Assembly: GCF_016907235.1 (NCBI RefSeq) | Contig: NZ_JAFBBO010000001.1 | Span: forward strand, 2,418,001-2,482,000 | Origin: Oerskovia jenensis | GTDB lineage: Bacteria; Actinomycetota; Actinomycetes; Actinomycetales; Cellulomonadaceae | DNA length: 64,000 nucleotides | Reading direction: 5' to 3' | Shown: in pieces, positions 1-64,000 of the stretch | Layout: each line of letters starts with the position of its first letter | Numbering within the stretch: position 1 is the first letter of the stretch | Notes under the pieces: model-generated | Database searches by the model: none | What the model saw: only the letters and a program-made list of their open reading frames with translations | What the model was told of the DNA's origin: nothing | Position numbers and translations under genes: made by a program

Positions 1-327
1 GAGCTCACTGGCGTCCCGGCACCGCGCCGCGTCGTCGAGGCCCTCGAGGCCGAGCAGGACCCGGACGCACGCCACAGGCTGGGTATCCGGCACTCGGTCG
101 AGCTCGCGCGCCAGGTCCTCGCGGCCGGCGCGCCCGGCCTCCACATCTACACGTTCAACAAGCACCAAGCCGCTCTAGACCTGCTCGAGGGAGTCAACCT
201 CGGCGGTGGGGTAGCGGGGGACGCGAGCAGCGTCTCGTCCCGCACCCCCGACCTGGCCAGCGGGCCGTGGGTCTCCGGCACTCCCCTTCCCTCCGCCGAG
301 CCCGCCCTGGGCGGGCCCTCGGTCTGA
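1..327 (+). CDS. metF: 5,10-methylenetetrahydrofolate reductase, C-terminal part (left end cut off)
   Basis: The window opens inside a rightward frame of 108 codons ending in TGA at 325-327. It reads GVPAPRRVVEALEAEQD, then LGIRHSVELARQVLAAG and PGLHIYTFNK. That pattern (GVP, then a helix, then G-hydrophobic-H-x-YT-x-N) is the end of the MetF barrel. MetF is a cytoplasmic flavoprotein that reduces methylene-THF to methyl-THF. The tail after HIYTFNK (about 50 residues rich in Gly, Ser and Pro) looks unstructured. metE starts 20 bases downstream, so the two are probably one operon: MetF makes the methyl donor that MetE uses. The N-terminal catalytic half is not visible. Confidence 0.88.
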   Translation, partial: ELTGVPAPRRVVEALEAEQDPDARHRLGIRHSVELARQVLAAGAPGLHIYTFNKHQAALDLLEGVNLGGGVAGDASSVSSRTPDLASGPWVSGTPLPSAEPALGGPSV

Positions 328-347
328 CCAGTTCAGAGGTAATCACC

Positions 348-2702
348 ATGAGTGCACCCACGTTCCCCTCCGGTTCCGTCCTCGGCTACCCCCGCATCGG
401 CCCGCGCCGCGAGCTCAAGAAGGCCGTCGAGTCCTTCTGGGCCGGGCGCTCCACGGCCGACGAGCTCGAGGCCACGGCCTCGGCGCTGCGCGTCGCGGCC
501 GCCCAGCGTCTCGTCGACCTGGGCCTCGACGCCTCGTCGGGCGCCGTGCCCGGCTCGTTCTCGTACTACGACCAGGTGCTCGACGTCGTCGCTCTCCTCG
601 GGGCGGTCCCGTCGCGCTTCGCGTCGCTCACCGACGAGAAGGGCGCGCTGGACCTCGCGGGCTACTTCACGGTCGCGCGCGGCGCCGGTGAGGACGCCCC
701 GCTCGAGATGACCAAGTGGTTCGACACGAACTACCACTACCTGGTCCCCGAGATCAGCGAGTCCACACCGTTCCGCTTCGCGGACGACCGCATCGTGCGC
801 CAGTTCGTCGAAGCCAAGGACGCGGGCGTCGTGACCCGGCCCGTCGTCGTCGGGCCCGTCACGTTCCTCGCGCTGTCCAAGGCCGCCGACGACAGCGCGT
901 CCGGCTTCAGCCCGCTCTCGCGCCTCGCGGACGTCCTGCCCGTGTACGTCGAGCTGCTGCGCGCCCTGGCCGCAGCCGGTGCACCGTGGGTGCAGCTCGA
1001 CGAGCCCGCGCTCGTGTCCGACTCGATCGACCTCCCGGCCGCCGAGGTCCACGCCGCGATCACCGAGGCGTACCGGGTCCTCGCGACCGACCTCGCGGTG
1101 GGCACCGAACGCCCCGCCCTCCTCGTCGGCGCGCCGTTCGGCGGGCTCCAGGGAGAGCACGACGGCCTCACGCTCCTGGCCGCCACCGACGTCGAGGCGA
1201 TCTCGCTCGATCTCGTCAAGGGAGCCGTTCCGGCGGGCCCTGTCGCAGGCTTGGAGACCAAGACCGTCGTCGCGGGTGTGATCGACGGCCACAACGTCTG
1301 GCGTGCCGACCTCGCGGCGAAGCTCGACCTGGTCGAGGGGCTGTCCGGGCTGGGTGCGGGCGCCGTCGTCGTCGGCACCTCGACCTCGCTCCTGCACGTC
1401 CCGCACGACGTCGAGGACGAGGACTGGACGAACGGCTCGATCGACCCCCGCCTGCGTGACTGGCTCGCGTTCGCGGACCAGAAGGTCGGCGAGGTCGCGA
1501 TCCTCGCCCGGGCGCTGACCGAGGGTCGTGACGCGGTCGCCGACCAGATCGAGGCGTCCCGCGCCGCGGTCGCCTCGCGCGCGGTGGCGAGCGGCGTCGT
1601 CGTGCCTGCGGTGCGCGAGCGTGCCGCAGCCCTGACCGAGGGCGACTTCTCGCGCGGCGACTACGCCGAGCGCGCGGCCGCCCAGCAGGCCAAGCTGAAC
1701 CTCCCGCTGCTGCCGACCACGACCATCGGGTCGTTCCCGCAGACCCCGGAGATCCGCCGCGCCCGCGCGCTCAACGTCAAGGGCGAGCTGTCCGACGCGG
1801 ACTACACGACCGCGATGCAGGACGAGATCCGCCGCGTCGTCGAGCTCCAGGAGCAGATCGGCCTGGACGTCCTGGTGCACGGCGAGCCCGAGCGCAACGA
1901 CATGGTCCAGTACTTCGCGGAGAACCTCGACGGGTTCGCCGTCACCGCGAACGGCTGGGTCCAGTCCTACGGCTCGCGCTGCGTGCGCCCGCCGATCCTG
2001 TGGGGCGACGTCACGCGCCCGGCACCCATCACGGTCGACTGGTCGACGTTCACGGCCTCGCTCACCGAGAAGCCGGTCAAGGGCATGCTGACAGGTCCGG
2101 TCACGATCCTCGCGTGGTCGTTCGTGCGCGACGACCAGCCGCTCGGCGACACGGCCAACCAGGTGGGTCTGGCGCTGCGCGACGAGATCGCGGACCTCGA
2201 GGCGGCCGGCATCGGCATCATCCAGGTCGACGAGCCCGCGCTGCGCGAGCTCCTGCCGCTGCGCAAGGCCGACCAGGCCGCGTACCTCGACTGGTCGGTG
2301 AGCTCGTTCCGCCTCGCGACCGCGGGCGTCGTGGCCGAGACGCAGATCCACACGCACCTGTGCTACTCGGAGTTCGGCGAGGTCATCGGTGCGATCGACG
2401 GGCTCGACGCCGACGTGACGTCGGTCGAGGCCGCGCGCTCGCGCATGGAGATCGTGCCCGAGCTGGCCGAGGCCGGCTACGCGCGCGGCATCGGCCCCGG
2501 CGTGTACGACATCCACTCGCCGCGCGTCCCCTCGACCGAGGAGGTCACCGACCTGCTCGAGCTCGCGGTGAAGTCGATCGACTCGCGCCTCGTGTGGGTC
2601 AACCCCGACTGCGGCCTCAAGACGCGCCGCTACGAGGAGACCGTGGCGTCGCTCGAGAACCTCGTCGCCGCGACGAACACGGTGCGCGCCCAGCTCGGCT
2701 GA
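348..2702 (+). CDS. metE: Cobalamin-independent methionine synthase (homocysteine methyltransferase)
   Basis: This 784-residue protein has the usual MetE length. It transfers a methyl group from methyl-tetrahydropteroyl-triglutamate to homocysteine in the cytoplasm, using zinc. The N-terminal barrel starts with LGYPRIGPRRELKKA; the C-terminal catalytic barrel starts near TTTIGSFPQTPEIRRAR. Zinc ligands are visible in IHTHLCYSEF (His and Cys) and in NPDCGLKTR (Cys). The ATG at 348 is preferred over an upstream in-frame start at 267, because 348 has an AGAGGT ribosome site 7 bases upstream and gives the family N-terminus (MSAPTFPSGSVLGYPRIG). The 267 start would overlap metF. No regulatory element lies between metF and metE, so any control sits upstream of the window. 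Confidence 0.97.
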   Translation: MSAPTFPSGSVLGYPRIGPRRELKKAVESFWAGRSTADELEATASALRVAAAQRLVDLGLDASSGAVPGSFSYYDQVLDVVALLGAVPSRFASLTDEKGALDLAGYFTVARGAGEDAPLEMTKWFDTNYHYLVPEISESTPFRFADDRIVRQFVEAKDAGVVTRPVVVGPVTFLALSKAADDSASGFSPLSRLADVLPVYVELLRALAAAGAPWVQLDEPALVSDSIDLPAAEVHAAITEAYRVLATDLAVGTERPALLVGAPFGGLQGEHDGLTLLAATDVEAISLDLVKGAVPAGPVAGLETKTVVAGVIDGHNVWRADLAAKLDLVEGLSGLGAGAVVVGTSTSLLHVPHDVEDEDWTNGSIDPRLRDWLAFADQKVGEVAILARALTEGRDAVADQIEASRAAVASRAVASGVVVPAVRERAAALTEGDFSRGDYAERAAAQQAKLNLPLLPTTTIGSFPQTPEIRRARALNVKGELSDADYTTAMQDEIRRVVELQEQIGLDVLVHGEPERNDMVQYFAENLDGFAVTANGWVQSYGSRCVRPPILWGDVTRPAPITVDWSTFTASLTEKPVKGMLTGPVTILAWSFVRDDQPLGDTANQVGLALRDEIADLEAAGIGIIQVDEPALRELLPLRKADQAAYLDWSVSSFRLATAGVVAETQIHTHLCYSEFGEVIGAIDGLDADVTSVEAARSRMEIVPELAEAGYARGIGPGVYDIHSPRVPSTEEVTDLLELAVKSIDSRLVWVNPDCGLKTRRYEETVASLENLVAATNTVRAQLG

Positions 2703-2712
2703 TTCGCGAGAC

Positions 2713-2755
2713 GCCCCGGGGGCGGTGGGCTCGGTCCCGCCGCCCCCCGAGGGGC
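2713..2755 (+). terminator. Probable metFE terminator
   Basis: GC-rich imperfect hairpin starting about 10 bases after the metE stop. A G-rich arm at 2718-2729 faces a C-rich arm at 2736-2748, with outer GCCCC/GGGGC pairing. There is no clear T-tract, as is usual in high-GC actinobacteria. Confidence 0.45.
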
Positions 2756-2853
2756 AGTTCTCCCCGTTCCACCCCTGTCGCCTTTACCAGTAGCATCGGC
2801 GCGCACGCCATCGCTCCACCGTGGGGCGAGAACTCTGTCCCGATGGGGGAACC

Positions 2854-3432
2854 ATGCACGCCACCACGCCGACCACGACCGACCTGCCGCTCTGGGTGGA
2901 GGGGCGCAAGAAGATGCGGCTGACCGCCATCGCCTCCCCCTTCCTGGCCGCCGTGCTGCTCACGATCATCGCCTTCGCACGCTTCGGCGACGAGGAGAAC
3001 TTCGTGCTGTACCTGGTCATCGCGCTGGTCGCGGTGCTCGCGATCATCGCCCCGTTCCTCGTCTACTGGGTGCGCGAGGCGAAGCCCGTCACGGTCGACC
3101 TCGCGGCCCGCACCGTGCGCATCGGCGACGGGCCCGCCCGCCCGTTCTCCGACGTCACCTACGCGTACACGCGGATCGAGCAGGGTACCCTCACGCTGCG
3201 CTTCGGGTTCTCCGAGACCGAGCGCACCGCGATCCTGCGCGACCTCACCCAGGTCGTGAGCTTCCGCCTGCCCGAGGCCGACGCGCGCGCCCTCATGGAA
3301 GTCTTCGCCGACTCGAACCTGCCCGAGGAGAGCGTGGCCACCAAGGGCTTCATGGCCCAGAAGATCCACCTGGGGAAGGCCGACGCGATCGAGGTCGTCG
3401 CCACGCTCGCACAGCTCCCCCGCATCGCCTGA
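2854..3432 (+). CDS. Hypothetical membrane protein with two N-terminal TM segments
   Basis: 192 residues. A short polar N-terminus is followed by two hydrophobic segments (about residues 22-42, IASPFLAAVLLTIIAFARF, and 48-70, LYLVIALVAVLAIIAPFLVYW). A roughly 120-residue soluble domain follows (VTVDLAARTVRIGDG... to the C-terminus), which looks beta-rich at first and then helical. I do not recognise the family. The ATG at 2854 is chosen because GGGGGA stands just upstream (2845-2850); an in-frame GTG at 2821 lacks a site. The gene is a single unit between the metE terminator and a strong terminator at 3459-3495. Membrane location is inferred from the hydrophobic segments only. Confidence 0.7.
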   Translation: MHATTPTTTDLPLWVEGRKKMRLTAIASPFLAAVLLTIIAFARFGDEENFVLYLVIALVAVLAIIAPFLVYWVREAKPVTVDLAARTVRIGDGPARPFSDVTYAYTRIEQGTLTLRFGFSETERTAILRDLTQVVSFRLPEADARALMEVFADSNLPEESVATKGFMAQKIHLGKADAIEVVATLAQLPRIA

Positions 3433-3458
3433 GACCTGCGCCGGTCGTCCGCGAGCGC

Positions 3459-3495
3459 GAGAGGGGCCCCGCACCAACGGTGCGGGGCCCCTCTC
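3459..3495. terminator. Bidirectional terminator between convergent genes
   Basis: Perfect inverted repeat with long GC arms: GAGAGGGGCCCCGCACC at 3459-3475, a 3-base loop, and its complement up to 3495. It lies between the stops of two convergent genes (3432 and 3526) and can serve both. Confidence 0.9.
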
Positions 3496-3525
3496 GACGT
3501 CGGACCACGGTGCGGCCGGTGGGCG

Positions 3526-3735
3526 TCAGCGGTCCCGGCCGGCCATCGGCACGAAGCAGCCAAGGGTGACCATCAGGAGGCCCGCGGAGAAGATCAGCGC
3601 GTGGTTCGACTCGACCGTGAAGGCCCACCCGAAGGCGACCATCCCACCCACGAACAGGATGAACGCCACGAGGAAGCGGGCGACGGCCCCGGCTCGCTCG
3701 GTGGCCTCGTTGCGCTGCGTCGTCTGGCTGCTCAT
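3526..3735 (-). CDS. Small two-TM membrane protein, hypothetical
   Basis: 69 residues. A polar N-terminus (MSSQTTQRNEATERAG) leads into two hydrophobic segments (about 17-37 and 44-62, the latter with IFSAGLLMVTLGCFVPM), ending in a short basic tail. High GC3 codon use and the strong terminator just past the stop support a real gene. I do not recognise a named family; similar short membrane proteins of unknown role are common in actinobacteria. The DUF2630 gene ending at 3844 is upstream on the same strand, about 110 bases away, so co-transcription is possible. Confidence 0.65.
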   Translation of the reverse strand: MSSQTTQRNEATERAGAVARFLVAFILFVGGMVAFGWAFTVESNHALIFSAGLLMVTLGCFVPMAGRDR

Positions 3736-3843
3736 GCTCTTCGCTCCGTACTGGTCGTGTCGTTCGGTGGGGTCTCACGGGGTTCCCCCGCGCGAGCGAG
3801 GGTCGTCCGCCCGACGACGGCACGCACGCGAGGCGTCAGGCCG

Positions 3844-4092
3844 TCAGTCCAGGTAGTGCTCCACCGTACCGGCATCCCGGATCGACGCGGCATCCGGGTC
3901 GCTGCCGAACTCGCGGGCGGCGTCCCGCTGGCGCAACAGGTCCCAGCACTGGTCGAGCTCGGTCTCGATCGCGCGCAGGCGCGTGTGCTCCTCCGACGCC
4001 GTGATCTCCCCGTCGGCGAGCTCGTCGCGCAGCCTGCGCTCCTCCGCCACCAGGTCGCCGATGTACTGCCGGATGCCTCGGTCCTCTGCCAT
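3844..4092 (-). CDS. DUF2630 family protein
   Basis: 82 residues, matching the size of the actinobacterial DUF2630 family. The protein is one long charged helical region: IGDLVAEERRLRDELADGEI, then HTRLRAIETELDQCWDLLRQ, a linker with GSDPDAASIRDAG, and the C-terminal end VEHYLD. The LDQCWDLLRQR stretch is the hallmark of the family, whose function is unknown. The ATG at 4092 follows a GGAGGA with very short spacing. Longer in-frame starts upstream give a non-conserved, Arg/Pro-rich extension and are rejected. Confidence 0.85.
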   Translation of the reverse strand: MAEDRGIRQYIGDLVAEERRLRDELADGEITASEEHTRLRAIETELDQCWDLLRQRDAAREFGSDPDAASIRDAGTVEHYLD

Positions 4093-4277
4093 TCCTCCAC
4101 GGTACGGCCGGGCAGGTGGGCGCGCGATGCCACCGGCAGGGCCCCCTCGCAAGCGGAGAACGACGAAAAGTGACGTGTCCGACGTTCGGCACCTTTCGGC
4201 GTGCGAGCCGCCGGAGCCGGTGTCAAGGTAGTGACTCACCGGCCAATAAGGCACATACGGGACAAAAGGAGAATGAC

Positions 4278-4547
4278 ATGGGTTTCCTCGCATTCATCGT
4301 TCTGGGACTGCTCGCCGGACTCATCGCTCGCGCCATCCTCCCGGGCAAGCAGACCGGGTCGATCCTGATGACGATCCTCCTCGGGATCCTCGGCGCACTG
4401 CTCGGCGGCTGGCTCGGGAGCGTCCTGTTCTCGGCTCCGCTCGAGGAGTTCTTCTCGATCCAGACGTGGCTCCTCGCGATCGTGGGCTCCGTCATCGTGC
4501 TGGGCATCTACGGTGCGATCCGTGGCCGCAACGGTCGCACCGCCTGA
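4278..4547 (+). CDS. GlsB/YeaQ/YmgE family stress-response membrane protein
   Basis: 89 residues with three hydrophobic segments: GFLAFIVLGLLAGLIARAIL, then a Gly-rich ILMTILLGILGALLGGWLG, and a final LLAIVGSVIVLGIYGAIRGR. The pattern (GLLAGLIAR, small-residue-rich middle helix, terminal R-G-R) is that of the transglycosylase-associated/GlsB family, small inner-membrane proteins linked to stress. AAAGGAGA at 4265-4272 precedes the ATG with good spacing. Longer starts upstream are rejected. The gene stands alone, ending at a very strong hairpin. Confidence 0.88.
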   Translation: MGFLAFIVLGLLAGLIARAILPGKQTGSILMTILLGILGALLGGWLGSVLFSAPLEEFFSIQTWLLAIVGSVIVLGIYGAIRGRNGRTA

Positions 4548-4610
4548 GCGCACAGCTCACCCAGGCCGTCACCGCGCGTCCGTCGCGCCCCGTCCGGCCG
4601 CGGTGACCAC

Positions 4611-4651
4611 CGAGAGGCCCGCCTCCTCGTCACGAGGAGGCGGGCCTCTCG
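4611..4651. terminator. Strong terminator after the GlsB-family gene
   Basis: Near-perfect inverted repeat with 18-base arms: CGAGAGGCCCGCCTCCTC at 4611-4628 and its complement ending at 4651, separated by a short loop. It lies 63 bases past the stop at 4547. Confidence 0.9.
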
Positions 4652-4772
4652 TCGTGCCGGGCGGCTGTGCCGGGCAGCTCGTCGCACCGCACGGTCGGAT
4701 CAGGGCCTGATGTGCGAGGGACGTGGTGCGGTCTCGTCCAGCCAGATCGTCCCAGGCGATGCTGACCGGGGA

Positions 4773-5282
4773 CTACTGATCGACGGGGTCGCCGAGCTGG
4801 GGGCCTGACTCGAAGTACAGGACTGTGGCCTTGCTGCTGCCGAGCTCGATGCTTCGACCGGTGTCGTCGTGCCAGACGACGACCGCGTGCTTGTCAGTAC
4901 CCAGGATCTGGGTGTCGGTGGAGTAGCCGTGGTCCTGCAGGGTCGCCTCCGTGGCCTGCAGGGCTGCGGTCCACCGGTCGGGGTCCGCGATCAGCGGTTC
5001 CTGAACCACCCAGTTCGCCGACGTGTACCGCGCGAGCCGGAAGCCGTCGACCTTCTCCCCGGTCTCGGTGAAGTGCGACGCGTCCATCTCGTCCCACGTG
5101 ACCGGGCCGACGGCCTGGTCGATCGCGGTACGCACCTCGGCAAGCAGCTCTTCGCCTTGCTCGGCTACTACCTTCACGTCCTGCATCGAGTCCACCGACC
5201 TCTCCGTCGTGCATCCTGTCGCCAGTCCCGCCACCAGCAATCCGGTCACCAGGGCCACTGAACGGCGGAACACCGTGTTCAT
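4773..5282 (-). CDS. Putative secreted lipoprotein, hypothetical
   Basis: 169 residues. The N-terminus is a lipoprotein signal: basic MNTVFRRS, a hydrophobic core VALVTGLLVAGLA, then the lipobox LATGC, with Cys24 as the predicted lipidation site. The mature part is an acidic alpha/beta domain (EELLAEVRTAIDQAVGP, then DRWTAALQATEATLQDHGYS, and VVVWHDDTGRSIELG). It resembles the many unnamed actinobacterial lipoproteins of this size; I cannot assign a function. The ATG at 5282 is chosen because it puts the signal sequence at the N-terminus. The upstream extension to 5465 is low-complexity and rejected. It has no obvious operon partner. Confidence 0.78.
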   Translation of the reverse strand: MNTVFRRSVALVTGLLVAGLATGCTTERSVDSMQDVKVVAEQGEELLAEVRTAIDQAVGPVTWDEMDASHFTETGEKVDGFRLARYTSANWVVQEPLIADPDRWTAALQATEATLQDHGYSTDTQILGTDKHAVVVWHDDTGRSIELGSSKATVLYFESGPQLGDPVDQ

Positions 5283-5556
5283 CGGGTTGCCACCAGGTCC
5301 TCTCGTCCGACCGTGATCGCGGCCTGGTTGAACAACGCCGCGACGATCCGCGCGACCGGAGAAGGAACGCCCCTGCTCACGAAGAGCTCCGACATCGGCT
5401 CTCACCATCGACGACACACGCTTCCCCCAAGGCTCCCGCACCGCCTGGCACCATCCAGCGGGCACAAGCTACAGGACCGTCCGGCCGTCGAGCTCACCCG
5501 CCCGAGCCGACCCACGGCTGGCCGGGGCCGGGGCCTTCCCGATCTGCCCCCGCGAC

Positions 5557-6723
5557 TCAGCCGCGGTCCACCTGGGCGCGCGCCTCGTGGAGGCGGCTGC
5601 CCCACCCGTAGACCTCGCCCACCGCGTCGATACCGCTGACGCCGACGACCGTGCCTTCCTGCTCGTGCAGGACCACGAGCCCGTCGGTCGGCACCACCCG
5701 CGTGCCGGGGTGTCCCGTGTACCCGACCCCGGTGATCATCCGTCCGTGGATCACCGCCAGGTGCGCGCTGCGGGGCCGGTAGGGACCCGGGTCCTCGCCG
5801 AGGTCGAGGTCGTGCAGCACCGTCTGCGCGGCATGCACCCCCTGTGCGGCGCTGTCCTCCCAGTGGTCGATGCGCCACGTCCCGAGGTGGTCGTCATGGT
5901 GCACGGTGACACCACCCGCCGCGTAGACGGCCCCGTGACCGGTGGCGCGGAGCCGGTCGTCGACGGCGACCCCGTCGCGCCAGGGAGCGGGCGCGGCGGG
6001 GGTGGTGCCGAGCGCGACGACGACGAGGTCGACCTCGAGCACGCTCCCGTCGTCGAGGGTCACGACCGTCGCGTCCGGCGTCGCGAGGACGCGGTGGACG
6101 GTGCGGCCGAAGAACGTTGTCAGCAGGGCCTCGTGGTCGGCGGCCACGCGTTCGGCCACCGGCCGACCGAAGCCGGCCACCCCGGGGACCCGGCTGCGGG
6201 CGACGAGGCTGACCCGGTGCCCCTGCGCCTGCAACGTCGAGGCGGTCTCGGAGGCGATCAGCCCCCCGCCGTAGATCGCGACGTGTGCCGACTCCCCGCG
6301 CGCCGCGAGCGCCCCTCGGATGCGCACGGCGTCGTCGAGCGAGTGCAGGGTGAGCAGGCGGCCGGCGCGCGCGGCCTGCTCCGCTCCCGGGACGTCGAGG
6401 TCGAGACCCCGCGGTCGGCTCCCGGTCGCGACGACGAGCGCGTCGTAGGTGATCGAGGCCCCCGAGGCCAGGTCGACCTCCCGCGTCGCGGGGTCGACCC
6501 GCTCGACGGTGTCGGCGACGAGCTCCCCGTCCGGTCGGGGCAGTCGGATCATCTCGGGGGCGGCCTGGCCGTAGGCGACGTTCTTGACGAGCATCCGCGA
6601 GTACGGGATCTCGTCGGTCCGCCCGACGACGGTCGTCCGGACGTCGCCCCGACCGGCGAGGGCTCGGGCGGCGGCCGTGCCGGCCGATCCTGCCCCGAGG
6701 ATCACGACGTGGCGTGCGGTCAT
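5557..6723 (-). CDS. FAD/NAD(P)-dependent oxidoreductase
   Basis: 388 residues, pyridine nucleotide-disulfide oxidoreductase fold. The N-terminal FAD site is VVILGAGSAGTAAARAL. A second Rossmann motif for NAD(P)H is IYGGGLIASETASTLQAQG, and the FAD-contacting strand is GAVYAAGG. No CxxxxC redox pair is present, so a thiol-disulfide reductase is unlikely. Ferredoxin-reductase or nitrite-reductase-like single-chain flavoproteins are closer. The gene is last in the leftward copper-type operon, 134 bases after the YHS-like gene. Whether it reduces a metal, quinone or protein partner there cannot be told. The ATG at 6723 puts the dinucleotide fold at the N-terminus. Confidence 0.82.
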   Translation of the reverse strand: MTARHVVILGAGSAGTAAARALAGRGDVRTTVVGRTDEIPYSRMLVKNVAYGQAAPEMIRLPRPDGELVADTVERVDPATREVDLASGASITYDALVVATGSRPRGLDLDVPGAEQAARAGRLLTLHSLDDAVRIRGALAARGESAHVAIYGGGLIASETASTLQAQGHRVSLVARSRVPGVAGFGRPVAERVAADHEALLTTFFGRTVHRVLATPDATVVTLDDGSVLEVDLVVVALGTTPAAPAPWRDGVAVDDRLRATGHGAVYAAGGVTVHHDDHLGTWRIDHWEDSAAQGVHAAQTVLHDLDLGEDPGPYRPRSAHLAVIHGRMITGVGYTGHPGTRVVPTDGLVVLHEQEGTVVGVSGIDAVGEVYGWGSRLHEARAQVDRG

Positions 6724-6857
6724 GGGGTGCGTTCTCCAGGTTCGGTGGTGGGCGCCGCGCCTGCAAGGGCGTGCGGCGAAGCTGCGGGGGTCGGGCATCG
6801 GGGACGAGCAGGGTCCGCGGCGCGTGAGGGCGGGCCGCGGACCCCGCGTCCACGTCG

Positions 6858-7127
6858 TTACGCCATGTTGGCGGCGTACTTCGCCGGGTCCGAGTCGAAG
6901 GCCGGCCCGCATCCGCCGCAGCAGAAGTAGTACCGCTCACCCTCGTGGTCCCGGTACAGGCCGACCGCCTCGGCTGCCTTCTTGCTGACGGGGCTGCCGA
7001 CCATGACCGGGCAGGTGGTCATGTCGTCGCTCGCAGCGCCGAGCAGGTTCTCGGTGCCGTTGCCCGCCGCGGCGGGGTTGGACGCACCGGTGCTGCAACA
7101 GCTGGTCGCCTGAGGTTCGTTCGCCAT
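6858..7127 (-). CDS. YHS-like Cys-rich metal-binding protein
   Basis: 89 residues. The N-terminus has SCCSTG and a flexible Ala/Gly/Asn linker. The C-terminal half is a YHS-type module: TTCPVMVGSPVSKKAAEAVG, YRDHEGERYYFCCGGCGPAF, DSDPAKYAANMA. YHS domains bind copper or other soft metals through the CPVM Cys and the FCC..C group and are often found fused to or beside copper ATPases. It follows copA by 53 bases, so a chaperone or metal-sensing role in copper handling is inferred from domain and context. The ATG at 7127 precedes the Cys motif. Confidence 0.82.
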   Translation of the reverse strand: MANEPQATSCCSTGASNPAAAGNGTENLLGAASDDMTTCPVMVGSPVSKKAAEAVGLYRDHEGERYYFCCGGCGPAFDSDPAKYAANMA

Positions 7128-7180
7128 CGTGGGTGGTTCCCTTCGTGCTTCTGTGGGTGGTGGTGTGAGTTCCGGGGGCG

Positions 7181-9451
7181 TCATGACCTGGCGACGCTCC
7201 GGAACCCGCGCAGGCGCAGGCTGTTGCCCACGACGAAGACGCTCGACAGCGCCATCGCAGCCCCTGCGAGCATGGGGTTGAGCATGCCGAGCGCCGCGAC
7301 GGGGATGGCCGCGACGTTGTAGGCGAAGGCCCAGAACAGGTTGGTCTTGATCGTTCCGAGCGTCTTGCGGGACAGGCGGATCGCGTCGACCGCGCTGCGC
7401 AGGTCGCCGCGCACCAGGGTGATGTCGGACGCCTCGATCGCGACGTCCGCACCGGTGCCCATGGCGAGGCCGAGGTCGGCCTGGGCGAGGGCCGGGGCGT
7501 CGTTGACGCCGTCGCCGATCATCGCGACGACCTTCCCCTCGGCCTGGAGCCGGGTGACGACGTCGACCTTGTCCTTGGGGAGCACCTCGGCGATGACCTC
7601 GTCGATGCCCACCTCCGCGGCGATCTGCCGGGCGACGGCCTCGTTGTCACCGGTGAGGAGCACAGGGGTCAGGCCGATCGCCTTGAGCTGCGCGATCGCC
7701 TCGGCGCTCGTCGGCTTGACCGTGTCGGCCACGACGAGGATGCCTCGCGCCCGGCCGTCCCAGCCCACCGCGACGACGGTCTTGCCCTCGCCCTCGGCGC
7801 GCGCCTTCGTGGCGGCCAGCGCGGGGCTCAGCTCCTGGGACCACTCGGCGAGCAGCGACTCGCGGCCCACCAGGACGGCGTGCCCGTCGACGACGCCCTG
7901 CACGCCCTTGCCCTCGATGTTCGCGAAGTCCTCGGGCGTGAGCAGTGCGCCGACCTCCTGCGTCGCCCCCTTGGCGATCGCCTGCGCGATCGGGTGCTCC
8001 GAGGCGTCCTCGAGCGCGCCGGCGAGTCGGAGCAGCTCGGTGCGGTCCGTGCCCGGTTCCACGACCACGTCGACGAGCGTCATCTTGCCGGTCGTGACGG
8101 TGCCGGTCTTGTCCAGCACGACGGTGTCGATCTTGCGGGTGGACTCGAGCACCTCCGGGCCCTTGATGAGCACGCCCATCTGCGCGCCGCGGCCGGTGCC
8201 GACCAGGAGCGCGGTGGGCGTCGCCAGCCCCAGTGCGCAGGGGCAGGCGATCACGAGGACGGCGACCGCTGCGGTGAAGGCCGCGCTCACCGGGAAACCT
8301 GCGCCCAGCCAGCCGCCGAGCGCGGCGGCCGCGATGACGATCACGATCGGCACGAACACGCCCGAGATCCTGTCGGCCAGGCGCTGCACCTCGGCCTTGC
8401 CGGTCTGGGCGTCCTCGACGAGCTTGGCCATCTGCGCGAGCTGCGTGTCCGACCCGATGCGGGTCGCACGGATCACGAGCCGGCCGCCCGCGTTCGTCGT
8501 GGCGCCGGTGACGGTGTCTCCTGCGGAGACCTCGACCGGCACGGACTCACCCGTGAGCATCGACTCGTCCACCGCGGACGTACCCGTCACGACCACGCCG
8601 TCCGTGGCGATCTTCTCGCCCGGGCGGACGATGAACTCGTCACCGACCTGCAGGTCCTCGACGGGGATCTTCGTCTCGACCTCTCCGCGCAGGACCGAGA
8701 CCTCCTTGGCGCCGAGCTCGAGCAGCGCGCGCAGCGCCGCACCGGCCTGCTTCTTGGAGCGCTTCTCGAAGTACCGGCCGGCAAGGATGAACATCGTGAC
8801 GCCGGCACCCACCTCGAGGTAGATGTTCGCCGCGCCGTCGGAGGGCGCGAGCGCGAACTCGAACGGGTGCGTCATGCCCGGGGTGCCCGCCGTACCGAGG
8901 AACAGCGCGTACAGCGACCACAGGAACGCCGCGGACGTGCCCATCGAGATGAGCGTGTCCATGGTCGCGGTGCCGTGCTTGAGGTTCGCCCACGCCGCCT
9001 TGTGGAACGGCCACGCCGCCCACACGATCACGGGAGCGGCCAGCGCGAGCGAGGCCCACTGCCAGTAGGTGAACTGCCACGCCGGGACCATGGCCATCGC
9101 GATGACCGGCACGGTCAGCACGATCGCGCCGACGAGCCGGTTGCGCAGCGACGTCAGCTCGGGGTCCTGCCCCTCTCCCCCGCCGGCCGAGGCACCGTCC
9201 TTCTTCGCTCCCTTGGGTGCTGGTAGCGCAGCGGTGTACCCGGTCTTCTCGACCTCGGCGATCAGCAGCGCCGGGTCGTACCCGTCCGGGACCGTCACCT
9301 TGGCCTTCTCGGTCGCGTAGTTCACGGTCGCGACCACGCCGTCGAGCTTGTTCAGCTTCTTCTCGATCCGCATGGCGCAGGAGGCGCAGGTCATGCCGCC
9401 GATCTCCAGCTCGACGCCTGTGATCACGCCCGGAGGCGCTGATGTGCTCAT
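7181..9451 (-). CDS. copA: Copper-translocating P-type ATPase
   Basis: 756 residues, typical P1B ATPase length. Domains in order: one heavy-metal-associated domain with [15 protein letters not shown] (Cys22, Cys25); paired N-terminal TM helices; actuator domain with MLTGESVP; the CPC membrane motif in [16 protein letters not shown]; phosphorylation site [16 protein letters not shown] (the HP motif of the nucleotide domain); and [15 protein letters not shown] with a CxxC metal domain is the CopA signature for Cu(I) export across the cytoplasmic membrane, although silver is also possible. It is third in the leftward operon after copZ and the 9498-10454 gene. The ATG at 9451 is chosen; the upstream extension is low-complexity. 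Confidence 0.95.
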
Positions 9452-9497
9452 GTGCAGTTCCTTCTCTCGGCTGGTGGGAAAGGGCCCGACCTCTCGG

Positions 9498-10454
9498 TCA
9501 GTGCCCCTCCGGGTGCGATCCGCCCTCGGGGTCCGTGGGGTCGGCGCCGGGAGCGGCGTCGAGCACGAGCTCGGCGGTGTGGACCTGGCCGTCGACCTGG
9601 AAGTCCAGGTACAGCAGGTAGCGGCCCGCGGTCGGGGCCTCGGCGGCGAAGGCGATGTCCGGCCCGGCCGTCTGCCCGGCCTCCGGGTCCGCACCCTCGG
9701 CGTGGACGTGCAGGTAGGCGAGGTCGCCGTCGCGCAGGGCGACGAGGTGTCCGAACGCTCCCAGGTACGGCTCCAGGGCCGTGACTGGCTCGCCCTCGCG
9801 GGTGACCGTGAACGTGAGGCCGCTCGAGGCGCCCGCCGCCAGCTCGCCGTCGACGGTCACGGTGTAGCCGTCGACCTGAGCGGTCCGGGTCGGCTGCTGC
9901 TCGACGGGCACGAGGTCCCCGGCCACCTGGACCGTGCGGGTCACCGTGCGGGCGGACTCGTCCGTGCCGGCCGGGGTGAAGTCCGCGAAGACGCGGTAGC
10001 TGCCCGCCGCGGCCCACTCCCACGGGATCGACCAGGTCCCCGAGGTCTCGTCCAGCACGGGGTGGACGTGCCGGAACTGGCTGCCGTCCGTCCGGACGAC
10101 GATCAGGTGCAGGTCCTTCTCGTGCGCGGTCGTGTACTCCGTCACGGGGGTGCCCGCGTGGTCCTGGACCTGGAAGCTCAGCTCCCCGGGATCGCCGACC
10201 CCGGCGGGCGCGTCGACGGACGACAACGCGTATCCGTCGACGTCGAGCGCGAGACCCTTCACCCCGCTCGCGGCATCCCCCGCCGCTCCGGCGCCCGCCC
10301 CACCGTCCGCTTCTCCGTGCCCGTTCATCGTGCTCCCTTCGGTCCAGCCGGCCACGGTGCTCTCGGGGACGACGGCCCCGGCGACGCCGTACGCGCCCCC
10401 GAAGGCCACCACGAGCCCGAGGCCGTAGAGGGTCAGTCGTGCACCTGTCCTCAT
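9498..10454 (-). CDS. Membrane-anchored copper-operon protein with two His-motif beta-domains
   Basis: 318 residues. An N-terminal signal/anchor ([20 protein letters not shown]) is followed by a Gly/Ala linker and two similar beta-sandwich-like halves. Half one contains [23 protein letters not shown] and FRHVHPVL. Half two contains [23 protein letters not shown] and [10 protein letters not shown]. Each half pairs an H-hydrophobic strand with an HVH motif, which suggests two metal-binding YtkA-like modules outside the membrane. The C-terminus is His-rich (GGSHPEGH). The start overlaps the copZ stop by four bases (ATGA), so the two are translationally coupled. Function in periplasmic or surface copper handling is inference; no family name is certain. 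Confidence 0.75.
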
Positions 10455-10657
10455 GCCGAACGCACCGCCGAGTAGCCGGCCTCCTCGACCGCTGCCAGGA
10501 CCTGCGCGTCGTCGACGGGTCCCGTCACGACGAGCCGTCCCGTCTGCGCGCTGACCTGGATGTCCTCGACCCCGGCGACCTGTCCGACCTCCTCGCGGAT
10601 CGACAGCTCGCAGTGCCCGCACGTCATGCCCGTCACCTGGTACTCGTTCGTGGCCAT
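10451..10657 (-). CDS. copZ: CopZ-like copper chaperone (heavy-metal-associated domain)
   Basis: 68 residues forming a single HMA domain: YQVTGMTCGHCELSIREEV, with Cys13 and Cys16 as the CxxC metal site. The rest (VEDIQVSAQTGRLVVTG, then VLAAVEEAGYSAV) follows the ferredoxin-like fold. Cytoplasmic chaperones of this type carry Cu(I) to CopA. It is the first gene of the leftward operon, with two CsoR-like operators directly upstream (10686-10731). Its stop overlaps the next start by four bases. Confidence 0.92.
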   Translation of the reverse strand: MATNEYQVTGMTCGHCELSIREEVGQVAGVEDIQVSAQTGRLVVTGPVDDAQVLAAVEEAGYSAVRSA

Positions 10658-10685
10658 GGCGGAGCCTTCCTCTCGTGGGATTCGA

Positions 10686-10700
10686 TACCCCTACCGGGTA
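10686..10700. promoter_or_regulatory. CsoR-like operator 1 (copZ side)
   Basis: TACCC-CTACC-GGGTA, 29 bases upstream of the copZ start codon. It has the same layout as three more copies up to 10895, and resembles operators described for actinobacterial CsoR copper repressors. The regulator itself is not encoded in this window. Confidence 0.75.
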
Positions 10701-10716
10701 CCTCTGCCCGAACATA

Positions 10717-10731
10717 TACCCCACTGGGGTA
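10717..10731. promoter_or_regulatory. CsoR-like operator 2 overlapping the likely copZ promoter
   Basis: TACCC-CACTG-GGGTA, inside a 17-base perfect palindrome apart from the centre (ATACCCC-ACT-GGGGTAT, 10716-10732). On the minus strand it lies between a TTGCGC (-35-like) and TATGTT (-10-like) separated by 17 bases, so a bound repressor would block copZ transcription. The promoter boxes are weaker evidence than the palindrome. Confidence 0.78.
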
Positions 10732-10809
10732 TGGCGCAAGCATCGCCGCCCAGCCCGGGGCGAGGGGCGGGTGAACGTGGAGGAGGTCAGGGCCGGGGCG
10801 TGCGACGAA

Positions 10810-10824
10810 TACCCCTACGGGGTA
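10810..10824. promoter_or_regulatory. CsoR-like operator 3 (middle of the divergent region)
   Basis: TACCC-CTACG-GGGTA, flanked by A and C. It lies about midway between the two divergent promoters and could help either one. Confidence 0.75.
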
Positions 10825-10870
10825 CTTGCGCCAGGCGTCGCGAGGGGCGCACCAGCAGGTTCGTGCGCCA

Positions 10871-10899
10871 TTGACACACATACCCCCCATGGGTATACC
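10871..10899 (+). promoter_or_regulatory. Promoter of the MFS-USP-AhpD set with CsoR-like operator 4 in its spacer
   Basis: A consensus -35 TTGACA (10871-10876) is followed, 17 bases later, by TATACC (10894-10899) as -10. Operator 4, TACCC-CCCAT-GGGTA (10881-10895), fills the spacer and touches the -10. This is the classic geometry for metal-relieved repression, and it faces the MFS gene at 10947. Confidence 0.8.
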
Positions 10900-10946
10900 T
10901 TTTGCCGACGCCGGGCCTACCGGCCATCCCTCAGAAGGAGACCTTC

Positions 10947-12377
10947 ATGTCTACCCATCCACCACTGTCGCCGGCGAAGCGGTGGCTCGGCCTGGCGCTC
11001 ATCGCCACGGCGCAGTTCGTCGTCATCATGGACACGTCGATCATCGGCGTCGCCCTCCCGGACATCCAGAGAGATCTCGGCTTCACGCCCGAGTCGTTGT
11101 CCTGGGTGTTCAACGCCTACGTGGTCGCCTTCGGCGGCCTGCTCCTGCTGGGTGGACGGCTCGCCGACGCCTTCGGCGCCCGGAAGATCTTCGTGCTCGG
11201 CTGGCTCGTCCTGATCGCCGGGTCGATCCTGGCGGGCGCGGCCGGGACCATCGGGCTCGAGATCGCGGGCCGCGCGATCCAGGGTGCCGGTTCCGCGATG
11301 ATCGCACCGGCCGCACTGACCCTGCTCATGATGCTCTTCGGCGGTACGCGTGACCTGCCGAAGGCGTTCGCCGTCTACGGTGCGGCCGCGCCGGTCGGCG
11401 GCAGCGCGGGAGTCTTCCTCGGCGGGGTCCTCACCGAGTACGCGAGCTGGCCCTGGGTCTTCTACGTGACCGTCCCCATCGCGCTCTTCGTGCTCGCCTT
11501 CACCGCGTCGACGCTCCCGCGCACCGAGCGCAAGGCCTCGGGATCGATCGACATCACCGGAGCGCTCACCGTGACGGCAGGGCTCGCCGCCGTCGTCTAC
11601 GCGGTCGTCAACGCCCCGGAGATCGGATGGCTCACGCTTCCCACCCTCGGCGCCCTCGCCGCAGGCATCGTCCTGCTCGTGATCTTCTTCGTCATCCAGG
11701 CGCGCAGCCGCAACCCTCTGCTCCGCCTCGGGCTGCTCCGCGCCCCCCAGCTCGGCGCAGCGAACGGCGCCCAGCTCATGCTCGGTGCCGCCTGGGTCTC
11801 GATGTGGTTCTTCCTGAACCTGTACCTGCAGCAGGTCCTCGGCGCCAGCGCCTTCGCCGCGGGCGCCGCGCTCCTGCCGATGACCGGGCTCGTCGTGCTC
11901 GTCATGCTCGCGCTGGCACCCCGGCTCCAGGAGAGGTTCGGTGCGAAGTCGCTCATCGTGACCGGTCTGCTCCTGCTCGCCGCCGGGCTCGTGTGGCTCT
12001 CGTTCGTCCGCCCCGACGGCAGCTACGCCGTCGACGTCCTGCCCGCCTCGCTCCTGGCCGCCCTGGGGATGTCCCTCGCGTTCGTCCCCTCGCTCGGCAC
12101 GGCCATCAACGCCGCGCCCGCAGCCGAGACGGGCGTCGCGTCGGGGCTCGTGAGCACCAGCTACCAGATCGGGTCCGCTCTCGGGCTCGCGGCCCTCACG
12201 GCCATCGTCTACGTCGTCTCCGGGGTCGAGCCCTCGAAGGTCGAGCTCACCCAGGCGTACTCGGCCGCGTTCGTCGGGGCAGGGATCCTCGCCCTGGTCG
12301 GAGCGATCGTCACCGCGGTCGCGATGTCGAGGCCGCGCGTGCCCGCCGCTGCGTCGGACGCCTCGATCGGGCGCTGA
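10947..12377 (+). CDS. MFS transporter, DHA2 (drug:H+ antiporter) family
   Basis: 476 residues with 14 hydrophobic segments. The first TM region carries VVIMDTSIIGVALPDIQRDL, the DHA2 signature with a membrane Asp. It is followed by GGRLADAFGARKIF (motif A loop) and a motif C-like GAAAPVGGSAGVFLGG. Such proteins export drugs, dyes or metabolites using the proton gradient. An AAGGAG site at 10935-10940 fixes the ATG at 10947. Its promoter contains a CsoR-like operator, so the gene should be induced with the copper operon. Substrate is unknown; a metal complex or a metallophore is possible but unproven. Confidence 0.9.
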   Translation: MSTHPPLSPAKRWLGLALIATAQFVVIMDTSIIGVALPDIQRDLGFTPESLSWVFNAYVVAFGGLLLLGGRLADAFGARKIFVLGWLVLIAGSILAGAAGTIGLEIAGRAIQGAGSAMIAPAALTLLMMLFGGTRDLPKAFAVYGAAAPVGGSAGVFLGGVLTEYASWPWVFYVTVPIALFVLAFTASTLPRTERKASGSIDITGALTVTAGLAAVVYAVVNAPEIGWLTLPTLGALAAGIVLLVIFFVIQARSRNPLLRLGLLRAPQLGAANGAQLMLGAAWVSMWFFLNLYLQQVLGASAFAAGAALLPMTGLVVLVMLALAPRLQERFGAKSLIVTGLLLLAAGLVWLSFVRPDGSYAVDVLPASLLAALGMSLAFVPSLGTAINAAPAAETGVASGLVSTSYQIGSALGLAALTAIVYVVSGVEPSKVELTQAYSAAFVGAGILALVGAIVTAVAMSRPRVPAAASDASIGR

Positions 12378-12432
12378 CCGCGCCGAGCCGGTCCCCACCG
12401 GTCCGCCCACCACCACCTCGAAGGGAACTCCC

Positions 12433-12930
12433 ATGTCCACACCCCGCCTGCTCCTCGCCTACGACGGATCGCCCAACGCGCAGAGCGCGATGCAGACCGT
12501 CGCCGGCCTCTTCCCCGGCGCCACCGCGGTCCTGCTCTACGCCCGCCAGCCCATGGAGGGCTTCGCCGCACACCTCGAGGGCCACCCCGCGCTGCAGGAG
12601 CTGCAGGGTCTCGACGCCGCAGCCCTCGACGTGTCGGAACGGATCGCCTCCGACGGTGCACAGCTGGCCCGCGACCTCGGGCTGGTCGCCGAGCCCCACG
12701 TCTCCTCGACGATGGCCACGGCCGCCGAGGCCATCGTCGAGGCCGCCGAGGAGCTCGACGTCGACCTGATCGTGCTCGGCTCCCGGGGTCGGCGCGGCCT
12801 CAGGGCGACCCTGCTCGGCAGCACCTCGGCCAGCGTCCTGCACCACGCCACGCGCCCGACCCTCGTGATCCCCTCGGACGCGGTCGCGCTGGCCCGCCGC
12901 AACAGCCGCGTCTCGACCGACGTCGGCTAG
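12433..12930 (+). CDS. Universal stress protein (UspA family)
   Basis: 165 residues. The N-terminus LLLAYDGSPNAQSAM is the UspA strand-loop with the nucleotide-binding Asp. The C-terminal part VLGSRGRRGLRATLLGSTS fits the G-x2-G-x9-G-[ST] ATP-binding motif. Cytoplasmic Usp proteins bind ATP and help cells survive stress. It starts 55 bases after the MFS stop, following GAAGGGAAC, so it is probably co-transcribed from the operator-controlled promoter. A hairpin follows the stop. Confidence 0.92.
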   Translation: MSTPRLLLAYDGSPNAQSAMQTVAGLFPGATAVLLYARQPMEGFAAHLEGHPALQELQGLDAAALDVSERIASDGAQLARDLGLVAEPHVSSTMATAAEAIVEAAEELDVDLIVLGSRGRRGLRATLLGSTSASVLHHATRPTLVIPSDAVALARRNSRVSTDVG

Positions 12931-12941
12931 CCGCTCCCGGT

Positions 12942-12979
12942 GCGACCGGGGGGGACGGACGACGTCCCCCCCCGGTCGC
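12942..12979 (+). terminator. Hairpin between the Usp and AhpD-like genes
   Basis: Strong inverted repeat: GCGACCGGGGGGGACG (12942-12957), loop GACGA, and a complementary arm with one extra C to 12979. It starts 11 bases after the Usp stop. It may end most transcription there or allow read-through to the gene at 13034. Confidence 0.75.
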
Positions 12980-13033
12980 CCCCGGCCGTCGGCCCACCTC
13001 TGCCCCGTTCCTCCCGACCTGAAGGAGACTGCT

Positions 13034-13573
13034 GTGCCTCGACTTTCCCGCCTGACCCCGGAGACTGCCGTGGGCGCCTCGAAGGACCTGCTCGCCGAGC
13101 TCGTGGACCGCCACGGCACCGTGGGCGACATGGTCTCGACCATGGCCGTCTCCCCGGCGGTGCTCGGCGGATACCTGCAGCTCAGCCGTGCCATGAGGCG
13201 TGCCAAGCTCGACCGCCGGACCAGCGAGCTCGTCTCGATCGCCGTCCAGGCCCAGCAGGGCTGCGGCCTGTGCCTCGCGTCGCACGTCGGGGCGGCTCGC
13301 GCCCTCGGAGCCGGTGAGGACGAGATCGCGCTGGCCCACGACGGGTGGTCCGCCGAGCCCGCCCTGGCCGCGATCGTCGAGTTCGGCGTCCAGGTGTACC
13401 GGGAACCGACGTCGATCACGGACGAGCAGGTCGAGGCCCTCCGGGGCCACGGCTACAGCGACCGCGAGATCGCCGACGTCGTCGGCGTCGTCGCGCTCAA
13501 CGTCCTCACCGGTGCGTTCAACCTCGTCGCGGGGCTCACGCCCGGGACCCCGTCGGCGACGCCCACGTCCTGA
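13034..13573 (+). CDS. Carboxymuconolactone decarboxylase/AhpD-like protein
   Basis: 179 residues, all-helical CMD fold. The key motif is QQGCGLCLASH, giving the AhpD-type CxxC (Cys77, Cys80) and His84. These are the redox residues of alkylhydroperoxidase-like proteins, which use peroxides and thiols. The helix LDRRTSELVSIAVQA just before it is typical of the family. The GTG at 13034 follows AAGGAG. Context (Usp and an exporter behind a metal-controlled promoter) suggests oxidative-stress defence tied to copper. Some family members are lactone decarboxylases instead, but those lack the CxxC. Confidence 0.85.
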   Translation: MPRLSRLTPETAVGASKDLLAELVDRHGTVGDMVSTMAVSPAVLGGYLQLSRAMRRAKLDRRTSELVSIAVQAQQGCGLCLASHVGAARALGAGEDEIALAHDGWSAEPALAAIVEFGVQVYREPTSITDEQVEALRGHGYSDREIADVVGVVALNVLTGAFNLVAGLTPGTPSATPTS

Positions 13574-13600
13574 GTCCTCCGCGCGGGACGTCCCGAGGAC
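13574..13600. terminator. Nested hairpin between convergent genes
   Basis: GTCCTC (13574-13579) pairs with GAGGAC (13595-13600), with an inner CGGGA/TCCCG stem. It starts right after the AhpD-like stop and faces the rhomboid-like gene ending at 13620. Confidence 0.5.
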
Positions 13601-13619
13601 CGGGTCCGAGCCCTGGACG

Positions 13620-14336
13620 TCAGTCCGGTCCGCCGACCCGTCGAGCCTTCCTCGACCGCCCCGGGACGTCCCCCGACCACCCGCCCGCCTGCCGGGTCCG
13701 GCCCGCGACGAACGCCACCGTGAGCCCGATGACGAGCGCGGTCGTGTGCCCGACCGCGGTGAAGTTCCGCGCGACGAGCCCCGGCCCCACCCAGTACACG
13801 ACGACGAACGCGACCCACCACCAGCGCCAGCGGCGGGGGACGAAGACGCTCAGGAAGCCCATGACGGTCGCCATGACGTAGCTGACGCCGACGTCGTCGA
13901 CCGTGGCGACGCTCGGGTTGACGAATCCGTGGAAGATCCCGGTCGTCAGGACCACGGCCGTGAAGACGGTCGCGCCGACGTGCCCCATGAACCCCACGGC
14001 GAGCGACGCGAGCCGCCCGACGAACCGCTGGGCGTAGGCCAGGACCACGAGGAGCTGGAGCACCAGGAGCACCTCGCTCGGCGAGGAGATGACGAACGCG
14101 CTCGCGAGCAGCACCGAGATCGGGCGGTCGCGCAGGTTCGCGAGGTTGGTGCTCGTGTCCTCGTAGACCTGGTCCCGCGTGCCCTCGGGCAGGAACCACA
14201 GGACGACGGCGACGAGCAGCACCACGGAGCAATAGACGATCGCGAGGTCCGCCCGGCGGACCGTGGCCCACAGGTCGGCCAGCGCGTGGCGCACGAGGTG
14301 GGTGGGGGTCGTGGCTCCCGGCGGGCCGTCCGTCAT
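13620..14336 (-). CDS. Rhomboid-like membrane protein
   Basis: 238 residues with six or so hydrophobic segments. In the middle, MGHVGATVFTAVVL is followed by DDVGVSYVMATVMGFL, and late in the protein by VGHTTALVIGLTVAFVAG. The GVSY (rhomboid GxSx, serine) and the GHTTAL (helix-6 His) suggest an intramembrane serine protease fold of the divergent actinobacterial rhomboid-like group. The site is GxSY, not the usual GxSG/A, so activity is uncertain. The N-terminus has a long loop after TM1 (EGTRDQVYEDTSTNLANLRD), as in this group. No operon partner is seen. Confidence 0.72.
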   Translation of the reverse strand: MTDGPPGATTPTHLVRHALADLWATVRRADLAIVYCSVVLLVAVVLWFLPEGTRDQVYEDTSTNLANLRDRPISVLLASAFVISSPSEVLLVLQLLVVLAYAQRFVGRLASLAVGFMGHVGATVFTAVVLTTGIFHGFVNPSVATVDDVGVSYVMATVMGFLSVFVPRRWRWWWVAFVVVYWVGPGLVARNFTAVGHTTALVIGLTVAFVAGRTRQAGGWSGDVPGRSRKARRVGGPD

Positions 14337-14513
14337 GCCGTCACGCTACGCCGGGACGCGTCGGCGAGCGCCCGGAGGCACGCCCGGATCCCCGGGGCGT
14401 CGACCGCGCGACCGTCCCCCTGCGGTGGGCGCATGAGCGCACGGATCGGCCGGGTCGTAGGGTGTGCGGCGCGGCCCCCACCGACATGTCTCCTTTCCTG
14501 AGGAAGTGACGCG

Positions 14514-15479
14514 ATGCTCGACCCGCACACCCCTGTCCCGTTCGTGCTCGGAGCACTGCCTTTCGGCTCCCTGGTGGACCGCGCGTCCTCGTACGCGGTG
14601 CTGGACCGGTTCAGGGAGGCCGGCGGTCGGCACCTGGACACGGCGAACAACTACGTCCAGTGGGAGCAGGGGGCCACGGGCGACGAGAGCGAGGCGTTCC
14701 TGGCCGAGTGGTTCCGTGACCGGCCCGGGGCTCGCGACGAGATGGTGGTCGCCACCAAGCTCGGTGCCCGCAGCGATCCTGCACGACGCGGCGGGTTCCC
14801 CGCTGACATGGAAGGGCTGTCGCGCCCGGCGATCAGGGCTGCGATCGAGGGCAGCCTGCGCAGGCTCGGCGCGGAGCGGGTCGACCTCCTGTACGCGCAC
14901 GTGATGGATCCCGAGACCCCTCTCGACGAGACCGTCGCCGCCCTGGCCGAGCTGGTGGACGACGGCCTGGTCGGTGCACTGGGCTGCAGCAACCACGACC
15001 TGGAGACGCTGAGCGCGGCGCACCGGATCGCCGACGACCTCGAGGTGCCGGGCTACTCGGCGGTGCAGCAGCGCTTCACCTACCTGCGGCCGGTGGCAGG
15101 CACGGACTTCGGGGTGCAGCAGGTCGCCGGCCCCGAGATGTTGGGCTATCTCGCCGACCGGTCGGGCTGCACCGCACTGGGGTACTCGCCCCTGCTGTCC
15201 GGAGCCTATGCCCGACGGGAACGCGTGCCGGCCGCCTATCGGAGTGCCGACTCCGAGGCGCGGCTGCGCGCGGTGGACCAGGTGGCGGCCGAGCTCGGGG
15301 TGTCGGCGGTGCAGGTGGTGCTGGCCTGGATGGTCGGGCGGGACCAGCCGGTGGTCCCCGTGCTGGGGGTCAGCAGGGTCGAGCAGCTCGAGGAGTGCCT
15401 GGCCGCGGCGGCGCTCCGGCTGGACGCGGAGCAGCTGACCATGCTCGACCGTGCAGGCGTGGTCCTCGCGGACGCCTAG
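14514..15479 (+). CDS. Aldo/keto reductase
   Basis: 321 residues, TIM barrel. The catalytic tetrad is visible: Asp42 and Tyr47 in HLDTANNYVQW, Lys82 in VVATKLG, and His129 in LLYAHVMD. The NADPH-binding end has PVLGVSRVEQLEE. Aldo/keto reductases reduce carbonyls with NADPH in the cytoplasm; the natural substrate is unknown. GAGGAAG at 14499-14505 precedes the ATG at 14514. It appears monocistronic. Confidence 0.93.
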   Translation: MLDPHTPVPFVLGALPFGSLVDRASSYAVLDRFREAGGRHLDTANNYVQWEQGATGDESEAFLAEWFRDRPGARDEMVVATKLGARSDPARRGGFPADMEGLSRPAIRAAIEGSLRRLGAERVDLLYAHVMDPETPLDETVAALAELVDDGLVGALGCSNHDLETLSAAHRIADDLEVPGYSAVQQRFTYLRPVAGTDFGVQQVAGPEMLGYLADRSGCTALGYSPLLSGAYARRERVPAAYRSADSEARLRAVDQVAAELGVSAVQVVLAWMVGRDQPVVPVLGVSRVEQLEECLAAAALRLDAEQLTMLDRAGVVLADA

Positions 15480-15656
15480 CCGGGCGGCCGTGGACAGCCG
15501 GTGACGACGCTCGACAGGGCGCGGCCACCGGCGTCCACCCCCCTTCTCCTCACCTCCGGTCGCGGTTCCTCGGCGCGTCCCGACGCCGGACTGGACTTCC
15601 TGTGGGTCTTGGCTATGGTGGCCGGTTCACCTGCAGGCTGGAAGGAGGTGAGCCAC

Positions 15657-15761
15657 ATGGCCAAGAACGACAAGAAGCAGCCGTCGCTTTCCCTGAAGGA
15701 CAAGCGCGCACAGAAGCGCGAGAAGGCAGCCGAGACCACCGCGAAGGTCCGCAAGCGATAG
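15657..15761 (+). CDS. Small highly basic protein (34 residues)
   Basis: MAKNDKKQPSLSLKDKRAQK is followed by REKAAETTAKVRKR. The protein has about 14 Lys/Arg and no hydrophobic core. An exceptionally strong ribosome site, GAAGGAGGTGAG (15641-15652), stands just before the ATG, which argues for high expression. Short Lys/Arg proteins of this type occur across actinobacteria without a known role; nucleic-acid or ribosome association would fit the charge but is inference. Confidence 0.72.
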   Translation: MAKNDKKQPSLSLKDKRAQKREKAAETTAKVRKR

Positions 15762-16191
15762 ACCGTGCGAGGCGGGCGGGTCGTCGTCACGTGCATGGGC
15801 GGCGACCCGCCTCCGCAGCACCTCCCCAGAATTCTCGTGAGCGGAACAGGTGCCCGGGCGTACCATCGACGAAGAGCCGAGCCGCGGGACGAGCCCCGGC
15901 CACCGATCTTGGAGCGCATCTTTCATGCAGCGAGGAAGCGGGGCGGCCGTCCTGGCCTGCTCGGGCGCGGGCCGGACGCCCGCCCAGCACGCCTGACGCC
16001 CTACGGCGACACCCGCCGGCGAACCCTCGCGGTTCCCCGGGACGATCGGCGTACCTCGGCGGGCCCTCTCGCCGGCGAGTCCTCGAGACCGTCGGCGGAC
16101 CCCGACCCTGCCGTCCACCGCTCCCGCCCGACCAGTCGGTCCCGGGCACCGCGGGCGAGACGGGCCCCTCCTGCACGAGAGCCGTAGAACC
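15762..16191. other. Intergenic region without a supported gene
   Basis: Both strands are open in places, but the frames are Arg/Pro-rich, lack ribosome sites and match nothing recognisable. I see no clear promoter, RNA or mobile element. The 3' end must hold the promoter of the FBP-domain gene at 16192. Confidence 0.5.
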
Positions 16192-16686
16192 ATGAACCCC
16201 TTGTCCGAGAAGCAGATCCGCGCGTCCTTCGTGAACGCCTCACGGCGCGAGTCCTCGCAGCTCACCCTCCCGTCCGACCTCGCGGACCTCCGCTGGGACC
16301 GCCTCGACTACCTGGGCTGGGTCGACCGCAAGGCGCCGCTGCGCGCCTACGTCGTCCTGCCCGTCGACGACACCCTGGTGGGCCTCGCGCTGCGTGCCCC
16401 CGAGGGCACGGCGTCACGCCGCCGCGCGGTGTGCGCGTGGTGCGAGGACGTCATCGCGACCGACGACGTTTCCCTGTACGTCGTGCGCCGGGCCGGTGCA
16501 GCCGGTCGCAACGGCGACACGATCGGCACCCTGATCTGCACCGAGTTCGGGTGCTCGAAGAACGTCCGTCGCAAGCCGACGATCGTCGAGGCCGGCCAGG
16601 ACCCCGCGGGGCTGGTCGAGCGGCGCATCGAGGGACTGCGCGAGCGGTCCGTGAAGTTCGCGCGCGAGGTCCTGCGCGAGGTCTGA
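16192..16686 (+). CDS. FBP-domain zinc protein (EF-G-binding-like)
   Basis: 164 residues. The N-terminal half is an alpha/beta region (LRWDRLDYLGWVDRKAPLRA, then YVVLP). The C-terminal half is a treble-clef zinc finger: CAWCED with later CTEFGCSKNVR, i.e. Cys-x2-Cys and Cys-x4-Cys, followed by a basic helix with ERRIEGLRERSVKFAREVL. This is the FBP_C type of domain, also found in FusB-like proteins that bind elongation factor G. A ribosome-related cytoplasmic role is inferred from the family. The gene stands alone. Confidence 0.82.
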   Translation: MNPLSEKQIRASFVNASRRESSQLTLPSDLADLRWDRLDYLGWVDRKAPLRAYVVLPVDDTLVGLALRAPEGTASRRRAVCAWCEDVIATDDVSLYVVRRAGAAGRNGDTIGTLICTEFGCSKNVRRKPTIVEAGQDPAGLVERRIEGLRERSVKFAREVLREV

Positions 16687-16777
16687 GCCACCGGGTCCCG
16701 CGGGGGCCGCCGGGTCCGCCGGTCCGCGGGAGCCGCGCAGCGGCGCCGGTTCGTCCGGCGCCGCTACGCTCCTCGTC

Positions 16778-17176
16778 ATGCTGAGCCTCGAGAACGCCAC
16801 GTACCTGGTGCACGACCTGGACGACGCCATCGCCTTCTTCACCGGCGCGCTCGGATTCACGCTGCGCCAGGACGAGACGTTCGAGAGCGGGTGGCGGCGC
16901 GTCGTCGTGAGCCCGGGGGACGACGCCGTCCCGGGCACCGGGCTCGTCCTGGCCCTCGCGGCGTCCGACGACGCCCGCGCCCGCGTGGGCAGGCCGGTGG
17001 GCGACGAGGTCGCGTTCTTCCTGCGGACCGACGACTTCGCGGCCCAGCACGCCCGCATGCTCGCGCACGGCGTGCGGTTCCTCGAGGAGCCTCGGCACGA
17101 GGCGTACGGGACGGTCGCGGTGTTCCAGGACCTGTACGGCACGCCGTGGGACCTGATCCAGCCGCCGAGCGCCTGA
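16778..17176 (+). CDS. VOC (glyoxalase/dioxygenase-like) family protein
   Basis: 132 residues, two beta-alpha-beta-beta-beta units as in the VOC superfamily. The start NATYLVHDLDDAIAFFTGAL and the phrase LGFTLRQDE are typical. The second half has DDFAAQHARMLAHGVRFLEE and ends FQDLYGTPWDLIQ. The last motif contains the usual Asp-Leu-x-Gly-x-x-Trp. Members include glyoxalases and antibiotic-binding proteins; this one cannot be assigned. It may be co-transcribed with the PhzF-like gene 57 bases downstream. Confidence 0.87.
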   Translation: MLSLENATYLVHDLDDAIAFFTGALGFTLRQDETFESGWRRVVVSPGDDAVPGTGLVLALAASDDARARVGRPVGDEVAFFLRTDDFAAQHARMLAHGVRFLEEPRHEAYGTVAVFQDLYGTPWDLIQPPSA

Positions 17177-17233
17177 CCCACCGCCCGCCGCCGCCCCGCG
17201 CCAGGAGGTGGGCACGGCGGTAGCGTCGGACGT

Positions 17234-18190
17234 GTGACCCCACAGCCCCGTCCTCGCCCGTTCTCGCAGGTCGACGTCTTCACGACGACCCCCTACCGGG
17301 GCAACCCGGTCGCGGTCGTGCGCGACGCCGTCGGGCTGGAGGACGCGCAGATGGCCGCCTTCGCCCGCTGGACCAACCTGTCCGAGACGACGTTCCTCCT
17401 CCCGCCCTCCCCCGAGGGCGCGGCCGCGGGCGCCGACTACCGACTGCGCATCTTCACGCCAGCGGGCGAGCTGCCGTTCGCCGGGCACCCGACGCTCGGC
17501 TCGTGCCACGCGTGGCTCGCCGCGGGCGGCACGCCGCGCGAGCCGGGGGTCGTCGTCCAGGAGTGCGGGATCGGGCTGGTCCCGCTGCGCCGCTCCCCCG
17601 CGTCGGACCTGACCGACCGGCCCGACGGCGGAGCCTCCCCGGGCGGCCGGCTCGCCTTCGCGGCTCCCGACCTCCTGGTGGACGAGCCCGTCGACCTCTC
17701 GACCCTCGCCGCGATCACGCGCGCGCTCGGGCTCGAGGCCCGCGACGTCGTCGACCACCGGTTCCTCGACAACGGGCCGGGCTGGCGCGTCCTGCTGCTC
17801 GGCTCGGCCGAGAAGGTCCTGGCCCTCGACCCCGACTTCACGGGGCTGGGCGACCTGGCGATCGGCGTCGTCGGGCCGTACACCGCGCTCGGGGACGGGC
17901 GCTACGACGGCCCCGACGGCGCCGCGGTCGAGGTGCGCGGCTACGCGCTCGACATGGGCATCCCCGAGGACCCCGTGACGGGCAGCCTCAACGCGGTCGT
18001 CGCGCAGTGGCTCCAGCCGGACGGCCTGCTGCCCGCCGAGTACGTCGCGAGCCAGGGCACGGCGCTCGGGCGGGCCGGGCGCGTGCACGTGACACGTGCC
18101 ACCGGGACCGCCGACGAGGGCGAGGGCGGCGACACCGTCTGGGTCGGTGGCGACGCCGTGACCTGCATCGACGGGACCGTGCTGCTCTGA
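17234..18190 (+). CDS. PhzF-like isomerase/epimerase family protein
   Basis: 318 residues, matching PhzF proteins. Visible family motifs: QVDVFTTTPYRGNPVAVV at the N-terminus, the catalytic Glu51 in NLSETTFLL, GELPFAGHPTLGSCHAWLA, and late GIPEDPVTGSLNAVVAQWL. The two-domain fold resembles diaminopimelate epimerase. PhzF itself isomerises a phenazine precursor, but no phenazine genes are near, so this is a homologue of unknown substrate. It starts at a GTG. Confidence 0.9.
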   Translation: MTPQPRPRPFSQVDVFTTTPYRGNPVAVVRDAVGLEDAQMAAFARWTNLSETTFLLPPSPEGAAAGADYRLRIFTPAGELPFAGHPTLGSCHAWLAAGGTPREPGVVVQECGIGLVPLRRSPASDLTDRPDGGASPGGRLAFAAPDLLVDEPVDLSTLAAITRALGLEARDVVDHRFLDNGPGWRVLLLGSAEKVLALDPDFTGLGDLAIGVVGPYTALGDGRYDGPDGAAVEVRGYALDMGIPEDPVTGSLNAVVAQWLQPDGLLPAEYVASQGTALGRAGRVHVTRATGTADEGEGGDTVWVGGDAVTCIDGTVLL

Positions 18191-18295
18191 CCGGCCCGGG
18201 CGCAGGGGTCGGGCCGGGCCGCGGCGCCGGACCGGCTCGTCCCGCCCACAGAAACACGATGAGAAGGCGGCCGACCGCGGCATAGAGTTCGCTGA

Positions 18296-19666
18296 ATGTC
18301 AGGAAACCTTGCAGTCGGTCGCGCCCGCTGGTCGTTGATGGCGCTCTTCGCCCTCTTCGGCATCGTGGGCACGAGCTGGATGACGCGACTGCCCTCGATC
18401 CGCGAGGCGCTCGGGGTCTCCTCGGCACAGTTGGGTCTGATCCTCATCGTGGGCGCGGTCGGTGCGCTGTTCGCCGTCATGTCCACGGGCGCGGTCGTCG
18501 CCCGGTTCGGGAGCCGCCGGACCCTCGCCGCGGCCACGGTCGTCAACCTCGTCGCGCTGCTGCTCGTCGCGTGGGGCACGGCGACCGGGAGCGTCGGCGT
18601 CTTCGCGGTCGGCGCGTTCACCAACGGCATCAGCGGCGCCCTGATGAACGTCCCGATCAACCTCAACGGGGCCATGGTCGAGCAGCGCGTCGGCCGCGCG
18701 ATCCTCCCCCACTTCCACGCGGCCTTCTCGATCGGCGCGGGCGCGGGCGCGCTCGTCGGGGCCGCGTTCTCCTGGGCGCAGATCCACATCGCGGTCCAGC
18801 TCGTGGTCATCACGACCCTCGTCGCGATCGCGCGCGTGTTCCTCATCGCACCCGCGACCGTGTTCGCCCCCGAGCGCCAGGCCGCGACCGGTGCGGACGA
18901 CCGCCTGGCCGTCGCGGCGCCGTCGGCCCGCGGGAGGAGCGACGCGACCGACGAGGTGGCCGCCGAGGTGGCCGACGCTCCGGCCGGCTCCGCGGCGGAA
19001 CCCGCTGCGGCGCACGGCGTCACGGACGAGGCGACCCCGCGCCCGGCCGGGCGCCGCGGGGCGGGGCTCCGCAACGCCCTGTCCGCGTGGCGCGAGCCAC
19101 GAACCCTCCTCATCGGCCTGGTCCTCCTCGCCGCGTCCTTGTCCGAGGGGTCCGCCGGCAACTGGCTCTCGATCTCGATGGTCGACGGCTTCGCGGTGCG
19201 CGAGGCGGTCGGGGCCATGGCCTACGGCACGTTCGTCGCCGCGATGACGGTCTTCCGGTTCGCCGGGACCGGGCTCATCGACCGGTTCGGCCGCGTCACG
19301 ATCCTGCGGGCCTCGGGCGTCTCGGCGCTGGTCGGGCTGCTCCTGTTCGGCCTGGCCCCCGGGCTCCCGCTCGCCTGGTTCGGCATCGTGCTGTGGGGCT
19401 GCGGAGCCGCGCTCGCCAACCCGATCGCGATCGCCGCGGCCTCGGACGACCCGCTGCGGGCTCCGGGACGCGTGTCGGTCGTGACCTCGTTCATCTCGTT
19501 CGGCCAGCTCACCGCGCCGCCCGTCCTGGGGCTGCTCGCCGACGCGATCGGCGGGCGCCACGCCCTGCTCACGATCACGGTGGCCACCGTCCTGAGCATC
19601 GTGCTCGCCGGCTGGGTCAAGCCGCTGCCGCAGCCGAGCAGGATCTTGGTGGCCGACCGGGCGTGA
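18296..19666 (+). CDS. MFS transporter (12 TM), unknown substrate
   Basis: 456 residues. TM1 includes LMALFALFGIVGTSWMTRLP, where the TRLP after the first helix is a mark of the fucose-permease-like MFS branch. Later come VARFGSRRTLAA (motif A loop), FTNGISGALMNVPINLNGAM and HFHAAFSIGAGAGALVGAAF. A long charged central loop (residues about 195-255, Ala/Asp/Glu-rich) joins two six-helix halves. This branch imports sugars or exports small molecules. The gene follows PhzF by 105 bases, but no shared function is evident. Confidence 0.85.
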   Translation: MSGNLAVGRARWSLMALFALFGIVGTSWMTRLPSIREALGVSSAQLGLILIVGAVGALFAVMSTGAVVARFGSRRTLAAATVVNLVALLLVAWGTATGSVGVFAVGAFTNGISGALMNVPINLNGAMVEQRVGRAILPHFHAAFSIGAGAGALVGAAFSWAQIHIAVQLVVITTLVAIARVFLIAPATVFAPERQAATGADDRLAVAAPSARGRSDATDEVAAEVADAPAGSAAEPAAAHGVTDEATPRPAGRRGAGLRNALSAWREPRTLLIGLVLLAASLSEGSAGNWLSISMVDGFAVREAVGAMAYGTFVAAMTVFRFAGTGLIDRFGRVTILRASGVSALVGLLLFGLAPGLPLAWFGIVLWGCGAALANPIAIAAASDDPLRAPGRVSVVTSFISFGQLTAPPVLGLLADAIGGRHALLTITVATVLSIVLAGWVKPLPQPSRILVADRA

Positions 19667-19790
19667 CGAACGCCCCCGGCGCGAACCCGGTCGACAGGGT
19701 GCCCGAAACCGCCGTTTCGCGCCGATCCCCTGCCTGCATTGCTTGGTATCTTGGGGGAGTCATCGGGGGTCGTGAAAGAGGTTTCGCAGC

Positions 19791-20504
19791 ATGATCCGCA
19801 TCGGCGTCGTCGACGACGAGCCCGCGAGCAGAGACATCGTGCTCGGTCACCTCGACCGGTTCCAGGTCGAGAACGACGTGACGTTCGACGTCCGCACGTT
19901 CTCCGACGGCCGAGAGCTCGTCACGGGCTATCGGCCCGACTTCGACATCCTGTTCCTCGACGTCCAGATGAACGACCTCGACGGGCTGGACACCGCCCGG
20001 CACATCCGCACGCTCGACTCCCAGGTCGTCATCGTCTTCGTCACGAACATGGCGCAGTACGCGATCCAGGGCTACGAGGTCGACGCGCTGAGCTACCTCC
20101 TCAAGCCCGTCCCCTGGTTCGCGTTCTCCCAGGAGCTGCGTCGTAGCATCGACCGCGTCCGGCGCAGCGGTGCGGACACCCTCATGCTCACCGTGAACGG
20201 TGCGCTCGCCCGTGTCGACCTCCTCGACGTCGTCTACATCGAGAGCATCAAGCACCGGGTCATCGTGCACGCCGTCGACCGGACGTACGCGTTCACGGGT
20301 GCCCTCAAGACGTTCGAGGCGGACCTCGCCGACAAGGGCTTCTTCCGCAGCAACAGCTGCTACCTGGTGAACATGCGCCACGTCACGGCAGTCGACCAGA
20401 ACACCTGCGTCATGCGCGGCGGCGACGAGCTGCAGGTCAGCCGGCCGCGCAAGCGCGCCTTCCTCGACGCCCTCGCCGACCACGTCGGCGGACGCGTCGC
20501 GTGA
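19791..20504 (+). CDS. LytTR-type response regulator
   Basis: 237 residues. The receiver domain (1-120) has the acidic pair VVDDE, the phosphoacceptor Asp57 in ILFLDVQM, and LLKPVP. The DNA-binding LytTR domain (about 137-232) contains VYIESIKHRVIVHA, FFRSNSCYLVNMRHV and a C-terminal Arg/Lys helix. LytTR regulators bind DNA through a beta fold and often control surface polymers, autolysis or quorum sensing. The downstream kinase overlaps by four bases. The neighbouring glycan genes are plausible targets. Confidence 0.93.
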   Translation: MIRIGVVDDEPASRDIVLGHLDRFQVENDVTFDVRTFSDGRELVTGYRPDFDILFLDVQMNDLDGLDTARHIRTLDSQVVIVFVTNMAQYAIQGYEVDALSYLLKPVPWFAFSQELRRSIDRVRRSGADTLMLTVNGALARVDLLDVVYIESIKHRVIVHAVDRTYAFTGALKTFEADLADKGFFRSNSCYLVNMRHVTAVDQNTCVMRGGDELQVSRPRKRAFLDALADHVGGRVA

Positions 20505-21901
20505 TCCAGGAGGTCCTGGCAGAGACCGCCCGCGAGGTCCTGCCCGACATCCCCCGCGGCTTCACGGCCTTCGCCGAGTGGTCCGCGTGCCTCGTGTACA
20601 TCCTGCTCCTGCGCAAGCGGTTCACCCCGCCCATCCTGGCCCTGCTGCTCGGCCTGGGGCTCGGACTCCTGTGGGCCGTCCAGTCCTTCGCCGGTGAGCT
20701 GCCGATCTCGCTGTGGACGTTCGGCATGGCCCTCGCGGTGGCCGCGGTCTACAGCGTGGTCGTGCTGTGTGCCGACGTGTCGGCACGGGAGGCCGGGTAC
20801 TTCACCGCCCGGGCCTTCGTGCTCGCCGAGCTCGTCGCGTCCCTCCACTGGCAGCTCTACAGCTACGCGGTCGACCAGGGGTTCACGGGCCTCGGGGTCC
20901 AGGCGGGGCTGGTGGTCCTGGTGTACGGCACGGCCTTCACGACGGCCTACGTCATCGAGAGGCGCCACTTCCCGCCCGACCAGCAGCTCGAGGTCGACCG
21001 GCGCGGGCTGCTGAGCGCGGCAGCGATCGCCGCCGTCACGTTCCTCATGAGCAACGTGAGCTTCGTGAGCTCGAACACACCGTTCAGCGCGCAGTTCGGT
21101 CCCGAGATCTTCTACATCCGCACCCTCGTCGACCTCGCCGGGTACGTCGCTCTCTACGCCCAGCAGGGCCAACGGCTCGAGCTCCAGCGCGCGGTCGAGG
21201 TCGAGGCCATGAACCGGATGTTGCGCTCTCAGCACGAGCAGTACCTGCAGTCCAAGCGGAACATCGACATCGTCCATCGCAAGTACCACGACCTCAAGCA
21301 CTTCGTCACCGCGATCCGGACCGAGAACGACCCGGCGGCCAAGGCGTCCTACCTCGACCAGCTCGAGGAGAGCATCCGGGGGTACGGCGCACAGGTGGAG
21401 ACGGGCAACCCCGTGCTCGACACGATCCTCACGTCGAAGACCGCGCAGTGCGCGGAGCTCGGGATCACCCTGACGTGCGTGGTCGACGGCGCAGCCCTGT
21501 CCTTCATGGACCCCATGGGCCTGAGCGCGCTCTTCGGCAACGCGCTCGACAACGCGATCGAGAGCACGGCGAAGCTCGCGGACTCCGAGAACCGGCTCGT
21601 GCGCGTCGCGGTCTACACCCAGGGCGCGCTCGTCCTGGTGCGTTTCGAGAACTACCACCTGGGCGACCTCGACTTCGACGACGGCATCCCCCGGACCACC
21701 AAGCGTGACGCGCTCAACCACGGATACGGACTGCGGAACATGCGTCAGGTCGTCGAGGGGTACGGCGGGTCCCTCACGGTGCGCACCGAGTCCGACTGGT
21801 TCGTGGTGCGAGCCCTGATCCCGGTGCCCGAGGGGCGCAGGTCGCGACCCCAGGACCACGAGCTGGAAGCCCTGGGCCCGCCCGACTCGTCGGGGTACTG
21901 A
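20501..21901 (+). CDS. GHKL sensor histidine kinase (AgrC/LytS-like)
   Basis: 466 residues. The N-terminal half holds about six hydrophobic segments (for example ILALLLGLGLGLLWAV and TFGMALAVAAVYSVVVLCAD). The kinase core follows: the histidine box KRNIDIVHRKYHDLKHFV, the ATP-domain N-box GNALDNAIESTAKL, and the G-box HGYGLRNMRQVVEGYGG. There is no PAS or HAMP domain, as in AgrC-type peptide-sensing kinases. The GTG start at 20501 overlaps the regulator's stop, so the pair is one transcript. The signal sensed is unknown. Confidence 0.92.
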   Translation: MIQEVLAETAREVLPDIPRGFTAFAEWSACLVYILLLRKRFTPPILALLLGLGLGLLWAVQSFAGELPISLWTFGMALAVAAVYSVVVLCADVSAREAGYFTARAFVLAELVASLHWQLYSYAVDQGFTGLGVQAGLVVLVYGTAFTTAYVIERRHFPPDQQLEVDRRGLLSAAAIAAVTFLMSNVSFVSSNTPFSAQFGPEIFYIRTLVDLAGYVALYAQQGQRLELQRAVEVEAMNRMLRSQHEQYLQSKRNIDIVHRKYHDLKHFVTAIRTENDPAAKASYLDQLEESIRGYGAQVETGNPVLDTILTSKTAQCAELGITLTCVVDGAALSFMDPMGLSALFGNALDNAIESTAKLADSENRLVRVAVYTQGALVLVRFENYHLGDLDFDDGIPRTTKRDALNHGYGLRNMRQVVEGYGGSLTVRTESDWFVVRALIPVPEGRRSRPQDHELEALGPPDSSGY

Positions 21902-21982
21902 CGCGCGCGCCCGGGTCGCACCACCGGGGACGGCGCACCGTCGGGGCCGCGCACCGCCGGGGGACGCGCGCCCGGGTCGGCT

Positions 21983-23011
21983 CTAGTTGAAGCCGATGAC
22001 GCGTTGGGCGGTCTTGTAGGCCAGGACGGACAGGTGGCGTCCTGGTTTGCCGGGGAGGTGGGAGATCTGGTGCAGGGTGGTGCGGCGTAGTCGCCGGTAC
22101 AGGGCGGGGTCGTGGGCGGCGACGTCGGCCCAGAACTCGTCTCTCTTGCGCAGGGCGTCGTGGGTGCCGGCGCGGACCAGGAGCATCGAGGAGACCAGGG
22201 ACACGATGTCGAGGTAGTGCAGCATGTAGCGCTTGAGGGCGCGGGGGGTGGCGGGGTTCGCGCGGGCCGCGGACAGGTGTTCCATCATGGTGCGGTTGAT
22301 GCGTAGCTGTTGGTCCACGCGCGAGATCATCACGGTCTCGTTGACGGACTGGTCGGCGCGGCCGATGTAGTACCGGTAGAGGTCGACGTTCAGGTAGTAC
22401 AGGCGTCGGACCGCGGGCAGGGGTGCGTAGGCGTAGAGGTTGTCGACGTAGAAGGTGTGCTCGGGCAGGACCAGGTCGACCTCGCGCAGCAGGTCGGTGC
22501 GGTAGATCAGGGAGTGCATGAGGATGTACTGGTTCTTGCGCAGGCGCCCGACCTGGTCCCAGCCCAGGACCCGGTCCTGGGGCAGGGCGTTGGTGTAGCG
22601 CACGGCCCTCTTGTTGCGCTTGTCGACCTTCTCGTAGACGAAGTTGCTGATCAGCACGTCGATGCCGGTCTCGTGGGTGACGAAGGACTCCAGCAGGTCC
22701 AGGACCTTGGCGTAGGCGCCGGCCTCGAGCCAGTCGTCGGAGTCCACGATCTTGATGAACCGCCCGCGCGCGTGGGCCAGGCCCGTGTTGATCGCGGCCC
22801 CGTGGCCCCCGTTGGGCTGATGGATCGCGCGCACCACCCCCGGGTGGGCGGCGGCGTACCGGTCAGCGATCTGGGCCGTGTCGTCCCAGGACCCGTCGTC
22901 CACGATCAAGATCTCCACCCGCGCACCACCGGGCAGCAACGAGTCGATGCTGCGGTGCATGTACGCCGCGGAGTTGTAGCACGGCACCACGATCGTCAAC
23001 AGCTTGGACAT
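21983..23011 (-). CDS. Family 2 glycosyltransferase
   Basis: 342 residues. The GT-A fold starts LLTIVVPCYNSAAYMHRSID, continues with ILIVDDGSWDDTAQIADRYA, and has the metal/nucleotide-binding acidic motif in FIKIVDSDDWLEAGAY. The C-terminal third has helices with basic patches and no clear TM segment. Such enzymes move a sugar from a nucleotide or lipid carrier to a surface polymer. It lies 12 bases after the GtrA-like gene on the same strand; the pair suggests lipid-carrier-linked glycosylation. The acceptor is unknown. Confidence 0.92.
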   Translation of the reverse strand: MSKLLTIVVPCYNSAAYMHRSIDSLLPGGARVEILIVDDGSWDDTAQIADRYAAAHPGVVRAIHQPNGGHGAAINTGLAHARGRFIKIVDSDDWLEAGAYAKVLDLLESFVTHETGIDVLISNFVYEKVDKRNKRAVRYTNALPQDRVLGWDQVGRLRKNQYILMHSLIYRTDLLREVDLVLPEHTFYVDNLYAYAPLPAVRRLYYLNVDLYRYYIGRADQSVNETVMISRVDQQLRINRTMMEHLSAARANPATPRALKRYMLHYLDIVSLVSSMLLVRAGTHDALRKRDEFWADVAAHDPALYRRLRRTTLHQISHLPGKPGRHLSVLAYKTAQRVIGFN

Positions 23012-23022
23012 CAGCGCACTCT

Positions 23023-23721
23023 TCAGACTTCCTGGCCCGCACGGGCCGACGACGAGGACTCCCCCGCACCCCCGGCCGCCGGCACACCCGCCACCTGAGC
23101 AGGGCCGGGCGCCTCGGCCTGCTCGGCCTGGACCTCGGGGTCACGCTTGAAGATGATCTTGAAGATCGGGAAGAACACCCAGAACGATAGAGCACTGTTG
23201 ATGATCATCGTGACCATGTCGGCCGCGGTCTCACCCGTCTTGCCCCACCCCCACGTGTCGATCAACAGCTCGTAGATCGGCGCCTTGTACACGCCCTGCA
23301 ACGCCGCCGCCGCGAACGTGATCACCACATAGGCCACCACGTACCAGAACGCCGCCCGCCAGATCGAGGTGTTCGACTTGAACGTCACGTTGCGCTGAGC
23401 GAAGAAGTTGATCACCTGCGCGATCAACAACGTGATCTGCACCGCCAAGAAGTACGCCAACCCACCCCCACCCTCAGGCAACGCCCCCGCCGCGTAGTCG
23501 AACACGAAGAACGACGACCCATCCGGATTCGACCCCACCGGCAACACCTGAAAGCTCGTGTCCACCAACCCCGTCAACCCGAACGCCGCCTTGAACGCCG
23601 GCATCAACGCCAGCTGCAGCACCGTCACACCATTGCTCAACAAGAAGAACAACAAGAACTGCGCCGTCCCCGGACGCCGCTCAGCAAACCCCGACCACGC
23701 CTGACCAATCCGACCGAACAT
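23023..23721 (-). CDS. GtrA-like membrane protein
   Basis: About 232 residues. Four hydrophobic segments: TAQFLLFFLLSNGVTVLQLA, AYFLAVQITLLIAQVINFF, FWYVVAYVVITFAAAAL and MVTMIINSALSFWVFFPIF. The phrase INFFAQRNVTFKS between TM2 and TM3 is the GtrA signature (N-x-F-x-x-R-x-x-T-F). GtrA proteins are thought to flip or hold polyprenyl-phosphate sugars. The C-terminal 40 residues are Ala/Gly/Pro-rich. Codon use differs from neighbours: many TTG leucines, plus GAT, AAT and GGT. Start is the ATG at 23721 (a GTG lies one codon upstream). Confidence 0.82.
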   Translation of the reverse strand: MFGRIGQAWSGFAERRPGTAQFLLFFLLSNGVTVLQLALMPAFKAAFGLTGLVDTSFQVLPVGSNPDGSSFFVFDYAAGALPEGGGGLAYFLAVQITLLIAQVINFFAQRNVTFKSNTSIWRAAFWYVVAYVVITFAAAALQGVYKAPIYELLIDTWGWGKTGETAADMVTMIINSALSFWVFFPIFKIIFKRDPEVQAEQAEAPGPAQVAGVPAAGGAGESSSSARAGQEV

Positions 23722-23724
23722 CAC

Positions 23725-25430
<1,706 letters not shown>

Positions 25431-25445
25431 CCCCGGCCAGGCGTC

Positions 25446-25517
25446 CGGGGCACGTCAGGCGGCCGGAGCACGTCAGGCGGCCGGAGCACGCCAGGCCGCC
25501 GGGGCACGTCAGGCGAC
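25446..25517. repeat. Four tandem 18-base repeats spanning a gene end
   Basis: Units start at 25446, 25464, 25482 and 25500 with consensus CGGRGCACGTCAGGCGGC (R = A or G), one to three mismatches each. The fourth unit covers the stop codon of the DUF916-like gene (TGA, 25511-25509). There are no spacers, so this is not a CRISPR array. Confidence 0.85.
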
Positions 25518-26768
25518 GGGCTGCTCGTCGCGCTCCTTGAGGGCCTGGGCCACGGCCTCGGCGACCTTGCGCTCGTCGCTCGCGCGCCGCCGTCGGGCAG
25601 CGCGACGCCACAGCACGACCGCCGCGACCAGGAGGACGACCAGGGCGAGAGCCGCCCACGGCACCGCGAGCGTCGAGGCCGTCGCGGTCGCGGGGGCGAC
25701 GACCGGGGCCTTCGCGTCGGCCGCGCCGATCGCCGTGACGACCTCGGCGGACACCGCCACGGACGCGGAGAGGCGGCCGAGCGGCCACACGCCGTCGACC
25801 GTCACGGTCCGCGTGACGGACGTCCCGGGGAGCAGCTCGGGGAGCGCGACCCGGGGTGCGCTCTGCGCCCCGACGCCCCACGGGCCCGCGACCCGCACGC
25901 TCTGGCCGGGGGCGAGGCGCGTGTTGCCGTCGTTCGTGACGGTGAACGTCACGGTCGCGTCGCCCGCCGCGAAGGGGTTGAGCGTGCCGTCGTAGGTGAC
26001 CGACACGTCGTCGACCACGACGGCCGGGACCAGGTCGCCCGCGACGCGCAGGTGCATGCGCGAGCCCAGGCGACGGTCGACGCTCACGCCCTCGGCGTTC
26101 TCGACCAGCAGCGAGGACACGACGCCCGCCGCGTAGTCTCCCGGCGTCGCGTCGGCCGGGACGGTCAGGGTGAACGGCACGACCACGCTGTCGCCACCGT
26201 CGACCGTGACCTCCTCGCCCGCGAACGACACCCACGCGCCGAGCGCGGAGGACTCCTCGCCCGCGGGCAGCAGGTCGAGCTCGCCCGCCTCGGTCATGAA
26301 CCCGTCGGCCGCGTAGACGCGGAACGTCAGGGGGCCCTGCGTGTAGTTGGAGACGATGATCCCGTCGTCCAGGCTCGCGCCGGGCTCGAGGGCGTAGGCG
26401 TAGTTGGGACGCTCCGTGCCGTGCACGGTGTCGGCGGGTCGCACGCCCCACGTGACCGGGGACGCGGCGGGCGGGGCAGGATCCTCCGGCCCGACGGCGG
26501 CGCTCACCCCCTGCGGCTGTGCTCCGGTCTGCGCGCTGCCGGTCTGGAGTGCCGACGCGCCAGGGGCGACGAGCGAGGCGAGCAGGCCCACGACCAGCGT
26601 CACCGCAAGGACCGCGAGGAGCCACAGCGCATGGCTGTGCCCGTTCTCCCGCTGGTGCGCCCGGGCGTTGGCCCGTGCACGGTCGGCCGACCGCCGGTCG
26701 TGCGTGGTGCGTCCGACGGCGGGCGCGGAGTCGCGAGAGGCTCCGAAGGAGAGGGGCTGGATCGCCAT
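25509..26768 (-). CDS. DUF916-like (WxL peptidoglycan-domain-type) membrane-anchored surface protein
   Basis: 419 residues. A basic N-terminal region (about 45 residues) leads to a TM/signal segment LWLLAVLAVTLVVGLLASLV. Outside are two beta domains: VTWGVRPADTVHGTERPNYA and YALEPGASLDDGIIVSNYTQ (DUF916-type start), then VTVDGGDSVVVPFTLTVPAD; the second begins VTYDGTLNPFAAGDATVTFT. A C-terminal TM, LAVPWAALALVVLLVAAVVL, ends in a basic tail. In Firmicutes, DUF916 proteins partner WxL proteins at the cell wall. Here the WxL-like gene is directly upstream, so the same pairing is inferred. Confidence 0.78.
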   Translation of the reverse strand: MAIQPLSFGASRDSAPAVGRTTHDRRSADRARANARAHQRENGHSHALWLLAVLAVTLVVGLLASLVAPGASALQTGSAQTGAQPQGVSAAVGPEDPAPPAASPVTWGVRPADTVHGTERPNYAYALEPGASLDDGIIVSNYTQGPLTFRVYAADGFMTEAGELDLLPAGEESSALGAWVSFAGEEVTVDGGDSVVVPFTLTVPADATPGDYAAGVVSSLLVENAEGVSVDRRLGSRMHLRVAGDLVPAVVVDDVSVTYDGTLNPFAAGDATVTFTVTNDGNTRLAPGQSVRVAGPWGVGAQSAPRVALPELLPGTSVTRTVTVDGVWPLGRLSASVAVSAEVVTAIGAADAKAPVVAPATATASTLAVPWAALALVVLLVAAVVLWRRAARRRRASDERKVAEAVAQALKERDEQPVA

Positions 26769-26860
26769 GGTCGTGCCTGCTTTCGTGGTTCCGGCCGAGG
26801 TGGCCGGGTCGTTCGCCCCGTCCGGCGGCTGTCCGGGCCGTTCGGACGGGCTGTCGAGCG

Positions 26861-26904
26861 GTGGTGCCGGCCGGCCTGTGGAGGAACGGGCCGGCCGGCA
26901 CCAC
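26861..26904 (-). terminator. Perfect 16-base hairpin between the WxL-like and DUF916-like genes
   Basis: GTGGTGCCGGCCGGCC (26861-26876) pairs exactly with 26889-26904 around a 12-base loop. It lies 14 bases after the WxL-like stop, inside an apparent operon, so it could reduce downstream transcription or protect the upstream mRNA. Confidence 0.75.
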
Positions 26905-26917
26905 GGTCACGGCGTGA

Positions 26918-28186
26918 CTAGCTGAGCGCGGTCAGCGTCATCGTCGCGTTGTAGGTCCCCTCGTTCACCGAGAGCGGGAGCTTGAGGTCGAGCTCCGCCC
27001 CGATGACCGCGGAGCCGCGGGCGTGCCCGGCCTCCGCGCTGCCCAGGGTGCGGGCGACGGACAGGCCGTCACCCTCGACGAAGCCCGACGCGACGGGCGC
27101 ACCCGCGACCGCTCCGCCGTCGTTCTCCAGGAGCTCGGGCGTCCACCCGAGGTACTTGCCGGACACCGTCTCGCCGCCCGCGACGAAGTCGCTCACCTGT
27201 GCGGAGACCGACCACGCCGGGGCGTTGATGCGGGTGTCCGTGACCCGGACCGGGACGAGGTCGCCCGAGGCCGCGAAGTGGTCGCCCTGCTCCTCGGCCA
27301 CGCCCAGGTCGACGAGGCCCGTCGAGCCCTCGAGGCTCCACGTGAGCTCGCCCGGACGGGGCTCGGGGATCACGACCGCGACCGACTGGTCGCCCGCGGC
27401 GAGAGCCCCGGGGGCCGTGCCGGTGAGGTCGCCCTCGACCGAGCCCGCGGTGTTGCCCGGACCGAAGTTCGCCGCCGGGGTGTTGTCCGCGAGGCGCACG
27501 GCCCCGTGGACCGTGGTGCCCGCGACCTGGAGGTTCGCGGTGTTGCCCGTCAGGACCAGGTCGCCACCCACCGTGTTGCCCCACTGGTCGGCGGTGCCGT
27601 CGGCCTTCGCACCGACCAGCGCGTCGCGCGAGGTGCCCGTCACGGACAGGCTGCCCCCGACGACCGCACCCCCGACGCTCACGCCGAAGTCGCTGTCGCC
27701 GAGCGTCGCGTCGCCGCCCACGCTCGTGCGCAGCAGGTCGACGTAGGTCGCGGCCTGCGTCGTGAGGTTGCCGGTGATCTTCGTGTCCGAGATCTCGACG
27801 TCCACCCCGCCGGTCGCGACGCTGCCACCCACGCGCAGGTCGTACAGGTAGAGGAACCCGGCGCGCGAGCCAGCGGTGTACGAGCTGATGTCGCCGCCCA
27901 CGCTCGCGCCGTCGATCAGGACGCCGTACGCGTCGGTCGCCACGACGTCGCCCTCGATGACGGCCTCGGTCGCGTCGAGCCACGCGTCGTCACCGACCGT
28001 GATCGAGCCCTGGACCGTCGTGCCGCCCAGGACGCAGGTCGCCCCCGCGGGGACCACCAGGTCGCCCGCGACGACCGTGTCGTCGAGCTCGGTCGTGCAG
28101 TTCGTGACCGCGGCGTGCGCCGACGGCGCGGCGACCGCGAGCAGCGCGAACGCTGCGGCAGCGGCTGCTGAAACCTTCCACTTCAT
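26918..28186 (-). CDS. Secreted WxL-like surface protein
   Basis: 422 residues. Signal peptide VSAAAAAAFALLAVAAPSAH with an AHA-A cleavage site. The first half is a repetitive beta-solenoid-like region with units such as VVAGDLVVPAGA, TVQGSITVGDDA, SVGGDISSYTAG and VGGSVATGGVDV, like polymer-forming proteins. The last 150 residues resemble a WxL domain: VRVTDTRINAPAWSVSAQVS (A-x-W-S-V) and GKYLGWTPELLEN, ending in TYNATMTLTALS. WxL domains bind peptidoglycan non-covalently. Start ATG at 28186, preceded by AGGAGA; much longer starts in this frame would overlap the next gene. Confidence 0.78.
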   Translation of the reverse strand: MKWKVSAAAAAAFALLAVAAPSAHAAVTNCTTELDDTVVAGDLVVPAGATCVLGGTTVQGSITVGDDAWLDATEAVIEGDVVATDAYGVLIDGASVGGDISSYTAGSRAGFLYLYDLRVGGSVATGGVDVEISDTKITGNLTTQAATYVDLLRTSVGGDATLGDSDFGVSVGGAVVGGSLSVTGTSRDALVGAKADGTADQWGNTVGGDLVLTGNTANLQVAGTTVHGAVRLADNTPAANFGPGNTAGSVEGDLTGTAPGALAAGDQSVAVVIPEPRPGELTWSLEGSTGLVDLGVAEEQGDHFAASGDLVPVRVTDTRINAPAWSVSAQVSDFVAGGETVSGKYLGWTPELLENDGGAVAGAPVASGFVEGDGLSVARTLGSAEAGHARGSAVIGAELDLKLPLSVNEGTYNATMTLTALS

Positions 28187-28212
28187 GTCGATTCTCCTGT
28201 GATCTCGGTGGG

Positions 28213-29217
28213 TCAGCCGCGAAGGCCGTAGATGGAGGTGTAGCTGCGTCGTGCGTTGCCCAGCGAGTTCAAGGGGTTCGGCGGCTCGGCGACCGAGCTC
28301 GCGTTGTCCTGCTCGTACAGGCCGTAGTGCTGGCCGCGCGTGCGGAGCTGCGAGAGGAAGGACTGGTAGTCGATGTTGCCGGCGCCGAACTCGATGATGT
28401 CGTAGCCGTTGGCGCTGCTCGGGTTGGCCTTGCCGTCCTTGAGGTGCAGCATCGGGAAGCGCCGCGGGTCGCGCTTGATGTACTCGATGGGCTCGAACCC
28501 GGGGTACTTGAACTGCCCGACGTGCGCCCAGTAGACGTCCATCTCGAAGTAGACGAGCGACGGGTCGAACTCGTCCCACAGCAGGTCGTACACGCGACGG
28601 TTCGGGTCGTCGGACGTGAAGCGGAACTCGCCGTCGTGGTTGTGCGCGTAGAGCTTGAGGCCCGCCGCCTTGGCCTTCTCCCCCATGGCGTTCCACGTCT
28701 GCGCCGCGGTCGTCCACGCCGCGACCGTGTTGGTGCCGTTGATCGGGCCGCCCTGGCCGAGGTGCGGCATGCCGAGGATCAGCGCCTTCTCGATCTCGGC
28801 GTCGATGTTGTTCGGGTTGAGGTTGACGTGCGACCCCACGGCCCGCAGGCCGTTGTCGTCGAGGAGCTGGCGGATCTGCGCGGGGGTGATCGCGCCGATC
28901 TGGCCCTGCGTGTAGCCGGCGAACTCGACCTCGGAGTAGCCGATGTCGGCGAGCTCCTCGAACACGGCCCGGAAACCGAGCGAGCTGACCTTGTCGCGGA
29001 TCGTGAAGAGCTGGATGCCGATGCGGTTGACCGGCACCAGGCGGTTGCGTCCGCTGCTGGGGGCCGCGGCCACGCCGCCGAGGGCGGACGCCGCCGTCGG
29101 GCCCAGGGCCGCGCCGACACCCACGGCGACCGTCGAGGCCGCGAGAGCCTTGAGCAGGTTCCGCCGGCTCATCGGCCGAGCCGGGATGGACTCGTGGTAG
29201 TGCTCGTGTGAACTCAT
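28213..29217 (-). CDS. Tat-exported sugar phosphate isomerase/epimerase-like TIM-barrel protein
   Basis: 334 residues. The N-terminus has a Tat motif SRRNLLKA followed by AASTVAVGVGAALG and an Ala-rich cleavage region, so it is exported folded. The barrel begins IGIQLFTIRDKVS and has metal-ligand-type residues in YAHNHDGEFRF, VYFEMDVYWAHVG and FPMLHLKDGK, typical of the AP-endonuclease-2/xylose-isomerase-like family. It is 26 bases ahead of the WxL-like gene and follows the sugar dehydrogenase gene; a joint role in extracellular sugar oxidation is inferred. Substrate is unknown. AGGAGA precedes the ATG. Confidence 0.86.
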   Translation of the reverse strand: MSSHEHYHESIPARPMSRRNLLKALAASTVAVGVGAALGPTAASALGGVAAAPSSGRNRLVPVNRIGIQLFTIRDKVSSLGFRAVFEELADIGYSEVEFAGYTQGQIGAITPAQIRQLLDDNGLRAVGSHVNLNPNNIDAEIEKALILGMPHLGQGGPINGTNTVAAWTTAAQTWNAMGEKAKAAGLKLYAHNHDGEFRFTSDDPNRRVYDLLWDEFDPSLVYFEMDVYWAHVGQFKYPGFEPIEYIKRDPRRFPMLHLKDGKANPSSANGYDIIEFGAGNIDYQSFLSQLRTRGQHYGLYEQDNASSVAEPPNPLNSLGNARRSYTSIYGLRG

Positions 29218-29240
29218 GTCTCTCCTTCGAGGTGAGGTTC

Positions 29241-29270
29241 GGTGGCCCGGGGCGCGAGCCCCGGGCCACC
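29241..29270 (-). terminator. Perfect 13-base hairpin after the sugar dehydrogenase gene
   Basis: GGTGGCCCGGGGC (29241-29253), tetraloop, then the exact complement to 29270. It begins 6 bases past the stop at 29277 and ends 24 bases before the next start, so read-through would have to be partial for the operon to work. Confidence 0.8.
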
Positions 29271-29276
29271 ACGTGC

Positions 29277-32200
29277 CTAGTTGCGGACGGTGAGGTTGAG
29301 CGACGTCGCGCTCTTGGTGACGCCGGTCGAGCCCTGGTAGGCGATCTCGACCTTGTAGGTGCCCACCTCGGGGAGCTTCGGGAGCGTCACGACGACGTGG
29401 CCCTCGGCGTCGAGCGTCCCGGTGCGGGTCGCGACCGTGGCGTTGTTGCGCTTGACCGTGACCGTGACGTCGCCCGTGGCGACGACACCCGTCGAGCTCT
29501 CGACCGAGATGTTCGCCTTGGCGGCGATCGAGGGCTTGACCGGGTTGGGCGAGATCGAGCCCGTGACGGTCGACGAGGCCGCGGCCACCGTGAGGCGCAC
29601 GGTCGACAAGGACTTCTTGAAGACCTGGTCGGCCTGGTAGCTCGCCTTGAGGGTGTGCGTCCCGACGGCGAGCGACGGGTCGAGCGCGATCGTCGCGACG
29701 CCCTCGACGAGGGTCCCGCGACCGACCTCGGTGTCGCCCGAGGTGAGGACGACGTCGCCCGTGGGCGTCCCGCCCTCGCCCGTGACGGTGACCGTGGCCT
29801 CGCCCGGAGCCCCGTACGAGACGCGGGCCGAGGACACGGCGACCTTGGTGACCGACGAGACCGTGGGCTCGTTCGGTGCCGCGAGGTCGATCGTGAAGGA
29901 GACCGACCCGACCGTCGAGACGTTGCCGCCCGTGTCGGTCGCGCGGTACTGGAGGGTGCGCGCGCCGTTGGTCGTGAAGCTGACCCCGTAGGCGCCGTTC
30001 GCGGCGGCCACGTTCGTCCAGGACTGACCGTTGTTGGTCGAGTACTGCACGCTCGCGAGCGCGCCGTCGTCCTTGACGTCGAGGTTCATGCGCACGGCCT
30101 TGTTGTAGACGCCGCCCACGCCGGTGGGCGCTGCCGGGTCGAGCGAGTGCGTGATCGTCGGTGCCTTGACGTCGCCCACGCCCACGCCCTGGAAGTCGAA
30201 CGAGTCGACGGCCAGCTCGTTGGTCGAGGTCACGAAGAGCGTTCCCGAACCCTGCGGGGCGTTCGTGAACGGCACCGTGACCTCCTTCCAGCCCGCGCCG
30301 GCGGGGATCTGTGCCGTGGCGAACGGTGCGGCGTCGGCCGCACCCCAGCGGAGCTGGAGCTGCCCGCCGCCGTTGGCGACGACCTTGACGCCCGTGATCC
30401 CGGCGAAGTTCACCGGGCTGTAGGACAGGTGGTCACCGGTGCCGAGGCCACGGATCGCCTGACCGGCCCCTGCGGTCTCGTCCTCGTAGGCCACGACGCC
30501 CGTGCTCTTGGCGTGCTCGGCCTGCTGGACGAACGGGTTGAGCTGGACGGTCGCCTCGCCAGGAGCGGCAGGCAGGCCGTTGTGCCCGTTGTCGGTGTAG
30601 GACACGACGACGGCGCCGTAGATGTGCGCGCCCTCACCGTGCTGCGGCGAGTCGGGCGACGTCTTCCACGCCCCCGTGCAGCCCGTGCCCGAGACCTCGG
30701 GGTGGGCGTGCTCGTCGTGGCCCAGACCGTAGGTCCACGCCACGCGGCTGCACACGGTCGCGGTGCCGTCCTCGGCGTCGTTCGTCGAGACCTTGAACGG
30801 CACGGCCTGACCCCAGCTGAAGAACGAGCCGTTCCCGGGGTAGTCGACCGTGACCGTCGGAGCCTGGTTGCCGACCGAGATGACCTTGGAGGTCAGCGTG
30901 AACTTGCCCTTGGCGTCGGTCACGCGCAGGCGGGCGTTGTACTGGCCGAGGGCCGTGTAGGTGTGGTTCGCCGTGACGCCCGTGGCGTCGAACGAGCCGT
31001 TGCCGTCGAAGTCCCACTGGTAGGTGAGGGCGTCGCCGTCGGGGTCGCTCGAGGTGCCCGCGTCGAAGGCCACCGCGAGCGGGGCCTCCGAGGAGGAGGT
31101 CGGGTTGGCGGTGAACCGGGCCTGCGGGGCCTTGTTCCCCTCGGCGTAGGACACCTTGTAGAGGCCGGCGTCCGGGTTGGCGCGGAAGAAGCCGTCGCCG
31201 TAGTCGAGCACGTAGAGCGAGCCGTCGGGCCCGAACTCCATGTCGATCATGTTGTCGTTGAGCGGCTGCGCGTTCTTCGCGAGCTGCGCGTTGGGCGTGA
31301 AGTCCTCGATGTGCGTGACCTCGTAGGAGTCCCAGTCGACCGTGAAGGCCGCCAGGTAGTCCTGCGAGAACTCACCGAAGAACGCCTTGTTGTCCCAGTA
31401 CTCCGGGAGCTTGGACGTCGAGGGGTTCTCGGCGTCGTAGTGGTAGACGGGGGCTCCCATGGGCGCCTGGCCGCTGCCTGCCCCGAAGTTCACGAGCTCG
31501 TCCCACGGCTGGTCGCCGGGGCGGTCGCCGTAGTAGAGCGTCGCCGCACGGGCCGGTGGCAGGTCGACCAGGCCCGTGTTCCAGCGCGAGTTGTTCTTGA
31601 GCGCGGCCGGGTCGAAGAACGCCCCGGGCGTGCTCGTCGCGAAGTTCCACTCGTTGTAGGCCGCGTTGGGCCCGTGCACGTAGGGCCAGCCCGCGTTGTG
31701 CGGGTCGTCGAGGCTCACGGTGTTCCACTCGACGTAGCCCATGGGGCCACGGTTCGGGTCGGCGTTGGCCGCGTCCGGTCCGTAGTCCCCCCACGAGAGG
31801 CTGTTCGTCTCGGGGTCGACGTCGATGCGGAACGGGTTGCGGACACCCATGACGAAGATCTCCGGCCGCGTCTTCTCGGTACCGACCGGGAAGAGGTTCC
31901 CCTCGGGGATCGTGTAGGTGCCGTCCGCCTGGACCGTGATGCGCAGGATCTTGCCGCGCAGGTCGTTGGTGTTGCCGGCGCCGCGACGCGAGTCCAGACC
32001 GGGGTTCATCCCGGGAGCGTCGTTGTTGGGGGCGAAGCCGTTGGCTCCGGGCGCGCTGGCCGGGGTGTTGTCACCGGTCGACAGGTAGAGGTTGCCGTCG
32101 CCGTCCCAGTCGATGTCGGCGCCGACGTGGCAGCACTGACCACGCTGGACCTCGACGTCGAGGATCTTCTGCTCGGAGGCCAGGTCGAGCCCGGTGCCGG

Positions 32201-32720
32201 TCCACTGGAAACGGGAGAGGCGGTTGACGCCCTTCCACTGGTCCCAGTAGGTCGCGTCGGCGCCGGCGGGCAGCGTGTTGGGCGCCGAGCCCGTCGGGGT
32301 CCCGCTGATCGGGGCGTAGACGAGGTAGACCCAGTTGTTCTCGGCGAAGTTCGGGTCGACCGCGATGCCCTGCAGGCCGTCCTCGGAGTTCGCGTACACG
32401 GGGATCTTGTTGGTGATCGCGGTGACGCCGGTCTGGGGGTCCGTGAGCCGGACGTCGCCGTTGCGTGCGGTGTGCAGGATCTTGCCGTCGGGCAGGATCG
32501 CGAGGTCGATCGGCTCGCCGACGTCCTTGGTCAGCAGGATCTTCTCGTAGTTGGACCAGTCGAGCGCGGCCTCTGCACCGGGCTCGCTGCCGTGGTCGAC
32601 GCCGTCGTGCGCGATGGCCGGGGCCGTCGCGGCCGCGAGGCCGGTCAGGGCCAGGACGCCCGCGAGGGAGGCGGCCACCACCCTTGATCTCACGGTCCTT
32701 CGTTCAGGAATAGACTTCAC
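29277..32720 (-). CDS. Secreted multidomain sugar dehydrogenase (GSDH/PQQ-type propeller, PKD, CBM6-like, Ig-like repeats)
   Basis: 1147 residues from the GTG at 32720, which has GAGGAG 10 bases upstream; an ATG at 32738 overlaps that site. The order is: signal peptide (VVAASLAGVLALTGLAAATA); a six-bladed glucose/sorbosone dehydrogenase-like propeller (about 45-500, with EDGLQGIAVDPNF, DIDWDGDGNLYLSTGDN and FVMGVRNPFRIDVD); a PKD domain with DPDGDALTYQWDFDGNGSFD; a CBM6-like module (FVQQAEHAKS to VDSFDFQG); an Ig/OmpL47-like module (VQYSTNNGQSWTNV); and two Ig-like repeats to the end. It probably oxidises a sugar at carbohydrate surfaces. No anchor is seen at the C-terminus. Confidence 0.88.
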   Translation of the reverse strand: MKSIPERRTVRSRVVAASLAGVLALTGLAAATAPAIAHDGVDHGSEPGAEAALDWSNYEKILLTKDVGEPIDLAILPDGKILHTARNGDVRLTDPQTGVTAITNKIPVYANSEDGLQGIAVDPNFAENNWVYLVYAPISGTPTGSAPNTLPAGADATYWDQWKGVNRLSRFQWTGTGLDLASEQKILDVEVQRGQCCHVGADIDWDGDGNLYLSTGDNTPASAPGANGFAPNNDAPGMNPGLDSRRGAGNTNDLRGKILRITVQADGTYTIPEGNLFPVGTEKTRPEIFVMGVRNPFRIDVDPETNSLSWGDYGPDAANADPNRGPMGYVEWNTVSLDDPHNAGWPYVHGPNAAYNEWNFATSTPGAFFDPAALKNNSRWNTGLVDLPPARAATLYYGDRPGDQPWDELVNFGAGSGQAPMGAPVYHYDAENPSTSKLPEYWDNKAFFGEFSQDYLAAFTVDWDSYEVTHIEDFTPNAQLAKNAQPLNDNMIDMEFGPDGSLYVLDYGDGFFRANPDAGLYKVSYAEGNKAPQARFTANPTSSSEAPLAVAFDAGTSSDPDGDALTYQWDFDGNGSFDATGVTANHTYTALGQYNARLRVTDAKGKFTLTSKVISVGNQAPTVTVDYPGNGSFFSWGQAVPFKVSTNDAEDGTATVCSRVAWTYGLGHDEHAHPEVSGTGCTGAWKTSPDSPQHGEGAHIYGAVVVSYTDNGHNGLPAAPGEATVQLNPFVQQAEHAKSTGVVAYEDETAGAGQAIRGLGTGDHLSYSPVNFAGITGVKVVANGGGQLQLRWGAADAAPFATAQIPAGAGWKEVTVPFTNAPQGSGTLFVTSTNELAVDSFDFQGVGVGDVKAPTITHSLDPAAPTGVGGVYNKAVRMNLDVKDDGALASVQYSTNNGQSWTNVAAANGAYGVSFTTNGARTLQYRATDTGGNVSTVGSVSFTIDLAAPNEPTVSSVTKVAVSSARVSYGAPGEATVTVTGEGGTPTGDVVLTSGDTEVGRGTLVEGVATIALDPSLAVGTHTLKASYQADQVFKKSLSTVRLTVAAASSTVTGSISPNPVKPSIAAKANISVESSTGVVATGDVTVTVKRNNATVATRTGTLDAEGHVVVTLPKLPEVGTYKVEIAYQGSTGVTKSATSLNLTVRN

Positions 32721-33022
32721 AGTGATGCAGCTCCTCATCGGGGTTCATCGCCGGACCGGGCCACCGCTCGCTGCTGCAACAGCGAGATCGCGGGTGGCTC
32801 GGTCTTTGTCTCGTGGGGCGGCGCCCTGGGCTCCTCTGCCCTCGCCGCTGCTGTCGTCCTCCCCTCGCCGTCGAGTGGTGGTGCCCCGTCGAGCGGGCTG
32901 CACCGGCTGAGCACCGGGGTCTCCCCCGGCGGGACGAGCGTCTCCCACCGGAGGCAAGACACTCGGTATGTCATGGTTCAGGGTGGATCTGCCTGCGAGA
33001 ACGGCGGTCTTCCTCGACCACC
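32721..33022 (-). other. Long untranslated leader of the sugar dehydrogenase operon
   Basis: About 300 bases lie between the promoter at 33030-33058 and the GTG at 32720. Only short, non-conserved frames occur on either strand. The length leaves room for a structured RNA, but I recognise no riboswitch class. Confidence 0.5.
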
Positions 33023-33029
33023 TGGTAGG

Positions 33030-33058
33030 AATCTAGGGCGACTTCTATCGCCTGTCAA
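33030..33058 (-). promoter_or_regulatory. Strong sigma-70-type promoter with a palindromic spacer
   Basis: On the minus strand: TTGACA (33058-33053), a 17-base spacer, and TAGATT (33035-33030). The spacer contains GGCGA-N6-TCGCC (33037-33052), an inverted repeat well placed as an operator. It drives the gene at 32720 and the surface-protein genes that follow. Confidence 0.8.
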
Positions 33059-33250
33059 TCAAAAGTTGAAACCTGGCGCTCACTAGTAGGGCACAGATGC
33101 CGATCACGCGCGCGGGGGGGACAGCGCGGCTCGCCCCCGGCCGGAGCGCGGGACGGTCCGGCCAAGGGCCTCCTCGGGTGCGCAGCTCGGGTCACCCCGC
33201 ACCCCCGCAGCACCACCCGGGGTGCGCTCCCGGCGTCGGCGCGACGCTCC

Positions 33251-33916
33251 TCAGCCCTCGGCCGTGGCCAGCCCCGACCGATACGCGAGCACCACGAGCT
33301 GAGCCCGGTCCCGCGCCCCGAGCTTGGCCATCGCACGGTTCACGTGCGTCTTGGCCGTGAGCGACGTGACGTGCAGGCGTGCGGAGATGTCGTCGTTGCT
33401 CAGCCCCTGGGCGACCAGCAGGACCACCTCGCGCTCCCGTTCGGTCAGCGAGCTGAACGCGTCGCCGTCGACGCTCGGCCGCGGCTCGGTCGACACCGCC
33501 CGGGCGACCAGGCTGCGCATCGCGGTCGGCGAGAGCAGCGACTCCCCCGCCGCGACGGTCCGCACCGCGTCGACGAGCACCTGGGGCCGGACCCCCTTGC
33601 CGAGGAAGCCGGCAGCCCCGGCACGCAACGCGCCCATCACGTGCTCGTCGTCCTCGAAGGTCGTCAGCACGAGGACGTGCACGTCCGCGAGCGCCGGGTC
33701 GCCCGCGATCTGCGCGGTCGCGGAGATCCCGTCGGTGCCGGGCATCCGCAGGTCCATGACGACGACGTCGGGCCGCAGCTCCCTGGCCAGGTCGACGGCT
33801 CGCGCACCGTCGGCCGCCTCGCCGACGACCTCGAGGTCGTCGTTCACGTCGAGCAACGCGGCGAGGCCCGCGCGGATCAGCTCCTGGTCGTCGACGACGA
33901 GGACGCGGACGGTCAC
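33251..33916 (-). CDS. NarL/FixJ-type response regulator
   Basis: 221 residues. Receiver domain: VLVVDDQELIRAGLAALL, phosphoacceptor Asp55 in VVVMDLRMPGTDG, conserved Thr in VLVLTTFEDDE, and GKGVRP at the usual Lys position. The LuxR-type HTH (about 155-215) has LTEREREVVLLVAQGLSNDD and AKTHVNRAMAKLGARDRAQL. It is a cytoplasmic transcription factor activated by the histidine kinase whose stop codon overlaps its start by four bases. Targets are unknown. Confidence 0.95.
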   Translation of the reverse strand: MTVRVLVVDDQELIRAGLAALLDVNDDLEVVGEAADGARAVDLARELRPDVVVMDLRMPGTDGISATAQIAGDPALADVHVLVLTTFEDDEHVMGALRAGAAGFLGKGVRPQVLVDAVRTVAAGESLLSPTAMRSLVARAVSTEPRPSVDGDAFSSLTEREREVVLLVAQGLSNDDISARLHVTSLTAKTHVNRAMAKLGARDRAQLVVLAYRSGLATAEG

Positions 33917-35232
33917 GGTGCCTCCAGGGCGACGGGGTCGGCAGGGCCGTCCGTGGGCTCGCCGCCTCGTGGCCGACCAGCCCCTGCCGAGCCGGCGCGA
34001 GGCGCGCCGTCGTCGGGCACGGGAAGGGAGACCCGGACGAACCAGGTGCGGTCTCGCGAGCCCACCTCGGCCGTGCCGCCCGCCGCTGCCACCCGCTCGC
34101 GGAGACCGACGAGCCCCAGGCCGCTGCCCCGGGCGCCGGACGCACCCCGCGCGTCACGGGCCGGGAGCGGGTTGACCACCTCGACCTCGATCGATCCCGG
34201 GCCGTGGACCATGCGCAGGTCGGCCTGGCCGCTCCCGTACCGGTGCGCGTTGGTCAGCGCCTCCTGGACGACGCGGTAGACCGTGAGGTCGACGACCGGG
34301 GACAGGCGACGCGGGGTGCCGGAGGTGCGCTCGACGACCTCGAGCCCGGTCGCCCGCACCTCGCCGAGAAGCTCGGGGAGCCGCCCGATCCCGGGTGCGG
34401 GGCTCGCGCCTCCCGCGGCGGCCTCGTCCGGCTCGCGCAGGAGGTGCAGCAGCGTCGACATCTCGGTCAGGACCCGCTCCCCCGCGTCGCGCACGTGCCC
34501 GATCGCCTCTCGGGCAGCGTCCGGACGCTTGTCGAACAGGGCCTCGGCGGCCCCCGCCTGGACGCTGATGACGGCCGCGTGGTGCGCGACGACGTCGTGC
34601 AGCTCGCGGGCGATCCGCAACCTCTCCTGGGTGACCCGCCGGGCTGCCTCTGCCTCGCGCGACTCCTCGGCGCGGGCAGCGCGGTCCCGGGCCGCCGCCA
34701 CGACCGCGCGCTGGGAACTGATCGCCAGGCCCAGCGTCGCGGCCAGGAGGAGCAGGACGACGACGAGCACGACGTACGTGCTCGTCAGGTCCATCCCGTC
34801 GACGAGGACCAGCACCGCCGGGTACGCGACGACCGTGACCGCCGTCGCCGTCGCGGCCTCGACGTGCCGGGCGTACGCCGCGACCGAGTAGATCGCGACG
34901 AGGCCCGGACCGAGCGCGAGCGCGGACTCGGCGTCGAACGCCGCGGAGACGACCGTAGCCGTCAGCACGAGACCGGCGGCGAGCAGGGGTCTCGTCCGGC
35001 GCCACACGAGCCCCGTGCACGCGACGACCAGCGCGACGACCGATGCGACCGTGCTCGGGTTCGTCTCGGGCGCCACGACCAGGGGCGTCGCGAAGGCCAG
35101 GAGGACGACGACGGCCCCGACGGCGTCGCGGACCAGGACCGGAAGAGCGCGCCAACGCCCCCACGCACCCGTCCGTCGCCCGGTGCGGAGGGACGAACCG
35201 GGGGGCTCGGGGGCGGGGCGGTCCGTCGTCAC
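33913..35232 (-). CDS. Two-component sensor histidine kinase (HisKA_3 family)
   Basis: 439 residues. The N-terminal half has about five hydrophobic segments and short loops, no large sensor domain (intramembrane-sensing-like). The dimerisation box is RLRIARELHDVVAHHAAVIS, with the phospho-His in ELHD. The HATPase domain has VVQEALTNAHRYG and GLGLVGLRERVAAAGGTAE. Paired with the NarL-type regulator, it resembles DesK/LiaS-like membrane-stress sensors; the signal is unknown. The gene faces a divergent PrsW-like protease. Confidence 0.94.
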   Translation of the reverse strand: MTTDRPAPEPPGSSLRTGRRTGAWGRWRALPVLVRDAVGAVVVLLAFATPLVVAPETNPSTVASVVALVVACTGLVWRRTRPLLAAGLVLTATVVSAAFDAESALALGPGLVAIYSVAAYARHVEAATATAVTVVAYPAVLVLVDGMDLTSTYVVLVVVLLLLAATLGLAISSQRAVVAAARDRAARAEESREAEAARRVTQERLRIARELHDVVAHHAAVISVQAGAAEALFDKRPDAAREAIGHVRDAGERVLTEMSTLLHLLREPDEAAAGGASPAPGIGRLPELLGEVRATGLEVVERTSGTPRRLSPVVDLTVYRVVQEALTNAHRYGSGQADLRMVHGPGSIEVEVVNPLPARDARGASGARGSGLGLVGLRERVAAAGGTAEVGSRDRTWFVRVSLPVPDDGAPRAGSAGAGRPRGGEPTDGPADPVALEAP

Positions 35233-35310
35233 TCCTCGACGATACCGGCGGACGCACGGGGAGCCGGGCGCCCCTCAGCGCCGGGTGGCGCGCACGGCCC
35301 CCTTCCTCCC

Positions 35311-35328
35311 GTACCGCGGCTGCGGTAC
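35311..35328. repeat. Inverted repeat in the divergent promoter region
   Basis: GTACCGC-GGCT-GCGGTAC, perfect 7-base arms, 79 bases upstream of the kinase start and about 200 upstream of the PrsW-like gene. It could bind a dimeric regulator such as the NarL-type protein next door; this is a guess from position. Confidence 0.5.
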
Positions 35329-35524
35329 ACCGACCCCGAGAGATCGACAGCGGGACGGACGCGGTGGAGCCCTCGCCGCGCGAGGCTCGAGTCATGAGCT
35401 CCAGAGCACCCGCCCCCGGCGGCCCCCGTCCACGTCCCGGTCTCGCCACGGGTCACACCGACGGGCGTCGGCGTGTCGCGCCGCTCGGAGGCTCGACGAC
35501 GGAACCTAGTGATTGGCTGAAGTC

Positions 35525-36664
35525 ATGATGCTCAACATCCTCGGAGCGGTCCTGCTGATCGTCGGCTTCTACGCCGCATGGCGCCTCGCCCCGCAGCGCT
35601 CCGACGCCCCCGCCGCGGGCTGGTTCCCCGACCCCGCCTCCAAGTCCCCGCGCAGCCGCCTCTGGGACGGCCAGGCCTGGACGGCACGGGTCGCGGACGG
35701 CGCCGAGCAGGCGAACCGCGGCCACCACTTCCGGGGCCGGTTCTGGGGCCGGTGGGTCTGGATCCTCGCCGCCGCGCTGGTCGTGCTCGGGATCGGGGTC
35801 GCCACCTACCAGGCGACCGAGAACGTGCACGTCATGGCAGTGACGAGCTTCCTGGCGATGGCCCTCGTGTGCTGGGCGTTCTACGGGTTCGTCGATCGTC
35901 AGCTCGCGCTGCGCGACGTGATCGGGCTCCGCCAGGTCGCGGCCGTCGCGGTCGCCTCGGCCGGCGCCACGTTCCTCGTCGCCCTGAACCTCAACGACCT
36001 CACCGGTTCGATCGGCGGCATCTCGCTCGCGACGGCCCTCGTCGGGTTCACCGAGGAGACCGCCAAGCTGCTCGTCCCGATCGCGCTGTTCCTGCTCGGC
36101 ACCTACCGCAACCCCCGCGCGGGTGTCGCGATCGGGCTCGCGGCCGGGTTCGGCTTCGCGATCGCGGAGACCACGTTGTACGCCTATCAGATGGCGGCCG
36201 CATCGGGCCCGGCGTTCTGCGGCGGCGAGACCCCCGCCGTCACCACCGGGTCGGTGATCGCCGCCCAGGTCGCCCGCATCTTCGGCGTCTCGCCGTTCCA
36301 CTGGCTCTTCACCGGCATCGCGGTCGCGATCGCGTGGCGCGCCTGGCACCTGTACGGCCGCAAGGGGATGCCGGCCGCTGTCGGCGGGATCCTGCTCGTC
36401 ATGGTCGTCCACTCGCTCAACGACACCAGCGCGACCCTGGGATGCGGCGAGCCCACGGTCCAGTCGCTCCTGGCCATGGTCCGGTACGTCCTGGTGATCG
36501 TCATGTACCTGGTCTTCAAGGCGTGGACGCGCAAGCACACACCGCCGCAGATGATCGGCTCGGTCAGCACGGGCTGGACCCCGAAGCACCTCGGCGAGCA
36601 GAAGGTCTCGGGCGGCGAGGCTCCCGCTCAGGGCGCCCCCGCCCGCGAGCCCGTCGACGGCTGA
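35525..36664 (+). CDS. PrsW-like intramembrane metalloprotease with N-terminal DUF2510-like segment
   Basis: 379 residues. The first TM is followed by AGWFPDPASKSPRSRLWDGQ, a DUF2510-like motif that is often attached to actinobacterial membrane proteins. About eight TM segments follow. Catalytic landmarks of the PrsW/CAAX-type family: GFTEETAKLL (EExxK), FGFAIAETTLYAY, SPFHWLFTG and MVVHSLNDTSA (two His). PrsW-family proteases can cleave anti-sigma factors within the membrane. Two ATGs are adjacent (35525, 35528); a TTG at 35513 is less likely. It ends at a strong terminator. Confidence 0.88.
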   Translation: MMLNILGAVLLIVGFYAAWRLAPQRSDAPAAGWFPDPASKSPRSRLWDGQAWTARVADGAEQANRGHHFRGRFWGRWVWILAAALVVLGIGVATYQATENVHVMAVTSFLAMALVCWAFYGFVDRQLALRDVIGLRQVAAVAVASAGATFLVALNLNDLTGSIGGISLATALVGFTEETAKLLVPIALFLLGTYRNPRAGVAIGLAAGFGFAIAETTLYAYQMAAASGPAFCGGETPAVTTGSVIAAQVARIFGVSPFHWLFTGIAVAIAWRAWHLYGRKGMPAAVGGILLVMVVHSLNDTSATLGCGEPTVQSLLAMVRYVLVIVMYLVFKAWTRKHTPPQMIGSVSTGWTPKHLGEQKVSGGEAPAQGAPAREPVDG

Positions 36665-36680
36665 GCCCTCCGAGCGACGG

Positions 36681-36721
36681 CCGACGCCCCCGCTCCCCTC
36701 GTCGGGGTGCGGGGGCGTCGG
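36681..36721. terminator. Bidirectional terminator between convergent genes
   Basis: CCGACGCCCCCGC (36681-36693) pairs with GCGGGGGCGTCGG (36709-36721), with an inner TCCCC/CGGGG stem. It sits between stops at 36664 and 36744. Confidence 0.9.
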
Positions 36722-36743
36722 TCGTCCCCTGCGGGGGCGTCGG

Positions 36744-37166
36744 TCAGGCGCGGAAGTACCGACGGGACGCCCGGTTCCAGAGCAGTGCGAGCACCAGGAG
36801 CGCGACGACGATCGTCAGCACCGCGCCCGTCAGGTGGTGCGGGCCGAACCGCAGCAGCGAGTAGACACCGACGCAGACCCGGATCAGCATGACGACCGTG
36901 ATCGCCATGAGCGCCCATCGCCCCCGGGTCTGGAGGCCGAGCGCGACGAGCACGACGAGGACCCCGACGACGAGGCTCAGGAGCGCGAAGAACTGGATCT
37001 CGGCACGGGACGCGGCGATCGCCCCGGTCACTGCGGCGTCGCCCGCGAGCAGGAACAGCGCGACGCTGCCCACCACGTCCGTGACCGCGGCGATCCAGGT
37101 GAGCACGACCGCGACCGTGACGCTCGTGGGTCGGGCCGGGGGGCCCAGTCCGGTGAGGTCGCTCAT
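36744..37166 (-). CDS. Four-TM membrane protein, hypothetical
   Basis: 140 residues from the ATG at 37166, which has GAGAGGTGA upstream. Four hydrophobic segments are spaced about 30 residues apart: VTVAVVLTWIAAVTDVVGSV, FFALLSLVVGVLVVLVALGL, LMAITVVMLIRVCVGVYSLL, and LTGAVLTIVVALLVLALLWN, ending RASRRYFRA. The family is unknown to me; it resembles small DUF-type actinobacterial membrane proteins. Longer starts add an Arg/Thr-rich non-conserved N-terminus. It is monocistronic. Confidence 0.78.
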   Translation of the reverse strand: MSDLTGLGPPARPTSVTVAVVLTWIAAVTDVVGSVALFLLAGDAAVTGAIAASRAEIQFFALLSLVVGVLVVLVALGLQTRGRWALMAITVVMLIRVCVGVYSLLRFGPHHLTGAVLTIVVALLVLALLWNRASRRYFRA

Positions 37167-37352
37167 GCGGGTCACCTCTCTGCAGGGGGACACCGTGCGT
37201 GCACGAGGCCCGGTCGACCGGTCGGAGGTGAGCACCGGCGCCCCGGTCCGACTTCCCGGCTCGCCTCACGTCCCTCCGTGATACCAGCGCGGGTCCGGGA
37301 GCGCGCGGTGAAACCGGGCGGGGAGCGACGGCCCGCCAGGTAGGGTCCCCGG

Positions 37353-37937
37353 GTGCACATCACCCTCGGCCCCCTGGACGACGTCGTCGCTCACCTCGGG
37401 CACAGTCCTCGCCGCGTCGTCGTGGCCGGGGTCTCGGGGTCGGGGAAGACGACCCTCGCGCAGCGCCTCGCCACGCGCCTGGACCTGCCGCACACCGAGA
37501 TCGACGCGCTCTTCCACGGCCCCGGCTGGACGCCTCGGGCGACGTTCCTCGACGACGTGCGCGGCGTCGTCGGGCAGGAGCGCTTCGTCGTCGAGTGGCA
37601 GTACCGCGCGGCGCGACAGCTCCTCCTGGACGAGGCCGACCTCGTCGTGTGGCTCGACCTGCCCGTGGCGACGACGATGCGGCAGGTCGTGATGCGGACG
37701 GTGCGGCGCGCGCGGCGACGCGAGGTGCTGTGGAACGGCAACGTCGAACCGCCGCTCCGGACGGTGCTCCGGGACCGGGGCCACGTCATCCGCTGGGCCT
37801 GGTCCACGCGGAACTCGTTGCGCGACCTCCCGGCCACGGTCGCACGTCAGGACACGCCTCCGGCTCTCGTGCGCCTGCGCAGCAGACGTCAGGTCGAGAC
37901 CTGGGTCAGACGGCTTCCCGCGCCACCCAGCCGCTGA
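37353..37937 (+). CDS. P-loop kinase-like (adenylate kinase/FlaR-like) protein
   Basis: 194 residues from a GTG. The Walker A motif is VVVAGVSGSGKTTLAQRLAT; later come LPHTEIDALFHGPGWTP and a Walker B-like ADLVVWLDLP, plus an Arg-rich lid, RTVRRARRREVLWNGN. This matches the FlaR/topology-modulation type of small nucleotide-kinase-like proteins, which act in the cytoplasm; the phosphate acceptor is unknown. Its 3' end overlaps the convergent Nudix gene by 32 bases. Confidence 0.88.
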   Translation: MHITLGPLDDVVAHLGHSPRRVVVAGVSGSGKTTLAQRLATRLDLPHTEIDALFHGPGWTPRATFLDDVRGVVGQERFVVEWQYRAARQLLLDEADLVVWLDLPVATTMRQVVMRTVRRARRREVLWNGNVEPPLRTVLRDRGHVIRWAWSTRNSLRDLPATVARQDTPPALVRLRSRRQVETWVRRLPAPPSR

Positions 37938-38334
37938 GCGCGTCGACGATCCGGACGTCGCCGTCCAACCAGTCGACGCTCCCCCACTCGCCCGTCGGCA
38001 GCCAGGACAGCCTGTCGTGCTCGACGAGCGGCTCGGGCTCCCCCGCCACGATGCGGGCGAGCCACAGACGCATGACGTGCCGGTCCGTGATGTTCCAGCC
38101 ACCTTCGTCGGGCCCGGCGAGCTCGTCACCGAGCACGACCTGCACCCCCAGCTCCTCGCGGAGCTCGCGGTGCAGCCCGTCGACGGGTGTCTCCCCCGGA
38201 TCGACCTTGCCCCCCGGGAACTCCCAGCGCCCAGCGAGCTCGACCGGCCGAGAACGACGGGCGGCGAGCAGCAGGCGAGGGGTCGTGAGGTCGTCGACGA
38301 CGGCGGCGGCCACCACGAGACGGCGGGAGGTCAT
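37906..38334 (-). CDS. Nudix hydrolase, MutT/8-oxo-dGTPase-like
   Basis: 142 residues. The Nudix box fits exactly: Gly42-x5-Glu48-x7-Arg56-Glu57-Leu-x-Glu60-Glu61-x-Gly63-Val. It begins VVAAAVVDD and has GRWEFPGGKVDPGET, the form seen in MutT-like enzymes that clean oxidised nucleotides. The C-terminus ends with W-x-D-G-D-x-R-I-V. Cytoplasmic. The end overlaps the convergent kinase-like gene. Confidence 0.93.
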   Translation of the reverse strand: MTSRRLVVAAAVVDDLTTPRLLLAARRSRPVELAGRWEFPGGKVDPGETPVDGLHRELREELGVQVVLGDELAGPDEGGWNITDRHVMRLWLARIVAGEPEPLVEHDRLSWLPTGEWGSVDWLDGDVRIVDALSGWVAREAV

Positions 38335-38497
38335 GTGCGCAGTGTTTCACGCCGACCACGACGAGACCTGGCCGGGCTGATGCCCGACTCGTCACGCGTG
38401 GCCGCGTGCACCACGTACCCCCAGCCCCCGAGCACGGACGGACCGTCCCCGTGTCTCCCACCCGTCGAGCGGGCGGACCCCTTGCCGAGAACCGACG

Positions 38498-38740
38498 TCA
38501 GCGGATGCCTGCGTCCTTGGCCCACTGGACGGCCTCGGCGCGCGTCGAGACACCGAGCTTGCGGTAGAGGCTGCGTACCTGCGACTTCACGGTGTTGCGG
38601 GTGACGAACAGCTTGGTAGCGATCTGCTCCAGGGTGATGTCCTCGGAGAGGTTCGACAGCACGACCTGCTCACGGCGGGTGAGTGGTGCTGCGAGCTGGA
38701 CGGCCGGCGACTCTGTCCGGGCCAGTTCGATGATGCTCAT
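38498..38740 (-). CDS. Stand-alone LuxR-type DNA-binding protein
   Basis: 80 residues from the ATG at 38740, with GGAGGAAG upstream. After a short tail (MSIIELARTESPAVQLAAP) there is a complete LuxR HTH: LTRREQVVLSNLSEDITLEQ, then IATKLFVTRNTVKSQVRSLY and RKLGVSTRAEAVQWA. No receiver, PAS or ATPase domain is attached, so activity may depend on level or on a partner. Single-domain LuxR proteins of this size are known in actinobacteria. Its targets are unknown. A roughly 380-base 5' region shared with the gcvH 3' end precedes it. Confidence 0.88.
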   Translation of the reverse strand: MSIIELARTESPAVQLAAPLTRREQVVLSNLSEDITLEQIATKLFVTRNTVKSQVRSLYRKLGVSTRAEAVQWAKDAGIR

Positions 38741-39120
38741 GCTTCCTCCATGTGCTGACCGGTCTTCCCATCGCGTCATGGGTCGATCCGGTGAGGTGCT
38801 GCTACTGGGAGAGATGGGTGAGCTCGCGATTCATGACGCGGTTCTTCACCCTCAATCTCAGCGATCTTTCCCGACGGGGTCCCCCGCGGCGTGATGCACA
38901 GTATCCACGCAGGTCAGATACCGAAAACGCCGGCTCCGGCGACAACGGACGATTTCTCCGATGTGTCACGGATCACGCCCTGTTCGTTGCGACAAGAAAT
39001 GTGACCCGCCTCACAGTCTCGCGCCCCAGCGTGCTGAGTGACAACCGGAGACGCCCGAGGGCCGCCCTGCGACAGCGTCGCGGAACGGCCCTCGGGGGAA
39101 CCTCGGGAGGAAGCGGGTGG
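38741..39120. other. Intergenic region between gcvH and the LuxR-type gene
   Basis: Both genes run leftward. It holds the gcv terminator at 39054-39096, then the LuxR-type promoter region. On the minus strand, GATACT near 38905 could be a -10 box. I see no gene in it; ORFs here are Arg-rich and lack ribosome sites. Confidence 0.5.
39054..39096 (-). terminator. Terminator of the gcv operon
   Basis: CCCGAGGGCCG (39054-39064) pairs perfectly with 39086-39096; the loop contains a smaller GCGAC/GTCGC hairpin. It starts 25 bases past the gcvH stop. Confidence 0.85.
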
Positions 39121-39492
39121 TCAGCCGCCCACGAGCGCGCTGTACTCGTCCGCCGTGAGGACGGGACCCGTCTCGGTCACGTCGACCTTGATGAGCCATC
39201 CCCCCGCGAAGGGCTCGGCGTTGACGAGCGACGGGTCGTCGATCGCGGCCTGGTTGACCTCGGCCACCGTCCCGCTGACGGGCGAGTACAGCTCGGAGAC
39301 CGACTTGGTCGACTCGACCTCGCCGATCACCGCGCCGGCCGTGACGGTGGCGCCGACCTCGGGCAGCTCGAGGTAGACGATGTCACCGAGCGCCTCGGCG
39401 GCCGTGCTCGTGATGCCGACGACGGCGGGCGTCGAGGTGTCGAGCCACTCGTGCTCGGCGGTGTACTGCAGGTCGGCGGGGAAGTCTGCCAT
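39121..39492 (-). CDS. gcvH: Glycine cleavage system H protein
   Basis: 123 residues. It carries the lipoyl-bound aminomethyl group between GcvP, GcvT and lipoamide dehydrogenase. The lipoyl-attachment Lys63 is in [18 protein letters not shown], the invariant site. The N-terminus has YTAEHEWLD and the C-terminus GGWLIKVDV. It is last in the leftward gcvP-gcvT-gcvH operon, 61 bases after gcvT, and ends at a strong terminator. Confidence 0.97.
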
Positions 39493-39553
39493 GAGGTGCT
39501 CCTGGTCTGCTGGTGGAAGATCTGGGGGTCGGGAGGTCGGGCCGGGGCCCGGG

Positions 39554-40729
39554 TCAGGACGTCTGAGGACGACGGTAGAACGGCATGGGCACGATCACCA
39601 CCGGCTCCTCACGGCCCCGGACGTCGACCGCGAGCTCGGTGCCCTCGGCGCTGAACTCGGGGGTCACGTAGGCCATCGCGACGGGGTAGCCGAGGGTCGG
39701 CGAGGGGGCGCCCGAGGTCACGAAGCCGATCCGCACGTCGGGGTCCTTGCCCGGGATCACGACGGGGTAGCCCGCGCGCGCCGGCCGCTTGCCCAGGCCG
39801 CGCAGGCCCACGAGGACGCGCGCGGGCTGAGCCCCCTTGCGGGACGCCAGGGCCGCACGGCCCACGAAGTCGAGCGGGTTGCCCTCGCCGTCGACCTTGT
39901 CGAGCTTCACGACCCGGCCCAGGCCCGCCTCGAAGGGGGTGGTGGTCGTGTCGAGCTCGTGGCCGTAGAGCGGCATGCCCGCCTCGAGGCGCAACGAGTC
40001 GCGGGCCGAGAGCCCTGCGGGGACCAGGCCGAGGGGCTCCCCCGCGGCCAGCACCTTCTGCCACAGCTCACGAGCCTGCCCGGCGGGGACGAACAGCTCG
40101 AACCCGTCCTCCCCGGTGTATCCCGTGCGCGCGACGAGGGCGTCGATCCCGGCGACCCGGAGCTCGACGGACGCGTAGTACTTCAGAGACTCGACAACTT
40201 GTACATCTTCGGGAGCGACGAGCGAGCCGACGATCTCCTCGGCGCGCGGGCCCTGGACCGCGACCAGCGCGGTGTTCGCGGCCTGGTCCGTGACGGTCGC
40301 GTCGAAGCCCTCGCACCGGCGGACGAGCTCGTCGGTCACGAGCGGCGCGTTCCCTGCGTTCGCGACGACGAGGAACCGCTCCTCGCCCAGGCGGTAGACG
40401 ACCAGGTCGTCGAGGACCGAGCCGTCCTCGGCGCAGATCATGGTGTAGCGCGCACGTCCCACGGCCACCGCGGTGAGGTTGCCGACGAGCGCGTGGTCCA
40501 GGGCGGCGGCAGCCTGCGGACCGGCGACCTCGATCTCGCCCATGTGCGAGAGGTCGAACAGGCCGGCGGCCTCACGCACCGCGCGGTGCTCGGCCAGGTC
40601 GCTCGTGTAGCGCAACGGCATCTGCCAGCCGCCGAAGCTCGTGAGCGAGGCTCCCAGGGCGACGTGCTCGTCGTGGAGCGGGCTGAGGCGGTCAGCGACC
40701 GGGGTGGTGTCCTGCGCGGACTCCGTCAT
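39554..40729 (-). CDS. gcvT: Glycine cleavage system aminomethyltransferase (T protein)
   Basis: 391 residues. GcvT moves the methylene group from the H protein to tetrahydrofolate, releasing ammonia. Family landmarks: [35 protein letters not shown] (with the catalytic-region Asp), [17 protein letters not shown] and [17 protein letters not shown]. It lies 125 bases downstream of gcvP, separated by two palindromic repeats. Confidence 0.97.
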
Positions 40730-40746
40730 GGTGATCCTCTCTGCGG

Positions 40747-40788
40747 TGTCAGAACGAGGGTGACCTCCACGTCACGCTCGCTCTGACA
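40747..40788. repeat. Palindromic element, copy 1 (imperfect)
   Basis: Two 18-base arms (40747-40764 and 40771-40788) pair at 16 of 18 positions around a 6-base loop. The arms start TGTCAGAAC and end TCTGACA, as in copy 2. It lies 18 bases before the gcvT start. Confidence 0.85.
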
Positions 40789-40804
40789 GTCCTGGGGTGG
40801 GTCC

Positions 40805-40854
40805 GAGGTTGTCAGAACCAGCGTGGCCTCGAGGTCACGCTGGTTCTGACAACC

Positions 40855-40856
<2 letters not shown>
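40805..40856. repeat. Palindromic element, copy 2 (52 bases, nearly perfect)
   Basis: The 21-base arms (40805-40825 and 40836-40856) are exact complements, and the inner bases also pair except the outermost inner pair, a G/T. It overlaps the last bases of the gcvP stop codon and shares its core (TGTCAGAAC...CACGCT...TCTGACA) with copy 1. Confidence 0.93.
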
Positions 40857-43755
<2,899 letters not shown>

Positions 43756-43839
43756 GGAGGTCTCCGGGGGTCGGCGAGGAAGACGACGGCAGACCCTGGG
43801 CCTGCCCGTTCCTCCCCGCTCTGTCATCGGACGCGCAGC

Positions 43840-44056
43840 GTCGACCTGAGAGTTTTGCCGGTCCGCCATGGTCCTCACGGACCCGGGGCGCGCCGGCTTG
43901 CACCGTCGGTAGGGGACTCCTGCGCCCGCGGGCGGACGCGAAGCCACCGCTTTCCAGAGTTGCCTCGCCACCGCGGTACGTCGGCCTGAGAGATTCTCGG
44001 GGAGGAGTTGCTCCTTCGGCGCCGACCTCACCCTGAGGTGGCCGGGCTCTCCCGCG
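43840..44056 (-). ncRNA. Tandem glycine riboswitch
   Basis: On the minus strand, two glycine aptamers follow each other. Aptamer 1 runs from GGGAGAGCCCGG near 44054 through CGCCGAAGGAGCAA (44021-44008) to CTCTCAGG near 43985. Aptamer 2 runs from ACTCTGGAAAGCGGTGGC (43960-43943), through CGACGGTGCAAGCCGG (43908-43893), to AACTCTCAGG (43854-43845). These are the conserved landmarks of the gcvT-type riboswitch. Glycine binding by tandem aptamers is known to turn on gcv genes. It lies directly upstream of gcvP. Confidence 0.94.
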
Positions 44057-44092
44057 GTGGTTCGAGCAGCAGTATGTGGTTGTGCGCCCAGC

Positions 44093-45592
44093 CTAGCGCG
44101 CGCGGTCCGGCGGCGGCGCAGGCGTCTCGTGGGGAGCGCCGTGCACGACGACGGAGCGCACCGTCGCGAGTCGACCCACCGCGCGTTCGAGCGCCCGGGC
44201 TCGACGCTCGCTGGCCCGGAAGCTCACGTGGATCGTGCCCGCGTCGCCGTCGCCCTCGACCTCCTCGGTCGCGAGACGCTCGAAGCTCACGCCGCGCGTC
44301 GAGAACACGCCCGTGAGGCCGGTCAGGGTGCCCGCGCGGTGGAGCCCCTCGACCTGCGCCACCCACGAGGGCTCGGGCGTCTCGGGTCGGCCGACCCCGC
44401 CGTCCCGGCCCGGACCGTCACCCGTGCCGGGCTGTCCGCGGCGGTCCGGCCCGGCACCGGTCCCGCCGGCACCAGCGGTCGCGGCCACGCCGCCGGTCCC
44501 GGCACCCGCGCCACCCCGCGCACCCGGACCGCCGGCCGCCCGCAGGGCCGACCCCACGGCTGCCGCCGCTCCGCGCAGGCGGTGCGTCTCGTCGTCGGGC
44601 AGGGCGTCCAGGAGGACGCGCGTCCATCCCTCGGGGCCCAGCACGAGCGGGACGCCCAGGACGCCGCGCTGCGGCTCGCCCGCGAGCGCCACCTCGCCGT
44701 CGAGCGCGACCTGCCCGGCCACGACGATCTCCCGGCCGTCGAGCACGACCTCGACGAGGTCGACCGTCGCGGACGCCGTGGCGGTCGCGGTCTTGGCGCC
44801 GCTCTGGTGCGTCATCCAGGGGCGCGCGACGACGCGCAGGTCGGCGGGCCAGGTGTCGATCAGGCGGTACGCGGCGCCGACGTCGGTGGCCGCGACCTCG
44901 ACGAGCTCTGCCTTGGCCGCGGCGATCTCGTCGGGGAACGCGTCGAGCGTACGTCCCCGGCGCAGGAGCCGCACGGCACGGTCGCGCTCGGCGACGTCGT
45001 GCCCGCTGAGGCGGACGGTCGACCACAGCGGCACGGCGTCCTCGCCGTGCTGGCCCCCGACGAAGCCGCCCACGCGGTGCCGTCGCACGCCCAGCTCGAC
45101 GGCGATCTCGCGCCGGAAGCGCAGCGTGTCGAGCCAGGCCCCCATGCCGACGACGCGTCGCGCGCCCAGCGCCCGGGCCATCACGGCGACGCCGACCTCG
45201 ACGGGGTTGGACACCACGATCACGACCTCGTGCCCCGAGCCGTACCGCGCGATCGCGTCGGCGTACTCGGCGAAGACCTCGCGGTTGGCGACCGCGAGCC
45301 CGGTCCGGTCGAGCGAGGCGCCCGAGCGGGCGGGCGTCGTCGCGCCGGCCGCGACCACGACGACGTCGGCCACGACGTCGTCGGGGGAGTGGGCCACGTC
45401 GATGAGCGGGGCGTGCTCGTCGTAGGCGTCGACGAGGTCCGCGCGCAGCCCGTGGACCGCGCGCCCCGACGCACCACCGGGTCGGCCGACGAGCTGCAGC
45501 CGGGAGGTCGTGGGCAGGACGCGCCGCTCGACGAGCTGCGTGACGACCTGCCGCCCGACGTCGCCGGTCGCTCCGAGCACCGCTACGTCCAT
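44093..45592 (-). CDS. Lactate/malate dehydrogenase-like protein fused to a C-terminal ACT-like domain
   Basis: 499 residues. The N-terminal 330 residues form an MDH/LDH fold: NAD site [34 protein letters not shown], substrate residues Asp155 and Arg158 in [13 protein letters not shown], and catalytic His182 in [13 protein letters not shown] 60-residue Gly/Ala/Pro linker follows. The last 90 residues ([20 protein letters not shown], then [18 protein letters not shown], then [20 protein letters not shown]) look like an ACT domain of the IlvH/serine-dehydrogenase kind. ACT domains sense amino acids. The gene is just upstream of the glycine riboswitch, same strand, so a glycine or serine effector is a tempting inference. 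Which of malate or lactate it uses cannot be told. Confidence 0.82.
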
Positions 45593-45666
45593 CCGAGCAG
45601 GCTACGTCCGGAAAGTCCCCTCCGCAGGCAGGACGTCTCGGCCGGGCTCGGTCGGGAGGGACGTCC

Positions 45667-47733
45667 TCAGGCCCGACGGCGCAGCGCCCGTCCGCCCACC
45701 AGGGCGAGCCCCGCGGTGGTCAGCGCAGCGGCGACCGCGAGCGGGGCGGTCGGGTCGGCGCCCGAGGACGCGAGCCGTGCCGGGGCCGTCGGGCCGGGTG
45801 TGCTCACCGTGGCGCCGGGGGCCGGCACGCCGGAGGCGGAGCCCGGAGAGGTCCCGGGGGAGACGGGCGGCGGCGGGTCGACGGGGAGCGCCACCTCGAC
45901 CGCGAAGTCCTGGTCGAGTCGCGACTCGCCCGCGCTCGTGAGGGTCACGGTGCGCTCCGCAGGTGCCGGGCTCGTGAAACCCTCCGGGACGGCCAGCGCG
46001 ATCGTGTACCCGCCCGGGCCGAGCCCGTCGACGAAGTAGGTCCCGTCCGGGCCGGTCGTGAGCGGGACGTCGCCGCCGGGACCGCTGACCAGGACGGTCG
46101 CTCCCGGGACCGGAGCGCCGTCGTCGGCCGTGACCGTGCCCCCGATCGCGCCCGGCCGGGCGAGCGTGAAGTCGATCCCGGTCACGTCCGCCGCTCCCAG
46201 CGTGACCGCACGCGATCCCGGCCCGTCCACCGTGAAGCCGGGCGGGGGATCGACCGTGACCGTGTACGGACCGGCGGGGAGGAGGTCGAACCGGTACGTG
46301 CCGTCCGCGGCCGTGAGGGTGCTGCCCGTCGCGCCGCCCGGGCCCGTGAAGGTCACCAGGGTCCCCGCGACGCCCTGTCCGCCCGCCGTGACCGTCCCGG
46401 AGACCGACGGCAGGGCTGAGGCCACGAAGCTCACGGTGCGCAGCGCCTCGTCCCCCGGGAGCACCTCGAACGACCGGCTCGGCTCGTCCACCGTGTACCC
46501 GGGCGGCGGTGTCACGGTCACGGTGTGCTGCCCGACCGCGACCTGGTCCACGAGGTAGGTCCCGTTCGAGTCGGTCACGGCCGTGATCGGCCCGCTCGCC
46601 CCCGTGATCGTGATCGTGGCTCCCGGGACCGGTGTCCCGTCATCGGTCAGGACGGTTCCTCCGACCGGGACGGGGACGATCGGCCGGACCGTGAAGTCGA
46701 CTCCGCTCGCGTCGGTCGCGGCGAGGTCGGCCGGCAGGGCGCCGGGGCCGACCACGACGTACCCCGCCTGGCCCGTCGGGGCAGGCGGCGGGGCGACCTC
46801 GACCGTGTAGCCGTCCGCCGCGGTGTACCCGGCGAACGAGTACGTGCCGTCGGTCCCCGAGGTCGTGGTCGCGAGCCGGACACCGTCGGGGGACAGGAGC
46901 GTGAGCCTCGCGCCGCCCACCGGACCCGCGCCCTGCAGCGCGACCGTCCCGGTGACGTCGCGCGCGAGCGAGGCGAACCAGGTCTGGAAGACCGGGAGCC
47001 CGGACCGCTGCTGGAACAGGAACGTCAGGCTCGTGACGGGCACCGTGGGCTCGAACCAGCCCGTGGCCCCCGACGTGTCGGTCGCGGTCGCGTTCCCCCG
47101 CAGCACACCCGTGGCGGGGTCCCACGTCGGGACGTCCGTCCCCGTGCAGGCGGGGCTCGGGGTGACGGCGCAGTAGTTGAACCCGCCCTGGTAGCCCAGC
47201 TCGGCGCCCGTCAGGAGCCGGCCACCTCCACCCCGCGCGACGACCGTCACCTGGTCTGCGTCGATGTCCCCCAGCACGAACGTCCACCCGCTCGCGGGGG
47301 TGGGGCGCTCGAACGTGTAGGTCGTGGTCGACGGAGTCGTCGGCGTGTCGGCCCGCGGGCGCAGGTTCAGGTAGGGCTGCCCCTGGCTCGACCCGTACCG
47401 GGAGCCGACGGGTGTCGTGGCGCTCAACCACGAGCTGGCCCCCGACTGGACGCCCACCTGCCCGGCCCGCGAGTCCGACGTCACGGTCGCGGCCGGGAAG
47501 CCCCCCGCGGGCAGCCGCATCGTGGTCGTGAAGGTGCCGCCCGTGCCGGCGAGCGGGTCCCAGGCCGCCCAGCCGGCCGTGGTCGCCGCTGTCGCAGGCC
47601 CTGCGGCACCGGCCCCGACCAGCAGGGCGAGGGCGAGGGCCAGGACGAGCCCGAGAAGCCGGGTGGTCGGCGTCGACAGCAGCCGGGAGCCCTGGGGCGC
47701 CCGGGGGACCCGGCGAGCGTGAGGTACGCGCAC
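45667..47733 (-). CDS. Secreted surface protein with carboxypeptidase-regulatory-like/SdrD B-like repeats and sorting-type tail
   Basis: About 688 residues from a GTG at 47733 (47739 is also possible). A signal segment LLGLVLALALALLVGAGAAG is followed by a beta domain to residue about 250, then five repeats of about 80 residues of the form GGTVLTDDGTPVPGATITIT, GTYLVDQVAVGQHTVTVTPP and similar. The tail is LARLASSG-type: a proline-rich linker, RLASSGADP, a hydrophobic helix AVAAALTTAGLALVGG and RALRRRA, which resembles a degenerate LAxTG sortase signal. Probably a cell-wall-attached adhesin or scaffold; function is unknown. Confidence 0.78.
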   Translation of the reverse strand: MRVPHARRVPRAPQGSRLLSTPTTRLLGLVLALALALLVGAGAAGPATAATTAGWAAWDPLAGTGGTFTTTMRLPAGGFPAATVTSDSRAGQVGVQSGASSWLSATTPVGSRYGSSQGQPYLNLRPRADTPTTPSTTTYTFERPTPASGWTFVLGDIDADQVTVVARGGGGRLLTGAELGYQGGFNYCAVTPSPACTGTDVPTWDPATGVLRGNATATDTSGATGWFEPTVPVTSLTFLFQQRSGLPVFQTWFASLARDVTGTVALQGAGPVGGARLTLLSPDGVRLATTTSGTDGTYSFAGYTAADGYTVEVAPPPAPTGQAGYVVVGPGALPADLAATDASGVDFTVRPIVPVPVGGTVLTDDGTPVPGATITITGASGPITAVTDSNGTYLVDQVAVGQHTVTVTPPPGYTVDEPSRSFEVLPGDEALRTVSFVASALPSVSGTVTAGGQGVAGTLVTFTGPGGATGSTLTAADGTYRFDLLPAGPYTVTVDPPPGFTVDGPGSRAVTLGAADVTGIDFTLARPGAIGGTVTADDGAPVPGATVLVSGPGGDVPLTTGPDGTYFVDGLGPGGYTIALAVPEGFTSPAPAERTVTLTSAGESRLDQDFAVEVALPVDPPPPVSPGTSPGSASGVPAPGATVSTPGPTAPARLASSGADPTAPLAVAAALTTAGLALVGGRALRRRA

Positions 47734-47937
47734 CCCCACACGGTACGAGTCCGTGCCGGGCCGCGCGCGCCGGGACGGAACCGGTCGGCGCAGGCGCGGG
47801 CCCACCCGTCCATGCAGGCCCGCACGCGTCGACGCAGGAGCGAGCACGCAGGCCGACGATCCTCCCGCCGCATAGAGAGGAGGAAAACCGACCTGTGCTC
47901 CGGGTGAGCACGCACGAGATCGACGGAGGTGTGCTCT

Positions 47938-48585
47938 GTGACGAGCCCCGAGAATCGCCGCGCGGCGTTCTGGCTGGCAGCAGCCACGCTCGTGCTCCTC
48001 GCGCTGCTCGCACTGCTCGACGGCTGCGTCGAGGGCGGCGGCGAGGGCTCGCGAGGCCCGGGCGCCGAGGGGTCGTCGATGGTCGACGCGGCCGAGTCGC
48101 CCGCACCCGGTGAGCTCACCGTCGCCACGGGAGAGCCGATCGCCGTGGAGGACGTCGACAGGCTTCCTGCCGGGAAGCACGCCTTCGTCCTGCCCGACAA
48201 GTCGCGGGTCGTGGTCACGAGCAGCGAGCCGCTGCCCGAGCGCGTCCGGGCCCACGTGCAGGAACAGGTCGACGCGAGCGTTCAGGACCCGGGCGTGCCC
48301 GAGCAGATCACGACCAACCGCAGCCTGATCGTCGACACCGCGCAGGGCATCGCGCGCAAGGTCGGACTCCAGACCGGCAAGCAGATCGTCTTCGTGTACC
48401 CGCTCGTCGGGAGCTGCCCGGCGGGGAGCACCCCGTTCCTCGGGTGGGCGCACACCTCGATCACGCTGTACGACGTCTTCGACTGCGACGTACTGCCGAC
48501 CAGGGAGGAGGCCGAGGCGCGGGTCGCCTCGGTCGTCGCGGCCCAGAAGGACCCCGAGCGGTACCAGGTCTTCGTCCGTGACTAG
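47938..48585 (+). CDS. Hypothetical membrane-anchored or lipoprotein-like exported protein
   Basis: 215 residues. GGAGG at 47925-47929 favours the GTG at 47938 over one nine bases upstream. N-terminal hydrophobic stretch FWLAAATLVLLALLALLDGC, ending in a Cys; the LLDGC is a poor lipobox match (Asp at -2), so it may be a signal anchor. Then an Asp/Ser/Gly linker and a soluble domain with IVDTAQGIARKVGLQTG, IVFVYPLVGSCPAGSTPFLG and a C-terminal VVAAQKDPERYQVFVRD. The family is not recognised. It is followed by a hairpin. Confidence 0.72.
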   Translation: MTSPENRRAAFWLAAATLVLLALLALLDGCVEGGGEGSRGPGAEGSSMVDAAESPAPGELTVATGEPIAVEDVDRLPAGKHAFVLPDKSRVVVTSSEPLPERVRAHVQEQVDASVQDPGVPEQITTNRSLIVDTAQGIARKVGLQTGKQIVFVYPLVGSCPAGSTPFLGWAHTSITLYDVFDCDVLPTREEAEARVASVVAAQKDPERYQVFVRD

Positions 48586-48643
48586 CACCCACACGATCTC
48601 CACGACTCTCCCCAGGGTCCCGCCCACGTCCGAGGGCGCGCCT

Positions 48644-48671
48644 CCTGCCCACCGCTCGCGCGGCGGGCAGG
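48644..48671 (+). terminator. Probable terminator
   Basis: CCTGCCCACCGC (48644-48655) pairs with GCGGCGGGCAGG (48660-48671) at 11 of 12 positions around a 4-base loop, about 58 bases past the stop at 48585. Confidence 0.65.
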
Positions 48672-48741
48672 ATGAGGTGCTCACCTCGTCGCACGTGCGC
48701 GACGGGGACCACCACGAGCGCCCGAGGGGGCTTCACCCAGC

Positions 48742-48948
48742 ATGGACATGACGTCGCAGGACCAGCAGCCCCGGACGACCGCCTACGTCCCGCGCCACCT
48801 CGCCGTGCCGGAGGCCCCGGCCCGGGTCGCCGATCTTCCGGCGGACCCCCGGTCGATGCGCTGGGACCGGTCGGCGGGCACCCTCACCCGGGTCCTGGAC
48901 GAGCTGGCGGTGCTCGACGAGGGGAGCCTGTCGGTCGGCAGGCGCTGA
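48742..48948 (+). CDS. Small hypothetical protein (68 residues)
   Basis: The sequence starts MDMTSQDQQPRTTAYVPRHL and has VADLPADPRSMRWDRSAG and LDELAVLDEGSLSVGRR. Third codon positions are almost all G or C, which supports a coding region. There is only a weak ribosome site. No domain, signal or TM segment is seen. The convergent LysR gene ends 22 bases beyond the stop. Function is unknown and the gene call itself is moderate. Confidence 0.5.
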   Translation: MDMTSQDQQPRTTAYVPRHLAVPEAPARVADLPADPRSMRWDRSAGTLTRVLDELAVLDEGSLSVGRR

Positions 48949-48969
48949 GCGTTCTTCGGCCCAGCCCGT

Positions 48970-49875
48970 TCAGCCCAGCTCGATCGCTGCGGCCGCGGTG
49001 ACCATCTCGTCGATGACCGCGTTCACGACGGGCCGGGGTTCGTGCCGGGTCGCCCGGTGCCGTGCGACGAGGCGTCGCGAACCGAGGCCCGGGAGCGGGA
49101 CGACCGTGACGCCGTCGGGCATCTCGCCCTGCACGGCGAGCGCCGGGAGCATCGCGACGCCCTGGCCGGCCGCGACGAGCGCGAGCGCCACGTCGAAGTC
49201 GTAGTAGGAGTGACGCGTGCGGAGCGTCGTGCCGAGGGTGCGCGAGAGGCGGCGCAGGGCGCGGGCCGCGGCCGTCGTGGGTTCGGGTCCCAGCCAGACG
49301 GCGTCGCGCACGTCGTCGAGGCGCGCGGGCGTGGGGAAGGTCGCGGGCACGACGACGCGCCACGGCTCGTCGAGCAGCGGGACCTCGCGCATGCCGCGCG
49401 GCGCGGGGGAGTCGGCGTCCTCGTCACGCTCCAGCAGGACGACGTCCAGGTCGCCGCTGCGCAGGAGCCGCAGGGCCTCCGCGGGCTCGAGCTCCTGGAC
49501 GTCGAGCTCGACGCCGGGATAGCGCGACTCGAGCGATGCGAACGTCGGACCGACGACCGCTCGGATCGCCGTCTGGAACGACCCGACCGACACCGTCCCC
49601 GTCATCTCCTCGCTCATCGCGACGATGGCCTTGCGGGCCTCGACCATCTCGGACTCGATGCGTTCGGCGGCCTCGGCGAGGATGCGACCTGCGGGCGTCA
49701 GCGTCACGCCACGAGGCCCGCGGTCGAGGACCTGGATCTTCTCCTCGGCCTCCAGACGCGCTATTTGCTGAGACACGGCCGAGGGCGTCACGTGCAGCAG
49801 GTCGGCTGCCGCCAGGACACCTCCGGCCCGGTGCACGGCAAGCAGGAAACCAAGTCTTCGTGGGTCCGTGGCCAT
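48970..49875 (-). CDS. LysR-type transcriptional regulator
   Basis: 301 residues, normal LTTR length. The N-terminal winged HTH is LGFLLAVHRAGGVLAAADLL, then HVTPSAVSQQIARLEAEEKI, typical of the LTTR reading helix. The effector domain includes GTVSVGSFQTAIRAVVGPTF and YYDFDVALALVAAGQGVAML. It lies divergent to a small membrane protein gene at 50071, and palindromes fill the gap (49907-49921, 49933-49946), so it likely regulates itself and that gene. Confidence 0.94.
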   Translation of the reverse strand: MATDPRRLGFLLAVHRAGGVLAAADLLHVTPSAVSQQIARLEAEEKIQVLDRGPRGVTLTPAGRILAEAAERIESEMVEARKAIVAMSEEMTGTVSVGSFQTAIRAVVGPTFASLESRYPGVELDVQELEPAEALRLLRSGDLDVVLLERDEDADSPAPRGMREVPLLDEPWRVVVPATFPTPARLDDVRDAVWLGPEPTTAAARALRRLSRTLGTTLRTRHSYYDFDVALALVAAGQGVAMLPALAVQGEMPDGVTVVPLPGLGSRRLVARHRATRHEPRPVVNAVIDEMVTAAAAIELG

Positions 49876-49906
49876 GTAGAGATGCTAAACGGCCACGTCA
49901 GAGTTC

Positions 49907-49946
49907 TTCAATTGTGCTGAATGATTTTCGGGGTCACACTTGTGAC
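49907..49946. promoter_or_regulatory. Palindromes between the divergent LysR gene and 50071 gene
   Basis: TTCA-N7-TGAA (49907-49921) fits the T-N11-A pattern of LysR sites, and GTCACA-CT-TGTGAC (49933-49946) is a second palindrome with perfect arms. Both lie just upstream of the LysR start at 49875. Confidence 0.55.
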
Positions 49947-50070
49947 GTGGCGCCGGCTGGTCCTCCTCAAAAGGGGCTGGCGCCCACAATCCACCTGGTC
50001 GCTGCAGCGTCGCAGCTCCCACCAGGACCCCCCTCCCCGATCCCTTCGTGACCCCTGCCCGGAGACCGCC

Positions 50071-50412
50071 ATGTCCGCTTCCCCCGCCCTCGTCGACCTG
50101 GTCGTGACCCCGCTCGGATGGGTCGGCGCGATCGCGGCCGTCACGGCGTACGCGATGGTCACACGTGGTCGCTGGTCAGGGGACTCGCTGCGGTTCCAGC
50201 TCACGAACTTCGTGGGCGCGGGTCTCATGTGCCTGGTCGCGGCGGTCAACGGGGTATGGCCCTCGGCGGTCGCGAACGTGGTGTGGATCGTCATCGGCGG
50301 TCAGGCCATCGTGGTGCTCGTCAAGGCTCGACGCCGCCGCGCGACCGAGGCGGTCGTCATCGCCCTCGAGGCCCCCGCCGCCCAGGTGCGTGCCGTGGAC
50401 CTGGCCGCCTGA
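50071..50412 (+). CDS. Small membrane protein of the CBU_0592 type
   Basis: 113 residues. Three hydrophobic segments: WVGAIAAVTAYAMVTRGRWS, FVGAGLMCLVAAVNGVWPSA, and VVWIVIGGQAIVVLVKARRR. The phrase GWVGAIAAVTAYA..GRWSGDSLRFQL matches a widespread uncharacterised family. GGAGA at 50061-50065 precedes the ATG. Divergence from LysR suggests it is that regulator's target; a transport or scaffold role is conceivable but unproven. Confidence 0.8.
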   Translation: MSASPALVDLVVTPLGWVGAIAAVTAYAMVTRGRWSGDSLRFQLTNFVGAGLMCLVAAVNGVWPSAVANVVWIVIGGQAIVVLVKARRRRATEAVVIALEAPAAQVRAVDLAA

Positions 50413-50419
50413 CGGCTCG

Positions 50420-51613
50420 TCACACCGGGCGGTAGCCCGCCGCGCGCCAGGCGACGATCCGGTCGACGGCCTCGGCCACGACCTCGGGCGCGGCCGCGAA
50501 CGACAACCGGACCCACTCGTGGCCGCGCACGCCGTCGAAGTCCGTCCCCGGGGTGAGCGCGACCCCCGTGTCGGCGAGCAGCCGCTCGCACCACGTGACC
50601 GAGTCCAGCCCCGACTCCGCGACGTTCGCGTAGACGTAGAACGCGCCGTCCGCCGGGGCGACCGGGTCCCAGCCCAGGTCGTCGAGCCGGTCGAGCACGA
50701 GCGCGCGCGAGTCCGCGTACCGGGCGACGTTCGCCACGGCGGCCGCGTACCCCTCGGGGGACAGCGCCGCGACGCCCGCGTGCTGCGCGAGCGCGGGGGG
50801 GCTCAGCGCGATGTTGCCCGCGAGCGCGTCGACCGGGGCCACGAGGTCCTCGGGCAGCACGAGCCACCCGAGCCGCCACCCGGTCATGGCCCAGTACTTG
50901 GAGAACGAGTTCACGACGACCGCACCGCCGTCGAGGTACTGCGCCGCGGTCGCCGTCTCGCCGGCCTCCGACGCGGGGTCGGCGTAGACGATGCCGTGAT
51001 AGATCTCGTCGCTGATCAGGCGCACGTCGTGGTCGGTGCACCAGGACGCGAGCTCGGCCAGGTCGGCCGGCGGGATCATGGTCCCGGTCGGGTTGGCGGG
51101 GCTCGCGACCACGAGCCCGTCGAGGCCGCCCCCGTAGTACGCCTCCATGAGCTGGGAGACCGTCGGCTGGTAGCGGGTCTCGGGGCCGCAGTCGAGCTCG
51201 ACGACCTCGCACCCCAGGGCCGCGAGGATGTTCCGGTACGCGGGGTACCCGGGGCGGGCCAGGGCGACGCGGTCGCCGGCGTCGAACGCGGCGAGGAACG
51301 CGAGCATGAAGCCGCCCGACGACCCCGTGGTCACCGCGACGCGTGACGGGTCGACCTGCACGCCGTAGGTACGCCCGTAGTGCTCGGCGATCGCCTGACG
51401 CAGCGCGGGCACGCCCAGGGCCTCGGTGTAGCCGAGGTCTCCGGACTCGAGCAGCTCGATCGCCCGGCGCCGCACGACGTCGGACGCCCCCGTCGCGGGC
51501 TCCCCGGCGCACAGGTTGAGGACCGACTCTCCCGCGTCGCGCCGGGCGTTGGCCGCGGCGAGGACCTCCATGACGGCGAACGGGGGGACGTGCGACCTGC
51601 GCGAGACCTTCAT
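50420..51613 (-). CDS. PLP-dependent class I/II aminotransferase
   Basis: 397 residues, fold type I. Landmarks: NLCAGEPATGASDVV, YTEALGVPALRQAIAEHYGR, VVASPANPTGTMIP, DEIYHGIVY, and the PLP lysine in VVNSFSKYWAMTGWRLGW. The C-terminus holds the substrate Arg in WVRLSFAAAPEV. It resembles aspartate/aromatic aminotransferases; the amino donor cannot be assigned. The start ATG at 51613 gives the usual N-terminus. Single gene. Confidence 0.93.
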   Translation of the reverse strand: MKVSRRSHVPPFAVMEVLAAANARRDAGESVLNLCAGEPATGASDVVRRRAIELLESGDLGYTEALGVPALRQAIAEHYGRTYGVQVDPSRVAVTTGSSGGFMLAFLAAFDAGDRVALARPGYPAYRNILAALGCEVVELDCGPETRYQPTVSQLMEAYYGGGLDGLVVASPANPTGTMIPPADLAELASWCTDHDVRLISDEIYHGIVYADPASEAGETATAAQYLDGGAVVVNSFSKYWAMTGWRLGWLVLPEDLVAPVDALAGNIALSPPALAQHAGVAALSPEGYAAAVANVARYADSRALVLDRLDDLGWDPVAPADGAFYVYANVAESGLDSVTWCERLLADTGVALTPGTDFDGVRGHEWVRLSFAAAPEVVAEAVDRIVAWRAAGYRPV

Positions 51614-51797
51614 GAGCCCATCATGCCCGGGATTCCGCACCTCACGGGGCCCGACGAGCGCCGGGTGAACTGTGCAGGTCCGGTGACGGAGCGAGTCCTG
51701 GCAGGAAACCGCGCGTGAAGTTCCGTAACCTTGCACGAGTCCCGGTCGCGCAGAGGCTGGGAGAAGATCCGCGGATCACACGAGCGAGAGGCGAGCA

Positions 51798-52109
51798 GTG
51801 CCGGAGCACACGACGCAAGGGGGAGTCCGCATCGACGACTCCGGACCTCGATGGACGATGTGGGGCGAGGTCGACGCCGCGGTCCAGGACCGTTCCGAGG
51901 ACGACCTCGTCCGCTCTCTCCAGCGCGCGGACGGCCCCGTGACGATCGACCTGAGCGAGGTCACGTTCATGGACTCGGGCGGCCTGCGGCTGCTGTACCT
52001 GTCCCTGCTGGCCGGGGGCGTGGCCCCTGTCCTGGTCGGTGTCCCGGAGCGCATCAGGGACCTGCTCGAGATCAGCGGCGTCCTCGCGCAGTTCACGCTC
52101 GTCGACTGA
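51798..52109 (+). CDS. STAS-domain anti-anti-sigma factor
   Basis: 103 residues, a single STAS domain. The phosphorylatable serine is Ser60 in EVTFMDSGGLRLLYL, the SpoIIAA/RsbV signature. It starts at a GTG. In the known scheme, the unphosphorylated form binds an anti-sigma kinase and frees a sigma factor. The anti-sigma-like kinase is 88 bases downstream and the matching phosphatase is the phytochrome protein at 52755-55055. The set is thus a complete partner-switch without a visible sigma factor. Confidence 0.93.
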   Translation: MPEHTTQGGVRIDDSGPRWTMWGEVDAAVQDRSEDDLVRSLQRADGPVTIDLSEVTFMDSGGLRLLYLSLLAGGVAPVLVGVPERIRDLLEISGVLAQFTLVD

Positions 52110-52197
52110 CACCGTCCCGTCGCCGCGGCCACCACCCCCGGCCGCGACGCCGCACCCGTCCACCCGTACGACTCACCGGACCCATCGGAGGAACCTC

Positions 52198-52668
52198 TTG
52201 GACACCTCGATCGCCTCGTCCCGTCCGCCCGAGAACTTCCACGTGGTCCGCGTCTGGCAGCTCGACTCGATCGACGAGCTCTCGACGTTGCGCACCTCGC
52301 TCCATCTCGAGCTGACGGGCCGCCCGCTCGCACCCGACGGCGCCCTCGCCGAGGTCCCCGAGAAGATCGTGCTCGTCGCGAGCGAGCTTGCGACCAACGC
52401 GCTGCGGCACGGGCGCCCACCGACGACGGTCCAGCTCCTGACCGACGGCGAGGAGTACATCGTCGACGTGATCGACCAGGACACGAGCCGAGCGCCCGTG
52501 GTCGCCGCGCCGCGCCTGCCGGGCGACGGCGGCTTCGGGCTCGTGCTCGCGCAGCGGATCGCCCTGGACGTGGGCTGGTTCGTCGCGGACGGCAAGCACG
52601 TCTGGGCGAGGCTGGGTGTGCCCAAGGACGTGGTGAGACCGCCCCGACCTGTCGCGGCGGTCCCCTGA
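52198..52668 (+). CDS. Anti-sigma-factor-like serine kinase (HATPase_c_2 family)
   Basis: 156 residues. The ATP-binding N-box is LVASELATNALRHGRPP (Asn67), then VIDQDTSRAPVV and the G-box DGGFGLVLAQRIALDVGWF. This is the RsbW/SpoIIAB-like family, cytoplasmic. The start is taken as TTG at 52198, because GGAGGA at 52187-52192 is spaced correctly for it. It follows the STAS gene and may be co-transcribed. Some family members bind other partners and do not control a sigma factor. Confidence 0.9.
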   Translation: MDTSIASSRPPENFHVVRVWQLDSIDELSTLRTSLHLELTGRPLAPDGALAEVPEKIVLVASELATNALRHGRPPTTVQLLTDGEEYIVDVIDQDTSRAPVVAAPRLPGDGGFGLVLAQRIALDVGWFVADGKHVWARLGVPKDVVRPPRPVAAVP

Positions 52669-52692
52669 CCGCTCGTTCCCGCCGAGCTCCCG

Positions 52693-52731
52693 CCGAGGGC
52701 CGGTCTGCGCGAGGCGCAGGCCGGCCCTCGG
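52693..52731. terminator. Bidirectional terminator
   Basis: CCGAGGGCCGG (52693-52703) and CCGGCCCTCGG (52721-52731) with inner TCTGCGC/GCGCAGG pairing. It lies between convergent stops at 52668 and 52755. Confidence 0.88.
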
Positions 52732-52733
52732 TC

Positions 52734-52782
52734 GTCGTCAGGGCTCGGCCGTCGTCAGGCTCGGCCGTCGTCAGGCTCGGCC
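52734..52782. repeat. Three tandem 16/17-base repeats at a gene end
   Basis: GTCGTCAGGGCTCGGCC (52734-52750) is followed by two copies of GTCGTCAGGCTCGGCC (52751-52766, 52767-52782). They cover the last codons and stop of the phytochrome gene. Confidence 0.85.
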
Positions 52783-55055
52783 GGGTCGGTCCGACGGCGC
52801 AGCACCAGCAGCGTCGCGTCGTCCTCCGACGCGGGGTCCCGGGTCTCGCGCAGCACGGCGTCGACGTCGCCCACGTGCTCGGCGAACGTCCCGGCGAGGC
52901 GGCGCAGGCCCACCTTGAGGGACTCGTCGCGGCGCTCGAAGAGCCCGTCGCTGTACAGCACGAGCGCGCCGCCCGGCGCGATCGACGTGGTCCCGGCCTC
53001 GAACCGCAGCGCGCCCAGCCCGAGCGGCGGACCGCCCAGCAGCCGGCCCCACACGACGCCCTCGCCCGGCACGAGGAAGAAGGGCGGCGGGTGACCCGCC
53101 GTCACGTACTCGACCGAGCCCCTGTCGAGGTCGACGACCGCGACGACGAGCGTCGCGATCTGCCCCGGCATGGTCCACCGCACGGTCTCGGCGACCTGCT
53201 CGACGGCCCCGCGCGCGGTCCCGGCCTGCACGAGAGCGGCGCGCAGCGTGTTGCGGAGCTGCCCCATCGAGGCGGCCGCCTGCAGCCCGTGGCCCGTGAC
53301 GTCCCCGACGACGAGCCCGAGCGCGCCCGAGGGCAGGCGCAGCGCGTCGTACCAGTCACCGCCGACGAACCCGCCCCCGGCGGGCTCGTACCGCGCGGTG
53401 ACGGTCCAGCCCGGTGTGTCGGGCAGCGACTCGGGGAGCAGGCTGCGCTGGAGCGCCTCGGCCGCGCGCACGTCGCGGCGCCCGGCCAGGTAGAGCGCCT
53501 CGACGAGGTGGCTGCGCAGCGCCCCCGCGGTCTCGACGGCGTCCTCGGTCCAGGGATCGCTGTGCCCGCTCACGACCTCGCGCCAGCGGTCGAACGACTT
53601 GCGGGGGCTGAGCCGGACGGTGTCGCCCTCGCTGCGCGCGATGGCCTTGTTGTGCGGGTCGCCACCCCAGTCGACGCTGCGCAGCACCTCGTCCCGCAGC
53701 CAGAGCACGACCTGGCCGTCGTTGAGGTGCACGCCCAGCACGCCCGCGACGTCGGGCAGGTGCGCCGCGAGGTCCGGGGCCGCGACGCGCAGCGAGTCGA
53801 TCGCGAGGACCTCGTCGTCCGCGGCCGCGAGACGGTCTGCGAACCAGTCGGCGAGCAGGGCGATCCCTGCGTCGTCGGGCACGTGCCCGAGCGAGGCGAA
53901 GCGCCCCTCCGCGACGACCACGGCCCCGTCGGCACCCACGAGGTCGAGCAGGCGAGCGTCGGCCGTGAGCGCCTCGACGAGCGCCGTGTCCTGGTCGCGG
54001 CTGTCGGCGACGAGGCCCGCGAGCAGGCGCGACGACGTGCGTGACGCGGCCAGGCGGTCCTCCTCGCTCTGCGCGACGAGCAGCACCGACAGGGCGGCGC
54101 CCAGGAACTCCGCGGCCGCGCGCACCGCGTAGGGCGGGTGGTGCGGCCCCGAGTAGTGGTGGCACGCGATGAGGCCCCAGAGCTTGCCGTCGCGCAGCAG
54201 CGAGATCGACATGGACGCGCCCACGCCCATGTTCGCGAGGTACTCGAGGTGGATGGGGGAGACGCTGCGCAGCGTCGAGTACGTGAGGTCGAGCGGCTGC
54301 CCCGTGGTCGGGAGGTCGGTGGGGACGATCTCGCACGGGACGTAGCCCACGTCGTCGATCAGCCGGATCCAGTTCTTCTCGTACAGCGCGCGGGCCTGGC
54401 GCGGGATGTCGGTCGCGGGGTAGTGCAGCCCGTGGAACGAGTTGAGGTCCTCGCGCTTGGCCTCCGCGACGACCTCGCCGTTGTGGTCGGCGTCGAAGCG
54501 GTAGATCATCACGCGGTCGAAGCCCGTGAGCTGCCGCACGTGCCGCGCCGCCGTCCCGAACAGCTCGGGCAGCGTCCCGGCCCTGTCCAGGTCCGCGAGC
54601 GCCGCACGCACGGACTGGTACGTGTTGGGGAAGCTGAGGGGGCGCACGACGGCGGGCTCGAGCTCGATCACGACGACGGGTTCGGCACCGGCGCGCAGCG
54701 GGGGTCGGTGCAGGATCGCGTCGGTCGGGGTCGCGCGCGCCGCGCCGGTACGGATCTCGACGGGGTTGTGCGGCGCGAGGTCGGGATGCTGCGCGACGTG
54801 CGTGAGGAGCCTCGGGCCGTCGTCGGCGCCCAGGACCTCGGACAGGTGGGCGCCGAGCACGTCCGCGGTGCCGCGCCCCAGGACCTCGGGCACGTTGGTC
54901 GAGCACTGCACCACGTGCCCGTCGCTCTCCCGGACCACGAGGAGCGCCCCGCGGGGCTGGATCCGCCCGGGGATGTGGATGGGCTCGCGCGCGCAGTTCT
55001 CGAGGTCGATCGTCTCGGCCGGGCTGAGAAGTTCTTCGTCCGTGCTCTGGGTCAT
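52755..55055 (-). CDS. Bacteriophytochrome with PP2C/SpoIIE-type phosphatase output
   Basis: 766 residues from the ATG at 55055 (GGGAG upstream). PAS: the bilin-attachment Cys21 in IDLENCAREPIHIPG and RIQPRGALLVV. GAF: HYPATDIPRQARALYEKNW (the DIP motif at 216-218), His269 in SPIHLEYLANMGVGA, and LWGLIACHHYSG. PHY: WGGDPHNKAIARSEGD and the tongue motif PRKSF (484-488). Output is a PP2C domain with GGDWYDAL (Asp567, Asp570), VVGDVTGHGLQAAASMGQLR, LYSDGLFERRDE and EDDATLLVL. So this is a red/far-red photosensor that is a phosphatase, not a kinase. It is probably the RsbU-like partner of the STAS protein at 51798. No heme oxygenase gene is near, so biliverdin must come from elsewhere. Confidence 0.93.
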   Translation of the reverse strand: MTQSTDEELLSPAETIDLENCAREPIHIPGRIQPRGALLVVRESDGHVVQCSTNVPEVLGRGTADVLGAHLSEVLGADDGPRLLTHVAQHPDLAPHNPVEIRTGAARATPTDAILHRPPLRAGAEPVVVIELEPAVVRPLSFPNTYQSVRAALADLDRAGTLPELFGTAARHVRQLTGFDRVMIYRFDADHNGEVVAEAKREDLNSFHGLHYPATDIPRQARALYEKNWIRLIDDVGYVPCEIVPTDLPTTGQPLDLTYSTLRSVSPIHLEYLANMGVGASMSISLLRDGKLWGLIACHHYSGPHHPPYAVRAAAEFLGAALSVLLVAQSEEDRLAASRTSSRLLAGLVADSRDQDTALVEALTADARLLDLVGADGAVVVAEGRFASLGHVPDDAGIALLADWFADRLAAADDEVLAIDSLRVAAPDLAAHLPDVAGVLGVHLNDGQVVLWLRDEVLRSVDWGGDPHNKAIARSEGDTVRLSPRKSFDRWREVVSGHSDPWTEDAVETAGALRSHLVEALYLAGRRDVRAAEALQRSLLPESLPDTPGWTVTARYEPAGGGFVGGDWYDALRLPSGALGLVVGDVTGHGLQAAASMGQLRNTLRAALVQAGTARGAVEQVAETVRWTMPGQIATLVVAVVDLDRGSVEYVTAGHPPPFFLVPGEGVVWGRLLGGPPLGLGALRFEAGTTSIAPGGALVLYSDGLFERRDESLKVGLRRLAGTFAEHVGDVDAVLRETRDPASEDDATLLVLRRRTDPAEPDDGRA

Positions 55056-55238
55056 GTGCAGCTCCCCTCCCGCGAGGTGCGGGCCGTTCATGGCAGCGCG
55101 CTGCCGACCAGTCCCGGCTGCTTCTTCACCGATGACGAGCACACCCGGTCGGAAGAGGCCGGGCGGCTCAGCCTACAACGCCCGCGATCGGCGAGGATGG
55201 GAGCAGCACCCGTCCGGCGACGACCCTGGGAGGACCCG

Positions 55239-55931
55239 ATGACCGAGGACGACCCGGTGCGCCGGGCCGCGCAGTACCGCGTGGACCGCGAGGCGGCGCA
55301 GGACGCGGCGGAGGCGGCAGCCGACGCGAACGCCCCGCAGCAGGCCGACGAGCCCCACGAGGACGGCCCCGCCCGCCCACGGCTCCCGCTCGAGAATCGC
55401 GGCCAGTGGGTCGACGAGCTCGTCCGGCAGGCCATGGCCCGCGGCGAGTTCGACGACCTGCCGCTCGCGGGCAAGCCCATCCCCGGCCTGGGGGCGCGGT
55501 ACGACCCCGATTGGTGGCTCAAGAACCTCGTCGAGCGCGAGCGGATCACGGGCATCCTGCCCCCGGCCCAGCTCCGGGCGGACGACGCCGGGCTCCGCGA
55601 CGAGCTCGACCGCCTGTTCTCCGAGGAGTCCGTGCGCGAGACCCTGGCGGAGTTCAACGCGCGCGTGGTCGACGCCCGCCGCCAGCTCCTGGGTGGCCCG
55701 CCCGTGGTCACGCCCCTGCGGGACGTCGAGGAGGAGGTCTCGCTCTGGCGCGCACGACGTGCGGCCCGCAGCGCGGCGTCGTCCACCGGCCCGACGGCGC
55801 CGCGCACCTCCCGGGACGGCTCACCCCGGGACCGCTCGCCCGGGGCGGGGGACGGCTCGGGCGCGACGGGTACGCGACGGTGGTGGCGCCGTCGGCGGGG
55901 CGGACCGGCGGACGGCACCGAGGCGACCTGA
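55239..55931 (+). CDS. DUF1992 (DnaJ-homologue subfamily C member 28-like) protein
   Basis: 230 residues. The conserved core (about 60-140) has DELVRQAMARGEFDDLPLAG, then KPIPGLGARYDPDWWLKNLV and ERERITGILPPAQLR, the DUF1992 pattern. The N-terminus is Ala/Asp/Glu-rich and the tail is Ser/Pro/Gly/Arg-rich. The function is unknown, though relatives occur with J-domain proteins. GGGAGGA at 55227-55233 fixes the ATG at 55239; a far longer upstream frame is antisense to the phytochrome and rejected. Confidence 0.88.
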   Translation: MTEDDPVRRAAQYRVDREAAQDAAEAAADANAPQQADEPHEDGPARPRLPLENRGQWVDELVRQAMARGEFDDLPLAGKPIPGLGARYDPDWWLKNLVERERITGILPPAQLRADDAGLRDELDRLFSEESVRETLAEFNARVVDARRQLLGGPPVVTPLRDVEEEVSLWRARRAARSAASSTGPTAPRTSRDGSPRDRSPGAGDGSGATGTRRWWRRRRGGPADGTEAT

Positions 55932-55982
55932 ACCACCCGCTCCCGGCGAGCGCTCCCACCCGGCGGCTCCTACCCTCGGGAC

Positions 55983-57221
55983 ATGCCCCCACCCACCGCC
56001 CCGACCGCCGCGACGACGGGCTGGGTGCCCGACGTCCTCGACGGGTTCGAGCAGCTCACCCTGCCCCTCGACCCCGACGACGAGGGCGAGGTCGTCGCGA
56101 CGCTGGTACGCCGCCGTCGGGACGCAGGAGACGGCACCGCGGCCGACACGCTCCACGGGGGAGCCCGGCCCGCGGGCGTGCGCGACCGGGGGATCGACGT
56201 CCTGTACGTGCACGGCTGGTCGGACTACTTCTTCCAGACCGAGCTCGCGGACTACTGGGAGGCGCAGGGAGCCCGGTTCTTCGCGCTCGACCTGCGCAAG
56301 TACGGCCGCAGCCTGCGCCCCGGCCAGACCCCCGGGTTCGTCACGAGCCTCGCGACGTACGACGAGGACATCGAGGCCGCGCTCACGACCATGGGGCACG
56401 GCGTCCTGACCGCCGACCCCGTGCTGCGCGAACGCGGCCTGGTGCTCATGGGCCACTCGACGGGCGGGCTCACGCTGAGCCTGTGGACCGCGCGGAACCA
56501 GGACCGCGTCGCCGGTCTGGTCCTCAACAGCCCGTGGCTCGAGTTCCAGGCGCGCCAGATCGGACGCAAGGTGCTCGCGCCCGCGATCGGGCTCCAGGCC
56601 CGGCTCGACCCGCGAGCGCCCCTGCCCCAGGTCGACCTCGGCTTCTACACGCGCTCCGTGTCCAGGACGCTCGACGGCGAGTGGGACTACGACCTCGCGT
56701 GGCGGCCCGTGCGCGGCTTCGTGGTGCACGGGGGCTGGCTCAACGCGGTGCTGCACGGGCAGACCGCCGTCGAGCTGGGGCTCGGGATCACGGTGCCCGT
56801 CCTGGTCCTGCTGTCCACGCGCAGCACGCTCCTGCCCCGGTGGACCCCCGAGATGATGCACAGCGACACGGCCCTCGACGTCGTCGGGATCGCTCGACGG
56901 TCGACCGACCTGGGGACGCTCGTCGTGCTCGCACGCATCGAGGGGGCGCTGCACGACGTCGTGCTCTCGGCGGCGCCCGTGCGCGCCGTGGCGTACGACC
57001 GGATCACGACCTGGGTGCGTGGGTACGTGCCCGAGCCGGTGCCCCCGGAGGAGCCCGGGGCGGACGCGGCGGGGCCCGCGGCGAGGGGGGTCGGCGCGTG
57101 GGCGCCGGTCCGGTGGGCCCGCTCGGCGGCGGGGTCCGTGGGGGCGAGCGTGCGCGGGTGGGCCGCCCGGGCGCGGGGGACCCGGGCGCGGGGGACCCGG
57201 CCGCGACCGCCTCAGTCCTGA
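55983..57221 (+). CDS. Alpha/beta hydrolase
   Basis: 412 residues. The core has DVLYVHGWSDYFFQTELADY (oxyanion region), FFALDLRKYGRSL, and the nucleophile elbow VLMGHSTGGLTLSLW (GHSTG Ser). Late comes VLVLLSTRSTL and a His near LHDVVLS. The fold resembles serine hydrolases/lipases. The C-terminal 60 residues are Gly/Pro/Arg-rich. No signal peptide is seen. Substrate is unknown. It overlaps the convergent phosphatase gene by 10 bases. Confidence 0.9.
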   Translation: MPPPTAPTAATTGWVPDVLDGFEQLTLPLDPDDEGEVVATLVRRRRDAGDGTAADTLHGGARPAGVRDRGIDVLYVHGWSDYFFQTELADYWEAQGARFFALDLRKYGRSLRPGQTPGFVTSLATYDEDIEAALTTMGHGVLTADPVLRERGLVLMGHSTGGLTLSLWTARNQDRVAGLVLNSPWLEFQARQIGRKVLAPAIGLQARLDPRAPLPQVDLGFYTRSVSRTLDGEWDYDLAWRPVRGFVVHGGWLNAVLHGQTAVELGLGITVPVLVLLSTRSTLLPRWTPEMMHSDTALDVVGIARRSTDLGTLVVLARIEGALHDVVLSAAPVRAVAYDRITTWVRGYVPEPVPPEEPGADAAGPAARGVGAWAPVRWARSAAGSVGASVRGWAARARGTRARGTRPRPPQS

Positions 57222-57769
57222 CGCCGCGCGAGCTCTCCGCGCACGAACTCGACGACCCCGTCCGCGGCGGCCTCGACCTGCGCCAGGCAGTCCTCGAAGT
57301 CCTGCATGCCGCCGTACCAGGGGTCGTCGATGTCGAGCAGGTGCTCGTCGCGCTCGGTCCGCTCGGGCGGGACGACGGGCGCCGCCGGGTCGAACGTCCG
57401 GTACAGGCGCACGTTCCCGTCGCCGTGCATCCGGCGCAGGGCGCGCGCGTGCTGCGCCGTCATGGGCAGCACCAGGTCCCGGGACACGAGGTCGCTCGCG
57501 CGGACCTGGCGGGCGTGGTGGCCGTCGCCCGTGGCGTACCCGTGCTCGGCCAGGACGCGGCGCGCCCGGCGGTCCACGGGGTTGCCGTGCTCCTCCGCGC
57601 TGATGCCCGTCGAGTCCACGACCACTCGCCCGCCCAGTCCCGCGGCCTCGAACCGGTCGCGCAGCACGATCTCCGCCATGGGCGAGCGGCAGATGTTGCC
57701 CGTGCAGACCGTCATCACGCGGTAGGGGCCGTGGCCGGGGTCGGGGGTCGCGTCGTGGGGTGTCGTCAC
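57212..57769 (-). CDS. Low-molecular-weight protein-tyrosine phosphatase
   Basis: 185 residues. The signature CX5RS is visible: VCTGNICRSPMAE (Cys22, Arg28, Ser29). The general-acid Asp is in DIDDPWYGGMQDFEDC. It begins with a GTG at 57769. Such proteins dephosphorylate Tyr, often in exopolysaccharide control or arsenate-type reactions; the DPWYGG loop favours the phosphatase. No kinase partner is seen nearby. Confidence 0.92.
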   Translation of the reverse strand: MTTPHDATPDPGHGPYRVMTVCTGNICRSPMAEIVLRDRFEAAGLGGRVVVDSTGISAEEHGNPVDRRARRVLAEHGYATGDGHHARQVRASDLVSRDLVLPMTAQHARALRRMHGDGNVRLYRTFDPAAPVVPPERTERDEHLLDIDDPWYGGMQDFEDCLAQVEAAADGVVEFVRGELARRQD

Positions 57770-57814
57770 CCGACCAGTCTGCCCGAGCCGTGCGTCGGCC
57801 CTCTCGACGGGGGT

Positions 57815-57891
57815 GAGACGGGTGCTCCCGCACGAGACGGGCCGCTGGGACACGGGCCCGGGTACCCGTCTCGAGCGCCATCACCCGTCTC
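57815..57891. promoter_or_regulatory. Four GAGACGGG sites (two per strand) in a divergent promoter region
   Basis: GAGACGGG occurs at 57815-57822 and 57834-57841, and its complement CCCGTCTC at 57865-57872 and 57884-57891. Each same-strand pair is 19 bases apart. The arrangement between divergent genes (57769 and 57946) suggests a dimeric regulator with symmetric half-sites. Confidence 0.6.
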
Positions 57892-57945
57892 GCCCCGGGC
57901 CCCGCCCCCCGGGCAGTTCCTGCGCGCCCGGCCTACCGTGGACGC

Positions 57946-58857
57946 ATGACCATCAGGACGGACTCGGGGATCGTCGCGGTGACCGGAGCGAGCGGGCAGC
58001 TCGGCACGAAGCTCGCGCTGCGGCTCGCGGCCGAGGGCGCCGCCCAACGGCTGGTCGTGCGGGACGCCTCCCGCACCCCTCGTCTGCCCGACGGCGAGCC
58101 CCTGCCCGACTCCGAGGTCGCGGTCACCGCCGGGTACACCGACACCGAACGCATGGTGCGCGCCTTCCGCGGTGCGCGTTCGGTCTTCCTGGTCTCGGCC
58201 CGCGAGGCGCCGGACCGGGTCGCCGAGCACCGGGCAGCCGTGGACGCGGCCGTCGCGGCCGGCGTCGAGCGCATCGTCTACGTGTCGTTCGTCGGCGCGG
58301 CTCCCGAGGCGACGTTCACGTTCGCGCGCGACCACTGGCACACCGAGGAGTACATCAAGGCCACGGGGATCAGGTACACGTTCCTGCGGGACAACCTCTA
58401 CCACCAGGGCCTGGTCCACATGGTCGGGGACGACGGCGTCATCCGCGGCCCCGCGGGCGACGGACGGCTCGCGTCGGTGTCCCACGACGACATCGCGGAC
58501 GTCGCGACCGCGATCCTGCTCGACGAACGTCCCCGCGCGCACGACGGGAAGACGTACGACGTGACCGGACCGCAGGCCCTCACGCTCACCGAGGTCGCCG
58601 CCGTCCTGTCGGACGTCACCGGCCGCACCATCACCTACCAGCCCGAGACCGTGGAGGAGGCGTACGCGTCGCGCGCGGTCTACGCCGCACCGCCGTTCGC
58701 GGTCGACGGCTGGGTCTCGTCCTACACCGCGATCGCGGCGGGCGAGCTGGCAGGGGTGAGCGACGTCGTCGAACGATTCGCCGGGCGCCCCGCGCAGAGC
58801 TTCGCCGCCTGGCTCGACGACTACCCCGAGGAGTGGGACCGGCTCCTCCCCGCCTGA
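57946..58857 (+). CDS. NmrA-like NAD(P)-binding oxidoreductase
   Basis: 303 residues, atypical SDR. The Rossmann motif is IVAVTGASGQLGTKLALRLA, then VLVVRD-type second strand. GARSVFLVSAREAPDRVAEH and YTFLRDNLYHQGLVHMVGDD match NAD(P)H-quinone reductase-like (QOR2/NmrA) proteins. The classic YxxxK is lacking. It likely reduces small quinones or acts as an NADPH sensor. It is 54 bases ahead of the DHA2 exporter and probably co-transcribed with it. Confidence 0.9.
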   Translation: MTIRTDSGIVAVTGASGQLGTKLALRLAAEGAAQRLVVRDASRTPRLPDGEPLPDSEVAVTAGYTDTERMVRAFRGARSVFLVSAREAPDRVAEHRAAVDAAVAAGVERIVYVSFVGAAPEATFTFARDHWHTEEYIKATGIRYTFLRDNLYHQGLVHMVGDDGVIRGPAGDGRLASVSHDDIADVATAILLDERPRAHDGKTYDVTGPQALTLTEVAAVLSDVTGRTITYQPETVEEAYASRAVYAAPPFAVDGWVSSYTAIAAGELAGVSDVVERFAGRPAQSFAAWLDDYPEEWDRLLPA

Positions 58858-58911
58858 CCGCCCAGCCAGGGGGCGACGTACAGCGGTCGCCCCGACCTCG
58901 AAGGAGCGTCC

Positions 58912-60630
58912 ATGAGCACGCAGTCGAACGAGCCGGGCGGAGCAGCACCGGCGCGCCCCGCGCAGGGACCCGGCGCCCCCGACCACCGGTGGGCCGGGCT
59001 GTTCGTGCTCGCCACGGCGCTGTCGATGATCGTGCTCGACGGGACGATCGTGGGCGTCGCCCTCCCGACCATCATCGAGGACCTGCACCTCGACCTGAAC
59101 GACGCGCAGTGGGTCAACGCGTCCTACTCGGTCGTGTTCGCGGCGCTCCTGCTCACCGCGGGCCGCCTGGGCGACCGTCTGGGACGGCGGAACATGCTGC
59201 TCGGCGGCGTCGTGGTCTTCCTCGCCGGGAGCCTCCTCGCGTCGCAGGCCGACGACGCCGGGACCCTGATCGTGGCGCGCCTGATCCAGGGCGTCGGCGG
59301 GGCGTTCGTCCTGCCCGCGACCTTGTCGACGGTCAACGCGACGTTCCGCGGCAAGGACCGCGCGGTCGCGTTCGGGATCTGGGGAGCCGTGATCTCGGGG
59401 ATGGCCGCCGTGGGCCCGCTCCTCGGCGGGTGGCTCACGACGTCGTTCACGTGGCCGTGGATCTTCCTCGTGAACCTCCCGATCGGGATCGCGGTCGTCG
59501 TCGGCGCGCTGCTCGTCGTCCCCGAGACCCGCGCGCACATCACGGTGCCGGGGCTCGACGTCGTCGGGCTGCTCCTGAGCGCGCTCGGGTTCGGTGCGGT
59601 CGTCTTCGCGCTCATCGAGGGACAGTCGCTCGGCTGGTGGGCCCCCAAGGGCGAGCTCAAGGTCTTCGGCATGATCTGGGGGACCGACGCCCCCGTCTCT
59701 CCGGTCCCGGTCATCGGCGCGATCGGCGTGCTGCTCCTGGTGCTCTTCGCGTTCTGGGAGAACCACCGCGCACGGATCGGGCGGTCCGCGCTGCTGGATC
59801 TCACGCTGTTCCGCGTCGCGACGTTCCGCTGGGGCAACCTCACGGCGATGCTCGTCGCGATCGGGGAGTTCGGCCTGATCTTCGTGCTGCCCCTGTACCT
59901 GCAGAACATCCTGGGCCTCTCGAGCCTGGGGGCGGGCGTCGTGCTCGCGACCATGGCCGCGGGCGCGTTCTTCTCGGGAGCGATGGCCCGGCACCTCGCG
60001 GCCGCGATCGGGTCGCCGCGCACGATCGTCCTGGGGCTGGTCCTGGAGGTCGTGGGCGTGCTCGCGGTCGCGCTCGTCGTGACCCCGACCGTCTCGTCGT
60101 GGCTCATCGCGGTCCTGCTCGTGGTCTACGGCCTGGGGCTGGGTCTCGCGTCCGCGCAGCTCACGGGCACGACGCTCGTCGACGTCCCCGAGGAGGAGTC
60201 CGGCCAGGCGTCCGCGACCCAGTCGACGTCACGCCAGCTCGGCTCGGCGCTCGGCACCGCCTTCATCGGGGCGGCCCTCGCGATCGGCCTCACGACCGCG
60301 GTGCCCCCCGCGCTCGACGAGGTCGACGGCGTCTCGCCCGCCGTCGCGTCGCAGGTCGCCGACGCGACGGCCCAGTCGGCGGGCGGCACGATCCCGCAGC
60401 TGCGCGGCGAGGGCACCCGGAGCCAGTTCGGCGAGAAGACGCCCGACGTCGTCGACGCGCTCTCCGACGGGTTCAGCGACGCCACCCGGATCTCGCTGTA
60501 CGTCGCCGGGGGCTTCCTGCTCCTTGGCCTGGTGTGCTCGACGCGCGTCGTCGCGGCCTCCCGGCGCGAGGGCGTGGACCAGGGCGAGCGGTCGCACGCC
60601 GAGGGTGACGCGCCCACCCCCCGAGGGTGA
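58912..60630 (+). CDS. MFS transporter, DHA2 family (14 TM)
   Basis: 572 residues. TM1 has LSMIVLDGTIVGVALPTIIE (membrane Asp), followed by GRLGDRLGRRNMLLGG, a motif A loop. Motif C-like GAVISGMAAVGPLLGGWL follows. The C-terminal half has a long extracellular loop (DATAQSAGGTIPQLRGEG). Similar proteins export antibiotics and dyes. AAGGAG at 58901-58906 precedes the ATG. Its last codons run through a tandem repeat. Operon with the NmrA-like gene. Confidence 0.92.
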   Translation: MSTQSNEPGGAAPARPAQGPGAPDHRWAGLFVLATALSMIVLDGTIVGVALPTIIEDLHLDLNDAQWVNASYSVVFAALLLTAGRLGDRLGRRNMLLGGVVVFLAGSLLASQADDAGTLIVARLIQGVGGAFVLPATLSTVNATFRGKDRAVAFGIWGAVISGMAAVGPLLGGWLTTSFTWPWIFLVNLPIGIAVVVGALLVVPETRAHITVPGLDVVGLLLSALGFGAVVFALIEGQSLGWWAPKGELKVFGMIWGTDAPVSPVPVIGAIGVLLLVLFAFWENHRARIGRSALLDLTLFRVATFRWGNLTAMLVAIGEFGLIFVLPLYLQNILGLSSLGAGVVLATMAAGAFFSGAMARHLAAAIGSPRTIVLGLVLEVVGVLAVALVVTPTVSSWLIAVLLVVYGLGLGLASAQLTGTTLVDVPEEESGQASATQSTSRQLGSALGTAFIGAALAIGLTTAVPPALDEVDGVSPAVASQVADATAQSAGGTIPQLRGEGTRSQFGEKTPDVVDALSDGFSDATRISLYVAGGFLLLGLVCSTRVVAASRREGVDQGERSHAEGDAPTPRG

Positions 60631-60686
60631 CGGGCCCGAGCGCCGACGGTGACGTCCGAGACCGCAGGCGGTGACGGACCTGAACC
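60599..60686. repeat. Degenerate 22-base tandem repeats spanning a gene end
   Basis: Units start at 60599, 60621, 60643 and 60665, each with a GGTGACG core. The MFS stop codon (60628-60630) lies within the second unit. Confidence 0.7.
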
Positions 60687-60740
60687 CGTCGAGAAATACC
60701 CTGGCGGCCCTGTGGGAGGCAGGCGTAGCGTCGCCAGTAC

Positions 60741-60803
60741 ATGCGAAAGGAGGTGGTCCACGAAGTGAAGATTCTTCGGACACATGAGGTGGTTGCACGC
60801 TAG
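60741..60803 (+). CDS. Possible 20-residue leader peptide with an extended ribosome site
   Basis: ATG at 60741 reads MRKEVVHEVKILRTHEVVAR and stops at TAG 60801-60803. GAAAGGAGGTGGTCC (60745-60759) inside it is complementary to the 16S rRNA 3' end at 14 of 15 bases. It could therefore be the ribosome site for the internal GTG at 60765 (12 residues, VKILRTHEVVAR) in the same frame. It lies upstream of the gene at 61031 in a 400-base gap with no other convincing gene. Real translation is uncertain. Confidence 0.4.
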   Translation: MRKEVVHEVKILRTHEVVAR

Positions 60804-61030
60804 TCGTGCCATCGAGCAACGGACCTTGCGAGGATCCCGCGGCCGACAGGTGACCGTCACGTCACCCACGACCAGCGAGAACCATGCAGCCACCGGAGCC
60901 CGCGGGAGTCGCGCCCTTGTCCAGCGCGACGGGTGGAGGAATCCACCGGCCCGCGGGCTTCTTCGCGCCCGGCACCTCCCCAGCCCCCGGCCGAGTAGCC
61001 TCATCCCACATCGAGTTGCAGGGGGAAACG

Positions 61031-61588
61031 GTGAACAACGTGACGACGATTCTTGCTGCCGTCCTCACCTCCGGGGCAGTCAGTGCGTACGTGAGCTCCA
61101 GGCTGGCCGTGGATCGGCACACCAAGGAGCACGAGGCGCTCTCCGCAGACCTCACGCTATTCAAGGACCTCTCGGAGATCGCGCCCGACCGGACGACCGA
61201 GGACGTCGCACTGGCGGCAGTCGTACGAGCTCGGCTCCGGCAACGCCTGACGAGGGCCCTGATCCCCTCCCAGCTGCCCTTCGTCGCAGGGTTGGGTCTG
61301 GTCGCCGCAGTGCTCGTCGTCGCCAGCGCCCTCGTCAGCGGTGACGAGTACCAGCAGGCCCTCGAGGTGGTTCTGTGGGGAGTGATGCTCCTCGGTGTGC
61401 CGCTCCTGTGGGTCGCCCTGGCCGAGAACCGGCTGCACTCCGACGTCGCGACGTTCCTGGACACGAACCGTGCGCACGATCTGCCACGATGGGCGTCCCT
61501 CGTCCTCACCCCGGACGTGAAGAACGCCTACAAGTACCTCGTCAACCAGTCGGGGCCACACGCCGCAGAGTCGTCCATGCCCGCCTGA
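61031..61588 (+). CDS. Hypothetical membrane protein
   Basis: 185 residues from the GTG at 61031, after GGGGGAAA. An N-terminal helix VTTILAAVLTSGAVSAYVSS is followed by a charged coil (DRHTKEHEALSADLTLFKDL) and two hydrophobic segments, FVAGLGLVAAVLVVASALVS and VVLWGVMLLGVPLLWVALAE. It ends in a soluble tail with KNAYKYLVNQSG. No family is recognised. It converges on a methyltransferase gene 10 bases away. GC3 is a little lower than in neighbours. Confidence 0.68.
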   Translation: MNNVTTILAAVLTSGAVSAYVSSRLAVDRHTKEHEALSADLTLFKDLSEIAPDRTTEDVALAAVVRARLRQRLTRALIPSQLPFVAGLGLVAAVLVVASALVSGDEYQQALEVVLWGVMLLGVPLLWVALAENRLHSDVATFLDTNRAHDLPRWASLVLTPDVKNAYKYLVNQSGPHAAESSMPA

Positions 61589-61598
61589 CCAGGGCAGG

Positions 61599-62420
61599 TC
61601 AGAACGGCTTGCGCGCCACCACGAGGAACCGCGGCGCCTCGTCCACGAAGTCGTTGCCCGCGGCGAAGTGCATGTGCAGGGCGCGCAGCGGCGCCTCGTA
61701 CCGCCCGATCGCCTCGGGCGACAGGCTCGCGATCTCGGGGACCTGCCACGCGATGACCTTGAGGTACCAGAGCAGCGAGCTCAGGTCGTGGAAGTGCCGC
61801 GTGCCCACGTGCTCGCGCGCCACGTCGATCACGAAGCCGGCCTCGGCCAGGTCGGCGACCGCGCCCTCGAGCGTCACGTCGTCCGGGTCCCAGGGGAGCT
61901 GTGCGCCGAGCGCGGTGTTGACCCGGATGCCGTCCCGGGAGTCGACCTGCTGCGTGATGAACACGCCCCCCGGTTCCAGGACACGCAGGACCTCGGACGG
62001 CTCGAACTCCTCGTGCCGGTCCAGCACCACCGCGAACCGGCCGTCGAGGAACGGCAGCATGAGCCCCTCGCCCTTGCTGCTGCCCACCTGCCGGACGTCC
62101 ACGCCCAGCGGTTCGAGGCGCCGTCGGGCCACGGGGACGTTCGGTGGCCAGCCCTCCGTGGCGGCCGACCCCTCCGGCAGCGGCGCGAGCGAGGCGAACG
62201 CCTCGCCGCCGCCCGTCCCCAGGTCCAGGACCGGGCCACGACCGCTGCCCACCAGCTCGCGCGCGAGCACCAGGTAGTCCCAGGGCAGGGGTTCCTCGAC
62301 GCACCGGTCGTCGATCGGGGACAGGTCGAACCCCTCGACCGGTGTCGCCCGCGCCCACTCGACGTGCGCCTCGAACGGGGCGGCGCGGTCGGGGACGGGA
62401 AGGGCTCCGGCTTCAGACAT
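61599..62420 (-). CDS. Class I SAM-dependent methyltransferase
   Basis: 273 residues from the ATG at 62420. Motif I is VLDLGTGGGEAFASLAPLP, the SAM-binding glycine loop; later FAVVLDRHEEFEPSEVLRVL and EPGGVFITQQVDSRDG give the second half of the fold. The C-terminus has YLKVIAWQVPE and the phrase RFLVVARKPF. It resembles UbiE/COQ5-type enzymes; the acceptor is unknown. Cytoplasmic. Confidence 0.92.
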   Translation of the reverse strand: MSEAGALPVPDRAAPFEAHVEWARATPVEGFDLSPIDDRCVEEPLPWDYLVLARELVGSGRGPVLDLGTGGGEAFASLAPLPEGSAATEGWPPNVPVARRRLEPLGVDVRQVGSSKGEGLMLPFLDGRFAVVLDRHEEFEPSEVLRVLEPGGVFITQQVDSRDGIRVNTALGAQLPWDPDDVTLEGAVADLAEAGFVIDVAREHVGTRHFHDLSSLLWYLKVIAWQVPEIASLSPEAIGRYEAPLRALHMHFAAGNDFVDEAPRFLVVARKPF

Positions 62421-62480
62421 GCGTCGATTGTCCCCCGGCGGAGCATGCTCGGTCGAAACGGCACGCCCGCCCCACGACGA

Positions 62481-62525
62481 CCTGGACCCTGGCACGGCGG
62501 GCACAGCGCCGTGCCAGGGTCCAGG
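62481..62525. repeat. Perfect 19-base inverted repeat in a divergent intergenic region
   Basis: CCTGGACCCTGGCACGGCG (62481-62499), a 7-base loop, and the exact complement at 62507-62525. It lies between starts at 62420 (minus) and 62667 (plus), so it cannot be a simple terminator for either known gene. Confidence 0.9.
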
Positions 62526-62666
62526 GCAGATGTGCCCGTCGCGCAGGACGCGACAAAGCGGTAGTTTCGTGCGCCGGGACGATCACCGACGTCCCCGCCG
62601 GACCAGCACCTCCGCCGCCCGCGCCCTGATCGGCCGAGCGCCGCACGACGAACGGAACCGAGCCCC

Positions 62667-63446
62667 ATGGTTGGCCTCTACGGCGCAGACGTGAGCACCC
62701 CGACGGCGCTGCGCCCCACGGGTCACCGGGCGACCCGCAAGGTTCGTGCGGTCGCGGCACGGCACCGCGAGAGGCTGGGCGAGCTGCGCCACGTCGAGTC
62801 GAGCTCACCACCACCCCGCGTCGTCGTCTGGACCGCGGCCGTCGTCGGTGCGCTCTCCGTCCTCGTAGCCCTGCAAGGCGGCGGGATCGGCGGCATCGCG
62901 GCAGTGATCGCGTCCTTCGTCCTGATCGCCGTGGTCATCCTGACGTTCCTGGGCGGTGAGAAGCTCCTGGTCCTCGAGCGAGGGATCGTGATCGGGTCCT
63001 TCGCCCCGTTCCTCACGCCCTACGCCCTCGGCTTCGACCAGATCGACGCCCGCACGATCAGCGCGAACCTCGCGGGACCACGGGGCACCGGCCTGCTCCT
63101 GGCCGACCGCGGGGCCGGCCGGGCGAACCGCACCGTCCCCTGGTCACTGCGCTCGGTCACCTTCGTCGCCCTGGCCCCCACGGTGATCAGGCACCAGGCC
63201 CGGCGAGGCGGACCCACCGCGGTCACCGACCGCCGCTTCTTCCTGCTCTGGCTGTTCTCCGTCCGGCACACGAACCGCCTCGAGCCCCTCGTCCGCGCCC
63301 TCGCCACCGCGATGCACGCGGCGGGCACCCCCGGGGCCGACGGGATCGTCGCGCACGCCCTGCCTCCACGCCCCCTGCGCCGGACGAACGCCGACGCCGA
63401 CCACCTCGGCATCCCGACCAGGGACCGTGCGAAGGACCTCCGCTGA
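62667..63446 (+). CDS. Hypothetical two-TM membrane protein, paralogue 1
   Basis: 259 residues from the ATG at 62667; the alignment with its paralogue would favour the GTG at 62691. The N-terminus has TGHRATRKVRAVAARHRERL, then GELRHVESSS; two TM segments follow (VVVWTAAVVGALSVLVALQG and IAAVIASFVLIAVVILTFLG). The shared core GEKLLVLERGIVIGSFAPFL, then TPYALGFDQIDARTI, reads like a membrane-anchored beta domain, and SLRSVTFVALAP follows. C-terminal third: helical, RHTNRLEPLVRALATAMHAA. Function is unknown. Confidence 0.75.
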   Translation: MVGLYGADVSTPTALRPTGHRATRKVRAVAARHRERLGELRHVESSSPPPRVVVWTAAVVGALSVLVALQGGGIGGIAAVIASFVLIAVVILTFLGGEKLLVLERGIVIGSFAPFLTPYALGFDQIDARTISANLAGPRGTGLLLADRGAGRANRTVPWSLRSVTFVALAPTVIRHQARRGGPTAVTDRRFFLLWLFSVRHTNRLEPLVRALATAMHAAGTPGADGIVAHALPPRPLRRTNADADHLGIPTRDRAKDLR

Positions 63447-63498
63447 CGCACGGCCCAGCCCCGCACCGCACCGCTCACCCCGACGACGAGGACACCCC

Positions 63499-64000
63499 CT
63501 GAGCCCCGCGCCCCACCCCCTCAGCGACCGCGCGACCCGCAAGGTCCGCGCCGTCGCCGACCATCACCGCCCGACCCTCGGCGAGCTGCGCCACGTCGAG
63601 TCCTGCACGCTCTCGGCGCGCGCGATCGGGACGGTCGCCGGGATCTTCGCCGCGGTCGTCGCGGTGCTGGCCTTCAACGGGAGCGTGCTCCAGGTCGTGG
63701 CGTTCGCCCTCGCGATGGGCCTGGTCCTGGCCGTGGTCCTGCGCTTCGTCGCGAGCGAGAAGCTCCTCGTGCTCGACCGCGGCCTCGTCGTGGGCTCGTT
63801 CGGCCCGTTCATGACGCCCTACGCCGTGCCGTACGCGGACGTCGTCGCGCCGAGCGTCTCGGCGATCGTCGGGACCCAGCGCCCGGTGACGCTGCTCAAG
63901 GCCGACCAAGGGGCGTCGGCGACCAACCGGACGGCGTTGTGGTCGCTGCGGTCCGTGACGTTCGTCGGGCCGACCGCCGAGGTCTCGCGCACCTTCACCC
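63499..64000 (+). CDS. Paralogue 2 of the preceding membrane protein (right end cut off)
   Basis: At least 167 residues, open to the window edge. It aligns along its whole visible length with the gene before it: DRATRKVRAVADHHRPTLGE with RATRKVRAVAARHRERLGE, SEKLLVLDRGLVVGSFGPFM with GEKLLVLERGIVIGSFAPFL, and SLRSVTFVGPT with SLRSVTFVALAP. There is no ATG, GTG or TTG upstream of the shared core in frame. CTG at 63499, where alignment places the start, follows GAGGA at 63488-63492. The two genes form a tandem duplication of unknown function. Confidence 0.72.
   Translation, partial: MSPAPHPLSDRATRKVRAVADHHRPTLGELRHVESCTLSARAIGTVAGIFAAVVAVLAFNGSVLQVVAFALAMGLVLAVVLRFVASEKLLVLDRGLVVGSFGPFMTPYAVPYADVVAPSVSAIVGTQRPVTLLKADQGASATNRTALWSLRSVTFVGPTAEVSRTFT

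Follow-up and report, generated by a model that had tools for sequence, protein, structure and literature searches.

Three neighboring genes in the window, the 64,000-nucleotide stretch of Oerskovia jenensis DNA analyzed here, probably form a dedicated red/far-red partner switch, the target of which is not a SigB-type sigma factor. They encode a bacteriophytochrome with a SpoIIE/PP2C phosphatase output (52755..55055, minus strand), a STAS-domain protein of the anti-sigma-antagonist type (51798..52109, plus strand) and an RsbW-like HATPase (about 52198..52668, plus strand). With somewhat less assurance, we think that such a red/far-red switch with a non-SigB target is a feature of the Cellulomonadaceae/Promicromonosporaceae and that one lineage lost the eye and kept the phosphatase and, mostly, the STAS and HATPase proteins. 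The trio brings bacterial phytochromes and partner switching, each well known by itself, together in soil bacteria that are not photosynthetic.

The phytochrome-phosphatase has 766 amino acids and an ATG start. Pfam places three photosensor domains in it over cut-off, all encoded on the minus strand: PAS_2 (residues 21-135; 54651..54995), GAF (residues 162-314; 54114..54572) and PHY (residues 348-521; 53493..54014). Phytochromes are recognized by an N-terminal Cys for biliverdin, a DIP motif, a conserved His and a PRxSF tongue, and all of these are present. Cys21, the expected biliverdin ligand, lies in the PAS_2 domain (codon 54993-54995, minus strand) and is kept in 116 of the 121 rows of an alignment of 120 distinct proteins, the window's protein having been entered twice; DIP (216-218) and His269 are in the GAF domain and the tongue motif PRKSF (484-488) is in the PHY domain. 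The SpoIIE/PP2C domain (52791..53423, minus strand; residues 576-755 in Pfam, over cut-off) has the motifs GGDWYD (565), GDVTGHG (584), YSDG (701) and DD (745-746), and its Asp567, 570, 585, 703, 745 and 746 do not vary in any of the 121 rows. The Pfam search of the 766 residues found no histidine-kinase domain. These results bear out the initial annotation, which had described a full photosensor with the same residues and, in place of a histidine kinase, a PP2C/SpoIIE output with metal-binding Asp residues. The nearest relatives in the PDB are phytochromes, and the NCBIfam equivalog 'bacteriophytochrome BphP' matches residues 13-519 with 355.7 bits, under its cut-off of 1040, because the output end of the window protein differs.

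The STAS protein (103 amino acids, GTG start) is over the Pfam cut-offs for PF01740 (E 1.9e-10) and STAS_2, and its TIGR00377 match of 44 bits is under the cut-off of 53.45. It is a stand-alone domain like RsbV and SpoIIAA, and its predicted phosphorylatable Ser60, in FMDSGG (codon 51975-51977, plus strand), is present together with Asp59 in 45 of 45 rows, these being the matches of at least 60 bits, with the window's STAS protein entered twice. The HATPase has about 156 residues and a start codon that is likely, but not certain, to be TTG. It has the HATPase_c_2 fold of RsbW and SpoIIAB (PF13581, 31.2 bits, cut-off 27.4), its N-box Glu63 and Asn67 are invariant across 42 linked and 25 unlinked relatives, and an RsbA-type match stays below cut-off. 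The two genes had been read from the start as a STAS antagonist with Ser60 and an anti-sigma-like HATPase, and both identifications hold; we predict that the HATPase is the STAS kinase. We name it RsbW-like and not an anti-sigma factor because, as described below, the genome has no SigB/F/G-type factor over cut-off.

The phytochrome-phosphatase gene faces the other two across a strong hairpin (52693..52731), the arms of which (52693-52710 and 52714-52731) are 94% complementary, with a predicted folding energy of -46.7 kcal/mol (z -5.4). A terminator had been proposed at this place; the strength of the hairpin favors one, and the lack of a T run and of a listing by the consensus terminator scan does not. 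The hairpin is probably, judging from its predicted fold, a bidirectional terminator common to both convergent genes.

We propose that biliverdin from the genome's heme oxygenase would bind the PAS-GAF-PHY part at Cys21 and that two light states would interchange. A change of light would pass through one continuous helix in the dimer (residues 504-539; 53439..53546, minus strand) to the SpoIIE/PP2C domains and alter phosphatase activity. This signaling helix, which leads from the PHY domain into the phosphatase, is predicted from structure and alignment: an AF2 model (pLDDT 87.5) has the helix at 504-539, and since the model is a monomer, we infer the helix in the dimer. Ser60 of the STAS protein would be phosphorylated by the HATPase and dephosphorylated by the phytochrome-phosphatase, and the balance would set whether the HATPase binds the STAS protein or its other partner. 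A coiled-coil linker mechanism has been published for RsbU-type phosphatases (accessible text of PMC12143880). In the phytochrome-activated diguanylate cyclases (PadC), as presented in the accessible text of PMC9587094, the phytochrome is likewise joined to the enzyme through a central helix; however, PadC linkers come in several length families, whereas the window family has a phosphatase instead of the cyclase and a single length for the stretch 494-588 in 120 of 121 rows.

The other partner of the HATPase would not be of the SigB/F/G type and may be the principal sigma factor, a FliA-like sigma factor, an ECF factor or a non-sigma protein. We thereby narrow the earlier suggestion (a target far away or other than a sigma factor) to targets outside the SigB type. 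It is possible, though unlikely, that the HATPase acts on the principal sigma factor (or FliA), so that the switch would hold back housekeeping or flagellar transcription. There is a precedent in Chlamydia, where RsbW binds the primary sigma66 (accessible text of PMC4552016), and linked-module genomes such as G007, G010, G011, G021 and G024 have one listed sigma match at E<=1e-20, which is principal-type. However, 12 HATPase_c_2 matches pass the cut-off in the O. jenensis genome; some are probably histidine kinases, and one common target for them is unlikely.

The initial annotation expected the three genes to occur together in relatives, and this is so in many relatives, in several arrangements, and not in all. 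Among the 68 family genomes that have a phytochrome-phosphatase, 45 have both a STAS and an HATPase gene within 2 kb of it, one has the STAS gene only and 22 have neither. Neither gene is near the phytochrome in 60 of the 80 named loci, and three have only a weak STAS match. The linkage spans eight of 13 genera (in a 55-row subset). The order is mostly convergent in linked loci, and several other arrangements exist: locus L127 has STAS, HATPase and phytochrome on one strand, L125 and L021 have this one-strand order plus a second HATPase, and Sanguibacter has the HATPase orientation reversed. Two other neighbors in the window (P0004 and P0005) were found in only five Oerskovia loci among the 80, and so the trio is retained while the outer flanks change. 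Comparison of linked HATPases with the unlinked ones fetched gave four label changes against a shuffled mean of 20.4, with none of 500 shuffles as low, which suggests that the linked HATPases largely form a separate set. Outside the family, STAS and/or HATPase genes are within 1.5 kb in six of 28 loci and the proteins are less similar. Conservation of the trio in relatives shows that the arrangement is more than chance. The kinase, substrate and phosphatase module of the initial annotation gains support from the 45 linked genomes and loses some from the 22 without the pair nearby; where neither gene is near, the phosphatase must have other partners or another role.

These unlinked genomes and loci would also fit a neighborhood without partnership, in which the STAS and HATPase proteins belong to a separate circuit and the cell's other STAS proteins are the substrates of the phytochrome-phosphatase. 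The O. jenensis genome has 12 STAS_2 matches at E<=0.01, including the window's STAS protein, six of them over cut-off, which makes the specificity of the phosphatase for the linked STAS protein only putative; it also has SpoIIE matches in seven genes besides the phytochrome-phosphatase, and convergent genes are usually not co-transcribed. We consider this reading rather improbable, as the linkage persists across genera despite altered order and strand, one-strand orders included, the linked HATPases stand largely apart and the linkage mostly survives decay of the sensor.

Heme oxygenase is the source of biliverdin, and the O. jenensis genome encodes one (PF01126, 213.5 bits, C1:2929606-2930208). 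The enzyme is common overall (111 of 150 family genomes, including 43 of the 76 without a phytochrome-phosphatase (P0001) relative at E<=1e-40). It is present in 62 of 62 family genomes in which the phytochrome-phosphatase retains Cys21 and His269 and in one of five in which these residues were lost (Fisher test, 6.5e-6, with one split row left out), a contrast that does not represent five independent events because the rows without Cys21 are one lineage. In a fragmented draft genome (G134), the phytochrome match is without the phosphatase part and heme oxygenase was likewise not detected. In 11 loci, the heme oxygenase gene is within 400 nt of the phytochrome.

In the branch in question, Cys21, His269 and the tongue motif have disappeared, mostly along with heme oxygenase, and its sister group lacks the whole PAS-GAF part; phosphatase, STAS and HATPase are mostly retained. 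Judging from the sequences, the phosphatase is still under constraint in this lineage without an eye. This pattern would imply that the switch is a portable core, with a sensor that can be lost or exchanged in nature. It would also suggest that the switch can run without light, and one could argue that the phytochrome part of the window protein is not a working photosensor and instead responds to redox state or temperature, for example, or acts constitutively. We regard this as quite improbable, given that the chromophore and tongue residues of the window protein are all intact and that heme oxygenase is present in all 62 family genomes with a Cys21/His269 protein. Moreover, between seven Cellulosimicrobium-type and four Oerskovia-type proteins, the PAS-GAF part is 70.9% identical, above the PHY domain (59.5%) and the linker plus phosphatase (59.1%), which points to strong constraint on the eye. 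Chromophore residues, co-occurrence with heme oxygenase and sensor decay in one lineage thus lend indirect support to a light input to the module.

The initial annotation assigned the switch a role in stress, and this part finds no support. No sigma gene lies beside the trio, and the O. jenensis genome has no SigB/F/G-type factor over the model cut-off, its best match (133 bits) being the principal sigma factor. The SigBFG model was over cut-off in none of 150 sampled family genomes, where up to 17 candidates were scored per genome and a very divergent member could escape, and in seven of 11 control genomes (best matches 299-313 bits), and its matches in Mycobacterium and Geodermatophilus are strong. 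A candidate of 213-221 bits occurs in three genomes of one genus, and none of them has a relative of the phytochrome-phosphatase. Some linked-module genomes (Sanguibacter group g20) have three to four sigma matches, all below cut-off. Such trios control the SigB/F-type stress response in Bacillus and Mycobacterium, but a conventional general stress switch of this type, with its sigma factor far off in the genome, is strongly disfavored here by these counts and by the two region-3 sigma factors of O. jenensis, one of which is the principal factor and the other, FliA-like, lies near a flagellar gene.

The dedicated light switch that we prefer has several known counterparts. RsbU/RsbP-RsbV-RsbW of the Bacillus SigB system and SpoIIE-SpoIIAA-SpoIIAB likewise combine a PP2C phosphatase with an N-terminal sensor, a STAS Ser and an HATPase kinase, and RsbU/RsbP share the sensor-phosphatase helix with the window protein. 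The window trio differs from the Bacillus switch in having a full bacteriophytochrome as sensor, convergent genes in most linked loci and no SigB/F/G-type factor over cut-off in the genome. YtvA (LOV-STAS) and LOV-SpoIIE are light inputs to SigB that use blue light and flavin; they too bring light into a partner switch, whereas here the pigment would be a bilin and SigB is missing. Chlamydia RsbW-sigma66 and Vibrio SypE-SypA (PMC8256260) have the kinase, STAS and phosphatase logic without a SigB-type output, as here; however, their sensors are different and, in the accessible text of the two papers, they are not presented as light-driven. The phytochrome-SpoIIE architecture is already in print: a figure legend in PMC9587094 has bacteriophytochromes with SpoIIE/PPM output as an effector class, with the PAS-GAF-PHY-SpoIIE order to which the window protein belongs. 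That paper concerns diguanylate cyclases, and STAS/HATPase partners, sigma factors and chromophore loss are absent from its accessible text. A literature search by title and start of abstract, thin on subscription journals, found nothing on phytochrome-SpoIIE proteins with STAS/HATPase neighbors, on the missing sigma factor or on a blind lineage.

The trio opens three questions to direct test: what a STAS/HATPase pair regulates in genomes where searches find no SigB-type factor, whether a phytochrome can drive a PP2C phosphatase via the same kind of helical linker as in cyclases and kinases, and what becomes of a signaling module once the light sensor has decayed. A serine phosphatase under the control of light would, in addition, be of use in optogenetics.

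The 2177 genes called in 161 loci were clustered, and among the 24 clusters with positions shown (of the 60 largest) there was no fourth partner that stays beside the trio across genera. The two broadest non-trio clusters resemble, by eye, ABC ATPases and short-chain dehydrogenases. A Nudix gene (NUDIX by Pfam, isopentenyl-diphosphate-isomerase-like by eye) lies at most 8 kb from the phytochrome in four Oerskovia and seven Geodermatophilaceae loci; a carotenoid link was set aside, as no other carotenoid gene was apparent by eye beside it in the O. jenensis genome. Spread by plasmids was also rejected, as none of 78 matching plasmid records reaches 80% coverage of the query, and those listed (12) align with the photosensor part only.

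The Oerskovia jenensis genome is a single contig of 4.45 Mb, and the window encodes a 766-amino-acid phytochrome-phosphatase on the minus strand (P0001; 52755-55055) with PAS_2, GAF, PHY and SpoIIE domains. Its closest solved structures are phytochromes, and it is 94% identical to the O. rustica protein and 92% to that of O. turbata. The photosensor residues Cys21, DIP (216-218), His269 and PRKSF (484-488) are all present, and the phosphatase residues Asp567, 570, 585, 703, 745 and 746 are invariant in 121 of 121 aligned rows (120 distinct proteins; the window's own protein was entered twice). Convergent with this gene on the plus strand are those for a 103-amino-acid STAS protein with Ser60 (51798-52109) and a 156-amino-acid HATPase (about 52198-52668). 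The intervening stretch between the convergent genes forms a predicted hairpin (18-nt arms, -46.7 kcal/mol, z -5.4) that has no T run. Gene calls, a domain search and the alignment agree with the initial annotation on the coordinates and residues of the trio.

The same annotation proposed that the three proteins form a kinase, substrate and phosphatase module. Among the best 80 of 329 relatives in named genomes, both partner genes lie within 2 kb of the phytochrome-phosphatase gene at 17 loci, a weak STAS match alone was found at three Mycobacteriaceae loci, and neither gene at 60. By genus labels assigned by hand from titles, the linked loci of these 80 comprise Oerskovia (5/5), O. flava (1/1), Cellulosimicrobium (5/5), Sanguibacter (2/2), Luteimicrobium (1/1), Isoptericola (1/1), Cellulomonas PhB143 (1/1) and one of the 14 other Cellulomonas. 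Contig14 of Cellulomonas sp. HZM contributes two of these loci (L040 and L076), 18-kb copies that are identical but inverted; they reflect either misassembly or a large inverted repeat.

Even sampling of 150 genomes from the Oerskovia family, partly the same as the named set, gave a P0001 relative (E<=1e-40) in 74. Sixty-eight of these were read as phytochrome-phosphatase genes, and six were left out as matches short of the full span or as the short form alone. One of the 68 (L173, in genome G145) is in two overlapping pieces, from a sequencing error or a broken gene. Both partners are within 2 kb in 45 of the 68 genomes and STAS only in one, whereas neither lies that close in 22; by chance, a HATPase gene of this type would fall within 2 kb in about 0.2% of genomes (an order-of-magnitude hand estimate from one to six such genes per genome). 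Gene order and strand differ between linked loci, the convergent arrangement being the commonest. For example, L127 has STAS-HATPase-phytochrome on one strand, two Luteimicrobium-type loci (L021, L125) add a second HATPase after the phytochrome gene on that strand, and Sanguibacter has a convergent STAS with the HATPase reversed. Among the 80 named loci, flanking aminotransferase and DnaJ-C28-like genes were seen in the five Oerskovia loci only.

In a HATPase tree of 42 linked and 25 unlinked rows, most of the latter from 20 selected loci, linked and phytochrome-distant copies occupy largely distinct branches. The label changes four times, compared with a shuffled mean of 20.4 and none of 500 shuffles as low. 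Genomes carry one to six HATPase genes of this type, and our genome two. Outside the family, where the proteins are less similar, STAS and/or HATPase genes are within 1.5 kb at 6 of 28 class-level loci (five verified with Pfam), including L238 with phytochrome-STAS-HATPase on one strand; a STAS-like gene, named by eye and weak profile matches, is within 300 nt upstream at 9 of 34 named Mycobacteriaceae loci. Against a partnership are the many relatives missing the pair and the further STAS proteins encoded by our genome. The comparative evidence supports the view that the three genes belong together and that their products are coupled.

P0001 is a putative light sensor, and three sequence patterns support this prediction: heme oxygenase adjacency, its co-occurrence and constraint on the eye (the PAS-GAF photosensor part). 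A heme oxygenase gene is present in our genome, and one occurs in the fetched stretch around the phytochrome gene at 14 loci, within 400 nt at 11 (identified by PF01126 at six family loci, and at mycobacterial loci by clustering with those six). It is found in all 62 genomes with Cys21 and His269 but in one of five where both are lost (Fisher two-sided 6.5e-6, L173 excluded), a contrast that does not represent five independent events because the five Cys-less rows are one lineage. However, heme oxygenase is widespread in the family anyway (111/150 genomes), including 43 of the 76 genomes without a P0001 relative. Four of the six excluded genomes have it, one weakly (G146); it was not found in G018, which has the short form only, or in G134, a fragmented draft whose phytochrome match is without the phosphatase part.

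Compared with four Oerskovia-type proteins, the five Cys-less and seven Cellulosimicrobium-type proteins are 39.7% vs 70.9% identical in PAS-GAF, 51.7% vs 59.5% in PHY and 60.6% vs 59.1% in the linker and phosphatase. Therefore, the Cys-less five, which also lack the tongue motif, lost constraint chiefly in their eye, and the eye is the best-kept part where the ligand residues remain, as in the window protein. To the right of the window is a Nudix gene resembling isopentenyl-diphosphate isomerase (L206:4322-4960; about 64.3-65.0 kb); its cluster occurs within 8 kb of the phytochrome gene at four Oerskovia and seven Geodermatophilaceae loci, by chance or through a pigment link.

The Cys-less proteins (L151-L155) have a counterpart in five shorter ones (L168-L172; four Pfam-scanned) that keep a PHY remnant and SpoIIE and have no PAS-GAF. 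The two are sister groups (SH-aLRT 86 and 98) on one branch (95) nested within Cys-bearing proteins, in a quick, midpoint-rooted tree of 96 rows with Mycobacteriaceae thinned to 6 and Geodermatophilaceae to 4. STAS and HATPase genes adjoin all five Cys-less genes and three short ones (L168, L169, L171); they are not adjacent to L170 and L172, both second short copies in their genomes. Retention of the pair beside most of these genes implies that the partner-switch core outlives its eye. At L153, L154 and L155 an additional diverged HATPase gene, which forms its own branch among the HATPases, lies some 1.1-1.4 kb away from the phytochrome gene's 5' end.

From family knowledge, we would propose, beyond the linkage itself, that light determines the phytochrome state, that a helix relays this state to a phosphatase dimer, that the phosphatase counteracts the HATPase at Ser60 of STAS, and that the HATPase would be captured by STAS or by another partner. 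Residues 494-588, which begin just after the PHY tongue, span the helix and reach the phosphatase, have identical length in 120 of 121 rows, and the AF2 monomer (pLDDT 87.5, pTM 0.68) has a single helix (504-539) from PHY into the phosphatase. RsbU-type phosphatases are reported to have a dimeric coiled-coil linker allowing sensor exchange, in a paper whose main text does not contain the word 'phytochrome' (PMC12143880), and SpoIIE/PPM outputs are described as an effector class among phytochromes (PMC9587094). The individual parts and the fused phytochrome-SpoIIE architecture are already known; our literature search found no published description of the linked, SigB-less, partly blinded form.

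The stress half of the light-to-stress switch that had been suggested is not supported: the SigB/F/G-type model gave no match over the cut-off in our genome (top match 133 bits; a third, partial match 31 bits) or in any of the 150 family genomes, with at most 17 candidates scored per genome. The best family matches are nearly all principal-type factors at about 130-134 bits, and some linked-module genomes, e.g., the Sanguibacter group, have three to four sigma matches, all below the cut-off. A candidate of 213-221 bits occurs in three genomes from a single genus (g15), none of which has a P0001 relative. As a positive control, best matches reached 299-313 bits in 7 of 11 locus-derived genomes (five Mycobacteriaceae, two Geodermatophilaceae), and those of Georgenia, Cellulomonas, Cellulosimicrobium and Luteimicrobium had none over the cut-off.

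SigB-type factors are improbable as the other partner of the HATPase. It could be the principal sigma factor, for which Chlamydia offers a precedent (PMC4552016), or else FliA, a factor of the ECF type or, as with SypA (PMC8256260), a protein that is not a sigma factor. Our genome has two region-3 sigma factors, one the principal factor and the other FliA-like and near a flagellar hook gene (an assignment made by eye and from gene context, with no model passing). In Mycobacterium and Geodermatophilaceae the phosphatase is mostly without the pair and the tested genomes have SigF-type factors; one might guess that it feeds a SigF-type network there.

Elsewhere our genome, in which no SigB-type factor passes the cut-off, also has a stressosome-type cluster (L210, C1:4442500-4453000) with RsbRD_N-STAS, STAS, HATPase, a HATPase-SpoIIE fusion, a histidine kinase and a response-regulator-SpoIIE. 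To the right of the window (L206:5294-9103; about 65.3-69.1 kb), a C5-cytosine-methylase-like gene faces two genes, one of them HATPase-like (all three judged by eye), in a region skipped by the codon-based gene caller that is possibly an acquired defence island.
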